DNA from: Acidobacteriota bacterium
GTDB taxonomy: Bacteria > Acidobacteriota > Terriglobia > Acidiferrales > UBA7541
NCBI GenBank assembly: GCA_013289695.1
Contig: JABCZK010000006.1
Location: forward strand, 107,911 to 171,910
Direction: 5' to 3'
DNA length: 64,000 nucleotides
Positions 1 through 64,000 of this stretch are shown here, piece after piece. Each line of letters opens with the position of its first letter. The first letter of the stretch is position 1. Both the position numbers and the translations under genes were made by a program. The notes below the pieces were generated by a model that made no database searches, was not told the DNA's origin, and worked only from the letters and a program-made list of their open reading frames with translations.

Positions 1-1
1 G

Positions 2-1525
2 AACACCATTCGCCTCGAGGGCAAGCTGGAAACCGACGAGTTCTACAATCTCGCCGACGAGCGCGGCGTCCTCATCATGGCCGGTTGGTGCTGCTGCGAT
101 ATTTGGGAACAGTGGAAGCGCTGGCAACCGGAACATCTGGAAATCGCCACCGCCTCGCTTCATTCTCAAATCATGCGCATGAGAAGCCATCCCAGCATGC
201 TCGTCTGGCTTAATGGGAGCGATAATCCTCCGCCCGCCAACGTCGAAACCGCCTATATAAAGGTTCTGAAAGATTCCGCCTGGCCCAATCCATATATTTC
301 TTCCGCCTCAGCCACACCCACCTCCGTCACCGGCCCCTCCGGCGTAAAAATGACCGGCCCCTACGATTACGTCCCGCCCGATTACTGGCTCGTTGACACC
401 AATAAATACGGCGGCGCTTTCGGTTTCAACACCGAAACCAGCCCAGGCCCCGCGCCGTTGCTCGAAAGTTGCCTGAAACAATTCCTTCCCGCCGATCACA
501 TGTGGCCGCAGGATTCTTTCTGGAATTTTCACGCGGGCTCTGAAGGCTTCAAGGACCTCACTCATTTCAATAGCGCGATGGATGCAATCTACGGCCCTCC
601 CGCCGGCCTCGATGACTACCTCGCGAAATCCCAAGCCATGGCCTACGAAGGCGAACGCGCCATGTTCGAGGCTTACTCGCGCAACAAGTACGCCACCACG
701 GGTATCATTCAGTGGATGCTCAATAACGCTTGGCCTTCCACCATCTGGCATCTCTTCGATTATTACCTCCAGCCTGCCGGAGGATATTTCGGCACCAAAA
801 AAGCCTGCGAGCCGCTGCACGTGCAATATTCCTACGACGACAACAGCATCGCCGTTGTCAACAGCCGCTACGAAAAAGCCACGGGCCTCACCGTCACAGC
901 CAAGCTTTACGACATTGCGCTTCACGAACGATTTTCAAAGCAAGTCCAAGTTGACGTGGATGCCGACGGCGTGCATAAGGCCCTGACGCTCCCCGCGGAA
1001 GCGTTCAGCCCCGCGTCGCCCGCCTATTTCATCCAGCTGCAATTGCAATCCAGCGACGGAAAAATCGTCAGCCAGAATTTCTACTGGCTCTCCGCCAAAA
1101 AGAACACCTACGAATGGACCAAGACCACCTACCGCTTCACGCCCGTATCCTCGTACGAAGATCTCACCGCTCTGAAGTCGCTCGAAAAAGTCACCGTGGA
1201 CGTCAGCGCGAGCATGTTGCCCGGCCCCGATGGTCCCGTCGCGCATGTCCTGCTCAAAAATCCCAGCGACCATCTCGCTTTTCAGATTCACCTCGGCATT
1301 CACAAAAGCGGCCAGTCCGATGAAATCCTTCCCGTTTTCTGGGACGATAATTACATCGAGCTGCTGCCCGGCGAATCTCGCGAGCTTAGCGCGCGCTACC
1401 TTCCCGCCACGTCCGTCTTCGGAGGTTCGGAGCTGACCGTCTCCGGCTGGAACATCGCGCCCGCCACCATTCCCCTGAAAGAAGCCCGCGGCGTCCCCGC
1501 GGCAACCACCGGAGCGGGGCACTGA
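2..1525 (+). CDS. Glycoside hydrolase family 2, exo-beta-D-glucosaminidase-like (5' truncated by window edge)
   Basis: Frame is open from base 2 (NTIRLEGKLETDEFYNLADERGVLIMAGWCCCDIWEQWKRW); HPSMLVWLNGSDNPPP and a GFNTETSPGP region resemble GH2 exo-glucosaminidases. Confidence 0.85.
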   Translation, partial: NTIRLEGKLETDEFYNLADERGVLIMAGWCCCDIWEQWKRWQPEHLEIATASLHSQIMRMRSHPSMLVWLNGSDNPPPANVETAYIKVLKDSAWPNPYISSASATPTSVTGPSGVKMTGPYDYVPPDYWLVDTNKYGGAFGFNTETSPGPAPLLESCLKQFLPADHMWPQDSFWNFHAGSEGFKDLTHFNSAMDAIYGPPAGLDDYLAKSQAMAYEGERAMFEAYSRNKYATTGIIQWMLNNAWPSTIWHLFDYYLQPAGGYFGTKKACEPLHVQYSYDDNSIAVVNSRYEKATGLTVTAKLYDIALHERFSKQVQVDVDADGVHKALTLPAEAFSPASPAYFIQLQLQSSDGKIVSQNFYWLSAKKNTYEWTKTTYRFTPVSSYEDLTALKSLEKVTVDVSASMLPGPDGPVAHVLLKNPSDHLAFQIHLGIHKSGQSDEILPVFWDDNYIELLPGESRELSARYLPATSVFGGSELTVSGWNIAPATIPLKEARGVPAATTGAGH

Positions 1526-2676
1526 TGTCCACAGAGCAGGGCGGGCCATCGAAAAATCCTGCGGATCAATTTCCGAATCACATGCTGCGGGAAATCTACG
1601 AGCAGCCGCTGGCCATTCGCGAAACCATTCGCCAAAATGTAGCGGACGACGTAATTTTTTCGACTTCGCTCCAGCCCATCGAAAAAGCCCTCTTCGCCTT
1701 CAAGAAAATCATCATCGCCGCGAGCGGCTCCAGCCGCAATGCAGGCCTCGCCGGCGAAATCATGATGGAAGATCTAGCAGGCGTTGCTGTGGACGTGGAA
1801 TACGCCAGCGAATATTGTTATCGCTCGACGCATTCAGACACCGATCCGATCGTCGTCGTCATCACCCAGTCCGGTGAAACCGCGGATACCACCGCCGCGC
1901 AACGCGAAGCCCTCAATCGCGGCGCGAAAACCGTCGCCATTTCCAACGTCGCCGATTCCACCATCTCCCGCGAAGCCAGCGCCAACCTGCAAACCTGCGC
2001 CGGCCTGGAGAAGGCCATTCCCGCGACGAAAAGTTTTACCTCGCAACTCACGATGCTTTATCTGCTGGCGCTGTTTCTAGCCCGCCAACGCGGCCGCATG
2101 ACCGCCGAAGTCACCCGCACGCACCTGAATTTCCTGGCCGAACTGCCCCGGCAGATCGCAGAGTTCCTGCCGTCATGGGACGCGCAAGCCTCCGGCTGCG
2201 CCCGCGCCTTTCAGCAAGCCAGCAAGTTCATGTTCCTCGGCCGCGGCGTCCATTACGCCATCGCCCGCGAAGGCGCGCTGAAGCTCAAGGAGATCTCCTA
2301 CGTGCAAGCCGAAGGCCTTCCGGCCGGTGAGCTGCGCCACGGCTCCAATGCTCTGGTAGACGAAAATCTAGTGGTAGTCGTTCTGGCCACGCGCGACGCC
2401 GCCGACCCCGATTCCGTCCTGCGCTACCAAAAAACATTCTCGGTGCTCGAATACGTCAAAAGCCGCGGCGGAAAATCCATCGCCATCGCCTCCGCAGGCG
2501 ATCGCGAACTCGCCGCCGTCGCCGATCGCACCCTGTTCGTCCCTCCGGCCACGGAGCTGCTCCTGCCGATCCTGGAAGTAGTCCCGCTCCAGCTTTTCGC
2601 CTATCACTACGCCGTCCTCAACGGCTGCGACGTGGACCGCCCCAGAAATCTAGTAAAATCCGTGATCACCGAATGA
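1525..2676 (+). CDS. SIS-domain protein, GlmS isomerase-like (no glutaminase domain)
   Basis: Tandem SIS domains: ASGSSRNAGLAGEIMMEDLAGV, TQSGETADTTAAQREA, LGRGVHYAIAREGALKLKEISYVQAEGLPAGELRHG; start overlaps the upstream stop. Confidence 0.88.
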   Translation: MSTEQGGPSKNPADQFPNHMLREIYEQPLAIRETIRQNVADDVIFSTSLQPIEKALFAFKKIIIAASGSSRNAGLAGEIMMEDLAGVAVDVEYASEYCYRSTHSDTDPIVVVITQSGETADTTAAQREALNRGAKTVAISNVADSTISREASANLQTCAGLEKAIPATKSFTSQLTMLYLLALFLARQRGRMTAEVTRTHLNFLAELPRQIAEFLPSWDAQASGCARAFQQASKFMFLGRGVHYAIAREGALKLKEISYVQAEGLPAGELRHGSNALVDENLVVVVLATRDAADPDSVLRYQKTFSVLEYVKSRGGKSIAIASAGDRELAAVADRTLFVPPATELLLPILEVVPLQLFAYHYAVLNGCDVDRPRNLVKSVITE

Positions 2677-2710
2677 AGCTCCGCTCCTTTTCCAGCGGCG
2701 CTTATCAATG

Positions 2711-3003
2711 CTTCGGCGAACCATTGTTCGTAGCCCCGGCGTCCCGCCGGCTCATTGCCTTTGACGTTGGTTGTGAATTTGTGGCGGCCAACTTTAGCTG
2801 GGTGCCTTTGACGTTGCCTTTGACTCCGTTCTTGACGTGGCCCTTGTAGCGGCCGGTCCCGCAAAGCGGGACCGGGCAGCAGTTGCCGTTGGTTTGCCTT
2901 GGACGTCGCTTTTGGCTTTGTCTTCGTAGCGGCGCACTTCAGCGCGCCATCGCTGTCGCGAAACAAAACGATGGCGCTGCGAAAACCGCGGCTACAATAA
3001 ATC
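2711..3003 (-). repeat. R1 modular hairpin/linker intergenic repeat, locus 1 (4 modules)
   Basis: Reverse strand reads as alternating hairpins (GGCGCGCTGAAGTGCGCC, CCGGTCCCGCTTTGCGGGACCGG, CCCAGCTAAAGTTGG, GGCGGGACGCC), each followed by a GCTACRA-like word and AAnTCAAAGGCAAC-like linkers; shared with 37570, 41440 and 45915. Confidence 0.75.
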
Positions 3004-3034
3004 AAACGCACGGAAAAAATTCTCGAAAGGACCC

Positions 3035-4390
3035 ATGGCCACCGAGCCAGCCCAAACCGCCGTAAAACTCCGCCGCGTCCTAACCCTCTGGGACCTGATC
3101 ATCATCGGTATCGTCATCATCCAACCCATCGCCCCCATGGGCATCTACGGCGTAATCAGCAACGACGCCCGCGGCCACGTCGTCACCACCATCCTCATCG
3201 CCATGGTCGCCATGCTCTTCACCGCCATCAGCTACGGAAAAATGGCCCGCGCGTATCCTTCCGCCGGCTCCGCCTACACCTACGTCGGCCAGGAACTCAA
3301 TCCCGCCCTCGGCTACGTCACCGGCTGGGCCATCGTGATGGATTACATCCTGAATCCGCTCATCTGCACTATCATTTGCAGCCAGCTCACCCAGAACATT
3401 CTTCCGTTCCTGCCCTACTGGACGCTCGCCGTGTTCTATGCCGGCGCTTTCACGCTGCTAAATATCCGCGGCGTCAAAACCTCCGCGCGCATCAACGACG
3501 TAATGGCCGCCGGAATGTCCATCGTCGTCGTGATTTTTTTCGCCTTTGTAATTCACTTTCTCTGGAGCATTCACGAATACGGCCAGGGTTTCTTCACGCA
3601 CCCGTTCTACAATCCCGCCACCTTCAGCTTCAAAAATGTTTTCCACGGCACATCCGTCGCAGTCCTCACCTACATAGGCTTCGACGCCATCTCCACCTTC
3701 TCCGAAGAAGTCGAAAATCCCCGCCGCAACATCATGCTCGCGACCGTCCTCGTCTGCCTAATCACCGGCGTGCTAGCCTCCCTCGAGGTTTACGCCGCAC
3801 AACTCGTCTGGCGCGACCAACCGTTTCCGCCGGACAAAATCACCTCCGCGTTCCCGCTCGTCGCCCAGACTGCCGGCGGCTATTTCCTTTTCCAGCTCGT
3901 CAACTTCACCATCCTCATCGCCAACATCGGCTCCGGCCTGGGCTCGCAACTCGGCGCCGCCCGCCTGCTCTACGGCATGGGCCGCAGCAATGGCATCCCC
4001 AAAAAATTCTTCGGCGCGCTCGATCCGAAAAATCACATCCCGCGCAATAATGTCATCCTAGTCGGCGCCATCGCCCTCGCTGGCTCCTTCATCATCACCT
4101 ATGACCAAGGCGCGGACCTCCTGAACTTCGGCGCCCTGCTAGCATTCATGGGCGTTAACGTCGCCGCGCTCGTCCGCTACTACGTGCGCGACAAAAAAAA
4201 GCAAATCCTCAACCTCCTTTCGCCTCTCCTCGGTTTTCTCATCTGCGCATTCATCTGGAGCCACCTCAGCGGGCCGGCCCTCAAGCTAGGAGCCATCTGG
4301 ATGGTACTGGGCATGACCTACGGTGCAATAAAAACTCGCGGTTTTCAGGCCGACCTGGTCAACTTCGACATTCCCTCCGACGAATCCTAA
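3035..4390 (+). CDS. APC superfamily amino acid permease
   Basis: Multiple TM segments; LTLWDLIIIGIVIIQPIAPMGIYGV and YPSAGSAYTYVGQELNPALGYVTGW are typical of APC transporters. Confidence 0.88.
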   Translation: MATEPAQTAVKLRRVLTLWDLIIIGIVIIQPIAPMGIYGVISNDARGHVVTTILIAMVAMLFTAISYGKMARAYPSAGSAYTYVGQELNPALGYVTGWAIVMDYILNPLICTIICSQLTQNILPFLPYWTLAVFYAGAFTLLNIRGVKTSARINDVMAAGMSIVVVIFFAFVIHFLWSIHEYGQGFFTHPFYNPATFSFKNVFHGTSVAVLTYIGFDAISTFSEEVENPRRNIMLATVLVCLITGVLASLEVYAAQLVWRDQPFPPDKITSAFPLVAQTAGGYFLFQLVNFTILIANIGSGLGSQLGAARLLYGMGRSNGIPKKFFGALDPKNHIPRNNVILVGAIALAGSFIITYDQGADLLNFGALLAFMGVNVAALVRYYVRDKKKQILNLLSPLLGFLICAFIWSHLSGPALKLGAIWMVLGMTYGAIKTRGFQADLVNFDIPSDES

Positions 4391-4603
4391 CGCGAGCGAA
4401 AAGCCGTCGCTATCGTTCGTCGCGCACAACCTCTCATCCTGTTTTCCAGCAACCATTCGCAGCGCTCCAATCTCTCCTAATCCTTTCGCCCTTGCCGGAC
4501 GATTGTTCCGATAGGGGTCGCCACAAGCTCTGTGGAAAGAGCCTCCGATCCTCGGGCTTTTTGAAAGCGGCACCACCGTAAGCGGCTGTTCCAAATCAGA
4601 GCA

Positions 4604-5019
4604 CCTCGAACCTACGCCATCGAACGCCATGGCGTGCGCAGGCAAACGGACTTGCAGCTGGCCGTGTCGCGCGTACTGGCGGAATCTCAAAATCTTCCCG
4701 AAGCCTGCGATGGAATCCTTCGCGTGCCGACCCGGAGATCCTGCAAGCCTTCGCGGCCCTGCGAGGAAATCCTCAGGACACCAGCCTGCTGCTGGAGCTC
4801 GCGATACGGGACGTCAGCGTTGGCATGGTCTGCGGCGAGGATCTCAAATCTTCCAAGGGTCTGCTCCTGATTGCGCGCGGCCCGGAAGTCACTCCCGCTC
4901 CGCTCGAACGTCTGCGCAATTTTTCCAGCGAACTTGCGATTCGCGAACCTGTGCGCAAGTTGCTGCACAATCCTGCGGGGACATCCAAGGAGTCGGTCTT
5001 AGTGGGACCACCCACTTGA
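4604..5019 (+). pseudogene. Relic of signalling genes: GAF-like N-terminal fragment joined to the C-terminus of a response-regulator/HD-type protein
   Basis: Frame 2: RTYAIERHGVRRQTDLQLAVSRVLAESQNLPEACDGILR; frame 1 from about 4726: ADPEILQAFAALRGNPQDTSLLLELAIRDVSVGMVCGEDLKSSKGLLLIARGPEVTPAPLERLRNF. Both look protein-like but lie in different frames. Confidence 0.6.
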
Positions 5020-5040
5020 GGCGTGGTTATTTCCGGGAAG

Positions 5041-6165
5041 TCACTCCGCATCCTGCGTCACAATGTGCACGTCCACTGCGGGGGCATCATTCAAAAATCG
5101 GTTAATCGAATTCATATACAAAAGCTTGCGCCATCCCTCCGTCGCCGACCTGCCGAAGATCACATGCGTAATGTGCTTTTCCCGCACAAATTGCGCCATG
5201 GCATCCGCTACGCGATGGCCCTTTAATCGCACCGGCTTCGCCCCCAAATTCTCCGCAAACTGCAGATTAGCCGCGAGCGATTTTGATTCCTCCTCCGCGT
5301 TCTCGCTGTCCAGGTCCACGTGTACCGCGTAAAGTTCCGCGTCCATCCGCCGCGCCATGCGCGCCGCCCTCGCCACCAGATACTGCGCCTTCGGATTCTC
5401 GCTGATGCACACCGCCAGCCGCTCGCGCACCGCCCAGGCTTCCTGTATATCCTTCTCCACCATGTACGATTCCAGGCTGCGGTCCACCTGTTCCGCCACC
5501 TGGCGCAACGCTAGCTCCCGCAATGCGATCAAATTTCCGCGCCGGAAAAAATTCTTCAGGGCCTGCTCCACTTTCTCCTTTCCATACACGTCTCCGCGCC
5601 TCATCCGGTTCTGCAGCGCTTCTGGTGTCAGGTCCACCATCACCGTTTCATCGGACACTTGCAGCACCCAGTCCGGCACCGTCTCGCGTACCGCCACTCC
5701 GGTAATCGCGCGCACTGTCGGCGCGATGCTTTCGATGTGCTGAATGTTTACGGTCGAGATCACATCAATGTTTGCATCTAATAATTCCAGCACGTCCTCG
5801 TAGCGCTTGCGATGTCTGGAGCCTGGAATGTTGGTGTGCGCCAGTTCATCCACCAGCACCACTTTCGGTTTCCGCGCCAGGATCGCGTCCATGTCCATCT
5901 CCGCGAACAGCGTGCCCTTGTAATCAATCATGCGCCGCGGAACGGTCTCCAGCTGCGCGGAAAGCTCCGCGATGCCCTTTCTCCCGTGCGTTTCCACCAC
6001 GCCGATCACCACGTCTTCGCCGCGGCTATGCCGCCGTATGGCCTCGCTCAGCATGCTGAACGTCTTGCCCACGCCCGGCGCATATCCCAGAAAAAGCTTC
6101 AGCGCGCCTTTTGTTTTTTCGGCGGGCTTCGCCGCGGCCAGCCACTGCTCGGGAGTTTTTGGCAT
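5041..6165 (-). CDS. kdpD: KdpD N-terminal sensor domain plus universal-stress (USP) domain, stand-alone
   Basis: LKLFLGYAPGVGKTFSMLSEA, VVIGVVETHGRKG, VVLVDELAHTNIPGSRHRKRYEDVLELLDANIDVISTVNIQHIES are KdpD signatures; no kinase domain. Confidence 0.93.
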   Translation of the reverse strand: MPKTPEQWLAAAKPAEKTKGALKLFLGYAPGVGKTFSMLSEAIRRHSRGEDVVIGVVETHGRKGIAELSAQLETVPRRMIDYKGTLFAEMDMDAILARKPKVVLVDELAHTNIPGSRHRKRYEDVLELLDANIDVISTVNIQHIESIAPTVRAITGVAVRETVPDWVLQVSDETVMVDLTPEALQNRMRRGDVYGKEKVEQALKNFFRRGNLIALRELALRQVAEQVDRSLESYMVEKDIQEAWAVRERLAVCISENPKAQYLVARAARMARRMDAELYAVHVDLDSENAEEESKSLAANLQFAENLGAKPVRLKGHRVADAMAQFVREKHITHVIFGRSATEGWRKLLYMNSINRFLNDAPAVDVHIVTQDAE

Positions 6166-6215
6166 GCGTGTATTCTCTTCTACGAACGCGGTGAATGCTA
6201 CGTTAGAATGGCAAC

Positions 6216-7673
6216 GTGCGCGTGCACTGGTTCACTCGATTCCTGCGATTTCTGGCCGCTTTCGTTCTGGTGCTGGGAATTTCCCTTGTGTACCGGCACA
6301 TTCTTCTCGTCAACCCCACCACCGTAGCGCTCACTTTTCTGCTCGCCATTCTAGCCGTTTCCACCGTGTGGGGCATCGCCGTTTCCGTGTTCATGTCCGT
6401 AGTGGCAATGCTCGCATTCAACTATTATTTCCTTCCGCCCGTCGGCAGGTTCACCGTGGCCGACCCCCAGAATTGGGTTGCGCTTTTCGCTTTTCTGGTG
6501 GTCTCGATGCTGGCCAGCCACCTTTCCACCCGCGCCCGCCAGAAAGCGGAAGACGCCTCTGCACGCCGCCGCGAAATCGAAAAACTCTACGCCTTCAGCC
6601 AGGGGCTCCTCGAATCCGGCAACGTGATTCAATTGCTCAACCGCATTCCTTCGCAGATTGTGGACATTTTCGAAGTTGGCGCCGCCGCTCTGCTCCTCGC
6701 CGAAAAACAGAAAATTTACCGCTCCGGCCCGGTGGTCGCCAAACTCGATCTCGAAAGCCTGAATACCGTCGTGCTTCGCGAAGAGCCGGTTATGGATATC
6801 CCCAATAGTCTCTGCTTCGTCCCCGTGCGCCTCGGCGGCCGTTCCATCGGCAGTCTGGGTATTTCCGGCTCGATGCTTTCGCGCCAGACTCTGGAAGCCA
6901 TAGGCACTCTCGTGGCCGTCGCCATCGAACGCGCCCGCGCCATCGAGCAGCTTGGTTTGACCGAAGCCGCCCGCGAAGGCGAACGCCTGCGCACCGCCCT
7001 GCTCGATTCCGTCACTCACGCGCTGCGCACTCCGCTCACGTCCATCAAAGCGTCCGTGACGAACTTACTCTCCAACTCCAGCGTCACCGACCGCCAGCGC
7101 CAGGAACTCCTCACCATCATCAACGAGGAAACCGATCGTTTGAACCGCCTCGTCGGCGAGGCCGGTGAAATGGCGCGCCTCGATGCCGGCGAAGTCGAGC
7201 TCGAACTCGAACCGCGCCCCATCGAAGACGTCATCGCCGCCGCCATCAGCAAATGTCAGTTCGCTCTTGGCGATCGCGTCGTGAACGTGAACGTGCAACC
7301 CGGCCTGCCGCGCGTCCGCGTGGATATTTCGCGCGCCCGCGAAGCTCTGGTCCATCTGCTTGAAAACGCCAATCAATATTCGCCTGCAACCCAGCCCATC
7401 ACCATCACCGCGGAACTCGCCGGCGATTTCGTCGTCACCAGCGTTGCGGACCGCGGCGCCGGCATTGACGACCTCGAGCAAAGTCTCATCTTCGAAAAAT
7501 TCTACCGCGGCAAGGCTCAGCGCTACCTGGTGCAAGGCACTGGCATGGGTTTGCCCATCGCCAAGGCCATCATCGAAGCTCACGGCGGCACCATGAACCT
7601 TACCAGCCAGCGCGGCCAGGGCTCTGTTTTTTCGTTCACGCTGCCCGCTGAACGCGGCCGGTCCAGGGATTGA
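6216..7673 (+). CDS. kdpD: KdpD C-terminal-like histidine kinase (DUF4118 TM region, GAF-like, HisKA, HATPase)
   Basis: Four-TM N-terminus (VYRHILLVNPTTVALTFLLAILAVSTVWG), HALRTPLTSIKASVTNLL phospho-acceptor box, GTGMGLPIAKAIIEAHGG. Confidence 0.92.
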   Translation: MRVHWFTRFLRFLAAFVLVLGISLVYRHILLVNPTTVALTFLLAILAVSTVWGIAVSVFMSVVAMLAFNYYFLPPVGRFTVADPQNWVALFAFLVVSMLASHLSTRARQKAEDASARRREIEKLYAFSQGLLESGNVIQLLNRIPSQIVDIFEVGAAALLLAEKQKIYRSGPVVAKLDLESLNTVVLREEPVMDIPNSLCFVPVRLGGRSIGSLGISGSMLSRQTLEAIGTLVAVAIERARAIEQLGLTEAAREGERLRTALLDSVTHALRTPLTSIKASVTNLLSNSSVTDRQRQELLTIINEETDRLNRLVGEAGEMARLDAGEVELELEPRPIEDVIAAAISKCQFALGDRVVNVNVQPGLPRVRVDISRAREALVHLLENANQYSPATQPITITAELAGDFVVTSVADRGAGIDDLEQSLIFEKFYRGKAQRYLVQGTGMGLPIAKAIIEAHGGTMNLTSQRGQGSVFSFTLPAERGRSRD

Positions 7674-8389
7674 TGAACGCTGCCACCATTCTCGTCGTGG
7701 ATGACGAACCGCAGATCCGCCGCGTCATGCTCACCACCCTCGCGTCGCACGGCTACTCGGTCGTCGAAGTGCGCAGCGGCGAAGAAGCGCTCGAAAAAGT
7801 CCGCGGCACCAGGCCCGATCTCATCCTGCTCGACGTGAATTTGCCGGGAATTTCCGGCCTCGAAACCTGCCGCGAAATTCGCGCCACCTGTGACGCACCC
7901 ATCATCATGCTCACCGTGCGCAATACCGAACGCGACAAAGTGCAGGCTCTCGATGCCGGAGCCGACGACTACGTCGTCAAACCCTTCGGCGTCGAAGAGC
8001 TCATGGCGCGCATCCGTGCCGCGCTGCGTCGCGCCGCGCCGGGAGACGCCACTCCGCCCTTCGTCTCTGACGATCTGAAGATTGATTTTGAAAAGCGCAC
8101 CGTGATGGTGCAACAGAAGCCCGTCCGCCTCACGCCGAAAGAGTTCGAACTTTTGCGCCAGCTCGTCTCCAATTCCGGCAAGGCGCAGGCTCACCGCCGC
8201 CTCCTGCAAGCCGTCTGGGGACCCGATTACGGAGAAGAAACCGAATACCTGCGCGTTTTCATCAATCAATTGCGACGAAAAATCGAGCCCGACCCCCGCC
8301 ATCCGCGCTACATCCACACCGAACCCTGGATCGGCTACCGCTTCGATCCACCCAAACCAAAATCCCGCGCCCACCGCCCTGATAAATAA
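7673..8389 (+). CDS. kdpE: KdpE-like OmpR-family response regulator
   Basis: Receiver domain (VVDDEPQIRRVMLTTL, LILLDVNLPG) and winged helix (RLTPKEFELLRQLVSNSGK, YLRVFINQLRRKIEPDPRHPRYIHTEPWIGYRF); overlaps the kdpD stop. Confidence 0.92.
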   Translation: MNAATILVVDDEPQIRRVMLTTLASHGYSVVEVRSGEEALEKVRGTRPDLILLDVNLPGISGLETCREIRATCDAPIIMLTVRNTERDKVQALDAGADDYVVKPFGVEELMARIRAALRRAAPGDATPPFVSDDLKIDFEKRTVMVQQKPVRLTPKEFELLRQLVSNSGKAQAHRRLLQAVWGPDYGEETEYLRVFINQLRRKIEPDPRHPRYIHTEPWIGYRFDPPKPKSRAHRPDK

Positions 8390-8463
8390 AAGGCACTCCG
8401 CTGCGCACGTCGAAGCAACTCGCAAATACGGCCACCGGCCGAATGGTCGGCTCCACCCAATAG

Positions 8464-8546
8464 GGAGTGCGGCGGCTTGCCGCCGCTTTCGCCACGACGT
8501 CAAGAGCCGGCGCGATCGACCCAGGCGAGGCTTGCCTGGCCCGCCG
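8464..8546 (-). repeat. R2 bipartite palindromic repeat, copy A
   Basis: Reverse strand GGCGGGCCAGGCAAGCCTCGCCTGG...GGCGAAAGCGGCGGCAAGCCGCCGCACTCC; matches 27213 and 39616. Confidence 0.85.
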
Positions 8547-8759
8547 CAATGGTCGCGCCGACCGCTCCTGAAGAGTCGGTGCGAGAGCTCTGGAACCTTT
8601 GTGGGCCGTGGTTTTAATTCATCCTTAGAGCCCGGCTGCGACAGACTCGAAGGGCCGCGACATACACTGACGAGAATCCGAGCGGCATTAGCCGCTGAAG
8701 TTCCGATTTTACAGCTCGCGCGCACCGACTGAAGCCGCGTCGCTAGCTCGCGGCAACCT

Positions 8760-9344
8760 CTAATGCAACGGCCGCACCGCGTCCAACTCCAAATTCAATT
8801 CCAACACGTTCACCCGCGGCTCTCCGAGAAATCCCCACTGCCGCCCCTCCGTATGGCGCGCCACCAAAGCGCGTACATCCGCCTCACTCATCCCGCGCTC
8901 CCGCGCCACCCGCGCAATCTGAAATTCCGTCGCCGCCGGCGAAACATGCGGATCCAATCCCGAGCCCGAACTGGTCACCAAATCCACCGGAATCCTCGCC
9001 CCCGGATTTTCCGCCTGCAACCGCTGCACGTCGCCATTCACCCGCGTAATCAAAGCCGAATTCGTCGGCCCCAAATTCGAAGCTCCTCCACTCGACGCAT
9101 CCGGATCGTACCCAGCCGCTCCCGCGGCCGAAGGCCGCGAATGAAAATATCCCGCCGAAGTGAATGGCTGCCCAATTAAGCTCGACCCCACCATCTTCCC
9201 GCCCAAGTGAATGATTTCTCCATTGGCCTGCCGCGGAAAAGCCCACTGCGCCAGCAAAGTCACCACCAGCGGATACAAAATCCCCAGCAGCACAGTCGTC
9301 GCCAGCGTCATCGAAATCGAAATCAGTAAGTTTTTTTTCATCAC
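8760..9344 (-). CDS. kdpC: Potassium-transporting ATPase subunit C
   Basis: LLGILYPLVVTLLAQWAFPRQANG, GSSLIGQPFTSAGYFHSRPSAAG, SGSGLDPHVSPAATEFQIARVARERG. Confidence 0.97.
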   Translation of the reverse strand: MMKKNLLISISMTLATTVLLGILYPLVVTLLAQWAFPRQANGEIIHLGGKMVGSSLIGQPFTSAGYFHSRPSAAGAAGYDPDASSGGASNLGPTNSALITRVNGDVQRLQAENPGARIPVDLVTSSGSGLDPHVSPAATEFQIARVARERGMSEADVRALVARHTEGRQWGFLGEPRVNVLELNLELDAVRPLH

Positions 9345-9354
9345 CTGAACACCC

Positions 9355-11403
9355 CTAGGCCATTCCCATGTGCGTGATAATCACATCAATTATTTTGATC
9401 CCGATGAACGGCGCGATAATTCCGCCTAGCCCGTACACCAGCAGATTCCGCCGCAGCAATGCTTCCGCGCCCAGCGGCCGGTATTTCACGCCGCGCAAAG
9501 CCAGCGGCACCAGCGCGATAATTATCAGCGCGTTGAATATCACAGCCGAAAGAATCGCCGAGTGCGGATTCTTCAGCCCCATCACGTTCAAAACTTCCAG
9601 CTCCGGAAAAGCCGCCGCGAACATCGCTGGAATAATCGCGAAATATTTCGCCACGTCATTCGCCACCGAAAAAGTCGTGAGCGCCCCGCGCGTAATCAAC
9701 AGCTGCTTGCCGATCTCCACCACCTCAATCAGCTTCGTGGGATTCGAATCCAGATCCACCATGTTCCCGGCCTCTTTCGCCGCTTGCGTTCCTGCGTTCA
9801 TGGCCAGGCCCACGTCCGCTTGTGCCAGCGCCGGCGCGTCATTCGTGCCGTCGCCGGTCATCGCCACCAGTTTGCCCTTCGCCTGTTCGCGGCGAATCAA
9901 AGCCAGTTTGTCCTCCGGCCGCGCCTCTGCCAGGAAATCATCCACGCCGGCCTCGCGCGCGATCGCCGCCGCGGTCAGTGGATTGTCGCCGGTAATCATC
10001 ACCGTGCGAATTCCCATCACGCGCAAATGTTCAAAACGCTCGCGCATCCCGCCCTTCACAATGTCCTTCAAATGGATCACGCCCAGCACCCGTGCATCTT
10101 CCGCCACCAGCAGCGGCGTGCCGCCGGAATTCGAAATGCGATCCACCGCTTCCATCGTTTCATGCGGCACCGTCCCACCCGCTTCCTTGATGTATTTCAC
10201 AATCGCATCCCGCGCGCCCTTGCGAATTTTCCGCCCATCCATATCCACGCCGGACATGCGCGTCACCGCCGAAAATGGAATGAACGTCGCCGCCACCGAC
10301 CCCAGCTCTCGCCCGCGCAATCCGTGCTTATCTTTCGCCAGCACCACGATCGAGCGGCCCTCCGGCGTCTCATCCGCCAGCGAAGCCAACTGCGCCGCAT
10401 CGGCCAATTCGGCATCGCTCACGCCGGGTGCCGGAATAAATTCTGTCGCAAACCGGTTCCCCAAAGTAATCGTCCCGGTCTTGTCCAACAACAAAGTGTC
10501 CACGTCGCCAGCCGCTTCCACCGCGCGCCCGGACATCGCCAGCACGTTCTTCTGCAGCACGCGATCCATTCCCGCGATCCCAATCGCCGAAAGCAATCCG
10601 CCGATCGTCGTCGGAATCAAGCACACCAGCAACGCCACTAACACGAACAACGATTGCGGCGCGCCCGAATAAATCGCCATCGGCTGCAAGGACACCACCG
10701 CCAGCAGAAAAATAATCGTCAACCCCGCCAGCAAAATGTTCAAAGCAATTTCATTCGGCGTTTTCTGCCGCGAAGCCCCCTCCACCAACTTGATCATCCG
10801 ATCCAAAAATGTTTCGCCCGGATTCGAAGTGATCCGCACCTTGATCTCATCCGAAAGCACGCGCGTCCCGCCCGTAACCGCCGACCGGTCGCCCCCCGAT
10901 TCCCGAATCACCGGCGCCGATTCCCCAGTTATCGCAGATTCATCCACCGACGCGACGCCCTCGATCACTTCGCCGTCACCCGGCACGAATTCCCCAGCAG
11001 TAACCATCACCAGATCGCCAGCCCGCAATTGCGAGCCCGGCACCGATTCAATGCTGCCATCCTGTTTCAGCCTGCGCGCCACAGTCTCCGCGCGCGATTT
11101 GCGCAAAGCCTCCGCTTGCGCTTTCCCGCGCCCTTCCGCCATCGCTTCCGCGAAATTCGCAAACAGCACCGTGAACCACAGCCACAAAGTGATCTGCAGG
11201 GAGAACCCAAATCCCTGCGTGTGTTGCACCACCCCGCGCACCAAATCAATGGACGTGAGCAGCGCGCCCACCTCCACCACGAACATCACCGGATTTGCCG
11301 CCAACGTCCGCGGGTTCAGCTTGACGAAAGATTCCCACACCGCCTGCACCACAATATCCTGTCCCCAGCGCGATTTTTCCTTACTGCTCGTTTTAGTGGC
11401 CAT
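9355..11403 (-). CDS. kdpB: Potassium-transporting ATPase subunit B (P-type ATPase)
   Basis: [72 protein letters not shown]. Confidence 0.98.
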
Positions 11404-11409
11404 GGGTCC

Positions 11410-13185
11410 TCAAAACACCTTTCCCGCGTGCATCATCAAATGCTCTAGAATCGGTCCCAGGCTCAGCGCTGGGAAAAATGTCAGGGCACTGACGATCAGC
11501 ACCACGGAAACCAGCAGTACCGTGAACAGCGGCGTCGTCACCGGAAAGGTTCCAGCCGACTCCGGCACGTATTTCTTCTTCGCCAGGCTTCCCGCAATCG
11601 CCAAAATCGGAATCACCGCGAAAAACCTGCCAAACAAAGTGGCGAATCCGATCGTCGTGTTGTACCAGAGCGTATTCCCGTTAAACCCGCCGAATGCCGA
11701 ACCGTTATTTCCGGTCGCCGAGGTGTAGGCATACAAAATCTGCGAAAGTCCGTGCGGCCCGGGATTTGAAATGGAAGGAGTTCCAAACGATTTCTCGACC
11801 ACGGAGATCGCCGTAAACGTCAGAATCACCAGCGGAAAAATCAGCACCGAGAGCATCGCCATCTTCACGTCATATGCTTCGATCTTTTTCCCCAGATATT
11901 CCGGCGTTCTTCCCACCATCAATCCCGCGATAAATACGGAAAGAATCACGAACACGATCATTCCGTAAAGCCCCGATCCCACTCCGCCGAACACCACCTC
12001 GCCCAACATAATGTTAATCAGCGGAATCATTCCGCCCAGCGGCGTGAACGAATCGTGCATCCCGTTCACCGCGCCGCAGCTGGCATCGGTCGTCACCGTC
12101 GCATACAGCGCTGTATTCGCGATGCCGAACCTCACCTCTTTCCCCTCCATGTTGCCGCCGGACTGCGCGCCGCTCGCCCGCTGGTCCACTCCATGCAGCA
12201 AGGGATTTCCCCGCGACTCCGCGCTGTACACCGAAACCACTGCGGCCAAAAACAGCGCCGCCATCGCGCCCCACACCGCCCAGCCATGCCGCTGCGATCC
12301 GGTCATCCGCCCCAGCGTGTAGGTCAGCCCTGAAGGAATCGCAAAAATCAGCACCAGCTGCAGAAAGTTCGTCAGCGGCGTGGGATTTTCGTAAGGGTGC
12401 GAGCTATTGGCGTAGAAAAATCCTCCGCCGTTCGTGCCGAAAATCTTGATGGCCTCCTGCGACGCCGCCGGTCCTTGTGGAATTACTTGTTCTTTCACCA
12501 CCTGCGTTGTCGTTTTGCCGTCAGTGCCGGTGGTCGTTACGGTTTGTGCGTCCAGCAATTGCGTTGTGGTATAGGGCCGTAGATTTTGAATCATGCCCTG
12601 CGACACAAAAATCATCGCGACCACCAAACAGACCGGCAGCAGTACCCACAAGATCGCCCGCGTCAGGTCCACCCAGAAATTACCGATGGTGTCCTGTTCG
12701 CGCCGCGCGATTCCTCGAATGATCGCTACCGCCATCGCGATGCCCACCGCTGCCGAAGTGAAATTGTGATAGGCCAGCCCCGCCATCTGTGTGAAATAAC
12801 TCATCGTCACTTCCGGGGTGTACGCCTGCCAGTTTGTATTGGTCGTAAACGATGCCGCCGTGTTGAACGCCAGATCGGTTGGCACCGCCGCGAGCTTCTG
12901 CGGATTCCACGGCAGCCATTGCTGCACGCGCTCGATCACATACAGCAGCGTCATCGAAACACCGCTGAAGAGCAGCATCGCAATCGCGTATTCCGTCCAG
13001 CGCATTTCACGCTTTTCATCCACACCCGTCAGCTTGTACAGCAGGCGTTCAAATGGCCTCAGCAGCGGATCCAGAAATGTCTTCTCGCGCGCGAAAACTC
13101 GCGTCATGAAAAGTCCAGCCGGCTTCGCCAGCGCGAAAGTCACCAGTAGGAACAAGAATATTTGCAGCCAGCCATTGGCCGTCAT
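11410..13185 (-). CDS. kdpA: Potassium-transporting ATPase subunit A
   Basis: KPAGLFMTRVFAREKTFLDPLLRPFE, FGTNGGGFFYANSSHPYENPTPLTNF, TSATGNNGSAFGGFNGNTLWYN. Start set at MTANGWLQIF, directly after the kdpF stop. Confidence 0.97.
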   Translation of the reverse strand: MTANGWLQIFLFLLVTFALAKPAGLFMTRVFAREKTFLDPLLRPFERLLYKLTGVDEKREMRWTEYAIAMLLFSGVSMTLLYVIERVQQWLPWNPQKLAAVPTDLAFNTAASFTTNTNWQAYTPEVTMSYFTQMAGLAYHNFTSAAVGIAMAVAIIRGIARREQDTIGNFWVDLTRAILWVLLPVCLVVAMIFVSQGMIQNLRPYTTTQLLDAQTVTTTGTDGKTTTQVVKEQVIPQGPAASQEAIKIFGTNGGGFFYANSSHPYENPTPLTNFLQLVLIFAIPSGLTYTLGRMTGSQRHGWAVWGAMAALFLAAVVSVYSAESRGNPLLHGVDQRASGAQSGGNMEGKEVRFGIANTALYATVTTDASCGAVNGMHDSFTPLGGMIPLINIMLGEVVFGGVGSGLYGMIVFVILSVFIAGLMVGRTPEYLGKKIEAYDVKMAMLSVLIFPLVILTFTAISVVEKSFGTPSISNPGPHGLSQILYAYTSATGNNGSAFGGFNGNTLWYNTTIGFATLFGRFFAVIPILAIAGSLAKKKYVPESAGTFPVTTPLFTVLLVSVVLIVSALTFFPALSLGPILEHLMMHAGKVF

Positions 13186-13187
13186 CG

Positions 13188-13274
13188 TCAGAACCTTTCC
13201 GGCCACAGCAAGGCCGCAAACAAGTAACCCAGAATCAAAACGCAAACCACCAACAGAACAATGTTGCCTACCAT
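13188..13274 (-). CDS. kdpF: KdpF small membrane subunit (28 aa; missing from ORF track)
   Basis: Manual reverse translation MVGNIVLLVVCVLILGYLFAALLWPERF*; stop is 2 bp before the kdpA ATG. Confidence 0.92.
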   Translation of the reverse strand: MVGNIVLLVVCVLILGYLFAALLWPERF

Positions 13275-13287
13275 GTTGTCGCTCCCG

Positions 13288-13374
13288 TCACTTCAGCCGG
13301 TCGCATCCGCGCACGTAAGCGAGCGCCACCGCAAAAAAACAAATCGTCAACACTACAAATACAATGTCCTGCAT
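13288..13374 (-). CDS. Uncharacterised 28-aa single-TM micropeptide upstream of kdpF
   Basis: Manual reverse translation MQDIVFVVLTICFFAVALAYVRGCDRLK*; preceded by GAGGAG about 9 nt upstream; stop lies 13 bp before the kdpF ATG. Confidence 0.75.
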   Translation of the reverse strand: MQDIVFVVLTICFFAVALAYVRGCDRLK

Positions 13375-13488
13375 CACCGTTCACTCCTCAAAGCTGCAAG
13401 CAACCGCGCCTCAAAATCGTCAACCGGCAAAACCGCATCGATCCGCTTGTCGTTTTCGGCAGCGCGGCCGCACGTCTCGTCACAGAAC

Positions 13489-14259
13489 TCAGAATTTATA
13501 GTTCAAGTCCATGCCGAAGAAGAGCTGGTTTCTGGCCTTTCCGCCGTTGTATGCCGCCAGATCCCACGAATGATCGAAACGGAGTTCAGGACGGAGCATC
13601 CATGTGCTGCCGATATATTTGGTGGCATACAGCGTGTTTTCCGTATATTTCGTAGCGAACCCCGTTCGCTGACCCTTCTTGTCATCCAGGAGGTCCGACC
13701 GGAATCCAACAAAGAACCTTCGATTGATAGAGCGATTTACGTAGCTGACGATCGCGTACTCGGGTGCGTTGCAGCGCAGCACCCCGGCCCTGCAAAAAGC
13801 GCCATTCGCGCCTCCGTATATCCAGTCGGAGGATGGGAATGGAGGTGAGTCTAGCCGTGCCGGGAGTCCGCGCTTCTTCGCCGCGGGCGCGGCCGGATTT
13901 GTGTCAGCCCAATCCTGACGGTAGAATTGCGCCAGCCGCTGGAAGAAATTTCCTTCCAGCACGTGGTCTTGCGGCGGGTTCTGCCGCGTGGTTTGTTGCG
14001 CACTCGTCTGTGAAGGCGAATTTTGCTGCGGCGAAGCTGCGGACTCCATCCCGGCAGAACCGCTTCCGCTCTGGTCTGCGTGGGCATTGGCGCCGTCTGC
14101 ACCAGCGACGCCATTCGGTGCGGTAAGGTCTCCCTTACCGTCACTGACGGCTGGAACTCCTTTCTCATCGTTACCTGGCTGAGCCACGTCTTGGGCAAAA
14201 ACTTCGGCCGAAGTCGTACGCACTCCTAACAGAACCGCGAATTCAAACACCATACTCAT
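13489..14259 (-). CDS. Short outer-membrane beta-barrel (porin-2-like) protein with apparent internal deletion
   Basis: Family N-terminal motif LDSPPFPSSDWIYGG is followed almost directly by the C-terminal barrel IVSYVNRSINRRFFVGFRSDLLDDKKGQRTGFATKY...LRPELRFDHSWD...YKF. Confidence 0.7.
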   Translation of the reverse strand: MSMVFEFAVLLGVRTTSAEVFAQDVAQPGNDEKGVPAVSDGKGDLTAPNGVAGADGANAHADQSGSGSAGMESAASPQQNSPSQTSAQQTTRQNPPQDHVLEGNFFQRLAQFYRQDWADTNPAAPAAKKRGLPARLDSPPFPSSDWIYGGANGAFCRAGVLRCNAPEYAIVSYVNRSINRRFFVGFRSDLLDDKKGQRTGFATKYTENTLYATKYIGSTWMLRPELRFDHSWDLAAYNGGKARNQLFFGMDLNYKF

Positions 14260-14367
14260 TGCTGTCCTTCTGGATATCCGAATCGGGGCCGTTTCAACCT
14301 TTCTGGAGTAATCGTCAAGTCGCCGACGGCTTTATCTAAACTGCTCATCAAATCTTCTCCACCATGC

Positions 14368-16074
14368 TCAGAACTTGACCAGTATGGACATGTCAATAAA
14401 CGACTCGTCCCTGCGCAGGTCCGGGAAAAAGACGCTACTGGCTCCGCCGCCACAGGCGGTCTCTGCCGGTCCCAGGCTCGTTTGTCCGGATGAGGAACCG
14501 TTGCTGCACGCGAAGAACTGGGGAAAACCGTTGTTACCGCCAGGCGGCGTAATGCCGCCGCGGCCCGTCCAGTACGGTACATTCGCGTGCCGGTAGTCAT
14601 ACTCCCAGCGGAAAGTGATGTATTGCTTGGGCATGTAGTCAAATGTGATGGAAGAATCCCACGCCTTGAACGGATCTCCTGGATTCTCCGTAAAGTAAGG
14701 AGAATTGGTGGACGCTGTAATCGCGCTTTCTCCATTGATCGGCGGCAGCAGCACTAGATACCGTCCTGGGTTGTTGATTTTTCCGCCTCCCAGCGTTAGT
14801 CCGAACAAATCGTTATGGAACCAGAAGCGGTTGTAGACCATAAATCCCAGGAAGCTCTGCTTCGGCCCACCCGATTTATCGGTGTAACAGCTCACGCCGC
14901 CGCCGTATTCGCATCCCGCGTCAGCCGTCAACGAAAACGCCATCTTGTCGAGCGTTCGTTCCGGCGTGTCGAAGTACTTCACTTCAACGCTGTCGTCGGT
15001 GTGAATGCGCCGGCGATTGGGAATGAACAAATCATCAGCGCCCAACCCGTAGTTGTTGGAGATCACGTTGATCCACGGCTTCGGGGTCCATTTGATCTGT
15101 CCTCCCAGCCCCGGCCGGTGGTTCGCCGATGCGTACGATTGCCAACCATTGATGAACCACGGCTCAATCTTCAAATGCGCCGTCGGGAAGATCTGCACGC
15201 GCACGCCTTCGAAGAACCACGGCGTGTTGGAGGAAACATATGACGGCTGGTAGGCCCAATTGTCGAATTGGTAGTAACTGAACAATCCGATGTACGACAA
15301 AAAGATTCCTGCATCCACGTTGATGCCGTGCAGCTTGTTGAAGTGGTAGCCGCCGTACGCTTCCGACAAATAGCGGTACGCCGAAACCAGATCCCACTGG
15401 CCGTGGCCGGGGCTGGGGTCGTTGCGCGGTGTCGTCGCGGAATACATGCCGAACTGCGTCATCAGCCGCGCACGCACATTGTCATAGTGAAAGTCGCCGC
15501 CCACTCCCAGTTGCGTGAGTTGTACTTCCTGCGAGCGGAAAAGTTCGCTTGACCCGCCTATGGAGTGATCGGTCGGATGGTTGAAGTCATACACGTACAC
15601 CGTGTCCGACCGAATTTCCGGCGTAAAGAATTTGGTATCCCAGAATGTTTCCTTGGTGCGCGGGTTGCCGTTCAGCCAAGTCCAATCCGCATCGGAAAAA
15701 GGCTCGATTTTGGCCGGCGGGGCCTCGGTCGCGGCCTTTACCAAAGTGGCCGACTCAGGTGTAGCCGTAGCCGCGGGCAATGCAGGCGCTGAGGCAACCT
15801 GCGGCACCGGTATGGACATTTTCGCGCTCGTCGCCGGTATCGTCGGCCGCTCCGGCGTCTTGGCGTTCTTCAGTTCCGCTTCCAGCTCGTCTATGCGTTT
15901 CCGCATCGCATCCAGCTCTTTGGCAATCGCTGGCGGAATTTGTTGCTCAGCGCCAGCGCTTTGCTGGTTTGGCGTGTCGCCGTTGCTCTGCGCGAAGCAA
16001 GGGAATTGCCCCAGCGCAAAAACCAAAATGCCGAAAACAATCTTGTTCCGGTGATTCATCAAGAGCTTCAACAT
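14368..16074 (-). CDS. Outer-membrane beta-barrel porin with coiled-coil N-terminus
   Basis: Signal peptide (MLKLLMNHRNKIVFGILVFALGQFPCFAQ), coiled coil (ELDAMRKRIDELEAELKNA), aromatic barrel strands, terminal ILVKF. Start trimmed to MLKLLMN. Confidence 0.8.
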   Translation of the reverse strand: MLKLLMNHRNKIVFGILVFALGQFPCFAQSNGDTPNQQSAGAEQQIPPAIAKELDAMRKRIDELEAELKNAKTPERPTIPATSAKMSIPVPQVASAPALPAATATPESATLVKAATEAPPAKIEPFSDADWTWLNGNPRTKETFWDTKFFTPEIRSDTVYVYDFNHPTDHSIGGSSELFRSQEVQLTQLGVGGDFHYDNVRARLMTQFGMYSATTPRNDPSPGHGQWDLVSAYRYLSEAYGGYHFNKLHGINVDAGIFLSYIGLFSYYQFDNWAYQPSYVSSNTPWFFEGVRVQIFPTAHLKIEPWFINGWQSYASANHRPGLGGQIKWTPKPWINVISNNYGLGADDLFIPNRRRIHTDDSVEVKYFDTPERTLDKMAFSLTADAGCEYGGGVSCYTDKSGGPKQSFLGFMVYNRFWFHNDLFGLTLGGGKINNPGRYLVLLPPINGESAITASTNSPYFTENPGDPFKAWDSSITFDYMPKQYITFRWEYDYRHANVPYWTGRGGITPPGGNNGFPQFFACSNGSSSGQTSLGPAETACGGGASSVFFPDLRRDESFIDMSILVKF

Positions 16075-16079
16075 GGAAG

Positions 16080-16310
16080 TTATCTCCTGTGCGCGCTTTC
16101 GCCCTGCGTTTTTTGATCTGCAGAATCTTCGCGCCGCGCTTCGCGCGGCGTTTCCTTTGGCATCACGATTTGTCCGGAAGAAATCACCGGAAATCCCAGG
16201 GGCGTTTCTCTCCTGCGCCGCGGGCGCTTTTCTTCCAGCCAGAACTGCACCAGCGCATACATGAAAAAAACGCACGCCGCCGCTACCACCAAAAAAGCAA
16301 GAACCACCAT
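16080..16310 (-). CDS. Small single-TM hypothetical protein, first gene of the putative porin-kdp unit
   Basis: MVVLAFLVVAAACVFFMYALVQFWLEEKRPRRRRETPLGFP: N-terminal TM plus basic tail; close upstream of the porin on the same strand. Confidence 0.5.
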   Translation of the reverse strand: MVVLAFLVVAAACVFFMYALVQFWLEEKRPRRRRETPLGFPVISSGQIVMPKETPREARREDSADQKTQGESAHRR

Positions 16311-16477
16311 AAAAGTCGTCCTTCAACGCGCCTGCCGGCCCCGCCGCGGGAAAACAGGCCGCAGCGGGAATGCGAATGACATTCCGGCCGGTTCATCCAG
16401 GCGCACACCCGCACCGCTCATTCGCATCCATCCCTTAGATGTTGCATCGGGTGGAAAGTTCTACGGTACTTCTCTCG

Positions 16478-16521
16478 CGTCAGGAATCCGTAAGCGATGC
16501 ATAAGGATTTCGTAAGGACTT
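16478..16521. promoter_or_regulatory. Four direct repeats at exact 11-bp spacing; candidate OmpR-family (KdpE?) binding array
   Basis: Plus strand CGTCA-ggaatc-CGTAA-gcgatg-CATAA-ggattt-CGTAA-ggactt; repeat starts at 16478, 16489, 16500, 16511; upstream of the minus-strand porin-kdp genes. Confidence 0.55.
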
Positions 16522-16550
16522 GCAGGCAGGAAAAGTTGTACTGGATCGGT

Positions 16551-17840
16551 TCAGGAGGGCAGAGGCACCTCTGCGGCGTGCTCACCTCGCTTCTGAAACA
16601 CCGCCGCGACGGCAATCGCCGCCAGCAACAGAACCACCGGGTCAATCGGATGTCGGTACCGCAACGAAGTGTGCGTCACATAGTAAATCACAGGAAACAC
16701 AATCGGCCCCGCCGCGAGCGGAAAGGCGTACGGTTCGCGCTTTTGAAACAAAACGACGATTCCGCAAAACCCGCCGATCGCCGCCAGCGTGTTGCTAATC
16801 AGCACCAGCCGCAGCAGCGGCGAGTCAGCATCGCGAAATCCTTCGATGGGCTTTTCCATTCCCGTCCAGGTCGCCACAAAGCGCCGCCCGCAAAGAATGA
16901 TTTCTAATCGCGGATGGGTCTCAAGAAAAGCGATCGCCTTGCCCCACTTGTCCTGCATGAAGGCCGTCTCGCCCATGTGAATATAGTTTCGAATCTCTGC
17001 GCGCTCCGGATCCGCCGCCGGCACAACCCGCGATTGTTCATCAAACTGTTCGTTATTTCCCAGCCACAATTCAAAAGCGAAGTTGGAACGCAGCGGGATG
17101 AATCGGTGGAACGCTAAATAATTTCGCACCGTCCACGGCACGCAGCACAGTACCGCAATCCCGCACGCCAGCAGTGGATGGCTCAGGCGCAATCGCCCTG
17201 GTTGGAACGCACGATACGCGGCCCAACCGAGCAGCACCGGCAACATGCTGCCCAGCGACGGATTGGTCATCAGCGCCAAGCCCCATAGCAATCCGTATCC
17301 ACACCAGGCGCGCACGCTTGCTGAGTCCGCGAGCTCAAGCGTCGCCCACAATATTGTCGCCATCAGCAACGCCGCGAGCGATGTGTCCCACACCCATTCG
17401 TAAGGAATGATGATCGCGTTAGGAAAAATCGCCCACAGCCACGCCGCCCCGGCGCCCACTGCCAAACTGCCCACGCGTTTGCCGATGTAAAATAGCGGCA
17501 CGCAGGCTGCCGCCGAAAATAAAATGTTGAGAAACACAATTGCAAAAAACGAGTGCGGCGTGTGAATCCCGAACACGCGGAACACTCCCGCGACCAACGC
17601 CGGATAAACCGGCGTCAACCACGCCGTCGGCCCAGTCTCCTGCCAATACGGTGAGCTAAATCCGTGTCCCGCCGCGAGCGAGTAAGCGATGTTTCCCGTC
17701 TCATTCAAAAACGGCACGAGACCAACGAGATCGGCGCGCATTTTGTGTTCTTGATTCCACGCAAATGTCACCCGCGCTCCCAGCGCAATCGCCAGGATCA
17801 ACGACAAAGACGTCGCAGCCTTCCACAATTGCGATTTCAT
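16551..17840 (-). CDS. GT39/ArnT-like multi-spanning membrane glycosyltransferase
   Basis: Many TM helices; YSLAAGHGFSSPYWQETGPTAWLTPVYPALVAGVFRVFG resembles PMT/dolichol-phosphate-sugar transferases. Confidence 0.65.
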   Translation of the reverse strand: MKSQLWKAATSLSLILAIALGARVTFAWNQEHKMRADLVGLVPFLNETGNIAYSLAAGHGFSSPYWQETGPTAWLTPVYPALVAGVFRVFGIHTPHSFFAIVFLNILFSAAACVPLFYIGKRVGSLAVGAGAAWLWAIFPNAIIIPYEWVWDTSLAALLMATILWATLELADSASVRAWCGYGLLWGLALMTNPSLGSMLPVLLGWAAYRAFQPGRLRLSHPLLACGIAVLCCVPWTVRNYLAFHRFIPLRSNFAFELWLGNNEQFDEQSRVVPAADPERAEIRNYIHMGETAFMQDKWGKAIAFLETHPRLEIILCGRRFVATWTGMEKPIEGFRDADSPLLRLVLISNTLAAIGGFCGIVVLFQKREPYAFPLAAGPIVFPVIYYVTHTSLRYRHPIDPVVLLLAAIAVAAVFQKRGEHAAEVPLPS

Positions 17841-18075
17841 GTTAAGAGATCCACTCCTCGCGCGCCGTTCAGTCTATCTCGGATGCATCGATCATGGCGC
17901 CACGACGATTTCGCCGCCTCGTTGCAACGCGTTTCACGCTGCGCGCACAAGTACGAACTCCGCAGCGGCCGATTGCAACCCTGCTTCTTCCAGTGATGTT
18001 CGTGCATCTGATAACGTAGAGGCGTCCTGGGGCAAACGCCGGTGTTTTCGCGTTTGTTGGAGAATTCGCTGAAGA

Positions 18076-19362
18076 ATGGCTGACCCACACAAAGTCGTAA
18101 TCATCGGCGGCGGTTTCGGCGGCCTCAGCGCCGCGCGCGCTCTGAAAAACGCGCCGGTGCAAGTGACGCTCGTCGATCGCTGTAACTATCATCTTTTCCA
18201 GCCACTGCTCTATCAAGTCGCCACCGGCTCGCTTTCCCCCGCGAACGTCGCCGGACCGTTGCGCCAGGTCCTGCGCAAACAGAAAAACACTCAGGTGCTG
18301 CTGGGCGAAGCCGTGCACATTGACGCAGCGCAGCGCCGCGTCATTCTCAGCGACGGCGCGCTCGACTACGACACTCTGATCGTCGCCACCGGCGCCACGC
18401 ACCAATACTTCGGCCACGACGAATGGGAGCAGTTCGCCCCCGGCCTGAAAAATCTCGACGACGCCACCGCCATGCGCGGCCGCATCCTCCTCGCATTCGA
18501 AGCCGCCGAGCGCGAACGCGATCCCAAAAAGCTGCGCGCCTGGATGACGTTCGTCATCGTCGGCGCCGGGCCCACCGGCGCGGAGCTTGCCGGCGCCCTC
18601 GGCGAAATCGCGCATGACACCCTCATCCACGACTTCCGTCACATCGACTCGACGCAAACGCGCATCATCCTCGTCGAAGGCACCGACCGCGCACTGCCCT
18701 CCTATCCGCCGAAGCTTTCTGAAGCCGCCCGCCGGATGCTCGTGCGACTCGGCGTCACGGTCAGAACCGGGGCGATGGTCACCGACGTTCGCGCTGACGG
18801 CGTCACCATTCGCGTCGGCGATCACGACGAGATGATTCCCACGCACACGGTGCTGTGGGCGGCGGGCGTGCTGGCTTCGCCGCTCGGCGTGATCCTCTCG
18901 CAGGAAGCCGGCGCGAAGCTCGACCGCGCGCGCCGTGTGATCGTCGAACCGGACATGAGCATCGCAGGGCATCCCGAGATTTTTGTTATCGGTGACCTTT
19001 CGAATTACAGCCACCAAACTGGACGACCGCTTCCCGGAGTTGCACAACCTGCGATTCAGCAGGGCCATTACGTCGCAAAAGTAATTCGCGCGCGTTTGCG
19101 CGGCCAGAAACTTCCGCCGTTCCATTATTTCGACAAAGGAAATCTCGCGACCATCGGGCGCGGCGCGGCCGTTGCGGACTTGAATTGGCTGCGGCTTTCA
19201 GGCTGGCCTGCTTGGCTGATTTGGGTTTTCGTGCACTTGCTTTACATCGTGCAATTTCAAAATCGTTTGCTGGTGCTGCTGCAGTGGGCCTGGCTATATC
19301 TCACTTTCGACCGTTCCTCGCGGTTGATTACCGGCAAAAGTCCGCTGCCGCTGGATTTGTAA
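18076..19362 (+). CDS. ndh: Type II NADH dehydrogenase (NDH-2)
   Basis: KVVIIGGGFGGLSAARAL, CNYHLFQPLLYQVATGSLSPANVAGPLR, VIVGAGPTGAELAGALGEIA, VIGDLSNY. Confidence 0.92.
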   Translation: MADPHKVVIIGGGFGGLSAARALKNAPVQVTLVDRCNYHLFQPLLYQVATGSLSPANVAGPLRQVLRKQKNTQVLLGEAVHIDAAQRRVILSDGALDYDTLIVATGATHQYFGHDEWEQFAPGLKNLDDATAMRGRILLAFEAAERERDPKKLRAWMTFVIVGAGPTGAELAGALGEIAHDTLIHDFRHIDSTQTRIILVEGTDRALPSYPPKLSEAARRMLVRLGVTVRTGAMVTDVRADGVTIRVGDHDEMIPTHTVLWAAGVLASPLGVILSQEAGAKLDRARRVIVEPDMSIAGHPEIFVIGDLSNYSHQTGRPLPGVAQPAIQQGHYVAKVIRARLRGQKLPPFHYFDKGNLATIGRGAAVADLNWLRLSGWPAWLIWVFVHLLYIVQFQNRLLVLLQWAWLYLTFDRSSRLITGKSPLPLDL

Positions 19363-19363
19363 A

Positions 19364-20806
19364 TTACGCTGCCGAAGTTTCCGCCGCGCGCACCTGACCC
19401 GCGCGAATCGCTTTCAGCAGCGTGGCGTGGTCTCGCTCGGTCTGGTCCGCGTAGGTCGCCGCGAATTCGCCGATCGCGTCGTCGAACGTCGCGTTCTTGC
19501 CCATGTAGCCAGCGATGCGCGCCGCGTCGCCGGTGCGCGCGTGCGCGCGTGCCAAAGTCCATCCGCAAATCTGCACGTATTCCAGCCATTCCGATTTGCT
19601 CATGCTCTCCAAATCGAATTTCATTTTCATATCGCGCAGTTGGCGGAAATAATAATCGTGGCCGTCATCGTCGCGCGTCCAACCGAGCACCACGTCGCTG
19701 GCCGCCTGCAACATGCGTTGCCCGGTGACCACTCGCTCTCCGTGATTCGCGTAACGGCTCTTGCCCGCGTAGGCTTCCAGCGCCGAAGGCAGCGCTTCTT
19801 TCAATTGCAGCACCAGCGCGTCGTCCTTTCCAGCCATCAGCAACGCGACAGCGCAGCGCGTACCCACGCTTCCGACTCCTACTACTTTTCGCGCGATATC
19901 CACGATGTGATAGCGGTCCAGGATCACGCGCCGTTCTTCGGGCAGCGTCAGGCTGTAGCGGTGAAAGAGCGCTCGGACGTGCTCGTCGATTGCGGCCATG
20001 TCGCGCGGATGGTAAACCAGCGGAGGGTGATCAATGATGCGCCGCTTGCCTTTGGAAACTTCCGTGATTCTCGGCAGGATGTATTCCGCCGTCTGCATCT
20101 TTGCGGCACGTTCCACTTTTTCCCAATATTTCTTATCACGCGTGGCTTTCGCTTTCTCGATAAAAATGTCCACATCAATGTGCGAATACCACGCCTCCAG
20201 GTAAGGCATGCGCGCATATTCGCGCATGTGCGTGCGATAGGAAGCCACCACGGCGCGTGCCGCATCGCCGCAACGCCGTTCCTTCATTCCCTTCTGGCGT
20301 CCTGCCAGCACGACGCTGGCCGCGAGCCTCTTCACGTCCCACTCCCACGGCGCGGGAAGCGTTTCGTCAAAATCATTGATGTCGAATACCAGGCGGCGCT
20401 CCGGAGACCCGTATCCGCCGAAATTCAGCAGATGGCAATCGCCGCAGGCCTGCACGCGAATTTTCGTCGCGGGAGTTGCCGCCAGATCCCAGGCCATCAG
20501 CGCAGCGGCACCGCGAAAGAAAGCGAACGGCGACTGGCGCATGCGTCCATAGCGGATGGGCAAAAGCTCGGACAAGCGTCCGCGATCGGATTCCTTCAGC
20601 AGCGTCACTGGATCGGGACGATCAGCCGCGGGCACCCACTTCGCATGCGAAGTTCGCGGCACGCGCACGCGCAGCGCTTTGCCCGCGGTCATGCGTTCTT
20701 CGACCGTTGGACCAGGCGAATCCTCGCGTGAATCGGGGTGCGCCTTGCTGATGCTCACGACTGTGCTGTGAGCATTCCCGATTTTTGCCGCCTCCGTATT
20801 TTTCAT
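19364..20806 (-). CDS. DUF2252 family protein
   Basis: RYGRMRQSPFAFFRGAAALMAWDLA, QACGDCHLLNFGGYGSPERRLVFDINDFDETLPAPWEWDVKRLAAS. Confidence 0.9.
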   Translation of the reverse strand: MKNTEAAKIGNAHSTVVSISKAHPDSREDSPGPTVEERMTAGKALRVRVPRTSHAKWVPAADRPDPVTLLKESDRGRLSELLPIRYGRMRQSPFAFFRGAAALMAWDLAATPATKIRVQACGDCHLLNFGGYGSPERRLVFDINDFDETLPAPWEWDVKRLAASVVLAGRQKGMKERRCGDAARAVVASYRTHMREYARMPYLEAWYSHIDVDIFIEKAKATRDKKYWEKVERAAKMQTAEYILPRITEVSKGKRRIIDHPPLVYHPRDMAAIDEHVRALFHRYSLTLPEERRVILDRYHIVDIARKVVGVGSVGTRCAVALLMAGKDDALVLQLKEALPSALEAYAGKSRYANHGERVVTGQRMLQAASDVVLGWTRDDDGHDYYFRQLRDMKMKFDLESMSKSEWLEYVQICGWTLARAHARTGDAARIAGYMGKNATFDDAIGEFAATYADQTERDHATLLKAIRAGQVRAAETSAA

Positions 20807-21308
20807 GGCCTAAGCGATTCTCCGCCAGATCCTAGGTACGAGCAAGCCCGGCGATTCTGGATCGGGTCGGCTGCGGGGGCCAAAAAAGCAAGAATTACTG
20901 TCGATTAGAATGGGGCGCTGTTGCTTGTTTTCAGTCAGTTGCAGTGTGTTTTCAATCGCCAAACGACGATCAGAAACGTCCGTAGTTTTACTGGCGAGTG
21001 GTTGGAAACTTACGCATTGTGGTGTTTCCTGGCGCGAGGGTGGGAGGGATCCCGCGCGGCAGCGGATGGCGGCGGGCGGGTATTTTGCCGGCGATGTTGG
21101 TCCGGAGCTGGCGACTTCGCGCGAGTTTTGAAACATTTTCATTTTTTCTGATCCCGCACTGCGCTAGCACGCGTGGATCGAAAGTGCAGCGGCACGTTCG
21201 GACAGAAGCGGTACCTGACTTTTTTTCAGCGCAGCGACGCGGAGAAAACCGAGCGTGCGGCGCAGGGGTGGGGCAATCGCCTGCCAGCGAGCCGACGGCG
21301 CGTCGGGT

Positions 21309-21839
21309 TCATTTTTCCGACGCGAGCGAGCGGATGCGATCAATATCGAGGCGGCCTTTTGCGCCCCAGCCGGTCACGTCTTCCGGAATCGCGGGGCGGA
21401 ACTTCTCGTAGAGGCGGAATGCGTTTTGCGAAAGCTCCTCGGGCCGGAAGGCTTTCGCCAGGTGACGCATCGCTTCGCGCACAGGGCCCAGCGACTCACC
21501 GAACTTGCTTTCCAGGTAGCGCTCGACGCCCTGCGCTGCGATGGGTTTGTCCTTGATCACGGCGCGGACTCCAGCCTCGGTATTGACAGCCGGCACTTGG
21601 CGCCCGGCAATTTCCACAAAGAATTCTTCTCCACGTTTTCTGGCGCGCGCCTTCTTGATCTCCTGCGGCGCGGGTTTGTATATGCCCAGGCGCCGGCCTT
21701 TTGATTGCGCAGTCAGGCCGGCGACGGCCTTGCCGAGTGAAAGCGCCTCGTCGCGGTCAAATCCCAGCCGCTCGGCAACGGCGGTGGCCCACAGCGTCAA
21801 GACGGGAGCGCGATTGATCAGAATATTTGGGGCGGTCAT
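21309..21839 (-). CDS. Conserved hypothetical protein
   Basis: Long ORF with plausible composition (APVLTLWATAVAERLGFDRDEALSLGKAVAGL...SKFGESLGPVREAMRHLA). Confidence 0.65.
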   Translation of the reverse strand: MTAPNILINRAPVLTLWATAVAERLGFDRDEALSLGKAVAGLTAQSKGRRLGIYKPAPQEIKKARARKRGEEFFVEIAGRQVPAVNTEAGVRAVIKDKPIAAQGVERYLESKFGESLGPVREAMRHLAKAFRPEELSQNAFRLYEKFRPAIPEDVTGWGAKGRLDIDRIRSLASEK

Positions 21840-21877
21840 GGGGAACAGCGTAGCGAATTGTGCTGCAGCAGCGCAAT

Positions 21878-22294
21878 TTAGGCGGCCAAGAGATTCTCAA
21901 CGCGCTCGATCAACCTGGTTACGCCCTCCGATTTCGAGAATACGGCATCGATTCCGAACAGGGATGTAAGCCTCTTGTTGAGTTCTTCGGCATACATGGT
22001 CACCATCATTATCCGAATCCCGGGCTGAGTGTGGCGAAGTATTCCTGCCACTTCCAAGCCAGTGAGGCGCGGCATTTTCACGTCCAGTAGAATCAAATCA
22101 GGCGTCAGTTCCTTAGCCTTCGCCACCGCTTCAAGTCCATCGGTCGCTTCGCCACAAATCTCGAAGTCTGTTCCGCGCTCCAGTGCCTGACGGATTTTCG
22201 TTCGCACCATTTCGCTGTCATCGGCGATAAGGATGGTACGGGGCTTGTTTACTTCCGAACGGTCAGATGCATCGGTTGGGGGCATGTTGCTCAC
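21878..22294 (-). CDS. Stand-alone receiver-domain response regulator
   Basis: ILIADDSEMVRTKIRQALE, LTPDLILLDVKMPRLTGLEVAGILR, MMVTMYAEEL; no output domain. Confidence 0.88.
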   Translation of the reverse strand: MSNMPPTDASDRSEVNKPRTILIADDSEMVRTKIRQALERGTDFEICGEATDGLEAVAKAKELTPDLILLDVKMPRLTGLEVAGILRHTQPGIRIMMVTMYAEELNKRLTSLFGIDAVFSKSEGVTRLIERVENLLAA

Positions 22295-22497
22295 TCCAGT
22301 AAGTCAAGTTACATTCTAGCCCCTCCGACAATAGGGTGAATCGTGTAGAGGCGCGCGCGGGAGATGCTTGTTAGCAATTTAGTAAGTGCGTTGTTTCAGG
22401 TCTGGCGGGCGGGTGGCGCAGCCTCCGCACGAAGCAAACGAACGCTGAGTTTTTGCGGGTGCCGAGTCTCGACGCGAGCGAGCGTACGTGTGAGGCA

Positions 22498-22668
22498 TGT
22501 GTCGCACCTACGGCGCTCCGGGTTTTTTTTGCGAGTTTTCCCACCGCTTCCGCGGTGGGCTAAGTTGTGCCGCGCTTCCCCTTCGACCCTGCCGCAGGCA
22601 GGGCCTCAGGATGAAACGGCGCTGCCGGCCCTGCTGCGGCGGGCAGGTTCTCAGAGTGAATCGCGCTG
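22498..22668. repeat. Composite intergenic repeat block including two R3 units (about 22582-22626 and 22629-22668)
   Basis: CCCACCGCTTCCGCGGTGGGCTAAGTTGTGCCGCGC, then TTCGACCCTGCCGCAGGCAGGGCCTCAGGATGAAACGGCGCTG, then CCCTGCTGCGGCGGGCAGGTTCTCAGAGTGAATCGCGCTG; R3 recurs at 31359 and 31443. Confidence 0.75.
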
Positions 22669-22679
22669 CAGCGCGATTC
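22658..22679. terminator. Perfect 22-bp palindrome just beyond the ADOP stop codon; possible terminator or repeat component
   Basis: GAATCGCGCTGCAGCGCGATTC, 2 bp past the minus-strand stop at 22682. Confidence 0.5.
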
Positions 22680-22681
22680 AA

Positions 22682-25162
22682 TTACTCGGAGCGCAGGGCG
22701 TCCATTACGTCGATGCGGGCGGCGCGGGCGGCTGGCAGGACCGACGCTACTACTGCGGCGGCTAGCAGAACTGCGGCGCTGGCGACTACTGGGACCATGT
22801 CTGGCATGCGCATGTCCACGATGTAACTGTTGGCCAGGCGTGCCAGGGCGTAGCCGAAAACTGCGCCCGCTATGATGCCGACGGCGGCCATCAGGGCGCC
22901 CTGCGCGATTACGCTGGTGAGCAGATTGCGTGGTTGCGCGCCTAGAGCGAGACGGATGCCGAACTCGCGCGTGCGGCCGCTGACGGAGAAGACCAGCACG
23001 CCTGCGACTCCAATCACAGCGATTGCCAGAGCTACTGCGGCGAAGCCGCCGAAGACGAGCGCGTTCAGACGATCTGGGGTGAGGACTTCCGCGCGTACAT
23101 CGTCGAGCGTGGCGGCTTTTTCTACCGGCTGATCTACCGACAAATCGCGGATGATGCGCGTGATGGGAGTTACCAGCGCATAGGGATCGGAATGGGTGTG
23201 GACGAAGAGGCGTCCGCCGCCGATTTCCTGATCGAGCGGATGATAGACGGTGAGCGCGGCGCCGGGGACCACGTTTTCGTCGTCAACATCAGCGGCGATG
23301 CCGACGATGCGGCGCGGCCTGGTGCTGACGTCAATAAATTGCATGACTGGGTCGGTCCACATGATGTGCTGATTGAGCGCGTCGCTGGTGGGGAACATGC
23401 GGAGCGCGACGCTCTGGCTGACGATGACAACTTTCTCGCTGTCTCTGCGATCGAGGTCGTTGAAATCGCGGCCTTCGATGATGGGCACGCCTAGCGCGGC
23501 GAAAAATCCGGGCGAGATGGTGCGGAATTGCGCGTGGGGATCTTCTTCGCCATTAGCGCGTACGTGGCCTTCGGCGGAGAACTGGAAGCCCGGGCCGAAG
23601 ATGCCTTTGTCGCGCCACGGGACGGCGGTGCCGACGGCGACGCGGTCAACTCCAGGGAGAGCCGCGACTTGGCGTATGGTTTCTTTATAGAAGCCGAGGA
23701 TCTGATCGGGCGTGCGGCCGTAGGAAACGACTGGAACGTTGAGCGCGAGGACGTTGTGCGTGTCGAAACCAGTGCGCACGGTTTGCAGCGCGAGGAGCGT
23801 CTTGAGCAACATGCCGGCGCCGGCGAGGAGCATGAAGCAGGCGGCGATCTGTGTGACGGCGAACATGCGCAGGCGGCGTCCAGTGCTGCCGGTGATGCGC
23901 ACACCGCCGCTGGCGAGGCTTAGGCCGTTCGCGGATTCCGCGGAAGGCAGGCGCGGAACGAATGCGAGGAGCACCGCGGCGACGACTGCGAGGATGGCGC
24001 CGACCCAGAGCATGCTGGAATCAACGGTGAGGTCGAGCGCGCGGACGGAGAAGCGTGAAGCGTAACGCGCGAGGATCGAGACCATCGGACTGGCGATCAA
24101 AACGCCAAGCGCCGCGCCAGCGCCGCAGAGGAGCAGGCTATCTATGAGGAGAGTTCGGCGCAGCGAGTTGGTAGTCGCGCCTAGCGCGGCGCGGATGGAG
24201 AGTTCGCCTTCGCGGCGGACCGTGCGCGCGAGAATGAGGTTGGCGGCGTTGGAGCAGGCAATGACGAAGACGAGGATGGAGGCGGCGAACAGGACCCACA
24301 GCACGGTCTTAGCGCGCGAAGTGATCTGTTCGCGCAGAAAGACGGCGCTGATCTGGAAGTTCTCACCGTGGGGATAGGCTTCGGGGTGCTGGGCGAGCAT
24401 GGAGGCGTAGGTGGTGCGCAGGTCGGCGCGGGCTTGCTGGATGTCTGCGCCCGGCGCGAGGCGGCCGAAAAGTTCGGTCATGCGATGGACGCGGCCGGTG
24501 ACCATCGTGGCGGAAAGATGGTGCGGGCTGGTGACTACGTTGGCGATGAGCTCGGTTTCGGCGGGGTAAGGCACGGAGGGCTCGAGGACGCCGACGATGG
24601 TGGCAGTGCGCGCGCCGGCGGGGTCGCCGGTATCAAGTTTGAGAGATTTGCCGAGCACGGAGGGATCGCTGTGGAGCGAATTGGTCCAGAAGCGATAGGT
24701 GAGGACTACGGCGCCGGCGGCGTTGGGGCCGTCATCGTGGGCATCTAGCAAACGGCCCAAGACGGGGTGCAAGCCCATGACTTCGAAATAGGAGCCGTCC
24801 ACGACGCCGGCGCGGACTTCGCGCGGTTCGCCGAGGCCGACCATGCTGAAGCCGATGGTGGAGAAGTCGCCGAACTCGCTGACGGTCTTGACACGCGACT
24901 GCAGATCCTGGATTTCGGGAACGGAGAAGGCGACGTCTTCGACGCCGATGCCGGGGGCGCTTTGGCGGATGTAGATGAGGCGGTTTTCGTCGCGATTGAC
25001 GAGCGGGCGGAGGAGCACGCCGCGGACGACGCTGAAGATGGCGGCGTTGGCGCCGATGCCGAGGGCTAGCGTGAGGATCACGGTGACCGCGAGGCCTTTG
25101 GTGCGCGCGAGCGAGCGCAGGGCAACCTTTAGATCACGGATTAGCAGATCTGGAGTGGGCAT
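22682..25162 (-). CDS. FtsX/MacB-like ABC transporter permease, acidobacterial duplicated orphan permease (ADOP) type
   Basis: LIRDLKVALRSLARTKGLAVTVILTLALGIGANAAIFSVVRGVLLRPL; two permease halves; C-terminal GIRLALGAQPRNLLTSVIAQGALMAAVGI. Confidence 0.93.
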   Translation of the reverse strand: MPTPDLLIRDLKVALRSLARTKGLAVTVILTLALGIGANAAIFSVVRGVLLRPLVNRDENRLIYIRQSAPGIGVEDVAFSVPEIQDLQSRVKTVSEFGDFSTIGFSMVGLGEPREVRAGVVDGSYFEVMGLHPVLGRLLDAHDDGPNAAGAVVLTYRFWTNSLHSDPSVLGKSLKLDTGDPAGARTATIVGVLEPSVPYPAETELIANVVTSPHHLSATMVTGRVHRMTELFGRLAPGADIQQARADLRTTYASMLAQHPEAYPHGENFQISAVFLREQITSRAKTVLWVLFAASILVFVIACSNAANLILARTVRREGELSIRAALGATTNSLRRTLLIDSLLLCGAGAALGVLIASPMVSILARYASRFSVRALDLTVDSSMLWVGAILAVVAAVLLAFVPRLPSAESANGLSLASGGVRITGSTGRRLRMFAVTQIAACFMLLAGAGMLLKTLLALQTVRTGFDTHNVLALNVPVVSYGRTPDQILGFYKETIRQVAALPGVDRVAVGTAVPWRDKGIFGPGFQFSAEGHVRANGEEDPHAQFRTISPGFFAALGVPIIEGRDFNDLDRRDSEKVVIVSQSVALRMFPTSDALNQHIMWTDPVMQFIDVSTRPRRIVGIAADVDDENVVPGAALTVYHPLDQEIGGGRLFVHTHSDPYALVTPITRIIRDLSVDQPVEKAATLDDVRAEVLTPDRLNALVFGGFAAVALAIAVIGVAGVLVFSVSGRTREFGIRLALGAQPRNLLTSVIAQGALMAAVGIIAGAVFGYALARLANSYIVDMRMPDMVPVVASAAVLLAAAVVASVLPAARAARIDVMDALRSE

Positions 25163-25468
25163 CGTCGTTCGACCTCCTGGCTATTGATGGAGAGCAGCGT
25201 CCTGCGCGACATTTTGTACCACAATGGAACAGAGATTCAACACTACGACCGTATCAGCCGCGAGTCTCGTAGCCGTCAAGGCACGCATAGTTCCTTGCCG
25301 TGCGGAGATAAAGACCTATGCATCAATCAGTTGCGAAGGATTGGAGCCGGTAGATGTGCGGAGATGCTCGGTTCTGGGACACGAGTGATGCGGAGGCGGA
25401 CACATATCCGGACTTGCATTGCGAATGTCGCCCGAGCCCGACGGGTCGCGCGCAGATGCGGAAACTAC

Positions 25469-26524
25469 TTAGTGTTGAGGTGCGAGTCGTGCGTAATAAC
25501 CCTGATTCGTGCGCGCGATGAGGCCGGGCTTTGCGACCTTGATTTCTATGCGGTGGTATTCATCTTGCCGGTCGGCTGCGGGCGCGGCGAAAGAGAGCTC
25601 GTAGTAGGGCGCGACGTCGGAGATGCATTGTTGCAGGAGCGCGGGGAGATCGTTGTTAAAGTCGAGAGCCAGACCGCCGCTCTGAATGGCGAGCACCTGT
25701 AGCCCCAGATTCCCGAGATTGACCTGGCTGGGTTTGCTGACACCTTTCAGGAACTCCTCGTAGTACGTGCCGCGAAAGACAGACTCGCCGGCGCCTATCG
25801 GATTGACGTTGTAGAGGGTGACGCGGGCCTGACGGAGTTGAGTGGAGAATTCGACGATCTGCGCGAAGATACCTGCCTGCTGCTTCGCGTCGAGCTCGAC
25901 CTCGGGGCCGGAGAGAAGAGGCCAGCCTGGAGAAACCCAGAGCAGTATTCTGCGCCCCGGATGCGGAGCGTCGCTACCAGTGAGCTGATTCAACGCCTGG
26001 AGGGAATACTGCAAGCGTTCGGTTGCGCCGTAGAAACCGGCGGAGCGTCCGATGTCACGCAGACCGATCTGATCGCGATCCATGGCGGTGCTGAGGGCAT
26101 TGCCGTCGCTCGAGAAATTCTCAGCAATCTTGGCACCTGTATCCGTGGCGACCACAATGGCGACGGGATATGCGAGGCGGCCTCCCTCGTTGCGCAGGAA
26201 CTTGTCGATCTGTATGCGCTCATAGCCGATTTCGCGGGCATCGGTATTGATTGCGTCAATTACGACGATGACCTCCACGGGGGCCTGGCGACCTGTGACT
26301 GCGGCGAACGAGGTAATCGCCTGCGGAGAATTGTTATCCAGCACGGTGAAGTCTTGCTGCTGGAGATCCGCGACGGGCGGGCCGGACTTCGGGCTGACGG
26401 TGACGTCGAGATAGATTTTGCCGCCACCGGCCTGGACTTGTGGGCTGTTTTGCTGGGCTCGAGCTGCAGCGGCGCAGAGGAGAGTCGCGAGAAGAAAACA
26501 GCCGAGGCGTGAGTTGCGGAACAT
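25469..26524 (-). CDS. Secreted VWA-domain-containing protein
   Basis: Signal peptide MFRNSRLGCFLLATLLCAAAARAQQ; VIVVIDAINTDAREIGYERIQIDKFLR; repeated in-frame structure of Acidobacteria VWA-related proteins. Confidence 0.78.
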   Translation of the reverse strand: MFRNSRLGCFLLATLLCAAAARAQQNSPQVQAGGGKIYLDVTVSPKSGPPVADLQQQDFTVLDNNSPQAITSFAAVTGRQAPVEVIVVIDAINTDAREIGYERIQIDKFLRNEGGRLAYPVAIVVATDTGAKIAENFSSDGNALSTAMDRDQIGLRDIGRSAGFYGATERLQYSLQALNQLTGSDAPHPGRRILLWVSPGWPLLSGPEVELDAKQQAGIFAQIVEFSTQLRQARVTLYNVNPIGAGESVFRGTYYEEFLKGVSKPSQVNLGNLGLQVLAIQSGGLALDFNNDLPALLQQCISDVAPYYELSFAAPAADRQDEYHRIEIKVAKPGLIARTNQGYYARLAPQH

Positions 26525-26788
26525 AATTTGTGTACCTCCGCGCGAAAAGTCGCGGGCTTTCGCTTGAACACTTTGCGAAACTCCCTGGTCCAAGCTTAGA
26601 TGCTATTCGAGGTTGAAAAGTGTCGGCCCACGCTGCTGAACGCGCTGGGCGCGGGAATGAAATCGCGGTGCCGCGGTCACCGGTCGTGAATGCGAACGTT
26701 GATCCGATCGTAGCCGCGCTGTAACGTTGCGGTTTTGTGGTGCGGATGAATCGAATTGCGGTGCGCAGGAGAGCGGTGAGGAGGAGCG

Positions 26789-27103
26789 ATGAGCGTTTAC
26801 GCGATTGCGCAATTGTGGATACACGATCCGGCGACATACGGGCGATACCTGGAGCGGTTTATGGATGTTTTCAGGAAATATAAAGGGCGGGTGCTGGCGG
26901 CGGACGAAAGTCCCGCGGTGTTCGAAGGACCGTGGGACGGTGACAAGATCGTGGTGCTTTCCTTTCCGGATGAGGCTTCGTTTCGGGATTGGGCGGAGTC
27001 GCCGGAATATCAGGAGATTGCGAAGGACCGGAAGGCGGGGGCGAAGTCGGTGATTGTGATGGCGCACGGTATTGCGGCGCGGGAGGATCAGGCGAAGAAG
27101 TGA
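26789..27103 (+). CDS. DUF1330 family protein
   Basis: YAIAQLWIHDPATYGRYLERFMDVFRKYKGRVLAADESPAVFEGPWDGDKIVVLSFPDEASFRDWAESPEYQEI. Confidence 0.9.
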   Translation: MSVYAIAQLWIHDPATYGRYLERFMDVFRKYKGRVLAADESPAVFEGPWDGDKIVVLSFPDEASFRDWAESPEYQEIAKDRKAGAKSVIVMAHGIAAREDQAKK

Positions 27104-27212
27104 CGAGTGAGGTGCGACGGTGCTGCGAAAAAGTGGGCGCGTCCCTCCTGCGGTAGGCAGCGCGCGGTGCCCGTGCCGCCGCTATGCGGAACCGAAGCTT
27201 GCGCGCAGGGTG

Positions 27213-27296
27213 TGGCGGGCGAGGCAAGCCTCGCCTAGCTCGTTTTGTTGCCGAGCACCAGGATACGACGAAAGCGGTGGCAAGCCACCGCACTGC
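27213..27296 (+). repeat. R2 bipartite palindromic repeat, copy B
   Basis: TGGCGGGCGAGGCAAGCCTCGCCTAGCTCGTTTTGTTGCC...GACGAAAGCGGTGGCAAGCCACCGCACTGC. Confidence 0.85.
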
Positions 27297-27400
27297 AAAC
27301 AACCTTAGGACCCTTTGATCGGAAGCTTTTTGCGTGCAACCATGCGCGGAATTTTGCAAGGCGTGCGGCGGGGAGGCGCCAGCGTTCGTGTCGCATGCGG

Positions 27401-27943
27401 TCAGAGGGCCGCGAAGATGTGGTAGCTCACGGTGCCCAGCGCGATTCCGATCGCGGAGCCGGCTAGCACGTCGCTGAGGAAGTGCATGCCGAGGATTATG
27501 CGCGATGACGCGATCAGCAGCGCTACGGCTAGCAGGACGCCTTGCAGCTGCGGGTAAAAGAGGCCGAGTGAAAGTGCGATGGCGAAAGCTGTGATGGTGT
27601 GGCCAGAGGGGAAAGAATATTTGTCGGGAGGAAGGATCAAGGACCAACAATGCGGTTCGATTTCGCAGGGGCGTTGACGCTTGCTGGTTTTTTTCAGGGC
27701 GCGAAAAAGCAAAATGCCCACGAGAGCGGAAGAAGCGGCTGCGCCGATGGCGAGGAAGCGGTGTGCGCCACCGTAGACGAGCAGGATTAGGCCGACGGAA
27801 TACCAGAGCCAGCCGTCGCCCATGCGCGTCATCAAAATCATCAGGATGCGAAACCAGCGCGGGGCGCGCCAGCGGTGTACGCGGCGCATCAGGCGGTGAT
27901 CGTTCGATTGAATCTGGTTCCAGACAGCTTTGGCGACTGTCAT
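27401..27943 (-). CDS. PAP2-family phosphatase
   Basis: KKTSKRQRPCEIEP, YSFPSGHTITAFAIALSL, SRIILGMHFLSDVLAGSAIG. Confidence 0.9.
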   Translation of the reverse strand: MTVAKAVWNQIQSNDHRLMRRVHRWRAPRWFRILMILMTRMGDGWLWYSVGLILLVYGGAHRFLAIGAAASSALVGILLFRALKKTSKRQRPCEIEPHCWSLILPPDKYSFPSGHTITAFAIALSLGLFYPQLQGVLLAVALLIASSRIILGMHFLSDVLAGSAIGIALGTVSYHIFAAL

Positions 27944-28827
27944 ATGGATCCCTCCACTGCAGATTGCGGCACGGATATCCAGCGGGGATGCTTGCGGGTT
28001 TCAGGAGCGCCGAGAATCTCCGCGGCCCAGCGGCGGCCGAAGGCGCGTTCGTCGTGGTAATTCCAATAGGTGATGACCGGGATGAGCGCCCCTAGCGGCG
28101 AGAGCAGGGCGGTCCAGGATTTTTCGCGCATCATTTCGTAGGCGATCACGAAGACGTCGCGCGTGAGTTTGCGGAAACTTCCGGATTCGCCGGCGACGCG
28201 GCCGATGCCGGCGCGCAGACCTTCGAAGAATTCTTCCTTGTCGCGGGCGCCGGGAACTTCGGTGTAAGCGGTGCCGGCGGAGGGAAGCGCGTGGGCGTCA
28301 CTGCCGCCGATGGCGATTTTGTCCCACTGTTTGGCGAGCTGCGCGGCGCGCTGGTTGGCGCTTTCGAGCATGTGGCTGTTGCGCGTCTCGACGGCCGGAA
28401 AATATTCCTGGAACCAGGCGAAATCCTCGCGCTCGCGGCGGCCGGTGACGCTGGAGAAAACGTGATTGATGCTGAAGAAGAGGCGGCGCTCGGTGAGGTA
28501 CATGAGGAGCGCGACGAGATCGTTGCGGCGTTGTTGCAGCTGCTGGTGCTGGCGGTCGGTAATGTCGTAGACGCCGATGTGGACTTCGGTGCCGCTGGGC
28601 ATTTTGCAGGTCAGTTCTTCGCTGACGAAAAAATCGGCGTGCTGGCGCAATTGTTCGGCGCCTTCGATGGAATCGTGATCGGTGAGAGTGACGAGCTTCA
28701 TGCCGCGGCGCCGCAGCAGGGAATAGACGGCGCGAGGATCGCTATAGCTTTCGCGGCAAAAATTTCGGACAAAGGGGGTCGTACACGCACCGGAGAAGTA
28801 CGAGTGAACATGCAGGTCGCATCTCAC
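27940..28827 (-). CDS. PHP-domain metal-dependent phosphoesterase-like protein
   Basis: CDLHVHSYFSGACTTP, LVTLTDHDSIEGAEQL; start overlaps/abuts PAP2. Confidence 0.85.
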   Translation of the reverse strand: MRCDLHVHSYFSGACTTPFVRNFCRESYSDPRAVYSLLRRRGMKLVTLTDHDSIEGAEQLRQHADFFVSEELTCKMPSGTEVHIGVYDITDRQHQQLQQRRNDLVALLMYLTERRLFFSINHVFSSVTGRREREDFAWFQEYFPAVETRNSHMLESANQRAAQLAKQWDKIAIGGSDAHALPSAGTAYTEVPGARDKEEFFEGLRAGIGRVAGESGSFRKLTRDVFVIAYEMMREKSWTALLSPLGALIPVITYWNYHDERAFGRRWAAEILGAPETRKHPRWISVPQSAVEGSI

Positions 28828-28976
28828 GACTACCAGAATAGGGGACGAGTGTTACCGGCAGATGACATGCGTGCTAAAGTTCTGAAAATACAGATATTTA
28901 ACTCTTTCGACACAGTAACCGTCTTTTAACAGTTCCGTAGCAGATCTCGGCATTACGGATGCGAGACTCCGCCCGC

Positions 28977-30146
28977 ATGCAACGTATCGAGTTTTGCTAT
29001 TTCGACGCCGGCGGCGGGCACCGCGCCGCAGCCACGGCCTTGCAGATGTCTATTCAGGCGCAAGAACGTTCCTGGGACGTTCAGCTCCTCAACATTCAAG
29101 AGTTGCTGGAGGAGTTGGATATCCTCAAGAAATACGCGGGGATACGCATCGAGGACTACTACAACTGGATGCTGCGCAGCGGATGGACTTTGGGCAGCGT
29201 TTACCTGATGAAGGTGTTGCAATTTGTGATCTGGTCGCGGCACCCGGCTATGGTGCGCGTGCTGGAGCGGCATTGGCGCGAGACTGCGCCGGACATGGTT
29301 GTGTCCTTCATTCCGCACTTCAATCGGGCGCTATGTGAAGGTTTCGCGAACGCGTGGCCAGGACGCCCATTCGTCACGGTACTTACTGATATAGCCGATT
29401 ATCCGCCGCATTTCTGGATTGAGCGGCAGCGGCAGTTTTTGGTTTGCGGCTCGGAGCGGGCGGTGGGGCAGGCGCGGGAGAGCGGGCAGATGGATAACCG
29501 GATATTTCGGGCGTCGGGGATGATTTTGCATCCGCGATTTTATGAATCGCGGGTGGAGGAGCGCGTGGCGGGCCTGGCGCGATTGGGATTGCGCGCGGAT
29601 TTGCCTACGGCGGTCGTGCTTTTTGGCGGGTATGGCTCGCAGGCTATGCTCGAGATTGCGAAGAGGTTGGATGAATCGAAGCTTGAGCTGCAATTGATAT
29701 TTATTTGCGGACGGAATGAGAAGTTGGCTAGCGCGCTGCGGGCGGGGAAGCCGCGACTGCCTCGGTTCGTGGAAGGATTCACGAAGGACGTGAACCGGTA
29801 TATGCATCTGGCGGATTTTTTTATTGGCAAACCTGGCCCGGGGAGTGTGAGCGAGGCCTTGGCGATGCGCTTGCCGGTGATTGTCGCGTGCAATGCGTGG
29901 ACTTTGCCGCAAGAACGTTATAACGCGGAGTGGGTGGTGGAAAATGAAGTGGGCGTGGTGCTGCGCAGCTTTGCTGAGATTGTGCCGGCGGTGGGGAGGA
30001 TCATCGAGCCCGCGAATTTGGCGCGATTTCGCGCGAATGCCGGCGGATTGAAGAACCGGGCTGTGTTTGAGATTCCGGGAATGCTGGAGCAGATTTTGGA
30101 GAGTAATGCGAGAGTTGTGGAACCGGTTGGGAGCGCCGAAGGCTGA
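28977..30146 (+). CDS. MGDG-synthase-like glycosyltransferase (GT28 type)
   Basis: IEFCYFDAGGGHRAAATALQ, PFVTVLTDIADYPPHFWIE, FIGKPGPGSVSEALAMRLPVIV. Confidence 0.88.
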   Translation: MQRIEFCYFDAGGGHRAAATALQMSIQAQERSWDVQLLNIQELLEELDILKKYAGIRIEDYYNWMLRSGWTLGSVYLMKVLQFVIWSRHPAMVRVLERHWRETAPDMVVSFIPHFNRALCEGFANAWPGRPFVTVLTDIADYPPHFWIERQRQFLVCGSERAVGQARESGQMDNRIFRASGMILHPRFYESRVEERVAGLARLGLRADLPTAVVLFGGYGSQAMLEIAKRLDESKLELQLIFICGRNEKLASALRAGKPRLPRFVEGFTKDVNRYMHLADFFIGKPGPGSVSEALAMRLPVIVACNAWTLPQERYNAEWVVENEVGVVLRSFAEIVPAVGRIIEPANLARFRANAGGLKNRAVFEIPGMLEQILESNARVVEPVGSAEG

Positions 30147-30211
30147 GCGCCCGCTCGATGGCGTGGAGAGGTTGGCGATCCAGCCCAACGATTCACGCCA
30201 AAACTGCTTAA

Positions 30212-31228
30212 CTATCTATGCATCGCAGCTTGACCGCACTGAGCGCAAAAGCTCCCCTCCGGCGGGAGCGAGTGGCCGTTCAAGCATCGGGTTGTATCGA
30301 ATTTCTCTTTTGTAGCTGAATATAAAATAGCGAGCGAGCCGATGTAAAACGCCATCCAGTGTCCGGAGAAGCCTCGCCAGACCATGGCTGATGGTTCTCC
30401 GCTGCCACTCGGCTCATTCGATTCCTGAATAAAGAAGTAGAAGAAATTCACGAAAGCATATCCAAGAAACCCATAGATCAGGTATCGCACCCCGTCGGGC
30501 AAGTCGCGTAGAACGAGCTTCCAGAAATCTTTGCGATTTGGATCGCCAACTCGTCGTTTGGCTATGACCAATGCCGGGATCCACACTACAAAAATGCCCA
30601 GGTGGAGAATCCAGAACAACGCATCAGGTGCGACACGGCGGCCCATCACTGCCCCAAAATGCACCCATAAGCTGAGAACAAGTCCCACAAAGGAAACAGC
30701 GATGAAGACCCAAAGAAATTGGCTGACGATGGTCGGAAGGGGCTTCTTGGGGGTTGATAATATGAGTTCGCCAGCAGTCTTCGGCGCTCGAGTCTGTAAC
30801 AGAGTTTCGATGGACGATTCTGACAGTGTCGAATTCGAAGGCTTGCTCGGACTGTAATGGACCGCAACGGGCCTTCCTTTCAGGTCTCGCTGAAACTGCA
30901 AAGCTTCCTCGTCCGTAGCGAATTCGCGTTTGTAAATCCCACCCTCGACGTTTCCGGCGACTGAGTACGCATAACCAAGTTCGACTACGATTTTTGGCGA
31001 GTTTCCTCGCGATGGTGACGAAAAGAATGTTGATTTAGATTCAGCTATAGAGGCGGATTCGATTTGTCCAGTGGCGATGGGCCAGCTCTCTGTGCGATTG
31101 CGCTGCATCCATCGCCAAAGCCACTTTAGCCAACCAAAGGCAAAAAAGGCCAACCAGACGTAGACCATCCAGGGCCACGTGCGTGGGTCAGTCCAGCGGA
31201 CGGGATTTGCGAGCAGGGTATGTTCCAT
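30212..31228 (-). CDS. DUF3592-like membrane protein with C-terminal zinc-ribbon-like motif
   Basis: WPIATGQIESASIAES...VVELGYAYSVAGNVEGGIYKREFATDEEALQFQRDLKGRPVAVHYSPSKPSNSTL; CLNGHSLPPEGSFCAQCGQ tail. Start trimmed to MEHTLLANPV. Confidence 0.78.
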   Translation of the reverse strand: MEHTLLANPVRWTDPRTWPWMVYVWLAFFAFGWLKWLWRWMQRNRTESWPIATGQIESASIAESKSTFFSSPSRGNSPKIVVELGYAYSVAGNVEGGIYKREFATDEEALQFQRDLKGRPVAVHYSPSKPSNSTLSESSIETLLQTRAPKTAGELILSTPKKPLPTIVSQFLWVFIAVSFVGLVLSLWVHFGAVMGRRVAPDALFWILHLGIFVVWIPALVIAKRRVGDPNRKDFWKLVLRDLPDGVRYLIYGFLGYAFVNFFYFFIQESNEPSGSGEPSAMVWRGFSGHWMAFYIGSLAILYSATKEKFDTTRCLNGHSLPPEGSFCAQCGQAAMHR

Positions 31229-31358
31229 TATTGGTCGCTCTCGACGACGGATGATACCACTGCGGCAGTTGGCGTAGAAGTTGATGGGAGAGATGGTTGC
31301 GCCACGGGAGAGCCAAAGACCGCAGCCAGCGAAGGGTGCAAAAGCGTCGCACCTCCCG

Positions 31359-31484
31359 TTCGACCCTGCCGCCGGCAGGGTCTCAGAGTAAAACGGCGCT
31401 GGTGTCGAGGCTTGCAACAAGAAGAGGGCCGGCGAGACGCCCTTCGATCCTGCCGCCGGCAGGCTCTCAGGACAAACCGGCGCT
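31359..31484 (+). repeat. R3 palindromic repeat, two units
   Basis: TTCGACCCTGCCGCCGGCAGGGTCTCAGAGTAAAACGGCGCTG and TTCGATCCTGCCGCCGGCAGGCTCTCAGGACAAACCGGCGCTC. Confidence 0.8.
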
Positions 31485-31530
31485 CCGAGAACCGTGCCGT
31501 CGCGGCGGACGTCAGCAGAGTGCGACGTGC

Positions 31531-34500
31531 TCAGTCGCTCAGCCTTTGGCGCAGCGCGGCGAAATCTTTTTGGACCATCGACCATTGTGCTAGCAGGTCG
31601 TTGAGATGTTTGGTGGATTCTGCGAAGGCGGCGGAGGCTGTTGCGGTGGGAGCGCTGTCGGCGCTGCCTACGGCTATGGATAGGGCGGCTAGAGTTGCGT
31701 CTTCGCCGATCAGGCCGCCAGGGGTGGCGGGCCATTGGGCTTCTGCGTTGCCTTGGATGGATTGGGCGCGTTTTTCGAGGGCGGCCACTGTGTCGAGGAT
31801 GGATTTTGCGTCGGGCTTTGCGCTCAAGCTGGTGCGAAGGGCTTTGAGCTTTTCGCGGAGAGTGGCTACGGACTTCGCGGTGTCGGTGGCTTCGGTTAGC
31901 GCTGCGTCTATTTTCTGTTCCAGGTCGAGCTGTTGGGCCAATTCCTCGCGGGAGACTTTTACGCGCGGGTCCATTTCTACCGTGAGCGCGGCTTTGTAGG
32001 TCTGGCCGCCGGTGGTCAGCACGACTTCATATTCGCCTGGAAGCGCAAGGGGGCCTTGCGGCTCGGTGACTGTGCCGCTGCCGATGATTGCGGCCATGGA
32101 ATATTCGTTGTGCAGCGCGGCGGGCGGGGTGGAGCGCAGATCCCATACGAAGCGGTGCATTCCTGGGGCGCTGGAGAGCGGCTGGAATTTTGGCAGCCAG
32201 AATTTTGGGAATTCGGGCGGAGCGGCGGCGGGTTCGGGCTCTTTATCGGCGCTGGAATATTTGCGGACGACGTTGCCTCGGTGGTCGCGGATCTCGAGCG
32301 TGATTAGGTCGGTGGCGGCGGCTGGCGATTTCAGGAAGTAGTCGAAGATCGCGCCTGCGGGCGGATTGGTTCCTACGGGAGTATCGGGCGGCAGCGGCGA
32401 ATCGTGATTTTCGCTGCGGCGTACGCGGATAGCGTGCGCGGGCGTGAATAGGTGCGCGTTTTGATCTGTGGTGTTGTCGTTCAATTCGCGGAGGGGCGCG
32501 ATGTCGTCGAGAATCCAGAACGCGCGGCCGTGGGTGGCGACTACCAGGTCGTCGCCGTGAATCACGAGATCGCGGATGGAACTTGCGGGCAAATTGTTTT
32601 GCAGCGGACGCCAGGAAGTGCCGTCGTTGAAGGAAACGAAGACGCCGATTTCTGTGCCGGCGAAGAAAAGGCCTTTGCGCACCGGATCTTCGCGGACTGC
32701 GTGGACGTAGGCATTTTCGGGGAGGCCCGCGACGGTTTTCTACCACGTTTTGCCGTTATCGTGTGTGCGGTAGATATAAGGATGGAGGTCGTCCACCTGG
32801 TGGCGGTCAATTGCGGCGTACGCGGTGGCGGCATCGTAGCGCGAGGCTTCGAGCAGGCTGATCTGACTCCAGTTTTCTACATCCGGGGGCGTGACGTTGG
32901 ACCAATGCGCGCCTTCGTCGAGTGTGAGTTGGATGAGGCCATTATCGGTGCCGGCCCAGATTTCACCGGCGCGAACTGGAGAAGGCGCGATGGTGTAAAC
33001 CACGCCGCCAACCTCGCCTGGTTTTGGCGCGACGCTGGCTGGTGCCGGGCTTTTTAGTGTGAGGTCGGGGCTGATGGCTTGCCAGCTTTGGCCCGCGTCT
33101 GCGGAGCGCAGCATGTATTGCGCGCCGAAATAGAGGACGCGCGGATCTTGTGGCGAGTCCACTACAGGCGACGTCCAGGTGAAGCGCAGCTTGCTGCCGT
33201 TGAAGGGAATTGCGGCGGGAGAAATGTCGAACGATTGCGCGGTGAGCCAATTGAAGCGGCGCAGGACGCCGAAGGGGCCTCCGCCGTAAACGATGTCTGG
33301 ATTCGTGCGATCCACTACGATGTAGCCGCTTTCTTCGCCACCGATGGGAGACCAATCGCGAAAAGTAATTTGGCCGTAATCGCTGCGGCTGGCGACGGCG
33401 GCGGTGCCGCTATCCTGTTGCGCGCCGTAAACGCGATAGGGGAAGCGATTGTCCGTGGTGACGTGATAGAACTGCGCCGTCGGCTGATTGAACCAGGAAG
33501 TCCAGGTGGCGCCGCGGTCCACGCTGATGGCAGCGCCTTGATCGCTGCCGAGAATCATACGTGCGGGGTCGTCGGGGGCGATCCAAAGAGTGTGGTAATC
33601 ATCGCCGCCGGGCGCGCCTTTGCACGATTCGAAATTTTCTCCTCCGTCGCTGGAGCGATAAAGCGCGGTGTCTGCGACGTAGACGACGTTTGGGTCGCGC
33701 GGGTCAGTGGTGATACCGCCGAAATACCAGCCGCGTTGCCAGACACGCGCGTCGGAAGAAACGCGGCGCCAATTTTGTGCGGCGTCGTCGGAGCGGTAAA
33801 TGCCGCCTTCGTGCGCGTCAACGACGGCGTAAATGCGATTGCCATCGTTGCCGGGAGCGATGGCGATGCCGATGCGGCCGAGGCCTTCGCTGGGGAAACC
33901 GTGGCCAGTGATTTGATTCCAGGTGACGCCGCCGTCGGTGGATTTATAGAGGCCGCTGCCGGGGCCGCTGGTGGGGGCGTAAACGTTCCAGGGTGGACGG
34001 CGGACTTGCCAGAGAGAGGCGTAGATGATTTGTGGATTGGCGGGGTCGGTGCAGAGATCAATCGCGCCGGTGTCGTCATTTTTGCCGAGAACTTTTTTCC
34101 AGGTGGCGCCGCCATCGGTGGAGCGATAGACGCCGCGTTCTGGATTAGGGCCGAAGGCGTGGCCCAGCGCGGCGACCAGGACGATGTTTGGGTCGCGCGG
34201 GTCCACCAGAATGCTGCCGATCTGGCGCGAGTCGCGCAGGCCGATGTTGCGCCAGGTGGCGCCGCCGTCGGTGGATTTGTATATGCCATCGCCGAAGGAA
34301 ATATCGGAGCGCATGTCCGCTTCGCCGGTGCCGACGTAGATGGTTTGCGGATCGGAGGGAGCGATGGCGATTGCGCCGATGGATGCGGTGGGTTCGGCGT
34401 CGAAGATGGGATGCCAGGTGCGGCCGGCGTTTTCTGTTTTCCAGACGCCGCCGCCGACCGCGCCGAACAGATATTCGTTGGGTTTGCCGGGAACACCTTG

Positions 34501-34671
34501 CGCGGGGAGCACGCGTCCGCCGCGGAAGGGTCCGATCATGCGCCAGTGCATTTCGGGGAAGAGAGACGGCGAGCCTTGCTGCTGCGAGAATGCTTGCTGC
34601 GTGCAGAAAATCGCCGCGGCCGAAGCTAATGCGACCAGAAATAACGCGCGGAATCCGATAGGAGTGTTCAT
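31531..34671 (-). pseudogene. BNR/VPS10-like beta-propeller protein interrupted by an in-frame TAG
   Basis: ORFs 32740..34704 and 31531..32682 share a frame; reverse strand GATAACGGCAAAACGTGGTAGAAAACCGTC gives DNGKTW*KTVAGLPENAYVHAVREDPVRKGLFFAGTE, aligning with the intact paralog GGQTWDKITNGLPDDASVNVVREDPVRQGMLFAGTE. Confidence 0.8.
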
Positions 34672-34932
34672 GGTTTGTTTTTTCGCTCGCGGAGTATACA
34701 CCAAGTGATTCGGGGCGAGGATATGGCGTCCGTCGCGAGACAGTTTCCGATGACGACGCGCGTCGGCATAGATGCGAAGCGATTGCCGGTCGTCAATTTC
34801 GCGGGTTTATCATATTATGTGGCTTGGTTCGACGCGGCTGGCGGCGAATCTCGCTGAGCATTGTTGGCTCTCGATCGTCACGCTGACTAATCCTCAATTC
34901 ATAATTAAACCGCAGACGAGGAGAAATTTCAT

Positions 34933-36396
34933 ATGAGCACCCAGGTGGATGTAGCTCCTGCTTCATCGCGTAAGGGTAGGGAACCGGAGGAGTACGACCT
35001 GGTGATTCTGGGCGACGGCACGGGGTCCACACTTGCCGCATGGACGTTCGCTGGCCAGGGGCAGCGTGTAGCGGTGATCGACCGCAAATATATTGGCGGA
35101 TCGTGCCCGAACATCGCGTGCCTGCCGAGCAAGAACATCATTCACAGCGCGAAGGTGGCAGCGTACGTTCGCCGAAGCGAAGAGTTCGGGATCAGCGTCG
35201 ACGATTTGAGGATTGATATGTCCGCCGTGCGGGGGCGCAAACGCAGGATGGTGCAGGGCTTGAATGAGATGTACATGGACATTTACAAGAAGACTGGAGC
35301 GGAATTCATTCTGGCTAACGGACGATTCATCGGGCCTAAGACTGTGGAGGCCACGCTGCCGGATGGATCCGTGCGGCGGTTGCGCGGAGCGAATGTGATC
35401 ATCAGCACCGGGACGCGTGCGGCGGTCGATCCAATTGCTGGCCTTGTTGAGGCGCGGCCGCTGACGCATATCGAGGCGCTGGAACTGGGCGAGGTTCCTG
35501 AGCACCTGCTAGTGATCGGCGGCGGCTACGTGGGACTGGAACTATCGCAGGCCATGCGCCGCTTCGGCAGCAAGGTTTCATTGATCGAACGCAGCGAACA
35601 GCTGGTGGCTCGAGAGGATGACGATGTTTCCGAGGCGCTTGCCGGGCTGTTCCGAGACGAGGGAGTAGAAGTATTTTTGAACGCGAAGACCAAGCGGGTT
35701 TCGGGGAAATCAGCCGAGTCTGTGCAAGTTGTGATCGAGCAAAATGGAGTGGAGAAAACGCTGGCCGGCAGTCATCTGCTGGTGGCGACGGGCCGGAAGC
35801 CGAACACGGAGGGAATAGGGCTGGAGTTGGCCGGCGTGGAAGTGACCGAGCGTGGATACATCAAGGTCAACGAGCGACTGGAGACCACGGCGCCGGGCGT
35901 CTGGGCGATCGGCGAGGTGGCAGGCAGCCCGCAGTTCACGCACATCAGTATTGATGATTCTCGGGTGGTGCGTGACAACCTTAACGGCGGGAACCACGTC
36001 ACGACTGGCAGACAAGTACCGTTCTGTCTGTTCACGGATCCGGAGTTCGCGCGCGTCGGGCTGAGTGAGAAAGAAGCCAAGGCGCAGGGCATTGCGTATC
36101 GCTTGTTCAAAATCCCGATGGAAGCGGTATTGCGCGCGCGCACGCTTGGTGAAACACGAGGATTCTTGAAGGCACTGGTGGAAAGCCACAGCGATCGCAT
36201 CCTTGGTTTTACGGCGCTCGCCGTCGGCGCGGGGGAGACGATGTCGTCCGTGCAGATTGCGATAATCGCGGGGTTGCCTTATACGGCGCTGCGCGACGCC
36301 GTACTCACGCACCCAACTCTTGCCGAGGGGCTGGCCGCGTTATTCTCGTCTGAGCCTTCGGCGCAAAATCAGCGGACGCGCGCGGCTAAGCGGTGA
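34933..36396 (+). CDS. MerA/dihydrolipoamide-dehydrogenase-like pyridine nucleotide-disulfide oxidoreductase
   Basis: GGSCPNIACLPSKN redox-active site, LLVIGGGYVGLELSQAMRRFG, VWAIGEVAGSPQFTHIS. Confidence 0.88.
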   Translation: MSTQVDVAPASSRKGREPEEYDLVILGDGTGSTLAAWTFAGQGQRVAVIDRKYIGGSCPNIACLPSKNIIHSAKVAAYVRRSEEFGISVDDLRIDMSAVRGRKRRMVQGLNEMYMDIYKKTGAEFILANGRFIGPKTVEATLPDGSVRRLRGANVIISTGTRAAVDPIAGLVEARPLTHIEALELGEVPEHLLVIGGGYVGLELSQAMRRFGSKVSLIERSEQLVAREDDDVSEALAGLFRDEGVEVFLNAKTKRVSGKSAESVQVVIEQNGVEKTLAGSHLLVATGRKPNTEGIGLELAGVEVTERGYIKVNERLETTAPGVWAIGEVAGSPQFTHISIDDSRVVRDNLNGGNHVTTGRQVPFCLFTDPEFARVGLSEKEAKAQGIAYRLFKIPMEAVLRARTLGETRGFLKALVESHSDRILGFTALAVGAGETMSSVQIAIIAGLPYTALRDAVLTHPTLAEGLAALFSSEPSAQNQRTRAAKR

Positions 36397-36475
36397 TGGA
36401 GAAATGGCGAATCGAGTTTAGTGGAAATTCGTTCGGGGGATTCGACTTGAGTTTGCGCTTGCGCGCGATTCTGGG

Positions 36476-36892
36476 CTATTTGCCAGCGAGGCAGGGTAGG
36501 GCGGCGAATTTCGACTTTCCCGAGCCGTACCTGGCGTGGTTCACGGGATCGTGCATCGCGTTCAGAACCCATCGCCCCTGTGTTGTTCCTTCGTCGGTGC
36601 GGACCAAGGAGAGCGTCACAGTTCCTGTTCCGCCGTGGTAGTCCATCTCGCGCAAGACCATGACCGTATTTTGCGCGCCGGAATGCGTTGTCGTGTTGTC
36701 GCTGATGGGCGTTCCGCAGCGCGCTATGACTAAATCGGGGGTGAGAGTATAGATGGCTCGCTCTGTTGGTCCTTGTCTGACTACCTCGTAGAGCCAATAC
36801 GGAATGTTATATTCGATCGAGACGGCAACAAGTACAGCTGCGATTAGAACAGCAAGAACAGCGGGGATGTATCTGCGAACCATGGAGCGCAT
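36476..36892 (-). CDS. Hypothetical membrane-anchored or secreted protein
   Basis: N-terminal TM (YIPAVLAVLIAAVLVAVSI) and plausible soluble domain; no family recognised. Confidence 0.5.
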   Translation of the reverse strand: MRSMVRRYIPAVLAVLIAAVLVAVSIEYNIPYWLYEVVRQGPTERAIYTLTPDLVIARCGTPISDNTTTHSGAQNTVMVLREMDYHGGTGTVTLSLVRTDEGTTQGRWVLNAMHDPVNHARYGSGKSKFAALPCLAGK

Positions 36893-37048
36893 TGTAAGCC
36901 TTTATGGCCGTGCAGTGCCGGATTCGTCGGGTTATCGGAACCACGTCCATGACTGAGCCCCGGGCGTCTCGACCGAATTGCTGCGATGTGGCAACATGGG
37001 GATTCGCGGTGCGCAATCGTAAATTGATAACGAAGGAGTATTTCAATC

Positions 37049-37519
37049 ATGGCAAAGGCAACTTTTGCGGCGGGTTGTTTTTGGGGAGTGGAGGACGCGT
37101 TTCGCCAGGTGGCGGGGGTGACTTCGACTACCGTGGGTTACACCGGCGGGAGCGCGAAGAACCCGAACTACAAAGAGGTGTGCACGGGGCGGACTGGGCA
37201 CGCGGAGGCGGTGGAGGTGGAGTTTGATCCTTCGCAAGTTTCTTATCTGGAGTTGCTCGCGGTTTTCTGGAAGAGTCATGACCCGACGACGATGAACCGG
37301 CAGGGGCCGGACGTGGGCACGCAGTACCGCTCGGCGATTTTTTATCATGACGCGGAGCAGGAGGAAGAAGCGCGCGCGTCGAAGGCGGTGCTCGAGAAGG
37401 ATCATGTGTTCAAGAGGCCGATCGTGACGGAGATTGTGCCGGCTGGGGAGTTTAATCGGGCCGAGGAATATCATCAGCAGTATTTTGAGAAAACCGGGAT
37501 TCGGGCTTGCCATACGTAG
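37049..37519 (+). CDS. msrA: Peptide-methionine (S)-S-oxide reductase
   Basis: [58 protein letters not shown]. Confidence 0.96.
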
Positions 37520-37569
37520 GGCGGGGTTGAGGCGGCTTCGGACCGATCGGTGATTGACTGTTCGCAGAC

Positions 37570-37715
37570 GGCGCACTGAGTGCGCTGCTACGAAGGGCTA
37601 AGTCAGAGTCAAAGGCGCCCGCCTGAAGGCTGCCGCTCCAAATTCAAAGGCAACTGCAACGGCAAAGTCAAAGCCGCCCATCCCGCAACGCGGGATGGCC
37701 GCTACAACGTCAAAC
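37570..37715 (+). repeat. R1 modular hairpin/linker repeat, locus 2
   Basis: GCGCACTGAGTGCGCTGCTACGAAGGGC...AGTCAAAGGCGCCCGCCTGAAGGC...AAATTCAAAGGCAACTGCAACGGCAAAGTCAAAGCCGCCCATCCCGCAACGCGGGATGGCCGCTACAACGTCAAA. Confidence 0.8.
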
Positions 37716-37801
37716 CCTCTTCACAATTGGACTTTTCCGCAAACTATTATCGCGCGAATCGGCACACCACGAGTGACGTGGCGTATTTGTGCAGCGACGA
37801 A

Positions 37802-38500
37802 CTATTGATTGGGGTTGTACGGACTTTCGCTCAGGTGATACCAGAGCGCGTAGCTGGCGGCGCCGACTGCGCCGAGAACGATCAGGTCGAAGAGCAGGTG
37901 ACGGCGCTTGGGAGCTACTACTTTGTTGTTGCCGCCTACTCCCGCGGGGGCTTGCGGTTCCGCGGCTGGTTCCAGATCCATGGTGACGCGGTAGGATTTC
38001 CCGGCGGGAATTTCGTGCAGGTCGCCATCGTTATCTAAAACCAGCGTGCCGCGATACGCGGAGACGATCACTTCGCGCGGACCGATAATGGTGACCTGAC
38101 CATATCCGGGCTGGCCATTGGCGGCGCGCACAATTCCCTCAGGAATCTCCAGCGCGAGCTGGTCGGTGCCATTGGAGGAAAAGCCCACAGTGCCGCGGGC
38201 GACGGAAGCGTTCACGATGGTGGAATTTGCGGACAGAGTGGCGCTGCTGGAGGCGAGCAGATAGAACTGGCTGCCGCCGACTTTGAGGCGAACCGTGCCG
38301 CCTTCGTCTGTGGCGAGTGTATCGCCGGGGTACACAGTCGTCCCGATTGCGACAGTGGCGGACCCCAAATGGGCCTCTGTGGCTTGTGTAACAAGGCCGA
38401 GGGGTTTTTCATTGGCGGCGAAGCTGGGGACGTTGATAAGGCCGACTGAAAGGATGGCAACTAAGAAAGATTTAACGATGTATCGCACGGGGTATCGCAC
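37802..38500 (-). CDS. FecR-like secreted protein with C-terminal TM, paralog of 44942..45826
   Basis: EKPLGLVTQATEAHLG...VYPGDTLATDEGGTVRLKVGGSQFYLLASSSATL...ARGTVGFSSNGTDQLALEIPEGIVRAANGQPGYGQVTI. Confidence 0.72.
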   Translation of the reverse strand: MRYPVRYIVKSFLVAILSVGLINVPSFAANEKPLGLVTQATEAHLGSATVAIGTTVYPGDTLATDEGGTVRLKVGGSQFYLLASSSATLSANSTIVNASVARGTVGFSSNGTDQLALEIPEGIVRAANGQPGYGQVTIIGPREVIVSAYRGTLVLDNDGDLHEIPAGKSYRVTMDLEPAAEPQAPAGVGGNNKVVAPKRRHLLFDLIVLGAVGAASYALWYHLSESPYNPNQ

Positions 38501-38700
38501 GGCAACCTCCTATGAATACAACAACAATCTAGGCGCAGAAGCAGTTGGTGTCAATAGACGTGAACACATCTTCATCGGCGGAAAACCAAGCGCCGTGAAT
38601 CCAACCGGCGCGTTAACAGCGGGTTTCGCTTGGTTTTTGCCGAAGCCGCGTGTGCCGGATGCGTTCTGCGCTAGAATATGGAGCACGCTGGAGGCCGCAT

Positions 38701-39574
38701 GATTCATCGTTTTGTTTTTCATAATGACCGCTTGCTGCCGGTCGGGGAGGTGCGGCTTTCTCCCGGGCAGGCGGGGCTGTTGAATGGCTGGGGACTCTTC
38801 ACCACAGTGCGGATTTACGAAGGAATTCCGTTTGCGTTCGAGCGGCATTGGAAGCGGCTGCAGCGCGATGCGGAACGAACGCATTGCCCGTTTCCGTTCG
38901 AGGAAAATGTAGTGCGCGGGCAATTGGGCGAGGTGCTGCGCGCGAATCAAGTGCGCGAAGGCGCGGCGCGGATCTATATGATTTACAACCAGGTGGGATT
39001 CTGGCGGAGCGATGAAGATTTTCCGCGCGTTGATTTGCTGGTGTGCTCCGCGGATTTGCCATCGTATCGCGAGCCGGCGCGCCTGGGATTGCGCGAGGAC
39101 GGACGGAATGCGGCGTCGCCGCTGGCCGGCGTGAAAGTGACTTCCTGGCTCGACAACGTTTGGAATTACTACGAGGCGCAGCAGGCTGGGTTCGACGAGG
39201 TGGTGTTGTTGAACGAGCACGGAGAAGTGGCGGAATGCACGGCGGCGAATATTTTTTGCGTGAAGGGCGGGAGAGTAGCGACGCCTCCGGTGTCGGCGGG
39301 ATGTTTGCAGGGGATTACGCGCAGCGTGTTGCTGGAGATCGGAGCTGGCGCGGGTGCTCCGGTGGAAGAGCGGGTGTTGCGGCCGGAGGCTTTGTATGCG
39401 GCGGATGAGGTTTTTATTTCTTCGACGAACCGGAGCATGTTGGGAGTGAGCGAGGTGAACGGGCACAAGATCGCGGCGGCGCCGGGGGCGATCACTTTGA
39501 AGTTGGAGAAGGCGTTTGGGGAGTACGTGCGGCAGTATTTGGAAGCGCGGTCGGCGGCTTCGGGGAAGAGGTGA
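38701..39574 (+). CDS. Class IV aminotransferase (branched-chain aminotransferase/ADC-lyase-like)
   Basis: GLFTTVRIYEGIPFAFERHWKRL, WNYYEAQQAGFDEVVLLNEHGEVAECTAANIFCVKGG, CLQGITRSVLLEI; an earlier in-frame start at 38678 is possible. Confidence 0.88.
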
Positions 39575-39615
39575 GGTTAGCGGATTTTTTGGCGAAGCGT
39601 AAGCCGGTTGCGAAA

Positions 39616-39699
39616 TGGCGGGCAAGGCAAGCCTCGCCTAGCTCGTATTGTTGCCCGACATTGAGCTTCGGCGAAAGCGGCGGCAAGCCGCCGCCCTCC
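39616..39699 (+). repeat. R2 bipartite palindromic repeat, copy C
   Basis: TGGCGGGCAAGGCAAGCCTCGCCTAGCTCGTATTGTTGCC...GGCGAAAGCGGCGGCAAGCCGCCGCCCTCC; same 84-bp length as copy B. Confidence 0.85.
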
Positions 39700-39749
39700 A
39701 AAATGGGCTCGGCGGCGCTCGGTTCGAGATGTTCGCGCGCCTCGGTGGG

Positions 39750-40292
39750 TTAGTGGATCATCAGGCCGGTGATGCCTAGGACGACTCCGGCTACGGCCAG
39801 CACGATGCCGAAGAGCCAGAAGATTTTTTTGCGCGTCAGGAGGGTGATCGAGGAGATTACCAGAGCGGCTTCGAGCAGGACTTCGGAGAGATCGTAGCGA
39901 TCGGCGCGGGCTTCTTCGACTTTTACTTCGGCTTCCTGTTTGCGGGCTTCGGCTTCGATGTCTTTCAGCTCGTCGCTGTAGCGTTCCACCTGCTTCTTGT
40001 ACTTCTCCCTGATGGTTTCTACCTGCTTGGCGTCCTGGAGCGAGAAAACGGCAAGCTCGTCAAGAAAGAGTTCGTAATTGCGGCGGCGAATTTCCTTGGC
40101 CTGATAATAGGCCCATTGATCGGCGGCGCGCGTTTGAATAAGCACTTCCTCGGTGTGCGCGCGGTGACCGAGCAAGGTTACGGTGGCGATGACCACGGCG
40201 AGAATGGCCATGGTCAAGGTGACGGGAGCGAGGCTGGGTTCGTGCGCGGCTTCTTCGGCGCGTTCTTTCAGTTCGTCAACTTCATCGGGCAT
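39750..40292 (-). CDS. DUF4337 family membrane protein
   Basis: LAPVTLTMAILAVVIATVTLLGHRAHTEEVLIQTRAADQWAYYQAKEIRRRNYELFLDEL. Confidence 0.85.
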   Translation of the reverse strand: MPDEVDELKERAEEAAHEPSLAPVTLTMAILAVVIATVTLLGHRAHTEEVLIQTRAADQWAYYQAKEIRRRNYELFLDELAVFSLQDAKQVETIREKYKKQVERYSDELKDIEAEARKQEAEVKVEEARADRYDLSEVLLEAALVISSITLLTRKKIFWLFGIVLAVAGVVLGITGLMIH

Positions 40293-40548
40293 ATTCAGTC
40301 CTCACGGGAGCGAGTTTCGCGATCGGTCGCGTCACGTCAGCGGCGGGTGGGGATGTGCCGCGCGCAAGAGAATAGCAGAACGAACTGGCGCTAGGCCATC
40401 GCGGGATTCGTTGGCCGCAAGTGAGGTTAACGAACCAAGATGTTTGGCAAAACGTCACCGCAAATACTTCCGGAGACACTCATCCTCAAAGTGCGTGCTT
40501 CGCGCGGGCGTAGCACGCGCAGACTGGTTTCGCCGATCGTTCTGCCCT

Positions 40549-40659
40549 CTACCGCGGGCTGGTCACGTCGGTAGGTTTAGTAATCACGATTTCCAGCGGT
40601 TTGGTGGCTTCTAATTTCTTGCCCTTCCTGAGCTTCTTGCTTGCCTTTTTTGATGCCAT
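40549..40659 (-). CDS. Lysine-rich 36-aa micro-ORF (missing from ORF track)
   Basis: Manual reverse translation MASKKASKKLRKGKKLEATKPLEIVITKPTDVTSPR*; GGAG lies about 8 nt upstream of the ATG. Confidence 0.55.
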   Translation of the reverse strand: MASKKASKKLRKGKKLEATKPLEIVITKPTDVTSPR

Positions 40660-41077
40660 GGTTTTTCTCCTTGGTGCGGATTGCCCCGCTGGGCGTTTGC
40701 GATGTTATAGGCAAATCCCCAGCCAAATGTCCAGTCGAATAAGACCGACAGTCATCCCGCTTGGAATATAGAGGATGCAATGGCTGCATTCCCGCGACGC
40801 GTTCGCGCCGACCGGAAAATCGCGCTGAATAAGTCAACGTCAGTTGAAAAATTCAACTCCTACGACGGAGCAGAATGAGGAGCTCCTGTTCCGGCGCAGT
40901 ACTGGACCGATGCTTGATCAGCATCCTCGTTTGCAAGCCGCGACCGACGCTGACGGCTGGGCTGCGTCGGTGCGGAGTGAGCCGCGACCGATTCATTCCC
41001 TTCGATTGTGAAGTAACTTTCGGGAGGGCGGTTCTTGTAGAATCGGAGGCGAGCGTGATTTCAGGAGGGCGCGATTT

Positions 41078-41401
41078 ATGAGCGAGCTTGCGAAGAAGAC
41101 TTGTGTTCCCTGCCGCGGTGGAGTGCCGCCACTGGCTGGAAAAGAATTGGGGAATTTGGCGAAAGAGGTGCCGCAATGGAAGGTGGTGGACGGGCATCAC
41201 ATTGTGCGGACGTTTACGTTTCCAGATTTTAAGCAGGCGCTGGCATTTGTGAATAAAGTGGGGGCGATTGCGGAGGAGCAGGGGCATCATCCGGATATTT
41301 CGTTGGGATGGGGCAAGGCGGAGGTTACGACGTGGACGCACAAGATTAATGGATTGACGGAGAGCGATTTTATTTTGGCGGCGAAGATTGATGGGATTTA
41401 G
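41078..41401 (+). CDS. phhB: 4a-hydroxytetrahydrobiopterin (pterin-4a-carbinolamine) dehydratase
   Basis: TFTFPDFKQALAFVNKVGAIAEEQGHHPDISLGWGKAEVTTWTHKINGLTESDFILAAKID. Confidence 0.95.
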   Translation: MSELAKKTCVPCRGGVPPLAGKELGNLAKEVPQWKVVDGHHIVRTFTFPDFKQALAFVNKVGAIAEEQGHHPDISLGWGKAEVTTWTHKINGLTESDFILAAKIDGI

Positions 41402-41439
41402 GGTGGGTTTGGCGCAAGAAATTTGCAGGCAAATTCAGA

Positions 41440-41590
41440 AGCCAAAACCACAGGCGAAACCGAGATGCCCGCTTCGTCCCGAAAGACACGGGACGAAGCG
41501 GCGGCTACAGAGTCAACCGCAACGGCAACCGAGGCGGCGGGACGCCGGCGCTACCAAAGCCAAAGTCAGAAGCAAATTCAACAAAATCGA
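41440..41590 (+). repeat. R1 modular hairpin/linker repeat, locus 3
   Basis: GCTTCGTCCCGAAAGACACGGGACGAAGCGGCGGCTACAGAGTCAACCGCAACGGCAACCGAGGCGGCGGGACGCCGGCGCTACCAAAGCCAAAGTCAG. Confidence 0.75.
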
Positions 41591-41591
41591 G

Positions 41592-44500
41592 TTAGGGTTC
41601 GTCGTCCCCGGCCGTTTCTGGGTCGGGCGCGAGGGACGTTGTTAGATTGAGGACGGGAAGGTTGGCGCGGCGGAGTTGGTCATTCAGCGCGGGGACGTCG
41701 TGGGCCTTCACGTCGTCCCATTTATTTTGCAGCGTGGTTAGTGCTCGCTCCAAATCTCCGGTGGTATCTTGCGCGGTTTGCGTGGGGGCGGCGTCGGCGC
41801 CGTCAACTACGCCTAGCAGCTGGCCAAATTGACCGTTCAGTTGCGCGAAGCTGTCCTGATGAGCTGCTTGGCCGAATCCGAGCGGCGCTCCTTCGAATGC
41901 CGCGATTTTCTGTTCCAGGACGTGGATAGCATCGGCTACTTCGCCCTTCGGCGCCTGGTGTTCGAGCTCCTTCAATTGCGCGCGCACGGCGCGAACTTGG
42001 CCTAGAGCAGCGAAGCTGGCGTTCATCGCGTCGCAAATTCTTGAGGCTAGGCGGAACTGCTGGTCGAGTTGGTCGACCGGCGCGGTGATGCGCGGATCCA
42101 TTTTGATTTCGAGCGGCTGCGTGAAGGTTTGGCCGGCGACGTCGAGTTTTACTGTGTACATTCCCGGCATCACGGCTGGACCGACGGGAAGACGCGGCGT
42201 GTCGTGAGCGATCGCGGAGATGGGATATTCGTGGCGGAGCGAGGCGGGCGGAGGAGTGCGCAAATCCCAGACGAAACGGTGCGCGCCCGGGGTATCGGAG
42301 AGAATTTGCGGCGGGCGAATCCAGTAGAGCGGGACGTTTAATTCTTTTCCGAGTTGCTCCATGGTTGCGTCGGGTTTATCCGTGCTGGAAAATGCGCGGA
42401 CGATTTTTCCATTGGCGTCCAGAATTTGCAGCTTCAGCGCGGCGGTGGCGGCGGAGTGCAGGTTGTAATCAATGATGGCGCCGTCCGGAGGATTTTTTCC
42501 GGCGGGTTCTTCGGGAGGCAGAGGCGTATCGGTATTGACGTTGCGCCGGACGCGATAGGCGACGCCGGGTTTGAACAAGTAGGCGGGCGCTGCTGCAATT
42601 TGCTCGTTGAGCTGGCGCAGGGGGGTGATGTTGTCGAGGATCCAGAAGGAGCGGCCGTGGGTGCCGACGGCGATGTCGTCACCGTGGACGACGAGGTCGC
42701 GCATGGAAGTCGCGGGCAGATTTAGTTGCAGCGATTGCCAGGAATCGCCGTCGTTGAACGAGACGTAGATGGCGCGTTCGGTGCCGGCGAAGAGCATGCC
42801 CTGGCGCACGGGATCTTCGCGCACGACGTTCACGGAGGCGTCATCGGGCAGGCCGTTCGTGATTTTGTCCCAGGTTTGGCCGCCGTCGTGGGTGCGATAG
42901 ATGTAGGCGTGCAGATCGTCGAGGCGGAAACGATTCACAGCGGCGTACACGCCGTTGGGATCGAAGTGCGAAGCGTCGAGTTGCGCGATTTTGCTCCAGG
43001 GGGTCAGGCCGGGAGGAGAGACTTCGCGCCAGTTCTGGCCGCCGTCCCGGGTGAGCCAGATTAAGCCGTCGTCGGTGCCGGCCCAGATTAGATTGGCGTC
43101 GAGCGGCGAGGGCGCGAGGGAATAAATTACGCCGCGATGTTTGCCTTGCGCGGGATCGCTTGCGATCAGGTCGCCGATGTTCGGTGGCACGCCGGCATCT
43201 TCGCGCGTTAGATCGGGGCTGATGATTTGCCAGCTGTGGCCGGCGTCGGTGGTTTTGAACAAAACGTTGGAGCCGAGATAGAGCGTGTGCGGCGCGGCGG
43301 GCGAAAAAATCAGCGGTGCGGTGCGATTGAAGCGATATTTCCCTGTGCGCAGAATTACAGGCGAGACGTCCTGGGTCTGGCCGGTAATCATGTCGAAGCG
43401 CGTAGCTTTTCCGCCGTAAATCAAATTGGGATGCAGCGGGTCGGGCGCGACGTATCCATATTCTTCGGTGCCCACCGGATGCCAGTCGCGAAACGTGATT
43501 TCGCCCCAGTCGCTGCGGCTGGCGGTGCCGGCCGAGCCGCTTTCCTGTTGTCCGCCGTAAACCCAGTAGGGAAATTGATTGTCGGTGATGACGTGGTAGA
43601 ACTGCGCGCTCGGTTGGTTGTACCAGGAGCTCCAGGTGTCGCCGCCGTTGACGGTGATGGTGGCGCCTTGGTCTGAGGCGAGCAAAATAATTCGCGGATT
43701 TTCGGGGTTGATCCAGACGGTATGATAGTCGTCGCCGCCGGGGGCGCCTTTGATGGCGGTGAAGCTTGTGCCCGCGTCGGTGGAGCGATAGGTCGAGGTG
43801 TTGCAGATATAGATGATGTCCGGATTATCCGGCGCGACGCGCACCCAGGCAAAATCGAAGCCGCGTCCCCAGATGCGGTCTTCGTGATTCACGCGCTGCC
43901 AACTTTCTCCAGCGTCATCGGAACGATAGAGGCCGCCGACTTCTGGCGCGGCATCCACGAGCGCGTAGATGCGGTTCGGATTGCTGGGCGAAATGCCGAA
44001 GCCGATGCGGCCGAGGCCTTGCGCGTTCGTCGGCAAACCTTTGCTGAGGGGATTCCAAGTTTCGCCGCCGTCGCTGGATTTGAACAGGCCGCCGGTGTGG
44101 CCTTCGAGTGGGCCGCCGGTGGTCCAGGGCGGGCGGCGCGAAGACCACATGTCCGCGTAGAGAGTTTGCGGATTTTTGGGATCGAAGGCGAGGTCGGTGG
44201 CGCCGGTGTCGTCATCTTTGTGGAGAATTCGCTGCCAGGATTCGCCGCCATCGGTGGAACGGAAGACGCCGCGTTCGGAGTTGGGTCCGTAGGGATGGCC
44301 GAGGACGGCGACGAAAACGCGATCGGGATTTTGCGGGTCTATCAAAATGTTCGTGATTTGCTGGCCGTCGCGCAGACCTAGGTGTTTCCAGGTGTTGCCG
44401 GCGTCGCTGGATTTGTAGATGCCATCGCCGGTGGAAAGATCAGGGCGGCGCAGGCCTTCGCCGCTGCCTACATAAATAATGTCGGGATTGGATGGCGCGA

Positions 44501-44855
44501 CCGCTAGCGCGCCGATCGAGCCGGTGGGCTGGCCGTCGAATATGGGAACCCAGGTGCGGCCGGCGTCGGTGGTCTTCCAGACGCCGCCGTTGTTTACGCC
44601 GATATAGAAGAGATTTGGTTTGCCGGGGACGCCGGTGGCCGCAACGGTGCGGCCTCCGCGGAAAGGGCCGATGCAGCGCCACTCGAGATTTGCGTAGAGG
44701 CTCGGAGGGAATTGCGGGTCGTTCATATTTGGATTTGTATTTGTTGTGGCATTCGCTGAGGGCGATTGCGCGCGGGCGGCGGGAGGTAGCGATCCGAGTA
44801 CTGTGAGAAAAACGATTGGCGAAATTAGCACACCGATTTGCTGCCGGAATTTCAT
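41592..44855 (-). CDS. BNR/VPS10-like beta-propeller protein (intact paralog)
   Basis: Repeated GVWKTTDAGRTW, GIYKSSDAGNTW, GVFRSTDGGESW motifs; signal peptide; 1087 aa. Confidence 0.88.
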   Translation of the reverse strand: MKFRQQIGVLISPIVFLTVLGSLPPAARAQSPSANATTNTNPNMNDPQFPPSLYANLEWRCIGPFRGGRTVAATGVPGKPNLFYIGVNNGGVWKTTDAGRTWVPIFDGQPTGSIGALAVAPSNPDIIYVGSGEGLRRPDLSTGDGIYKSSDAGNTWKHLGLRDGQQITNILIDPQNPDRVFVAVLGHPYGPNSERGVFRSTDGGESWQRILHKDDDTGATDLAFDPKNPQTLYADMWSSRRPPWTTGGPLEGHTGGLFKSSDGGETWNPLSKGLPTNAQGLGRIGFGISPSNPNRIYALVDAAPEVGGLYRSDDAGESWQRVNHEDRIWGRGFDFAWVRVAPDNPDIIYICNTSTYRSTDAGTSFTAIKGAPGGDDYHTVWINPENPRIILLASDQGATITVNGGDTWSSWYNQPSAQFYHVITDNQFPYWVYGGQQESGSAGTASRSDWGEITFRDWHPVGTEEYGYVAPDPLHPNLIYGGKATRFDMITGQTQDVSPVILRTGKYRFNRTAPLIFSPAAPHTLYLGSNVLFKTTDAGHSWQIISPDLTREDAGVPPNIGDLIASDPAQGKHRGVIYSLAPSPLDANLIWAGTDDGLIWLTRDGGQNWREVSPPGLTPWSKIAQLDASHFDPNGVYAAVNRFRLDDLHAYIYRTHDGGQTWDKITNGLPDDASVNVVREDPVRQGMLFAGTERAIYVSFNDGDSWQSLQLNLPATSMRDLVVHGDDIAVGTHGRSFWILDNITPLRQLNEQIAAAPAYLFKPGVAYRVRRNVNTDTPLPPEEPAGKNPPDGAIIDYNLHSAATAALKLQILDANGKIVRAFSSTDKPDATMEQLGKELNVPLYWIRPPQILSDTPGAHRFVWDLRTPPPASLRHEYPISAIAHDTPRLPVGPAVMPGMYTVKLDVAGQTFTQPLEIKMDPRITAPVDQLDQQFRLASRICDAMNASFAALGQVRAVRAQLKELEHQAPKGEVADAIHVLEQKIAAFEGAPLGFGQAAHQDSFAQLNGQFGQLLGVVDGADAAPTQTAQDTTGDLERALTTLQNKWDDVKAHDVPALNDQLRRANLPVLNLTTSLAPDPETAGDDEP

Positions 44856-44941
44856 GGCCCGCCCCCTTTACCCGCAAAAACTATACTACCTGAGACGCGA
44901 TTCCCCGCAGCGGAAGAAACGAATTCTAGGGTTGACCGGAA

Positions 44942-45826
44942 ATGTTTGTTTTTTGTTCGCGTGGGATGCGTGCTGCAACACAGGTTAAGCGCTTTGTTGC
45001 GCGCGGTTTCCGGGTTGAGCTGTCCACTACAAATCCACCACAGCGTTATTCCTTCGCGCCATTGCGCGGCATGTTCGTTGACCGCATCTCGCGCAGAGCC
45101 TACGTTGAGTTAGTACCTCTGGGAGGGTTTGTGCGATCTGTGGCGCGATTGTGTCTCGTGCTGTTACTGGTGTCGAGCTTGCTGAACATTCCGGCGTTCG
45201 CGGCTACGGAAAAACCGCTGGGGCTGGTGGTGCAGGCGCAAGAAGCGCAGCTGGATGATGCGAAGTTGGCGGTGGGAACTTCGATATATCGCGGCGACAC
45301 GCTGGTGACGGAAGCGGGCGGCGGTCTCCGCGTGAAGCTCGGCGGCAGCCAATTGTATTTGCTGGCGGAGAGCGCGGCGACGCTCGAGCAAAATACGACG
45401 GCGATTCATGCGGTGGTGGCGCGCGGCACCGTGGGATTTTCTTCGAACGGCACTGACAGCATCGAGCTGCAAATTCCGCAGGGAATTCTGCGCGCGGCGA
45501 ATGGGCAGCCCGCCTACGGACAGGTGACGATTTTGAGCGCGCAGGAAGTGGTGATTTCGGCGTATCGCGGCGGGTTGGTGCTGGATAACGATGGTGAGCT
45601 GCACACGATTCCCGCCGGAAAAAATTATCGCGTGACGATGGAATTCGACCAGGCCGACCAGCAGACGTCTCCTGCAAGTACGGGTGGGGACAATCCGATC
45701 GTTCAGCCGCAGAACCGACACCGGCGACGGCGTTTGGCTTTCTATTTGATTTTCACAGGCGCGATGGCGGGAATCACCTACGCTATTTGGGACCATTTGT
45801 CGGAAAGCCCTTCGACGCCCCAGTAA
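44942..45826 (+). CDS. FecR-like secreted protein with C-terminal TM, paralog of 37802..38500
   Basis: EKPLGLVVQAQEAQLDDAKLAVGTSIYRGDTLVTEAGGGLRVKLGGSQLYLLAESAATLEQ...ARGTVGFSSNGTD; the true start is probably internal. Confidence 0.7.
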   Translation: MFVFCSRGMRAATQVKRFVARGFRVELSTTNPPQRYSFAPLRGMFVDRISRRAYVELVPLGGFVRSVARLCLVLLLVSSLLNIPAFAATEKPLGLVVQAQEAQLDDAKLAVGTSIYRGDTLVTEAGGGLRVKLGGSQLYLLAESAATLEQNTTAIHAVVARGTVGFSSNGTDSIELQIPQGILRAANGQPAYGQVTILSAQEVVISAYRGGLVLDNDGELHTIPAGKNYRVTMEFDQADQQTSPASTGGDNPIVQPQNRHRRRRLAFYLIFTGAMAGITYAIWDHLSESPSTPQ

Positions 45827-45914
45827 TTCAGTGAGTTTCGCCCTCGGCACGATCGAATAGCGCAGCTTCAGGCATTCCTAGCGGTGGTCTTCCGACCGCC
45901 AGCGGTTGTTGCCG

Positions 45915-46065
45915 AGACAACGATGGCGCGCTGAAGCGCGCCGTTACGACGGCCAGTTGGACGGCGAATTCAAAGTCAAATACGCCCGCCTGAAAAGCAA
46001 GCGGCCGATACAAATTCAAAGGCAACGGCGCCCAGCTAAAGCTGGCCGATACAAAGTCAAAAGCT
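45915..46065 (+). repeat. R1 modular hairpin/linker repeat, locus 4
   Basis: GATGGCGCGCTGAAGCGCGCCGTTACGACGG...AATTCAAAGTCAAATACGCCCGCCTGAAAAGCAAGCGGCCGATACAAATTCAAAGGCAACGGCGCCCAGCTAAAGCTGGCCGATACAAAGTCAAA. Confidence 0.8.
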
Positions 46066-46107
46066 TGGTCTGCTGTTTGTTCGATGGCTTCACGACAGCC
46101 GAGGCAT

Positions 46108-47775
46108 TCAGGATTTTTTCCGGCGTTTTGCGCGCGTGGCTTTGCGCTTGGCCGGGGATTTTTTCTTCTTCGTTGAGGCGGCCGCGCTGCCCAACGCGGC
46201 TAGCAATGCCGCGCCGTCAGGCGTCCCCAATCCCGTGCAGGCGTCCCATCCTGGTCCCGCGGAGTACGCGCCGTTGCTGCCCGAAGTGATGTCGTGCAGC
46301 GTGGATTCGACGTTGCCCGTGTAGAGCAGCGGATTCAGGTAGCCCACATTTTTTCCGAGCGACTGGTTGATGCGCGCAAGCAGTCCGGCCCACAACGGCG
46401 CGACCGCGCTCGTGCCGCCGATTACCGTTTGCTGCCCATCAACAAGAACGTTGTAACCGGATTCGGGATCGGCGTCGCCGGCTACGTCGGGCACGCCGCG
46501 GCCGACGAAACCGTTCGGAGCTTTTGGGACGTTCGCGCTCAGTTGATAACTCGGCAGGGCGAAAACTTCGCTGACGCCGCCACCGGTGGCGCCTTCGCCC
46601 GAAGACAGTTCGTTCCAGACTTGTTCGCTGGAGATGGTGGTGCCGGAGAGCGTGAGTTTTGTGCCGCCGCAGGCGAGAACGAAGGGACTCGACGCGGGAA
46701 AATCTACCGTGGGCGTGCCGCTGGATACGCCGTCGGAGGAGCCGTCGTCACCGGAAGCTACAAGGATTGTGACGCCGATGGTGGAGGCGTCTTCACATGC
46801 GGAATTAAAAGCGTTGAGCGCCTGCTGCGTCCAGGAACTTTCCGGACCGCCCCAGCTGATGGAAACGACGGCGGGTTGGAGTTTGGTGTCGTGCACGGCG
46901 GTGGTGAGCGCATCGAGAAAGCCCTGATCCGTATTCGGAGTGAAGTACATGGCGATTTTCGCGGAGGGCGCGACGGCTCCGGCGACTTCGATGTCGAGTT
47001 CAACTTCGCCGTCAGCGCCGTTCGGGTCGCCAGTGGGCGAATTTGTTCCGCCATCCACGGAGACGGCGGTGACGGTGGGCGCGGCGATGCCGAGATTTTT
47101 GAAGTATGTGGCGAGATCGGTCGCGCGATAGCCGCCGGATAATTCCAGGATGCCGATGGTTTGTCCGCTGCCTGTGGTACCTGCGGGGAAATCGTAGGCT
47201 TGCGCGACTTGTGGAACGTTGAAGGAAACGCTCGAAGCTTGGGCGCGCACGACGGGATTCTGCAATTGTTTGCGAATGCGAAAATGCGGCTTCGCTTGCG
47301 GGCGGTTGTCGAGGCCGAACACGCCTTCGATGATGCCGCTGAGCGCGGCGGGAATCTGGATCGTGCCGCTGCGCATACGGCAAGTGCCCGTGGGATGTTG
47401 GTAGCTATTCAGCTCGACGCCGAAGGCGCGGCTGAACCCGGCGACGGAGCCGCTGAGAAGGACGGAGCGGCGGGGGCGGCTGACTTCCACGACTTTCAAG
47501 CCATTCTGCGTCGCAAAGGCGCGAATTTTTTTGATGTCCGCCGGACGCGCGCCGTGGCGCGAGGCGAATTGCGCGCGGGAGAGATGGCTGCGTTGCGCGG
47601 GCGGAAGTTTGCCGATTTTTTCTACGTCGGGAAATTGTTTGGGTGAAGAGCCGCGGCGGAGAAATACGGTTACCTGGATTTGTTCTTTGGGGTCGGATGG
47701 GCCGATTTTACGGGAGCCGGGTAAGAGGGTGCGTTCGCTTCCGGGCAGGTCAATGCGTTTTTCAATTTTTGCCAT
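46108..47775 (-). CDS. S53 (sedolisin/kumamolisin-like) serine-carboxyl peptidase
   Basis: Pro-domain (SHLSRAQFASRHGARPADIKKIRAFA), SGDDGSSDGVSSGTPTVDFPASSPFVLACGGT, GGTSAVAPLWAGLLARIN; Lys/Arg-rich tail. Confidence 0.92.
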   Translation of the reverse strand: MAKIEKRIDLPGSERTLLPGSRKIGPSDPKEQIQVTVFLRRGSSPKQFPDVEKIGKLPPAQRSHLSRAQFASRHGARPADIKKIRAFATQNGLKVVEVSRPRRSVLLSGSVAGFSRAFGVELNSYQHPTGTCRMRSGTIQIPAALSGIIEGVFGLDNRPQAKPHFRIRKQLQNPVVRAQASSVSFNVPQVAQAYDFPAGTTGSGQTIGILELSGGYRATDLATYFKNLGIAAPTVTAVSVDGGTNSPTGDPNGADGEVELDIEVAGAVAPSAKIAMYFTPNTDQGFLDALTTAVHDTKLQPAVVSISWGGPESSWTQQALNAFNSACEDASTIGVTILVASGDDGSSDGVSSGTPTVDFPASSPFVLACGGTKLTLSGTTISSEQVWNELSSGEGATGGGVSEVFALPSYQLSANVPKAPNGFVGRGVPDVAGDADPESGYNVLVDGQQTVIGGTSAVAPLWAGLLARINQSLGKNVGYLNPLLYTGNVESTLHDITSGSNGAYSAGPGWDACTGLGTPDGAALLAALGSAAASTKKKKSPAKRKATRAKRRKKS

Positions 47776-47972
47776 GGTTTCCTCCTGATTGTTAAATTAT
47801 GGAGAGGCCAGCAACGGGTTCGCGGAAAATTGAGTGTGCACGTTGGGTTCTGGGAGACGCGCAGGCCAGAACGAGTATAAACTTGTGGGCGATTGCTTCG
47901 CCACTGCGTGAGCTGACTGCCGCTGCGCCTGCCCGAAGTGGTTCTCGTTTAATTCGCCAGGATTATGTTTCC

Positions 47973-49370
47973 ATGATTAAGCGCCTGTTTACACGATATA
48001 TCGCCGAAGAAGCGCGCCCCATGCTGCGCTTGGCGCTGCCCTTGGTGATGGCGGAATTGGGATGGATGACCATGGCCATCGTGGACACCATGATGGTGGG
48101 GCGGCAGGCGGATAGCGCGGTGGCGATCGGCGCGGTGAGCCTGGGCAGCATTCTTTTCAATTCCGCGGCGATTTTCGGAACGGGTTTGATGTTGGGACTG
48201 GACACGCTGGTCTCGCATTCTTACGGCGCGGGTGACGTGGAGGATTGCCATCGGTCTTTGGTGAACGGCGTTTACCTGAGCCTGGCGATCAGCCCGATTC
48301 TGATGGGAGTGGTGTGGTTGTTCGAGCCGGTGCTGCGGTCGCTGGATATACAGCCGGCGGTCTTGAATCAGGCGCTGCCGTATTTGCGGACGCTGAATTG
48401 GGGCACGCTGCCGCTGCTGCTGTATTTTGTGTTCCGGCGCTATCTGCAGGGGATGAATCTGGCGAAGCCGGTGATGTTCGCGCTGGTGTCAGCCAACTTT
48501 ATTAATCTTATCGGCAATTGGGCGCTGGTGTATGGGCATTTGGGATTTCGCGCGATGGGCACGGTGGGGTCGGGATGGTCCACCTGTGGGGCGCGCGTTT
48601 ACATGTCCTGTGTGCTGCTGGCTTACGCGGTTTATTACGATCATCGCAATAAAACCGGGTTGCGCAATGCGGCGCGTTTGCCGAATTTTCCGCGCGTATG
48701 GAGGCTGGTGTATCTGGGACTTCCCGCGGCGACGCAATTTGGGTTGGAGGTGGGAGTTTTTGCGGCGGCGACGACTTTGATCGGAAGGCTCGGCGCAGTC
48801 GCGCTCGCGAGTCATCAGGTGGCACTGAATACGGTGAGCCTGACGTACATGGTGCCGCTGGGAATCAGCGCGGCGGCCGCGGTGCGCGTGGGGCAAGCGC
48901 TGGGACGCAACGACCCGCACGCCGCGAGCCGCGCGGGCTGGACCGCGATGCTGCTGGGAACTACTTTCATGGGTTGCATGGCGATCGCATTTCTGCTGGT
49001 GCCGCGGCAGATTGTGCGCGTGTACACGCCGGACCAGGAGTTAATTCCTGTGGCCAGCAAATTGCTTTTTGTGGCGGCGTTTTTTCAATTATTTGATGGG
49101 ATGCAGACGGTGGCCACCGGAGCCTTGCGCGGAGCTGGGGACACGCGGACGCCGATGCTTTGCCATTTGTGTTTTTACTGGCTGGTGGGATTGCCGCTGG
49201 GGGCGCTGCTTTGTTTTCATTGGGGATGGGGCGCGCCGGGAATGTGGGCGGGGTTGAGCGTGGCGCTGATTCTGATTGGGAGCGCGCTGCTTTATTTTTG
49301 GCGGCGGAAGGAAAGATCGTTTGCGACGATGGCGTTGCGGCGGGCGAGCACGCCTGATGCGATGGTGTGA
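47973..49370 (+). CDS. MATE family efflux transporter
   Basis: MLRLALPLVMAELGWMTMAIVDTMMVGRQADSAVAIGAVSLGSILF, ALASHQVALNTVSLTYMVPLGISAAAAVRVGQALGRND. Start trimmed to MIKRLF. Confidence 0.93.
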   Translation: MIKRLFTRYIAEEARPMLRLALPLVMAELGWMTMAIVDTMMVGRQADSAVAIGAVSLGSILFNSAAIFGTGLMLGLDTLVSHSYGAGDVEDCHRSLVNGVYLSLAISPILMGVVWLFEPVLRSLDIQPAVLNQALPYLRTLNWGTLPLLLYFVFRRYLQGMNLAKPVMFALVSANFINLIGNWALVYGHLGFRAMGTVGSGWSTCGARVYMSCVLLAYAVYYDHRNKTGLRNAARLPNFPRVWRLVYLGLPAATQFGLEVGVFAAATTLIGRLGAVALASHQVALNTVSLTYMVPLGISAAAAVRVGQALGRNDPHAASRAGWTAMLLGTTFMGCMAIAFLLVPRQIVRVYTPDQELIPVASKLLFVAAFFQLFDGMQTVATGALRGAGDTRTPMLCHLCFYWLVGLPLGALLCFHWGWGAPGMWAGLSVALILIGSALLYFWRRKERSFATMALRRASTPDAMV

Positions 49371-49492
49371 CGGCGCCGGTTGATGCGCGCGTATCATGCA
49401 CCCTGCACGATGGCGCGACATTCTCGTTCCTGCGGAAGTGACTGGCTGCGCTACAATCACGGGCAGCGAATTGAAACGTAGCACCTGGACTG

Positions 49493-49984
49493 ATGCCCGA
49501 TCGAACGCTTCATCCAATGAGTGAAAGCTTTATGGCGCGCGCCCTTGCGTTGTCGCTGGAGAACGTGCGCTCGGGGCGGGGCGGCCCTTTTGGCGCGGTG
49601 GTCGTGAAAGACGGCGAGATCATCGCGGAGGGCATGAACTGTGTTACCACCACGAATGACCCCACCGCGCATGCGGAGATGGTGGCGATTCGCGCGGCCT
49701 GCCGGAAATTGCAGAGCTTTGCATTGCCGGACTGCGAGATTTATAGCAGCTGCGAACCGTGCCCGATGTGTTTAGGAGCGATCTACTGGGCGCGGCCGGC
49801 GCGGGTTTATTTCGCGAATTCGGCGGCGGATGCGGCGCAGGCGGGGTTCGACGACGCGTACATTTATCAGGAGCTTCGTGCGCCGCACGCGGAGCGGAAA
49901 ATTCCGATGATCCAGCTCAGGCACCAAGACGCGCCGGCGGCATTTCGCGCGTGGCGGGAGAAGTCCGACAAAATTCGCTATTGA
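49493..49984 (+). CDS. guaD: Guanine deaminase / nucleoside deaminase (CDA-fold)
   Basis: GGPFGAVVVKDGEIIAEGMN, PTAHAEMVAIRAACRKL, SSCEPCPMCLGAIYWARPARVYFAN; heads the purine catabolic operon. Confidence 0.85.
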   Translation: MPDRTLHPMSESFMARALALSLENVRSGRGGPFGAVVVKDGEIIAEGMNCVTTTNDPTAHAEMVAIRAACRKLQSFALPDCEIYSSCEPCPMCLGAIYWARPARVYFANSAADAAQAGFDDAYIYQELRAPHAERKIPMIQLRHQDAPAAFRAWREKSDKIRY

Positions 49985-49995
49985 GGCCGGCTGAA

Positions 49996-52230
49996 TTGGA
50001 AACACGTGTGATTGGAAAATCGGTGCCGCGCAAGGAAGGGCGCAAAAAAGTCACCGGGCGCGCGCGCTACGTGGACGATTTGAGTTTTCCCGGGATGCTG
50101 CACGGCGTGACGGTACGCAGCCCGGCAGCGCGCGGTCGAATTCGCGCGATACGATTCGAGGGTGAGATTCCCTGGCACGAGTTTACGGTCGTTACCGCAA
50201 AAGACATTCCTGGAAAAAACTGCATCGCGCTGCTGATTGAAGATCAGCCCTGCCTCGCGGCTGAATTCGTGAATCATCCCGAAGAAGCGATTGTGCTGCT
50301 GGCCCACCACGATAAATATTTGCTGGAAGAAGCGCGCCGTGCCGTGCGAATTGAGATTGAGCCGCTGCCGGCGATCTTTTCCATCGAAGATTCGCGGGCG
50401 CGCAAGGAAATCATCTGGGGACAGGACAATATTTTCAAATCGTTTTGCGTGGATAAGGGCGACGTGGATGGCGCTTGGGCTAGCGCTGCATTTGTTGTGG
50501 AGGGCAGGTACGAAACTGGAGCGCAGGAGCAGCTGTACATCGAGCCGCAGGGGATGATCGCGCAGGTGAGCGAGGCGGAGGGCGTGACGGTGTGGGGCTC
50601 GCTGCAATGCCCGCATTACGTGCACAAGGCGCTGATGGTTTTGTTCGGGCTGCCGCGAGAGCGCATACGCGTGGTGCAGACGGAAACGGGCGGAGGATTT
50701 GGCGGCAAGGAAGAATATCCTTCGATGATCGCGGCTCATGCGGCGCTGCTGGCGCGGAAGTCCGGACGGCCGGTGAAAATTATTTACGACCGCGCGGAAG
50801 ACATGGTGGCGACGACGAAGCGGCATCCCTCGCGCACGCGTCATGTGACTGCCTTGAGCCGCGACGGAAGACTGCTGGCGATGGATATTGATTTCACGGT
50901 GGACGGCGGCGCGTATGAAACGCTTTCGCCGGTGGTACTTTCGCGCGGGACGATTCATGCGGCGGGACCGTACGCTTGCCCGAATGTGCGGATACGCAGC
51001 CGGGCCGTGGCAACGAACGCGCCGCCGCACGGAGCGTTTCGCGGTTTTGGCGCGCCGCAAAGCGTGTTTGCGCTGGAGCGGCATCTGGATCGCGTGGCGG
51101 AGGCTGTCGGAATCGCGCCCGACGAATTGCGGAGGCGGAATTTCATTCGCGAGGGACAGACGCTGGCGGTGGGGCAGGTGGTGAAAGAAAAAGTGGATAT
51201 GAATGGATTGATGGAGCGCGCGTTTGCATTGAGCGGTTACCACGCCAAACGAAAGAAGTTTGCTGCGGCAAATTCTGATCCGCGAGGCGCGATCAAGAAG
51301 GGGATTGGGTTCGCTTCGTTTTTGCATGGCGCGGGATTCACGGGCTCGGGCGAGGAATACCTGGCTTCGGAAGTGGCGATGGAGGCGATGGCGGACGGCA
51401 CGGTGCACATCTTGGCGGGCAGCACGGAAATGGGGCAGGGCACAAATACGATTTTCGCGCAGATTGCAGCGGAAGCGCTGCGGCTGGATTGCGAGCAGAT
51501 CAAAATTATTCAGCCGGATACGGCTTATGTGGCGAATAGCGGACCTACAGTGGCTTCGCGCACGGCGATGATTGTGGGCAAGCTGGTGGAGACGGCGGGG
51601 CTTGGACTGCTGAAATCGCTGACGGATGGCGAATTTCTGCAGCCTGGATATACTGCGGCGGATTTTTCGCGTGCTTGTGGCGAGTACGTGGCGAAGCATG
51701 GCCCGCTGAAAACTTTTGTGAAGTATGAGCACCCGCGCGATTTGCATTGGGACGATCTGAAATATTCGGGCGACGCTTATGGGGCATATGCGTGGGCGGT
51801 GTATGTCGCAGAAGTGTCGGTGGACATTCGCACGGCTGAGGTGCGCGTGAACGATTTCGTGGCAGTGCAGGAAGTGGGGAAGGTGATCAATCCCGTGCTC
51901 GCCGCGGGGCAGATTGAAGGCGGCGTGGCGCAGGGGATCGGGTTCGCACTTTATGAAAATGTGGTGTGGCAGGAAGGGCGGATGGTGAACGCGCAGATGA
52001 CCAATTATGTGATGCCGACGTCGGTGGATCTCCCTGCGATTCGCGTTTACTTCGAGGAAATTCCTTACGGGCGCGGACCAGCGGGCGCGAAAGGCCTGGG
52101 CGAGTTGCCGCTGGACGGGACTGCTCCGGCGATTGCGAACGCGATTGCGCAGGCGACGGGCGTGGACGTGCGGCAAATTCCGATTACGGCGGAGACGCTG
52201 CTGGAAATGCTGGAGGGCGTACATGCCTGA
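49996..52230 (+). CDS. Xanthine dehydrogenase molybdenum-binding subunit
   Basis: VIGKSVPRKEGRKKVTGRARYVDDL, QTETGGGFGGKEEYPSMIAAHAALLARKSGRPVKIIYDRAEDM, GAFRGFGAPQSVFALERHLD, GAKGLGELPLDGTAPAIANAI. Start inferred (TTG 49996 or GTG 50008). Confidence 0.93.
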   Translation: METRVIGKSVPRKEGRKKVTGRARYVDDLSFPGMLHGVTVRSPAARGRIRAIRFEGEIPWHEFTVVTAKDIPGKNCIALLIEDQPCLAAEFVNHPEEAIVLLAHHDKYLLEEARRAVRIEIEPLPAIFSIEDSRARKEIIWGQDNIFKSFCVDKGDVDGAWASAAFVVEGRYETGAQEQLYIEPQGMIAQVSEAEGVTVWGSLQCPHYVHKALMVLFGLPRERIRVVQTETGGGFGGKEEYPSMIAAHAALLARKSGRPVKIIYDRAEDMVATTKRHPSRTRHVTALSRDGRLLAMDIDFTVDGGAYETLSPVVLSRGTIHAAGPYACPNVRIRSRAVATNAPPHGAFRGFGAPQSVFALERHLDRVAEAVGIAPDELRRRNFIREGQTLAVGQVVKEKVDMNGLMERAFALSGYHAKRKKFAAANSDPRGAIKKGIGFASFLHGAGFTGSGEEYLASEVAMEAMADGTVHILAGSTEMGQGTNTIFAQIAAEALRLDCEQIKIIQPDTAYVANSGPTVASRTAMIVGKLVETAGLGLLKSLTDGEFLQPGYTAADFSRACGEYVAKHGPLKTFVKYEHPRDLHWDDLKYSGDAYGAYAWAVYVAEVSVDIRTAEVRVNDFVAVQEVGKVINPVLAAGQIEGGVAQGIGFALYENVVWQEGRMVNAQMTNYVMPTSVDLPAIRVYFEEIPYGRGPAGAKGLGELPLDGTAPAIANAIAQATGVDVRQIPITAETLLEMLEGVHA

Positions 52231-52714
52231 GCGCGCGCGGAAAATTCGCGTGTCGTGCGTGGTGAATGGAGGGGCTGCGTCGTTCGAAGCGTATCCGATG
52301 GCGCGGTTACTGGATGTGTTGCGCGAGGAACTGAAGCTTACCGGAACGAAGGAAGGTTGCGGCGAGGGCGAGTGCGGAGCGTGTTCCATCGAAATGGATG
52401 GGGCGCTGGTGAACAGCTGCCTGGTTCCGGCGTTGCAGGCGCAGGGAACGAAGATTCGCACGATTGAGGGCTTGGCGATCGGCGGGTCGCTGCATGCGGT
52501 GCAGCAGGCGTTCCTCACTCACGGTGGCGCACAATGCGGAATTTGCACGCCGGGAATGATTCTGGCAGCGGCGAATTTGCTGGCGCGATATCCGCAGCCG
52601 GACGACGCGCAGATACGCGAAGGGCTTTCCGGAAATTTGTGCCGTTGCACGGGCTACATGAAGATTTTCGAATCGGTGGTGGCAGCGGTGCGGCGGGCGG
52701 AGACGCGCGCGTGA
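52223..52714 (+). CDS. Xanthine dehydrogenase 2Fe-2S subunit
   Basis: [77 protein letters not shown]. Confidence 0.96.
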
Positions 52715-53574
52715 GGGCTTACCTGCCGGCGTACGAAATGGAAACTCCGCGGGATCTTGAAGCGGCGCTCGGTCGCATGGCGAGTGAACCGGGCGTGTGG
52801 CGACCTTTTGCGGGCGGGACGGATTTGATGGTGCTGCTGGAAGCGGGAAAATTGCCGCACCAGAAATTTCTAAATATCTGGAATCTTGCGGAGCTGCGAG
52901 GGATGGAGGTTAGTTCGGAGCACGTGACGCTAGGTGCTTTGACTACTTACACTGAAGTGCAGCGGAATAAAACCCTGCTGCGCGAATTTCCGTTGCTGTG
53001 CCGCGCGGCTGCTGAAACCGGGAGCGTGGCCACGCAAAATCGCGGGACGCTGGGCGGGAATATCGCGAATGCTTCTCCGGCCGCGGATTCGCCGCCGGCA
53101 TTGATCGTTTACGATGCGGAAATTGAAATTGTTTCTGCGGGCGGGTCGCGCTGGGTTCATTACGCGTCGTTTCATACTGAGTATAAGAAAATGAATCTGC
53201 ACGCGGGGGAATTGATTCGGCGAATTCGTCTGCTGCGGACACATGCACAGTGGAAACAGTATTTTCGGAAAGTGGGGACGCGACGGGCGCAGGCTATTTC
53301 GAAGATTTGTTTTGCGGGGGCGGCGCGGGTCGAAGCGGGACGGATCGCGGACGTGCGCATCGCTTTGGGGAGTGTCGCGCCTACGGTGTTGCACGCGGTA
53401 CGCGTCGAGGAATTATTGCGCGGACAACGGCCCGGGAGCGCAGTTCTGCAGGCTGCGCAAGACGCACTGAACGCAGAAATCGCGCCGATTGACGATATGC
53501 GTTCGACGGCGCCCTATCGGCGCAACGTGGCGCGGAATTTACTCGCTGAATTTCTGGAAGTTCTGGCGGGCTGA
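52711..53574 (+). CDS. Xanthine dehydrogenase FAD-binding subunit
   Basis: WRPFAGGTDLMVLLEAGKLPHQKFLNIWNLAELRG, GSVATQNRGTLGGNIANASPAADSPPALIVYDAEIEI. GTG start overlaps the upstream stop. Confidence 0.94.
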   Translation: MRAYLPAYEMETPRDLEAALGRMASEPGVWRPFAGGTDLMVLLEAGKLPHQKFLNIWNLAELRGMEVSSEHVTLGALTTYTEVQRNKTLLREFPLLCRAAAETGSVATQNRGTLGGNIANASPAADSPPALIVYDAEIEIVSAGGSRWVHYASFHTEYKKMNLHAGELIRRIRLLRTHAQWKQYFRKVGTRRAQAISKICFAGAARVEAGRIADVRIALGSVAPTVLHAVRVEELLRGQRPGSAVLQAAQDALNAEIAPIDDMRSTAPYRRNVARNLLAEFLEVLAG

Positions 53575-53580
53575 GCGCAG

Positions 53581-54981
53581 ATGCAAAATTCATCGGAAAC
53601 TCCGCGGAGTTCGCCGGCAGCGGCGGATTTGATTGTGCGCGGGAGGCGCGTGATCACGCCTGAAGGCGAGCGGGCGGCGGCAATTCACGTGCGCGGGGGC
53701 GCGATTGCGACTGTTTCCGGGTTTGATGAAATTGTTCAGGGCGCGACGGTGCACGACGCCGGCGATTTGGTCGTAATGCCCGGCTTGGTCGATACGCATG
53801 TGCATATCAACGAGCCGGGGCGCACGGACTGGGAAGGATTTTCGACGGCGACGCGCGCGGCTGCGGCGGGTGGCGTCACTACATTGATCGAAATGCCGCT
53901 GAACAGCATTCCAGCCACGACTTCGGCGGCGGCGTTCCGCGAAAAGCTGGCAGCGGCGGCGGGAAAACTTTGGGTGGATGCGGGATTTTGGGGCGGCGTT
54001 GTGCCGGGAAATTCCGAGGAGCTGCAGCCGCTGTGGGATGCGGGCGTTTTTGGATTTAAGTGTTTTTTGGTGCCGAGCGGCGTGAACGAATTTGCGCACG
54101 TAACGGAAGCGGATTTGCGAGCGGTGCTGCCGAGGTTGGCGGCCATGGGCGCGCCCTTGCTGGCGCACGCGGAATTGCCGGGGGCGATCGAGAAGGCGGT
54201 GGCGAGCTTGCCGCAGAGTGCATCGCCGCGAAAGTACGGTACGTGGCTGGCGGCGCGTCCACGCCAAGCGGAGAACGAAGCTGTTGCGCTGCTGGTGCGG
54301 CTCGGCGGCGAGTGCGGCGCGCGGATTCACATTGTGCACGTGTCGTCTTCGGAGACGCTGGCTTTGCTGCGCGGCGCTAAAGATGCAGGCGGCACAGTGA
54401 CTGCGGAGACTTGTCCGCATTATTTGACGTTTTCCGCGGAGGAAATTGCGGACGGCGCGACGGAATTTAAATGCGCTCCGCCGATTCGCGAGCGCGAAAA
54501 TCGCGAGAAATTGTGGCAGGGGCTGGGCGACAGGACGCTGGACTTCATCGCTACCGATCATTCGCCTTGTCCGCCAGCGATGAAGCTTCCGGAAGAGGGC
54601 GATTTTTTGCGCGCCTGGGGCGGTATTGCGTCCTTGCAACTGAGTTTGCCGGCCGTGTGGACGGAAGCACGTGGGCGCGGATATGCTGTGACGCATCTTG
54701 CGAAGTGGTTGTGCGAGGGGCCGGCGCGGCTGGCGGGACTCGCTGAAAGAAAAGGAACGATCGCCGTGGGTTGCGACGCCGATTTCGTGATTTGGGAGCC
54801 GGAGGCGAAATTCCGCGTGGAGCCGGCACAGCTGCATCACCGGCACAAAATCACGCCGTACGCGGGGCGCGAGCTTAGCGGGCGCGTGGAGACGACATTT
54901 GTGCGCGGACGAAAGATATTCGAGAGCGGGGAATTTTCCGCCGGGCCCGTGGGCCACGTGCTACATCGAGGCGCGGTATGA
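53581..54981 (+). CDS. allB: Allantoinase
   Basis: VMPGLVDTHVHINEPGRTDWEGFSTATRAAAAGGVTTLIEMPLNSIPATT, TAETCPHYLTFSAEEI, FIATDHSPCPPAMK. Confidence 0.93.
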   Translation: MQNSSETPRSSPAAADLIVRGRRVITPEGERAAAIHVRGGAIATVSGFDEIVQGATVHDAGDLVVMPGLVDTHVHINEPGRTDWEGFSTATRAAAAGGVTTLIEMPLNSIPATTSAAAFREKLAAAAGKLWVDAGFWGGVVPGNSEELQPLWDAGVFGFKCFLVPSGVNEFAHVTEADLRAVLPRLAAMGAPLLAHAELPGAIEKAVASLPQSASPRKYGTWLAARPRQAENEAVALLVRLGGECGARIHIVHVSSSETLALLRGAKDAGGTVTAETCPHYLTFSAEEIADGATEFKCAPPIRERENREKLWQGLGDRTLDFIATDHSPCPPAMKLPEEGDFLRAWGGIASLQLSLPAVWTEARGRGYAVTHLAKWLCEGPARLAGLAERKGTIAVGCDADFVIWEPEAKFRVEPAQLHHRHKITPYAGRELSGRVETTFVRGRKIFESGEFSAGPVGHVLHRGAV

Positions 54982-56504
54982 ATGAGTTCACGCAATTTGT
55001 GGACCTGGCGTCGCAACGGCTGGGCGGCTGCGTGGTGCTCGCGAACGATGAATTTTTCGGGGCCAAGGAAAATTTGCTGAAGCAAGGCAAGCCGATTTTC
55101 GTCGAGGGAAAATATACAGACCGTGGACATTGGATGGACGGCTGGGAGACGCGACGGCGGCGCACTCCCGGATACGATTGGTGCATCGTGCGGCTGGGGC
55201 TGCCGGGAATTCTGCGCCGGGCGGTGGTGGATACCAGTTTTTTTACGGGAAATTATCCCGCGCGGTTTGCGTTGGAAGGATGCGATTTGGGGGATTCCGC
55301 GCCCTATAAAGACGAAACGAAAAAACTGCGAGCTGCCGCGACGCAGTGGGAAGAGATTGTGCCGGAGACAGCGCTGGAGGGCGATTCGCAAAATTCAGCG
55401 GCGGTGGCGCCTGCGGGGCGTTTTACGCACGTGCGGTTCAAGATTTACCCCGATGGCGGTGTGGCGCGATTGCGGCTGTACGGCGAGGTGGTGCCGAGCG
55501 TGACGGGAATCGCCAAGCGCGAGCTGGATTTGGCGGCGGTGGAAAACGGCGGGCGGGTGATTTCCACCAGCGATCAATTTTACAGTGAGCCGCTGAACAT
55601 GCTGATGCCGGGACGCAGCAAAAGTATGAGCGACGGGTGGGAAACGCGACGCAGGCGCGGGCCGGGGCACGATTGGGCGATCGTAAAGCTGGGAATGCCC
55701 GGGACGATTCACCGCGTGGAAGTGGACACGGCACACTTCAAGGGAAATTTTCCAGACAGCTGTTCGATTGAGGTTTGTGATGCCGAAGGAGCCAGCCTGG
55801 AAATTTCGCGGCTGGGCGAGGCGAATTGGCGTGAGCTGTTGGCTCAAGTGCCGCTCAAGGCGAACCGAAGTCATACGTTCCGCCGCCAGCTGCACGAAGT
55901 GGGCGCGGCCACGCATGTGCGGCTGAATATTTATCCTGATGGCGGCGTCAGCCGCTTTCGTGTGTTCGGGCGCGCGGCGCAGGCTGCGGACCGGCTGACG
56001 GGAATTGCGCGGCTGAATTACTTGTCGCGAAGGCAGGCTGCGGAAGCTTTGTATGATTGTTGCGGTTCCAAAAAATGGGTGGAACAAGTGCTGGCGCACA
56101 GGCCCTTCGCCGATGATTCGGCATTGCTGGATTCCGCGGAAGAGGCTTTCGCTTCTCTCGGGCGCAAAGATTGGCTGGCGATTTTTCGCAGCCATCCGCC
56201 GATTGGCGCGAAAAAGGCGGCGGCGAAGCAAACGGCGACGGCGCGCGATTGGTCCGCGAGTGAACAAGCGCTGGCGCAGCAGGGGTCGGCTGACACGCTG
56301 GCGGTGCTGGGCGCGGCGAACGAGGCTTATGAAGCGACGTTCGGGCACGTATTTTTAATTTGCGCCACGGGAAAATCCAGCGAGCAAATATTAAGTAGCC
56401 TGCAGCAGCGCCTGGGGCACGATGCCGAAACCGAAATGCGCATCGCCGGCGACGAGCAGCGCAAAATCACGCGGCTGCGTTTGGAGAAATTACTGGGAGC
56501 ATGA
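54978..56504 (+). CDS. Allantoicase fused to C-terminal OHCU decarboxylase
   Basis: Two allantoicase repeats (MDGWETRRRRTPGYDWCIVRLGLPG and SDGWETRRRRGPGHDWAIVKLGMPG) followed by OHCU decarboxylase motifs FRSHPPIGAKK and LGAANEAYEATFGHVFLICATGKSSEQIL. Confidence 0.92.
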   Translation: MNEFTQFVDLASQRLGGCVVLANDEFFGAKENLLKQGKPIFVEGKYTDRGHWMDGWETRRRRTPGYDWCIVRLGLPGILRRAVVDTSFFTGNYPARFALEGCDLGDSAPYKDETKKLRAAATQWEEIVPETALEGDSQNSAAVAPAGRFTHVRFKIYPDGGVARLRLYGEVVPSVTGIAKRELDLAAVENGGRVISTSDQFYSEPLNMLMPGRSKSMSDGWETRRRRGPGHDWAIVKLGMPGTIHRVEVDTAHFKGNFPDSCSIEVCDAEGASLEISRLGEANWRELLAQVPLKANRSHTFRRQLHEVGAATHVRLNIYPDGGVSRFRVFGRAAQAADRLTGIARLNYLSRRQAAEALYDCCGSKKWVEQVLAHRPFADDSALLDSAEEAFASLGRKDWLAIFRSHPPIGAKKAAAKQTATARDWSASEQALAQQGSADTLAVLGAANEAYEATFGHVFLICATGKSSEQILSSLQQRLGHDAETEMRIAGDEQRKITRLRLEKLLGA

Positions 56505-56839
56505 GCCAGATCACCACGCACGTGCTGGATACTTCGTTGGGACGCCCCGCCGCGGGTGTGCCGGTAACTTTGGAAATTCAAAAGACCGGGGGTTGGCAGG
56601 AAATCAGCAAGGGCGCGACGGACGCGGATGGCCGGCTGCGTCATCTGCTCGAGCCGGGGACGCTGGTGGCGGGGATTTACCGGTTGACGTTCGAGACGCA
56701 CGCTTATTTTCACGCGCGGAAAATTCGCGGGCTGTACCCGCAGATTACCATCGTGTTTCAAGTTGCCGATCCCGAGGAGTATTACCACATTCCGCTGCTG
56801 CTGAGCCCTTACGGATATTCGACCTATCGTGGGAGCTGA
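56501..56839 (+). CDS. uraH: 5-hydroxyisourate hydrolase
   Basis: ITTHVLDTSLGRPAAGVPVTLEI at N-terminus and terminal YRGS motif. Confidence 0.96.
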   Translation: MSQITTHVLDTSLGRPAAGVPVTLEIQKTGGWQEISKGATDADGRLRHLLEPGTLVAGIYRLTFETHAYFHARKIRGLYPQITIVFQVADPEEYYHIPLLLSPYGYSTYRGS

Positions 56840-56842
56840 CGA

Positions 56843-57688
56843 ATGGCCATCAAGCTGGGGAAAAATAATTACGGCAAATTGCGCGTGCGGCTGCTGCGCG
56901 TGGTGCGCCAGGATGGCCGGCACGATATACGCGAGCTGACTCTGGGGATTTCGTTCGAGGGTGATTTCGAGACGGCGCACACCAAGGGCGACAACCGGAA
57001 AATATTGCCGACGGACACGATGAAGAACACAGTGTACGTGCTGGCGCGGCAGTATCCGGTGGATTCGATCGAGGATTTTTGCACGCACCTGGTGGAACAT
57101 TTTCTGACTTACAACCCGCAGGTTACGCGCGTGCGGATTCAGGTGGAGGAAAATGTTTGGGGGCGGATTGCACTGGGCGGCAAGCCGCACGCTTCGGCTT
57201 TCTTGCGCGGCGGGCAGGACAAGCGCACGGCTACTCTGGACGCGACGCGCGAGGGAACGGCGATCCACGCGGGGATTGCGGGGCTGGTGGTGCTGAAGAC
57301 CGCGAAGTCGGCGTTCGATAATTTTTTGCGCGATCCGTATACGACCTTGAAGGAGGATCGCAACCGGATACTTTCGACTTCCATTCATGCGGATTGGCTG
57401 TATGCGGGAAGTGACATCGAATTCGGGCCGCTGTGGCATGGGATTCGCCAGGCTTTGCTGGAGACTTTCGCGGAACATGACAGCCAGTCGTTGCAGCACA
57501 CCTTGTATGCGATGGGCGAGGCGGTGCTGAGCAATTTCGATCGCGTGCGGGAGATTCATCTTTCGCTGCCGAACAGACATTTTAATTTGGTGGATTTGTC
57601 GCCATTTGGAATGGATAACCCCGCCGAAGTATTTCTTCCTACTGATGAACCACATGGGTTGATCGAGGCGACCTTACAGAGGGAGTAG
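56843..57688 (+). CDS. Urate oxidase (uricase)
   Basis: LGKNNYGKLRVRLLRVVR, ILPTDTMKNTVYVLARQYPVDSIEDF, Asn-Arg-His-like NRHFNLVDLSPFGMDNPAEVFLPTDEPHGLIEATLQR. Confidence 0.95.
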   Translation: MAIKLGKNNYGKLRVRLLRVVRQDGRHDIRELTLGISFEGDFETAHTKGDNRKILPTDTMKNTVYVLARQYPVDSIEDFCTHLVEHFLTYNPQVTRVRIQVEENVWGRIALGGKPHASAFLRGGQDKRTATLDATREGTAIHAGIAGLVVLKTAKSAFDNFLRDPYTTLKEDRNRILSTSIHADWLYAGSDIEFGPLWHGIRQALLETFAEHDSQSLQHTLYAMGEAVLSNFDRVREIHLSLPNRHFNLVDLSPFGMDNPAEVFLPTDEPHGLIEATLQRE

Positions 57689-58044
57689 GCTGAAACTGTG
57701 ACGCGAACCGCCCATCGGGATTTTGGCGTTCCCCAGTGCGGCTCTGGGGGTGGCTTCGGCAATTTTGCACGCGACTGGGTTGACACCGTGGCAAGCTGGG
57801 GCGCAGCAAGCAGCGCCCCTACCGTGTATTAGAGAGCAGGGAAGCGCTGGCAGCATTTTTCTAATTCGAATCATCTAATCAATTGAGGGTTGTTGGAATT
57901 TCGGGGACAGGTTACATTGGATTAGTTGCGGAGCTCGCCAGAAACTCCGATTGCGCCGTGTTGCATGCGGCTCGCAGTGCGCATCACAAAAAATGCTCGA
58001 AAATCTGAACTAGCCGGATTGCTTGGGAGTCTCCATACGCATTT

Positions 58045-59034
58045 ATGGATGAAAAAATTTTAATTGTGGATGACGAGACGGGAGCCCGTGCGGCGCTGGA
58101 ATTCCTGCTGCGGCGCGAGGGATTCGAAGTCCGCGACGCCGCCGATGGGCGTGCGGCCATTCAGGAATGCGCGACGTTTCGTCCGGACCTGATTCTGCTG
58201 GATATCATGATGCCGGGGATGGACGGTTTCGAAGTTTGCCGGCGCATTAAAGCCACTGCTGAAACGCGGCTCACGCCGGTGGTGCTGATCACCGGGCTGA
58301 CGGCCACCGAAGACCGCATCAAGGGCATCAACGCCGGCGCTGATGATTTTTTGAGCAAGCCGATCGACTTGAACGAGCTGCTGGCGCGGACGCGCTCGTT
58401 GCTGCGTTTGAAGCAGTACACGGATGAGCTGGAAAACGCCGAGGCGGTGCTGTTTAGCCTGGCGCACAGCATTGAGGCGCGCGATCCTTATACGCATGGG
58501 CACTGCGAGCGGCTGGCGGAAATGTCCGCGCGGATGGGCGAACGGCTGGGCTTGACGGAAGAACAGATCAAGGCGCTGCGGCGCGCGGGAGTGGTGCACG
58601 ACATCGGCAAAGTGGCCGTAGCAGATTCGATTTTGCTGAAGCCCGGCCCCTTAAGCGCGGATGAAGCGAAGATCATGCAGAAGCATCCGGTGGTGGGCGA
58701 GCGCATCTGCGCGCCGCTGAAAACTTTTCGTTTGGTGTTGCCGATCATCCGCCATCATCACGAGAAGCACAATGGCACCGGTTATCCAGATGGTTTGCAG
58801 GGCGAAGAGATTCCGCTCACGGCGCGCATTTTGCAGCTCTCGGATGTGTATGATGCGCTGACGACGGACCGGCCTTACAAGGTGGCGTTTACGCCGGAAG
58901 TTGCGCTGGATTTGATGGAAGAAGAAGCCGAGCGCGGGTGGTGGGACCGGGAACTGTTCGAGGCTTTTAGGGAAATGATCCGCGTGCACCACAAAGAGCT
59001 GGCGCCGGACGCGTTCCGCAAAGTTGTGAACTAA
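58045..59034 (+). CDS. Response regulator with HD-GYP domain (cyclic-di-GMP phosphodiesterase type)
   Basis: ILIVDDETGARAALEFLLRREGF, LILLDIMMPGMDGFEVCRRIK; HDIGKVAVADSILLKPGPL and HHHEKHNGTGYPDGLQGEEIPLTARILQLSDVYDALTTDRPY. Confidence 0.95.
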   Translation: MDEKILIVDDETGARAALEFLLRREGFEVRDAADGRAAIQECATFRPDLILLDIMMPGMDGFEVCRRIKATAETRLTPVVLITGLTATEDRIKGINAGADDFLSKPIDLNELLARTRSLLRLKQYTDELENAEAVLFSLAHSIEARDPYTHGHCERLAEMSARMGERLGLTEEQIKALRRAGVVHDIGKVAVADSILLKPGPLSADEAKIMQKHPVVGERICAPLKTFRLVLPIIRHHHEKHNGTGYPDGLQGEEIPLTARILQLSDVYDALTTDRPYKVAFTPEVALDLMEEEAERGWWDRELFEAFREMIRVHHKELAPDAFRKVVN

Positions 59035-59089
59035 GCGCGCCGGTCGGCGCTTTTGCACGCTGCACGATTGGGTGTCACGCGAGCGGGCG

Positions 59090-59929
59090 TCACTTTTTCG
59101 GCGCTTGGCCTGCCACGCGTTCCTCGCCTGCATAAATTACGAAGCGCCTGCCGCGCAAGAAACCAATCAGTGTTAAACGCAGTTCGCGCGCCAGTTGCAC
59201 CGCCAGGCTGGACGGCGCGGAAACCGACGCCACCAGGGGCACGCCGGCGATGATGGCTTTCTGCACGATCTCAAATCCGCCACGCCCGCTGACCAGCAGC
59301 ACGGAATCCGCAAGCGGCACGTGGCCTTCCAGCAGCGCCCAGCCAATTACTTTGTCCACGGCATTGTGACGGCCGATGTCTTCACGCAGGACGAGTAATT
59401 TTCCGCGCGGGTCGAACAGGGCGGCGGCATGCAGGCCGCCGGTGCGCTGAAAAACATCTTGCGAGGAACGCAGCGCGTCGGGCAGGCGGACGAGCAACTC
59501 CGCATCGAGGCGAAAATCCGGATTGGGTGCCGCCAGCAAGCGCGCGCGGATGGAATCAATCGAGGCTTTGCCGCAGATGCCGCAACTGGAGGCGGCGAAG
59601 AAGTGACGCTTCATTTTCACGAAGTCGGGAGCGGCGTCCGGCGCGAGTTCGGCTTGAATTACGTTGCCGCGATTCGTACCGTCCTTGGGCTCGGCGCTTT
59701 CCAGATTGACGATTTGTTCGCGGCGCTGGATTAAACCTTCGGTGAAGAGGAAACCCGCGGCAAGTTCGCGGTCGTGCCCGGGCGTCCGCATGGTCACGCT
59801 CAGAGGCTCATCGCCCACGCGAATTTCCAGAGGTTCTTCGGCGGCGAGGTAGTCGTCCTTGCGGCGAAGCTTGCCGTCGTCCCATTCGGAAACCTGCGTC
59901 AGGCCCACGCTGCGGGATTTTCGCGGCAC
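59090..59929 (-). CDS. fdhD: FdhD formate dehydrogenase accessory sulfurtransferase
   Basis: MRTPGHDRELAAGFLFTEGLI, SSCGICGKASIDSI, FQRTGGLHAAALFD, VLREDIGRHNAVDKVIGWALLEG, VSGRGGFEIVQKAIIAGVPLVASVSAPSSLAV. Confidence 0.95.
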   Translation of the reverse strand: MPRKSRSVGLTQVSEWDDGKLRRKDDYLAAEEPLEIRVGDEPLSVTMRTPGHDRELAAGFLFTEGLIQRREQIVNLESAEPKDGTNRGNVIQAELAPDAAPDFVKMKRHFFAASSCGICGKASIDSIRARLLAAPNPDFRLDAELLVRLPDALRSSQDVFQRTGGLHAAALFDPRGKLLVLREDIGRHNAVDKVIGWALLEGHVPLADSVLLVSGRGGFEIVQKAIIAGVPLVASVSAPSSLAVQLARELRLTLIGFLRGRRFVIYAGEERVAGQAPKK

Positions 59930-60101
59930 GATGGTCCTCCTCCCGCACCATTATGCCTGCGGATCATCGTTTCGGAAAATGCAACGGGGCACTCCTGGAG
60001 TGCGCGGAAAAAAAATGGCTCGAGCCGATTCCTCGGCTCGAGCCAGAGGGCGTTCGTGCGATGAGGTGATCGCCGAAGACGCCTGTGGTTTAGCCGTGGG
60101 G

Positions 60102-61721
60102 CTATTTCAAAACGACGCCCGTGGATGGATCCAAGATCAACTTCGGCGCCAAGTTGTGATCGTCGAAGTCGAACATGCCATCGAGTTTTCCGGCTTTGAC
60201 GTCGCTGGAGTCGTTGCCGATGCGGCCGAGGCTCCAGTTATCCTCGATGAAGCGAAGGATGGAGGATTGGTCCGTGGCGCGGTGATCAATGTAATTCTGC
60301 TTCGCGTACGGAGAAATCACGAGCAGAGGCAAACGCGGGCCGTAGCCGCAGCGGCCTTGTGTGCCGACGGCGGTAGCAGCGCCGCAATCGCCGGTGCCTG
60401 CGAGGGCATCGTCCGCGACGGCGGATTGATTGACCACTGGTCCGAGAACGTGATCATACCAGCCGTCGGAGTCGTCGTAGGCGATGATGATCGCCGTGTC
60501 TTTCCAGTATTGGCTGTTGGCGATGGCGTTGATCACACCGACGTCGAAGATTTGCTCGTCAATGGGATCGGAGTATCCGGGATGGCCGTCCTGATACGCG
60601 GCGGCTTTGAGATACGTGACGGCCGGGAGGCGACCTTCGCCGAGAGCCTGCCAGAAAGCGCTGAGGTCGTACTGGTGATTTGCACCATCGGCGGAAGTGC
60701 CGATGAGCGCGGCGTTTGACGGCTGAACGTGATGGAGGTTCTGCGTGCTGGTGTAGTACTGGAAAGGCTCGTGGTGAGGAATGTAATCGCCGACGGTTTC
60801 GACGGCGTCATCACCAGCGAGTCCGGCATGGTGCGCAGCGCAGATAGCCTGTCCCTTGGCGTTGAAACCAGTGGGAGCGAAGCCGCCCTGGAACCAACCC
60901 CAGGTAATGTTCTTGGCGTTGAGCAGGTCGCCGACGTTCGTGCCCGCGATGGAGACCATCGTGGTGCCCTGAAGTCCGGGATTGGTGAGCACACATTCAT
61001 CGCCTGCTGGCCGCGGGTCGCCGATGACCGGGCCGGTGTTGGAGCCATTGGCAATATTGCCAGATGCGCTGGCGGTACCGCCGTTGGGTTTGGTCGGGAA
61101 CAGAGTGGCGGTAGCGGTCGTTCCGGCGATCAGGTTGAGCGCGCCGACGGCGGACGGCCCGAACATGGTGCCGTAAGAGTTGTCGCTCATCGCGTAGTGC
61201 TGCGCGTAATTCCAGAAGGCGGTGACGGTGTTGCCGTCGAAATAGCCCATCACCACGCCGGTGCCTTTGCCGTAGTCGTTGCATCCAGGACCGCCTGAGC
61301 CGGTGGATTCCGGGAATTTGTCCATGAGACCGTGATCGAGCGCTTGTTGTTCGGGCGTGTAACTGTGGTTCTGGTCGCAGGTAACGGAGAGGACGCCGGT
61401 GTCCATGCGGAACGGCTGGGTGGAATTTGGATTTTCGGTGAGCAGGCCGCCGAAGAGGAGGTTGTTGGCGCGCGGTGTGTCGTCTTTCGCATGGAATGCG
61501 GGCTCGCCTTGCGGATTCATCGCGTGTGGGTAGGTGGCGAAGTAGTGATCGAAAGAAATATTCTCACCGAAGATCACGATGACGTGTTTGATCGGCGTAG
61601 TGGTAGTCGCTGATTCGGCGGCGTCATTTACTGGCGCGGCGAATAGACCACCGGGCATCGCCAGGACCAGATTGGAGGCGAGGGCGATGGCTGCCATCCG
61701 GCGAAGATGCTTACTAATCAT
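60102..61721 (-). CDS. Secreted phosphoesterase (phospholipase C / acid phosphatase-like)
   Basis: IKHVIVIFGENISFDHYFATYP, YAMSDNSYGTMFGPSAVGALNLIAG, AIIIAYDDSDGWYDHVLGP; signal peptide from MISKHLRR. Confidence 0.9.
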   Translation of the reverse strand: MISKHLRRMAAIALASNLVLAMPGGLFAAPVNDAAESATTTTPIKHVIVIFGENISFDHYFATYPHAMNPQGEPAFHAKDDTPRANNLLFGGLLTENPNSTQPFRMDTGVLSVTCDQNHSYTPEQQALDHGLMDKFPESTGSGGPGCNDYGKGTGVVMGYFDGNTVTAFWNYAQHYAMSDNSYGTMFGPSAVGALNLIAGTTATATLFPTKPNGGTASASGNIANGSNTGPVIGDPRPAGDECVLTNPGLQGTTMVSIAGTNVGDLLNAKNITWGWFQGGFAPTGFNAKGQAICAAHHAGLAGDDAVETVGDYIPHHEPFQYYTSTQNLHHVQPSNAALIGTSADGANHQYDLSAFWQALGEGRLPAVTYLKAAAYQDGHPGYSDPIDEQIFDVGVINAIANSQYWKDTAIIIAYDDSDGWYDHVLGPVVNQSAVADDALAGTGDCGAATAVGTQGRCGYGPRLPLLVISPYAKQNYIDHRATDQSSILRFIEDNWSLGRIGNDSSDVKAGKLDGMFDFDDHNLAPKLILDPSTGVVLK

Positions 61722-61954
61722 GAGTTCTCCTTGGGTGTGAAGAATTCTGGGCTGATACTTCGTAGCCCGCACGTGCGCGGCAGCTTCCGAGAGCTGCTTT
61801 GGGGTTTGCGGAATCGAGCGGGCGCAGGCATTGATACGCGGCGGGTGTTATCGCCAGATGACAACGGCGTTAAAAACTGGCGTCTGGTTTACCCGGGCGT
61901 CGCCCAGTAAGTCTTGTCTTTTTAATCTGTTGTGGGAGGCGTCGGAAGAGTGGG

Positions 61955-63727
61955 CTATGGCTTCGCGGCGGGCCTGGGCACGACTTGAATCACACCCATC
62001 ATTCCGCCGTCTTCGTGCTCGAGCAGATGGCAGTGGTAGAGAAACGTGCCGACGATTTGGGGATCGCGAAAATCCATGCGGAGCTTGACGCTGGGAAATT
62101 GCGGGCTGGTGCCGTCCCAGTAGGCCACGTTGATGGTGTCGCGCAGGAAGGGCTCGTCGAGGGGGACGCCGTTCCATTCCTCGAGCATGAAATGGATTTG
62201 ATGGATGTGGAACGCGTGTAGTTCGCGCGTGCGATTTTCGATGATCCAGTCCTCGACATCGCCTTGGGGGACGATGATGTTGGGTGCGGTGTCATTCGGG
62301 TCGAATAACTTTGGCTCCTGGCCTTCGACGGTGATGTAGAAATCGGTACGGCTGTTTGGATTTTGCGGATCGTGCGGTTTCTCGGAGAAATAGAGTCTGC
62401 GGGTGCGCGCGGGCTTTACGTCGCCGAGCCACGCCGAGTTTGCCCGTGGGAGCGGGGCGGGGTTTATCGCGAGTTGCACGCTTGGTTCGGGAGCGTTTGG
62501 TACTGCGACGATTGTTGCCAGTGGACGTGTGGGATCGTTTTCACCGACTGGCCCGGTGTCTACCGTGCGGGTGATCAAGCTGGCGGCTGTCCCTGCGGAC
62601 GGGCCCTTCACAATGAAGCCTACGCGGGCTGCGGGCGGAAGAAGGATGTGGCCCTGCCAGATGATCTGGTGACCTGCCGTCCCGGAGTCGTTGATTGGCA
62701 CGCCGTCGAGCGACACCACCCCTAACATTTGCGGTTTGTTTTCGACCAACATTTGCAGGTCGAGATAGGTGATGGCGGAGGCATTCAGGACGCACCAGAG
62801 CTGCTTTTCTTGCGGACGGATTTCAATTTTGGCTGGGAGATAGTTTGGATAGGGCACCGGCACGAAATTGATGGAGAGATCTTTCGCGGGCTTCCCGCCG
62901 CCGGTGCCGGTGTTGAGGATGTCGCCCTCGGCGTCGCGCAGAACGAGCGCCGGCGGCATCGAATCGGTCTGCACCGGTTGCGCGTCTGGATTCAGCAGGT
63001 CCTGATCGCGTATGACGAAGACCCGCTCGGGCAGACCGGTGACTTCGGGGTTCGCGCGCTCGATTCCTTCGATGAGCAGCGCTCCGGATGCGCCGCCCAG
63101 GACTTGCGGATTGGTGAAACCGTGGATGTGCGGGTGATACCAGTACAGGCCGGGCGGCTGATTCATGGGAATGCGAATGCGGTATTCGAAGGGAGCGTCC
63201 GATGGGTTGATGGTGGTTTTTAGGACGTCGTCTTGATGGCAGACGGGCGGAATTGCGAGGCCGTGGAAATGAAGATTGGTCGCGAACGGGGTCATACTGC
63301 CGCGTTGGCAGGGATCGGTTGTTGAATTCGTTCCGGCTGCCGCGTGTTGGTGCGCGTGCGCCGGCGGCTGCGAAGTTGCTAGTTCGGTGAGGCCGTTCTT
63401 AAGATGCAGGATGAGCAGATCGCCAGGCTGCAATCTGAGCGTGGGGGATTCGGTGCCGTCGGCGGCGACGTAGCAGTAGCGCATCTGGCCGTTCGCGGCT
63501 GAGCCATCGCGCAGGGTTAAATCCGCTTTCAAAACGCCTGATTGGCTTCGGAGGTCTGGTGGTTCCGGGACTGTGCTACTAATCGCGGGACGGCTGCATG
63601 TTTCGGGCTTTGCTGATTGGGCGAGCGCAGGCGCCGCGGCACAGAGACAGAGCAGGAGAACGTGAAGCGGCAAACGGATTGACGTGCGAGTGACTCTTCG
63701 GGGTCGCTGACGGAGTGCTGAAGACAT
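61955..63727 (-). CDS. Multicopper oxidase
   Basis: TNLHFHGLAIPP, GLYWYHPHIHGFTNPQVLGGASGALLIEG, HAFHIHQIHF, FLYHCHLLEHEDGGMMGVIQV copper sites. Start trimmed to MSSALRQ. Confidence 0.93.
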   Translation of the reverse strand: MSSALRQRPRRVTRTSIRLPLHVLLLCLCAAAPALAQSAKPETCSRPAISSTVPEPPDLRSQSGVLKADLTLRDGSAANGQMRYCYVAADGTESPTLRLQPGDLLILHLKNGLTELATSQPPAHAHQHAAAGTNSTTDPCQRGSMTPFATNLHFHGLAIPPVCHQDDVLKTTINPSDAPFEYRIRIPMNQPPGLYWYHPHIHGFTNPQVLGGASGALLIEGIERANPEVTGLPERVFVIRDQDLLNPDAQPVQTDSMPPALVLRDAEGDILNTGTGGGKPAKDLSINFVPVPYPNYLPAKIEIRPQEKQLWCVLNASAITYLDLQMLVENKPQMLGVVSLDGVPINDSGTAGHQIIWQGHILLPPAARVGFIVKGPSAGTAASLITRTVDTGPVGENDPTRPLATIVAVPNAPEPSVQLAINPAPLPRANSAWLGDVKPARTRRLYFSEKPHDPQNPNSRTDFYITVEGQEPKLFDPNDTAPNIIVPQGDVEDWIIENRTRELHAFHIHQIHFMLEEWNGVPLDEPFLRDTINVAYWDGTSPQFPSVKLRMDFRDPQIVGTFLYHCHLLEHEDGGMMGVIQVVPRPAAKP

Positions 63728-63924
63728 TTTAGGTTCAGGTGGCAAAGTAACAGGTAGAGGCGAGAACTCCAATGGCTTTAACGAACATCCAATCTAGCGG
63801 TGTTGGAGATGGTCAATGTAAATTTTCTGCGAATATTCGATTACGTTTTGAATAGAGTCCAGATATAAAGTTCGTTGCGTCGAGCCACGGCCGCCGGCCC
63901 GGGTGCACGACTTGTAAGTGGAAG

Positions 63925-64000
63925 TTAAGCCGCCCTGCGTTGCTCCCAGTAGTCTTCAAACTCGCCGTTCAGATGGCAGCAGCGGAGAGCCAGAATCGCG
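63925..64000 (-). mobile_element. Possible C-terminal tail of a transposase (ISKra4-like), truncated by window edge
   Basis: Reverse frame reads ...AILALRCCHLNGEFEDYWEQRRAA*, similar to remembered ISKra4-type transposase C-termini; only 24 residues visible. Confidence 0.4.

Follow-up and report, generated by a model that had tools for sequence, protein, structure and literature searches.

Four loci in a stretch of 64,000 nucleotides (the window) from an uncultured acidobacterium of the class Terriglobia are very probably, with a probability of about 87%, clusters of GTAG-tagged REP elements of the RAYT-mobilised kind. REPs are non-autonomous, single-strand DNA hairpins moved by the HUH/tyrosine transposase RAYT, alias TnpA-REP. 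The kind of element is thus already known; what is new is its arrangement in directional mosaics of mixed classes behind a REPIN head, with a phased CAA spacer. The window corresponds to positions 107911-171910 of contig C6 in a host genome assembly of 4.5 Mb (64 contigs, 87% complete), and the relatives that share the repeats likewise belong to Acidobacteriota, class Terriglobia.

A first, sequence-only reading had described short hairpins alternating with a fixed phrase. This alternation is real at all four loci (2711-3003 on the reverse strand; 37570-37715, 41440-41590, and 45915-46065 on the forward strand), where the arm pairs that it quoted and the foot GCTACAA or GATACAA were found in the orientations that it gave. 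At each locus the arms are mutually unrelated yet self-complementary, and module starts within a locus lie about 46-74 bp apart (roughly 45-70 bp in the sequence-only reading). Its account of the linkers holds in part: the AA(n)TCAAAGGCAACGGCA-like linkers do occur, but they are made of degenerate hexamers in which CAA returns every 6 bases rather than of a single fixed phrase. A simple tandem repeat, already rejected in that reading, is ruled out by the absence of a TRF array at the loci and by the differences between modules. The foot is GCTAC, with GTAG on the opposite strand, where the standard foot is GTAGC followed by the hairpin. The parts of the four loci are as follows.

2677-3034, no strand: whole insertion at locus 1, 358 bp, between a SIS-domain gene (1525-2676) and an amino-acid permease gene (3035-4390)
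2727-2753, reverse: locus 1 class C module, GAGCCGGCGGGACGCCGGGGCTACGAA, from consensus search
2754-2778, reverse: locus 1 CAA-rich linker, A to C
2779-2803, reverse: locus 1 class A module, ACCCAGCTAAAGTTGGCCGCCACAA, from consensus search
2804-2843, reverse: locus 1 hexamer linker, contains TCAAAGGCAACGTCAAAG
2844-2877, reverse: locus 1 class D module, GCCCGGTCCCGCTTTGCGGGACCGGCCGCTACAA, from consensus search
2924-2951, reverse: locus 1 class E module, REPIN right half, GATGGCGCGCTGAAGTGCGCCGCTACGA, from consensus search
2970-2995, reverse: locus 1 left half of the E REPIN, degenerate, starts GTAGCC; inverted, 44 bp offset, 4 mismatches
37570-37593, forward: locus 2 class E module, diverged, GGCGCACTGAGTGCGCTGCTACGA
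37617-37641, forward: locus 2 class A/B module, GCCCGCCTGAAGGCTGCCGCTCCAA, from consensus search
37642-37675, forward: locus 2 linker with five phased hexamers (TCAAAG, GCAACT, GCAACG, GCAAAG, TCAAAG)
37676-37706, forward: locus 2 class D-like module, GCCCATCCCGCAACGCGGGATGGCCGCTACA
41467-41510, forward: locus 3 class D-like module with a longer hairpin, GCCCGCTTCGTCCCG...CGGGACGAAGCGGCGGCTACAG
41531-41557, forward: locus 3 class C module, GAGGCGGCGGGACGCCGGCGCTACCAA, from consensus search
45878-45903, forward: locus 4 left half of the E REPIN, CTAGCGGTGGTCTTCCGACCGCCAGC; inverted, 44 bp offset, 4 mismatches
45922-45949, forward: locus 4 class E module, REPIN right half, from consensus search
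45984-46013, forward: locus 4 class B module, GCCCGCCTGAAAAGCAAGCGGCCGATACAA, from consensus search
46014-46029, forward: locus 4 hexamer linker, ATTCAAAGGCAACGGC
46030-46054, forward: locus 4 class A module, GCCCAGCTAAAGCTGGCCGATACAA, from consensus search

Open reading frames crossing the arrays (2607-3011, 37580-38038, and 45906-46289) are taken as putative chance open frames in GC-rich DNA. In array order, the first module is of class E at loci 1, 2, and 4 (three of the four). This E module is one side, the right half, of an inverted REPIN pair. The left half, located upstream, is clear at loci 1 and 4 and, judged by eye, degenerate at locus 2.

Five hairpin classes recur in the host.

Class A: GCCCAGCTnAAGCTGGCCGCTACAA
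Class B: GCCCGCCTGAAAAGCAGGCGGCCGCTACAA
Class C: GAGCCGGCGGGACGCCGGCGCTACGAA
Class D, plus variants: GCCCGGTCCCGC-loop-GCGGGACCGGCCGCTACAA
Class E: GATGGCGCACTGAAGTGCGCCGCTACGA

Further copies, whose absence from the host genome would have spoken against a repeat family, are numerous. A census of an 861-kb host sample, which used looser cut-offs and might include a few chance matches, yielded 58 modules (E 16, C 13, A 11, D 10, B 8); its controls on reversed sequence gave 0-1 match per class at up to 6 mismatches, those of classes A and C being higher when looser. At 5 mismatches, consensus searches of the same 861 kb returned 9 copies of A, 8 of B, 10 of C, 3 of D1, 5 of D2, and 10 of E, and none in reversed sequence. 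In the whole host genome, classes E and C have 41 and 56 copies, respectively, with at most 2 mismatches, class A has 12 exact copies, and the foot GGCCGCTACAA occurs 69 times versus 5 in reversed sequence. The exact class A module was detected neither in the contigs of named genomes nor in 60 relatives. Other families of hairpin repeats were also seen (GATGAATCGCCCTGCAGGGCGATTCATC, GGAGTGCGGCGGCTTGCCGCCGCTTT, GTAGGGGCGCTGCTTGCTGCGCCCC, and GTAGGTCGTGGCTTCAGC), for example at L007:5780-5830 and L016:15420-15470 of the host sample and at 8469, 39677, and 57814 in the window.

Covariation of the arms, a check proposed in the sequence-only reading, was scored at two stem pairs that the class E search had left unconstrained. 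In the host, these pairs are Watson-Crick in 39 and 34 of 41 copies (shuffled means 20 and 16, maxima 31 and 26), and among distinct copies in relatives, in 31 of 34 at either pair (shuffled means 11 and 12). Compensatory changes hence exceed those in shuffles in both sets. A perfect stem of at least 5 bp stands directly before 24 of 34 distinct feet, compared with 2.6% of shuffles, and the arm sequences preceding this one constant foot are of 9 different types. GTAG precedes stems of at least 8 bp about 2.5 times as frequently as most permuted tags do; among the latter, TAGG likewise scores high, probably via GTAGG. Classes C and E show GTAG, 1 nt, and a stem of about 7 bp, which fits the 0-2 nt allowed for a GTAG tag, and classes A, B, and D show GTAGCGG and then the stem, that is, 3 nt, or a G-C pair plus a mismatch, slightly beyond this rule.

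High copy number, intergenic location, and subfamilies with compensatory stem changes, features that define the GTAG REP superfamily, were all found. The host elements share with this superfamily (PMC3733652) short GC-rich hairpins, GTAG at one foot, a link to RAYT, and several stem/loop subfamilies per genome. They differ from it in their acidobacterial host, in the mixing of classes in one orientation, and in the hexamer-phased linker. Identity to a catalogued family had been named as an argument against the sequence-only reading; no family matches letter for letter, but the superfamily itself is catalogued (PMC3733652).

REPIN pairs aside, neighboring modules have the same orientation in 19 of 19 pairs from arrays of at least two modules, and adjacent modules in host arrays belong to different classes. 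The arrays resemble the BIMEs of E. coli as intergenic mosaics of REPs and conserved inter-REP motifs; however, BIMEs alternate REP orientation, whereas all non-REPIN neighbors in the host are co-oriented. Class E qualifies as a REPIN because its inverted halves, which carry different stems, sit at a fixed 44-bp offset. Opposite-strand E matches lie at exactly this distance on contigs C2, C4, C12, C14, C20, and C25. For 7 of the 16 E modules, including those at loci 1 and 4 of the window, the left half fits best at an offset of 44 bp. Such an inverted doublet with fixed spacing, as in the REPINs of Bertels and Rainey (2011, PMC3116915), was found in the host for class E only, and class C has an inverted partner in several relatives. 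Unlike REPINs (PMC3116915), classes A, B, and D occur in the host mainly as single-orientation modules behind the REPIN, without inverted pairs of their own, and the arrays mix classes.

Class E heads all seven arrays that contain it. This order would also be expected if the arrays belonged to one larger element of MITE type, fixed at both ends by a 5' REPIN and a constant 3' terminus (TCAAAACC...TTTTCCGCAA), and the motif TTTT(T/C)CGCAA indeed follows several arrays (16 matches overall versus 2 in reversed sequence). We nevertheless regard such an element as very improbable: only a minority of the 16 matches adjoin arrays, and E or the motif is missing from many arrays. Being enriched but not consistently beside arrays, the motif was rejected as a common 3' array end.

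The hexamer linker is in phase with the foot. CAA follows the foot at +6, +12, +18, and +24 in 24, 20, 13, and 7 of the 58 modules, with about 0.9 expected at each position, and also lies ahead of modules at -7, -13, and -19. On the GTAG strand, the linker reads (TTGNNN)n and ends in TTGTAG, so that its phase matches that of the foot. The combination of a foot and two phased hexamers was counted 15 times in the host versus 7 times in total across 100 relatives, and the phased linker is therefore mainly a host feature. At least 2 of these 7 matches (L226 and L228) resemble coding sequence and were set aside. Bare hexamer runs in relatives, considered as a counterpart of the linker, proved to be mostly other repeats or close to control level. 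In the congener G018 (L227), CAACGGCAA linkers join a mosaic of similar kind, and another congener, G017, has 52 feet and the same class D hairpin as the host, with other linkers and sometimes in same-orientation tandem. A long run of (GCAACGGCAACT)n, a unit resembling the host linker, was noticed at G016:C21:20783-20969.

The modules lie mainly between genes: 5 of 58 are inside predicted open reading frames, although these frames, which are rough calls, cover about 81% of bases. Locus 1 represents a clean insertion. In five of six congeners (75-78% protein identity), the SIS-domain and permease genes overlap by ATGA, and in the host, 358 bp of array stand in place of this overlap. We infer from the five species that the overlap is the ancestral state, and the comparison therefore shows that the whole of locus 1 was gained in the host lineage. 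The array might affect mRNA, for instance by putative attenuation between the once-overlapping pair. Downstream of msrA (37049-37519), considered as a second empty site, G004 has no array, a weak indication because its next gene is not matched to that of the host. The sixth congener, G011 (L275), carries an unrelated insert at the SIS/permease junction, which might be an insertion hot spot.

The location of the modules has a second possible explanation, namely that they are 3'-end RNA structures (attenuators, terminators, or mRNA-stabilizing hairpins) kept by selection rather than mobile DNA. Most modules lie within 300 bp of the end of an open reading frame, 11 of 31 classified arrays are in convergent regions, compared with 131 of 638 pairs of reading frames, and REP elements elsewhere were reported to act in this manner (PMC3733652). 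Yet no T-tract follows the hairpins at the four loci, 8 arrays occupy divergent intergenic regions, near-identical hairpins are found again at unrelated genes in the host, and locus 1 is absent in five of six congeners. A known RNA family was rejected, as no Rfam covariance model scored above its gathering threshold in the window. We therefore consider selected RNA structures unlikely as the origin of the arrays. The sequence-only reading had left three options, and no positive evidence emerged for a structured RNA array or for a nucleoid or recombination element. Its remaining option, a mobilized REP/MITE-like family, is supported by the number of copies, the covarying stems, the GTAG tag, the position between genes, the empty site at locus 1, and the RAYT flanks in relatives.

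A RAYT-type transposase, also suggested as a check, was found next to such hairpins in relatives; the host has one distant member only. In 13 related RAYTs (P0001 type), GTAG plus hairpin occurs 43 times in the flanks, at 13 of 13 loci, versus 0-12 times for permuted tags, the top count of 12 belonging to TAGG, which overlaps GTAGG. In a mixed set of Y1 transposases, GTAG hairpins were counted 15 times in the flanks, versus 1.35 in shuffled and about 12 in reversed controls; this signal, not clearly above the reversed control, was resolved by restriction to the P0001 type. The RAYT of the congener locus L300 is flanked by co-oriented GCCCGCCTGAAGGCGGCCGCTAC-GAAGGCAACGGC modules, which equal the host class B hairpin and have the same linker style. 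The family member G032 RAYT (L083), which exceeds the NCBIfam REP_Tyr_transpos cut-off and has TnpA-REP 4er8 as its best PDB match (E 5.5e-12), shows an inverted hairpin pair upstream and about 7 class A-like hairpins (GCCCACCTGAAGGTGGCCGCTACAA) in one orientation with a 46-bp period downstream. With its about 7 near-identical units, the linker ACCGGCATTCGARGTCGARGATG, and an exact period, this stretch (G032:C61; L083 1300-2320) might serve as a compact model for such arrays. A CRISPR-like repeat, GTCGCCCCGCAGAGTAACGCGGGGCGCGGATTGAAAC, was seen in two copies downstream near the RAYT gene of L309 (G060:C78).

The single Y1 transposase of the host, on C15, is classified by NCBIfam as REP-associated tyrosine transposase, has 26% identity to the hairpin-flanked P0001/L300 type, and is accompanied by a single degenerate class C-like hairpin downstream. 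The P0001/L300 type itself is missing in the host assembly (87% complete), a gap that may reflect assembly incompleteness or loss. Relatives, congeners included, have REPtron-like RAYT genes flanked by GTAG hairpins, two of them with host-like arrays, whereas the host assembly yielded no REPtron of this kind. REP-bearing genomes without a REPtron were reported elsewhere (PMC3733652). The missing host RAYT speaks against the main reading, as does copy number, which does not follow RAYT presence: G004 has 22 class C copies and no Y1 transposase match.

The host without a matching RAYT raises the possibility that the linker series and the arrays grew by replication slippage or recombination at hairpins, with REPs as passive seeds and the mosaic built without a transposase. 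Consistent with this, the linker is a degenerate hexamer microsatellite phased with the foot, and G032 (46 bp) and G017 (about 50 bp) have arrays of exact period whose linkers are different. Slippage alone, however, would not yield neighbors of different classes as in the host, and RAYT genes in relatives are flanked by such arrays. On balance, growth by slippage seems possible but somewhat unlikely.

RAYT cleaves REP DNA in vitro. Under our preferred reading of RAYT-mobilized REPs, the elements would spread by RAYT excision and strand transfer of single-stranded DNA, and arrays would grow as further copies repeatedly insert into existing REP and linker sequences or as such sequences recombine, the arrays being tolerated mainly between genes. 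Each module reads TTGTAGC plus hairpin on the GTAG strand, and modules of classes A, B, C, and D stand behind the REPIN right half, co-oriented and joined by (TTGNNN)n in phase with TTGTAG; such mosaics would arise from insertion beside existing REPs or from linker recombination. In other species, TnpA-REP proteins cut REP DNA at the dinucleotides CT or CA, with GTAG serving as a guide in at least one case (PMC8266576). A bolder proposal, which we think distinctly improbable, is that the hexamer linker is itself a transposition product: each (TTGNNN) step would mark one cycle in which RAYT cleaves a repeated target and transfers a strand there, linker length would record the number of processing events, and growth would proceed one way from the REPIN head. 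If true, this would be a new route for array building by single-strand transposases.

Di Nocera (2013, PMC3733652) described GTAG repeats in Proteobacteria, Cyanobacteria, Chloroflexi, and PVC bacteria, and for Acidobacteria only TIR-flanked transposases. A 2018 HuH survey assigned some class 3 genes, flanked by CnGA-foot structures, to Acidobacteria, and tandem REP arrays were described in P. fluorescens (PMC3116915). In the open-access literature, we found neither a closer report on REPINs or RAYTs in Acidobacteria nor a description of a directional mixed-class array with a phased linker. Our findings extend GTAG REPs and REPINs to Acidobacteriota, indicate to annotators that the intergenic DNA of the arrays is repeat-derived, and bear on how REP mosaics form, given the fixed polarity and phased linker in the host and the matching RAYT hairpins in relatives. 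With mixed-class polar arrays, RAYTs in relatives, and at least one clean empty site, polarity, target choice, and linker origin therefore become testable.

Class C hairpins were also encountered in other settings. The JABDFR MAG (G026) holds 89 of them, many in inverted pairs 146 bp apart, which suggests a MITE-like element of about 170 bp. The 24-base class C hairpin is further present in other phyla, at L132, L136, L137, L144, and L202 (Hydrogenophilales), L139 (Gallionellaceae), and L163 (recorded as Caldithrix abyssi), in many cases close to an inverted partner, pointing to either convergence or transfer.
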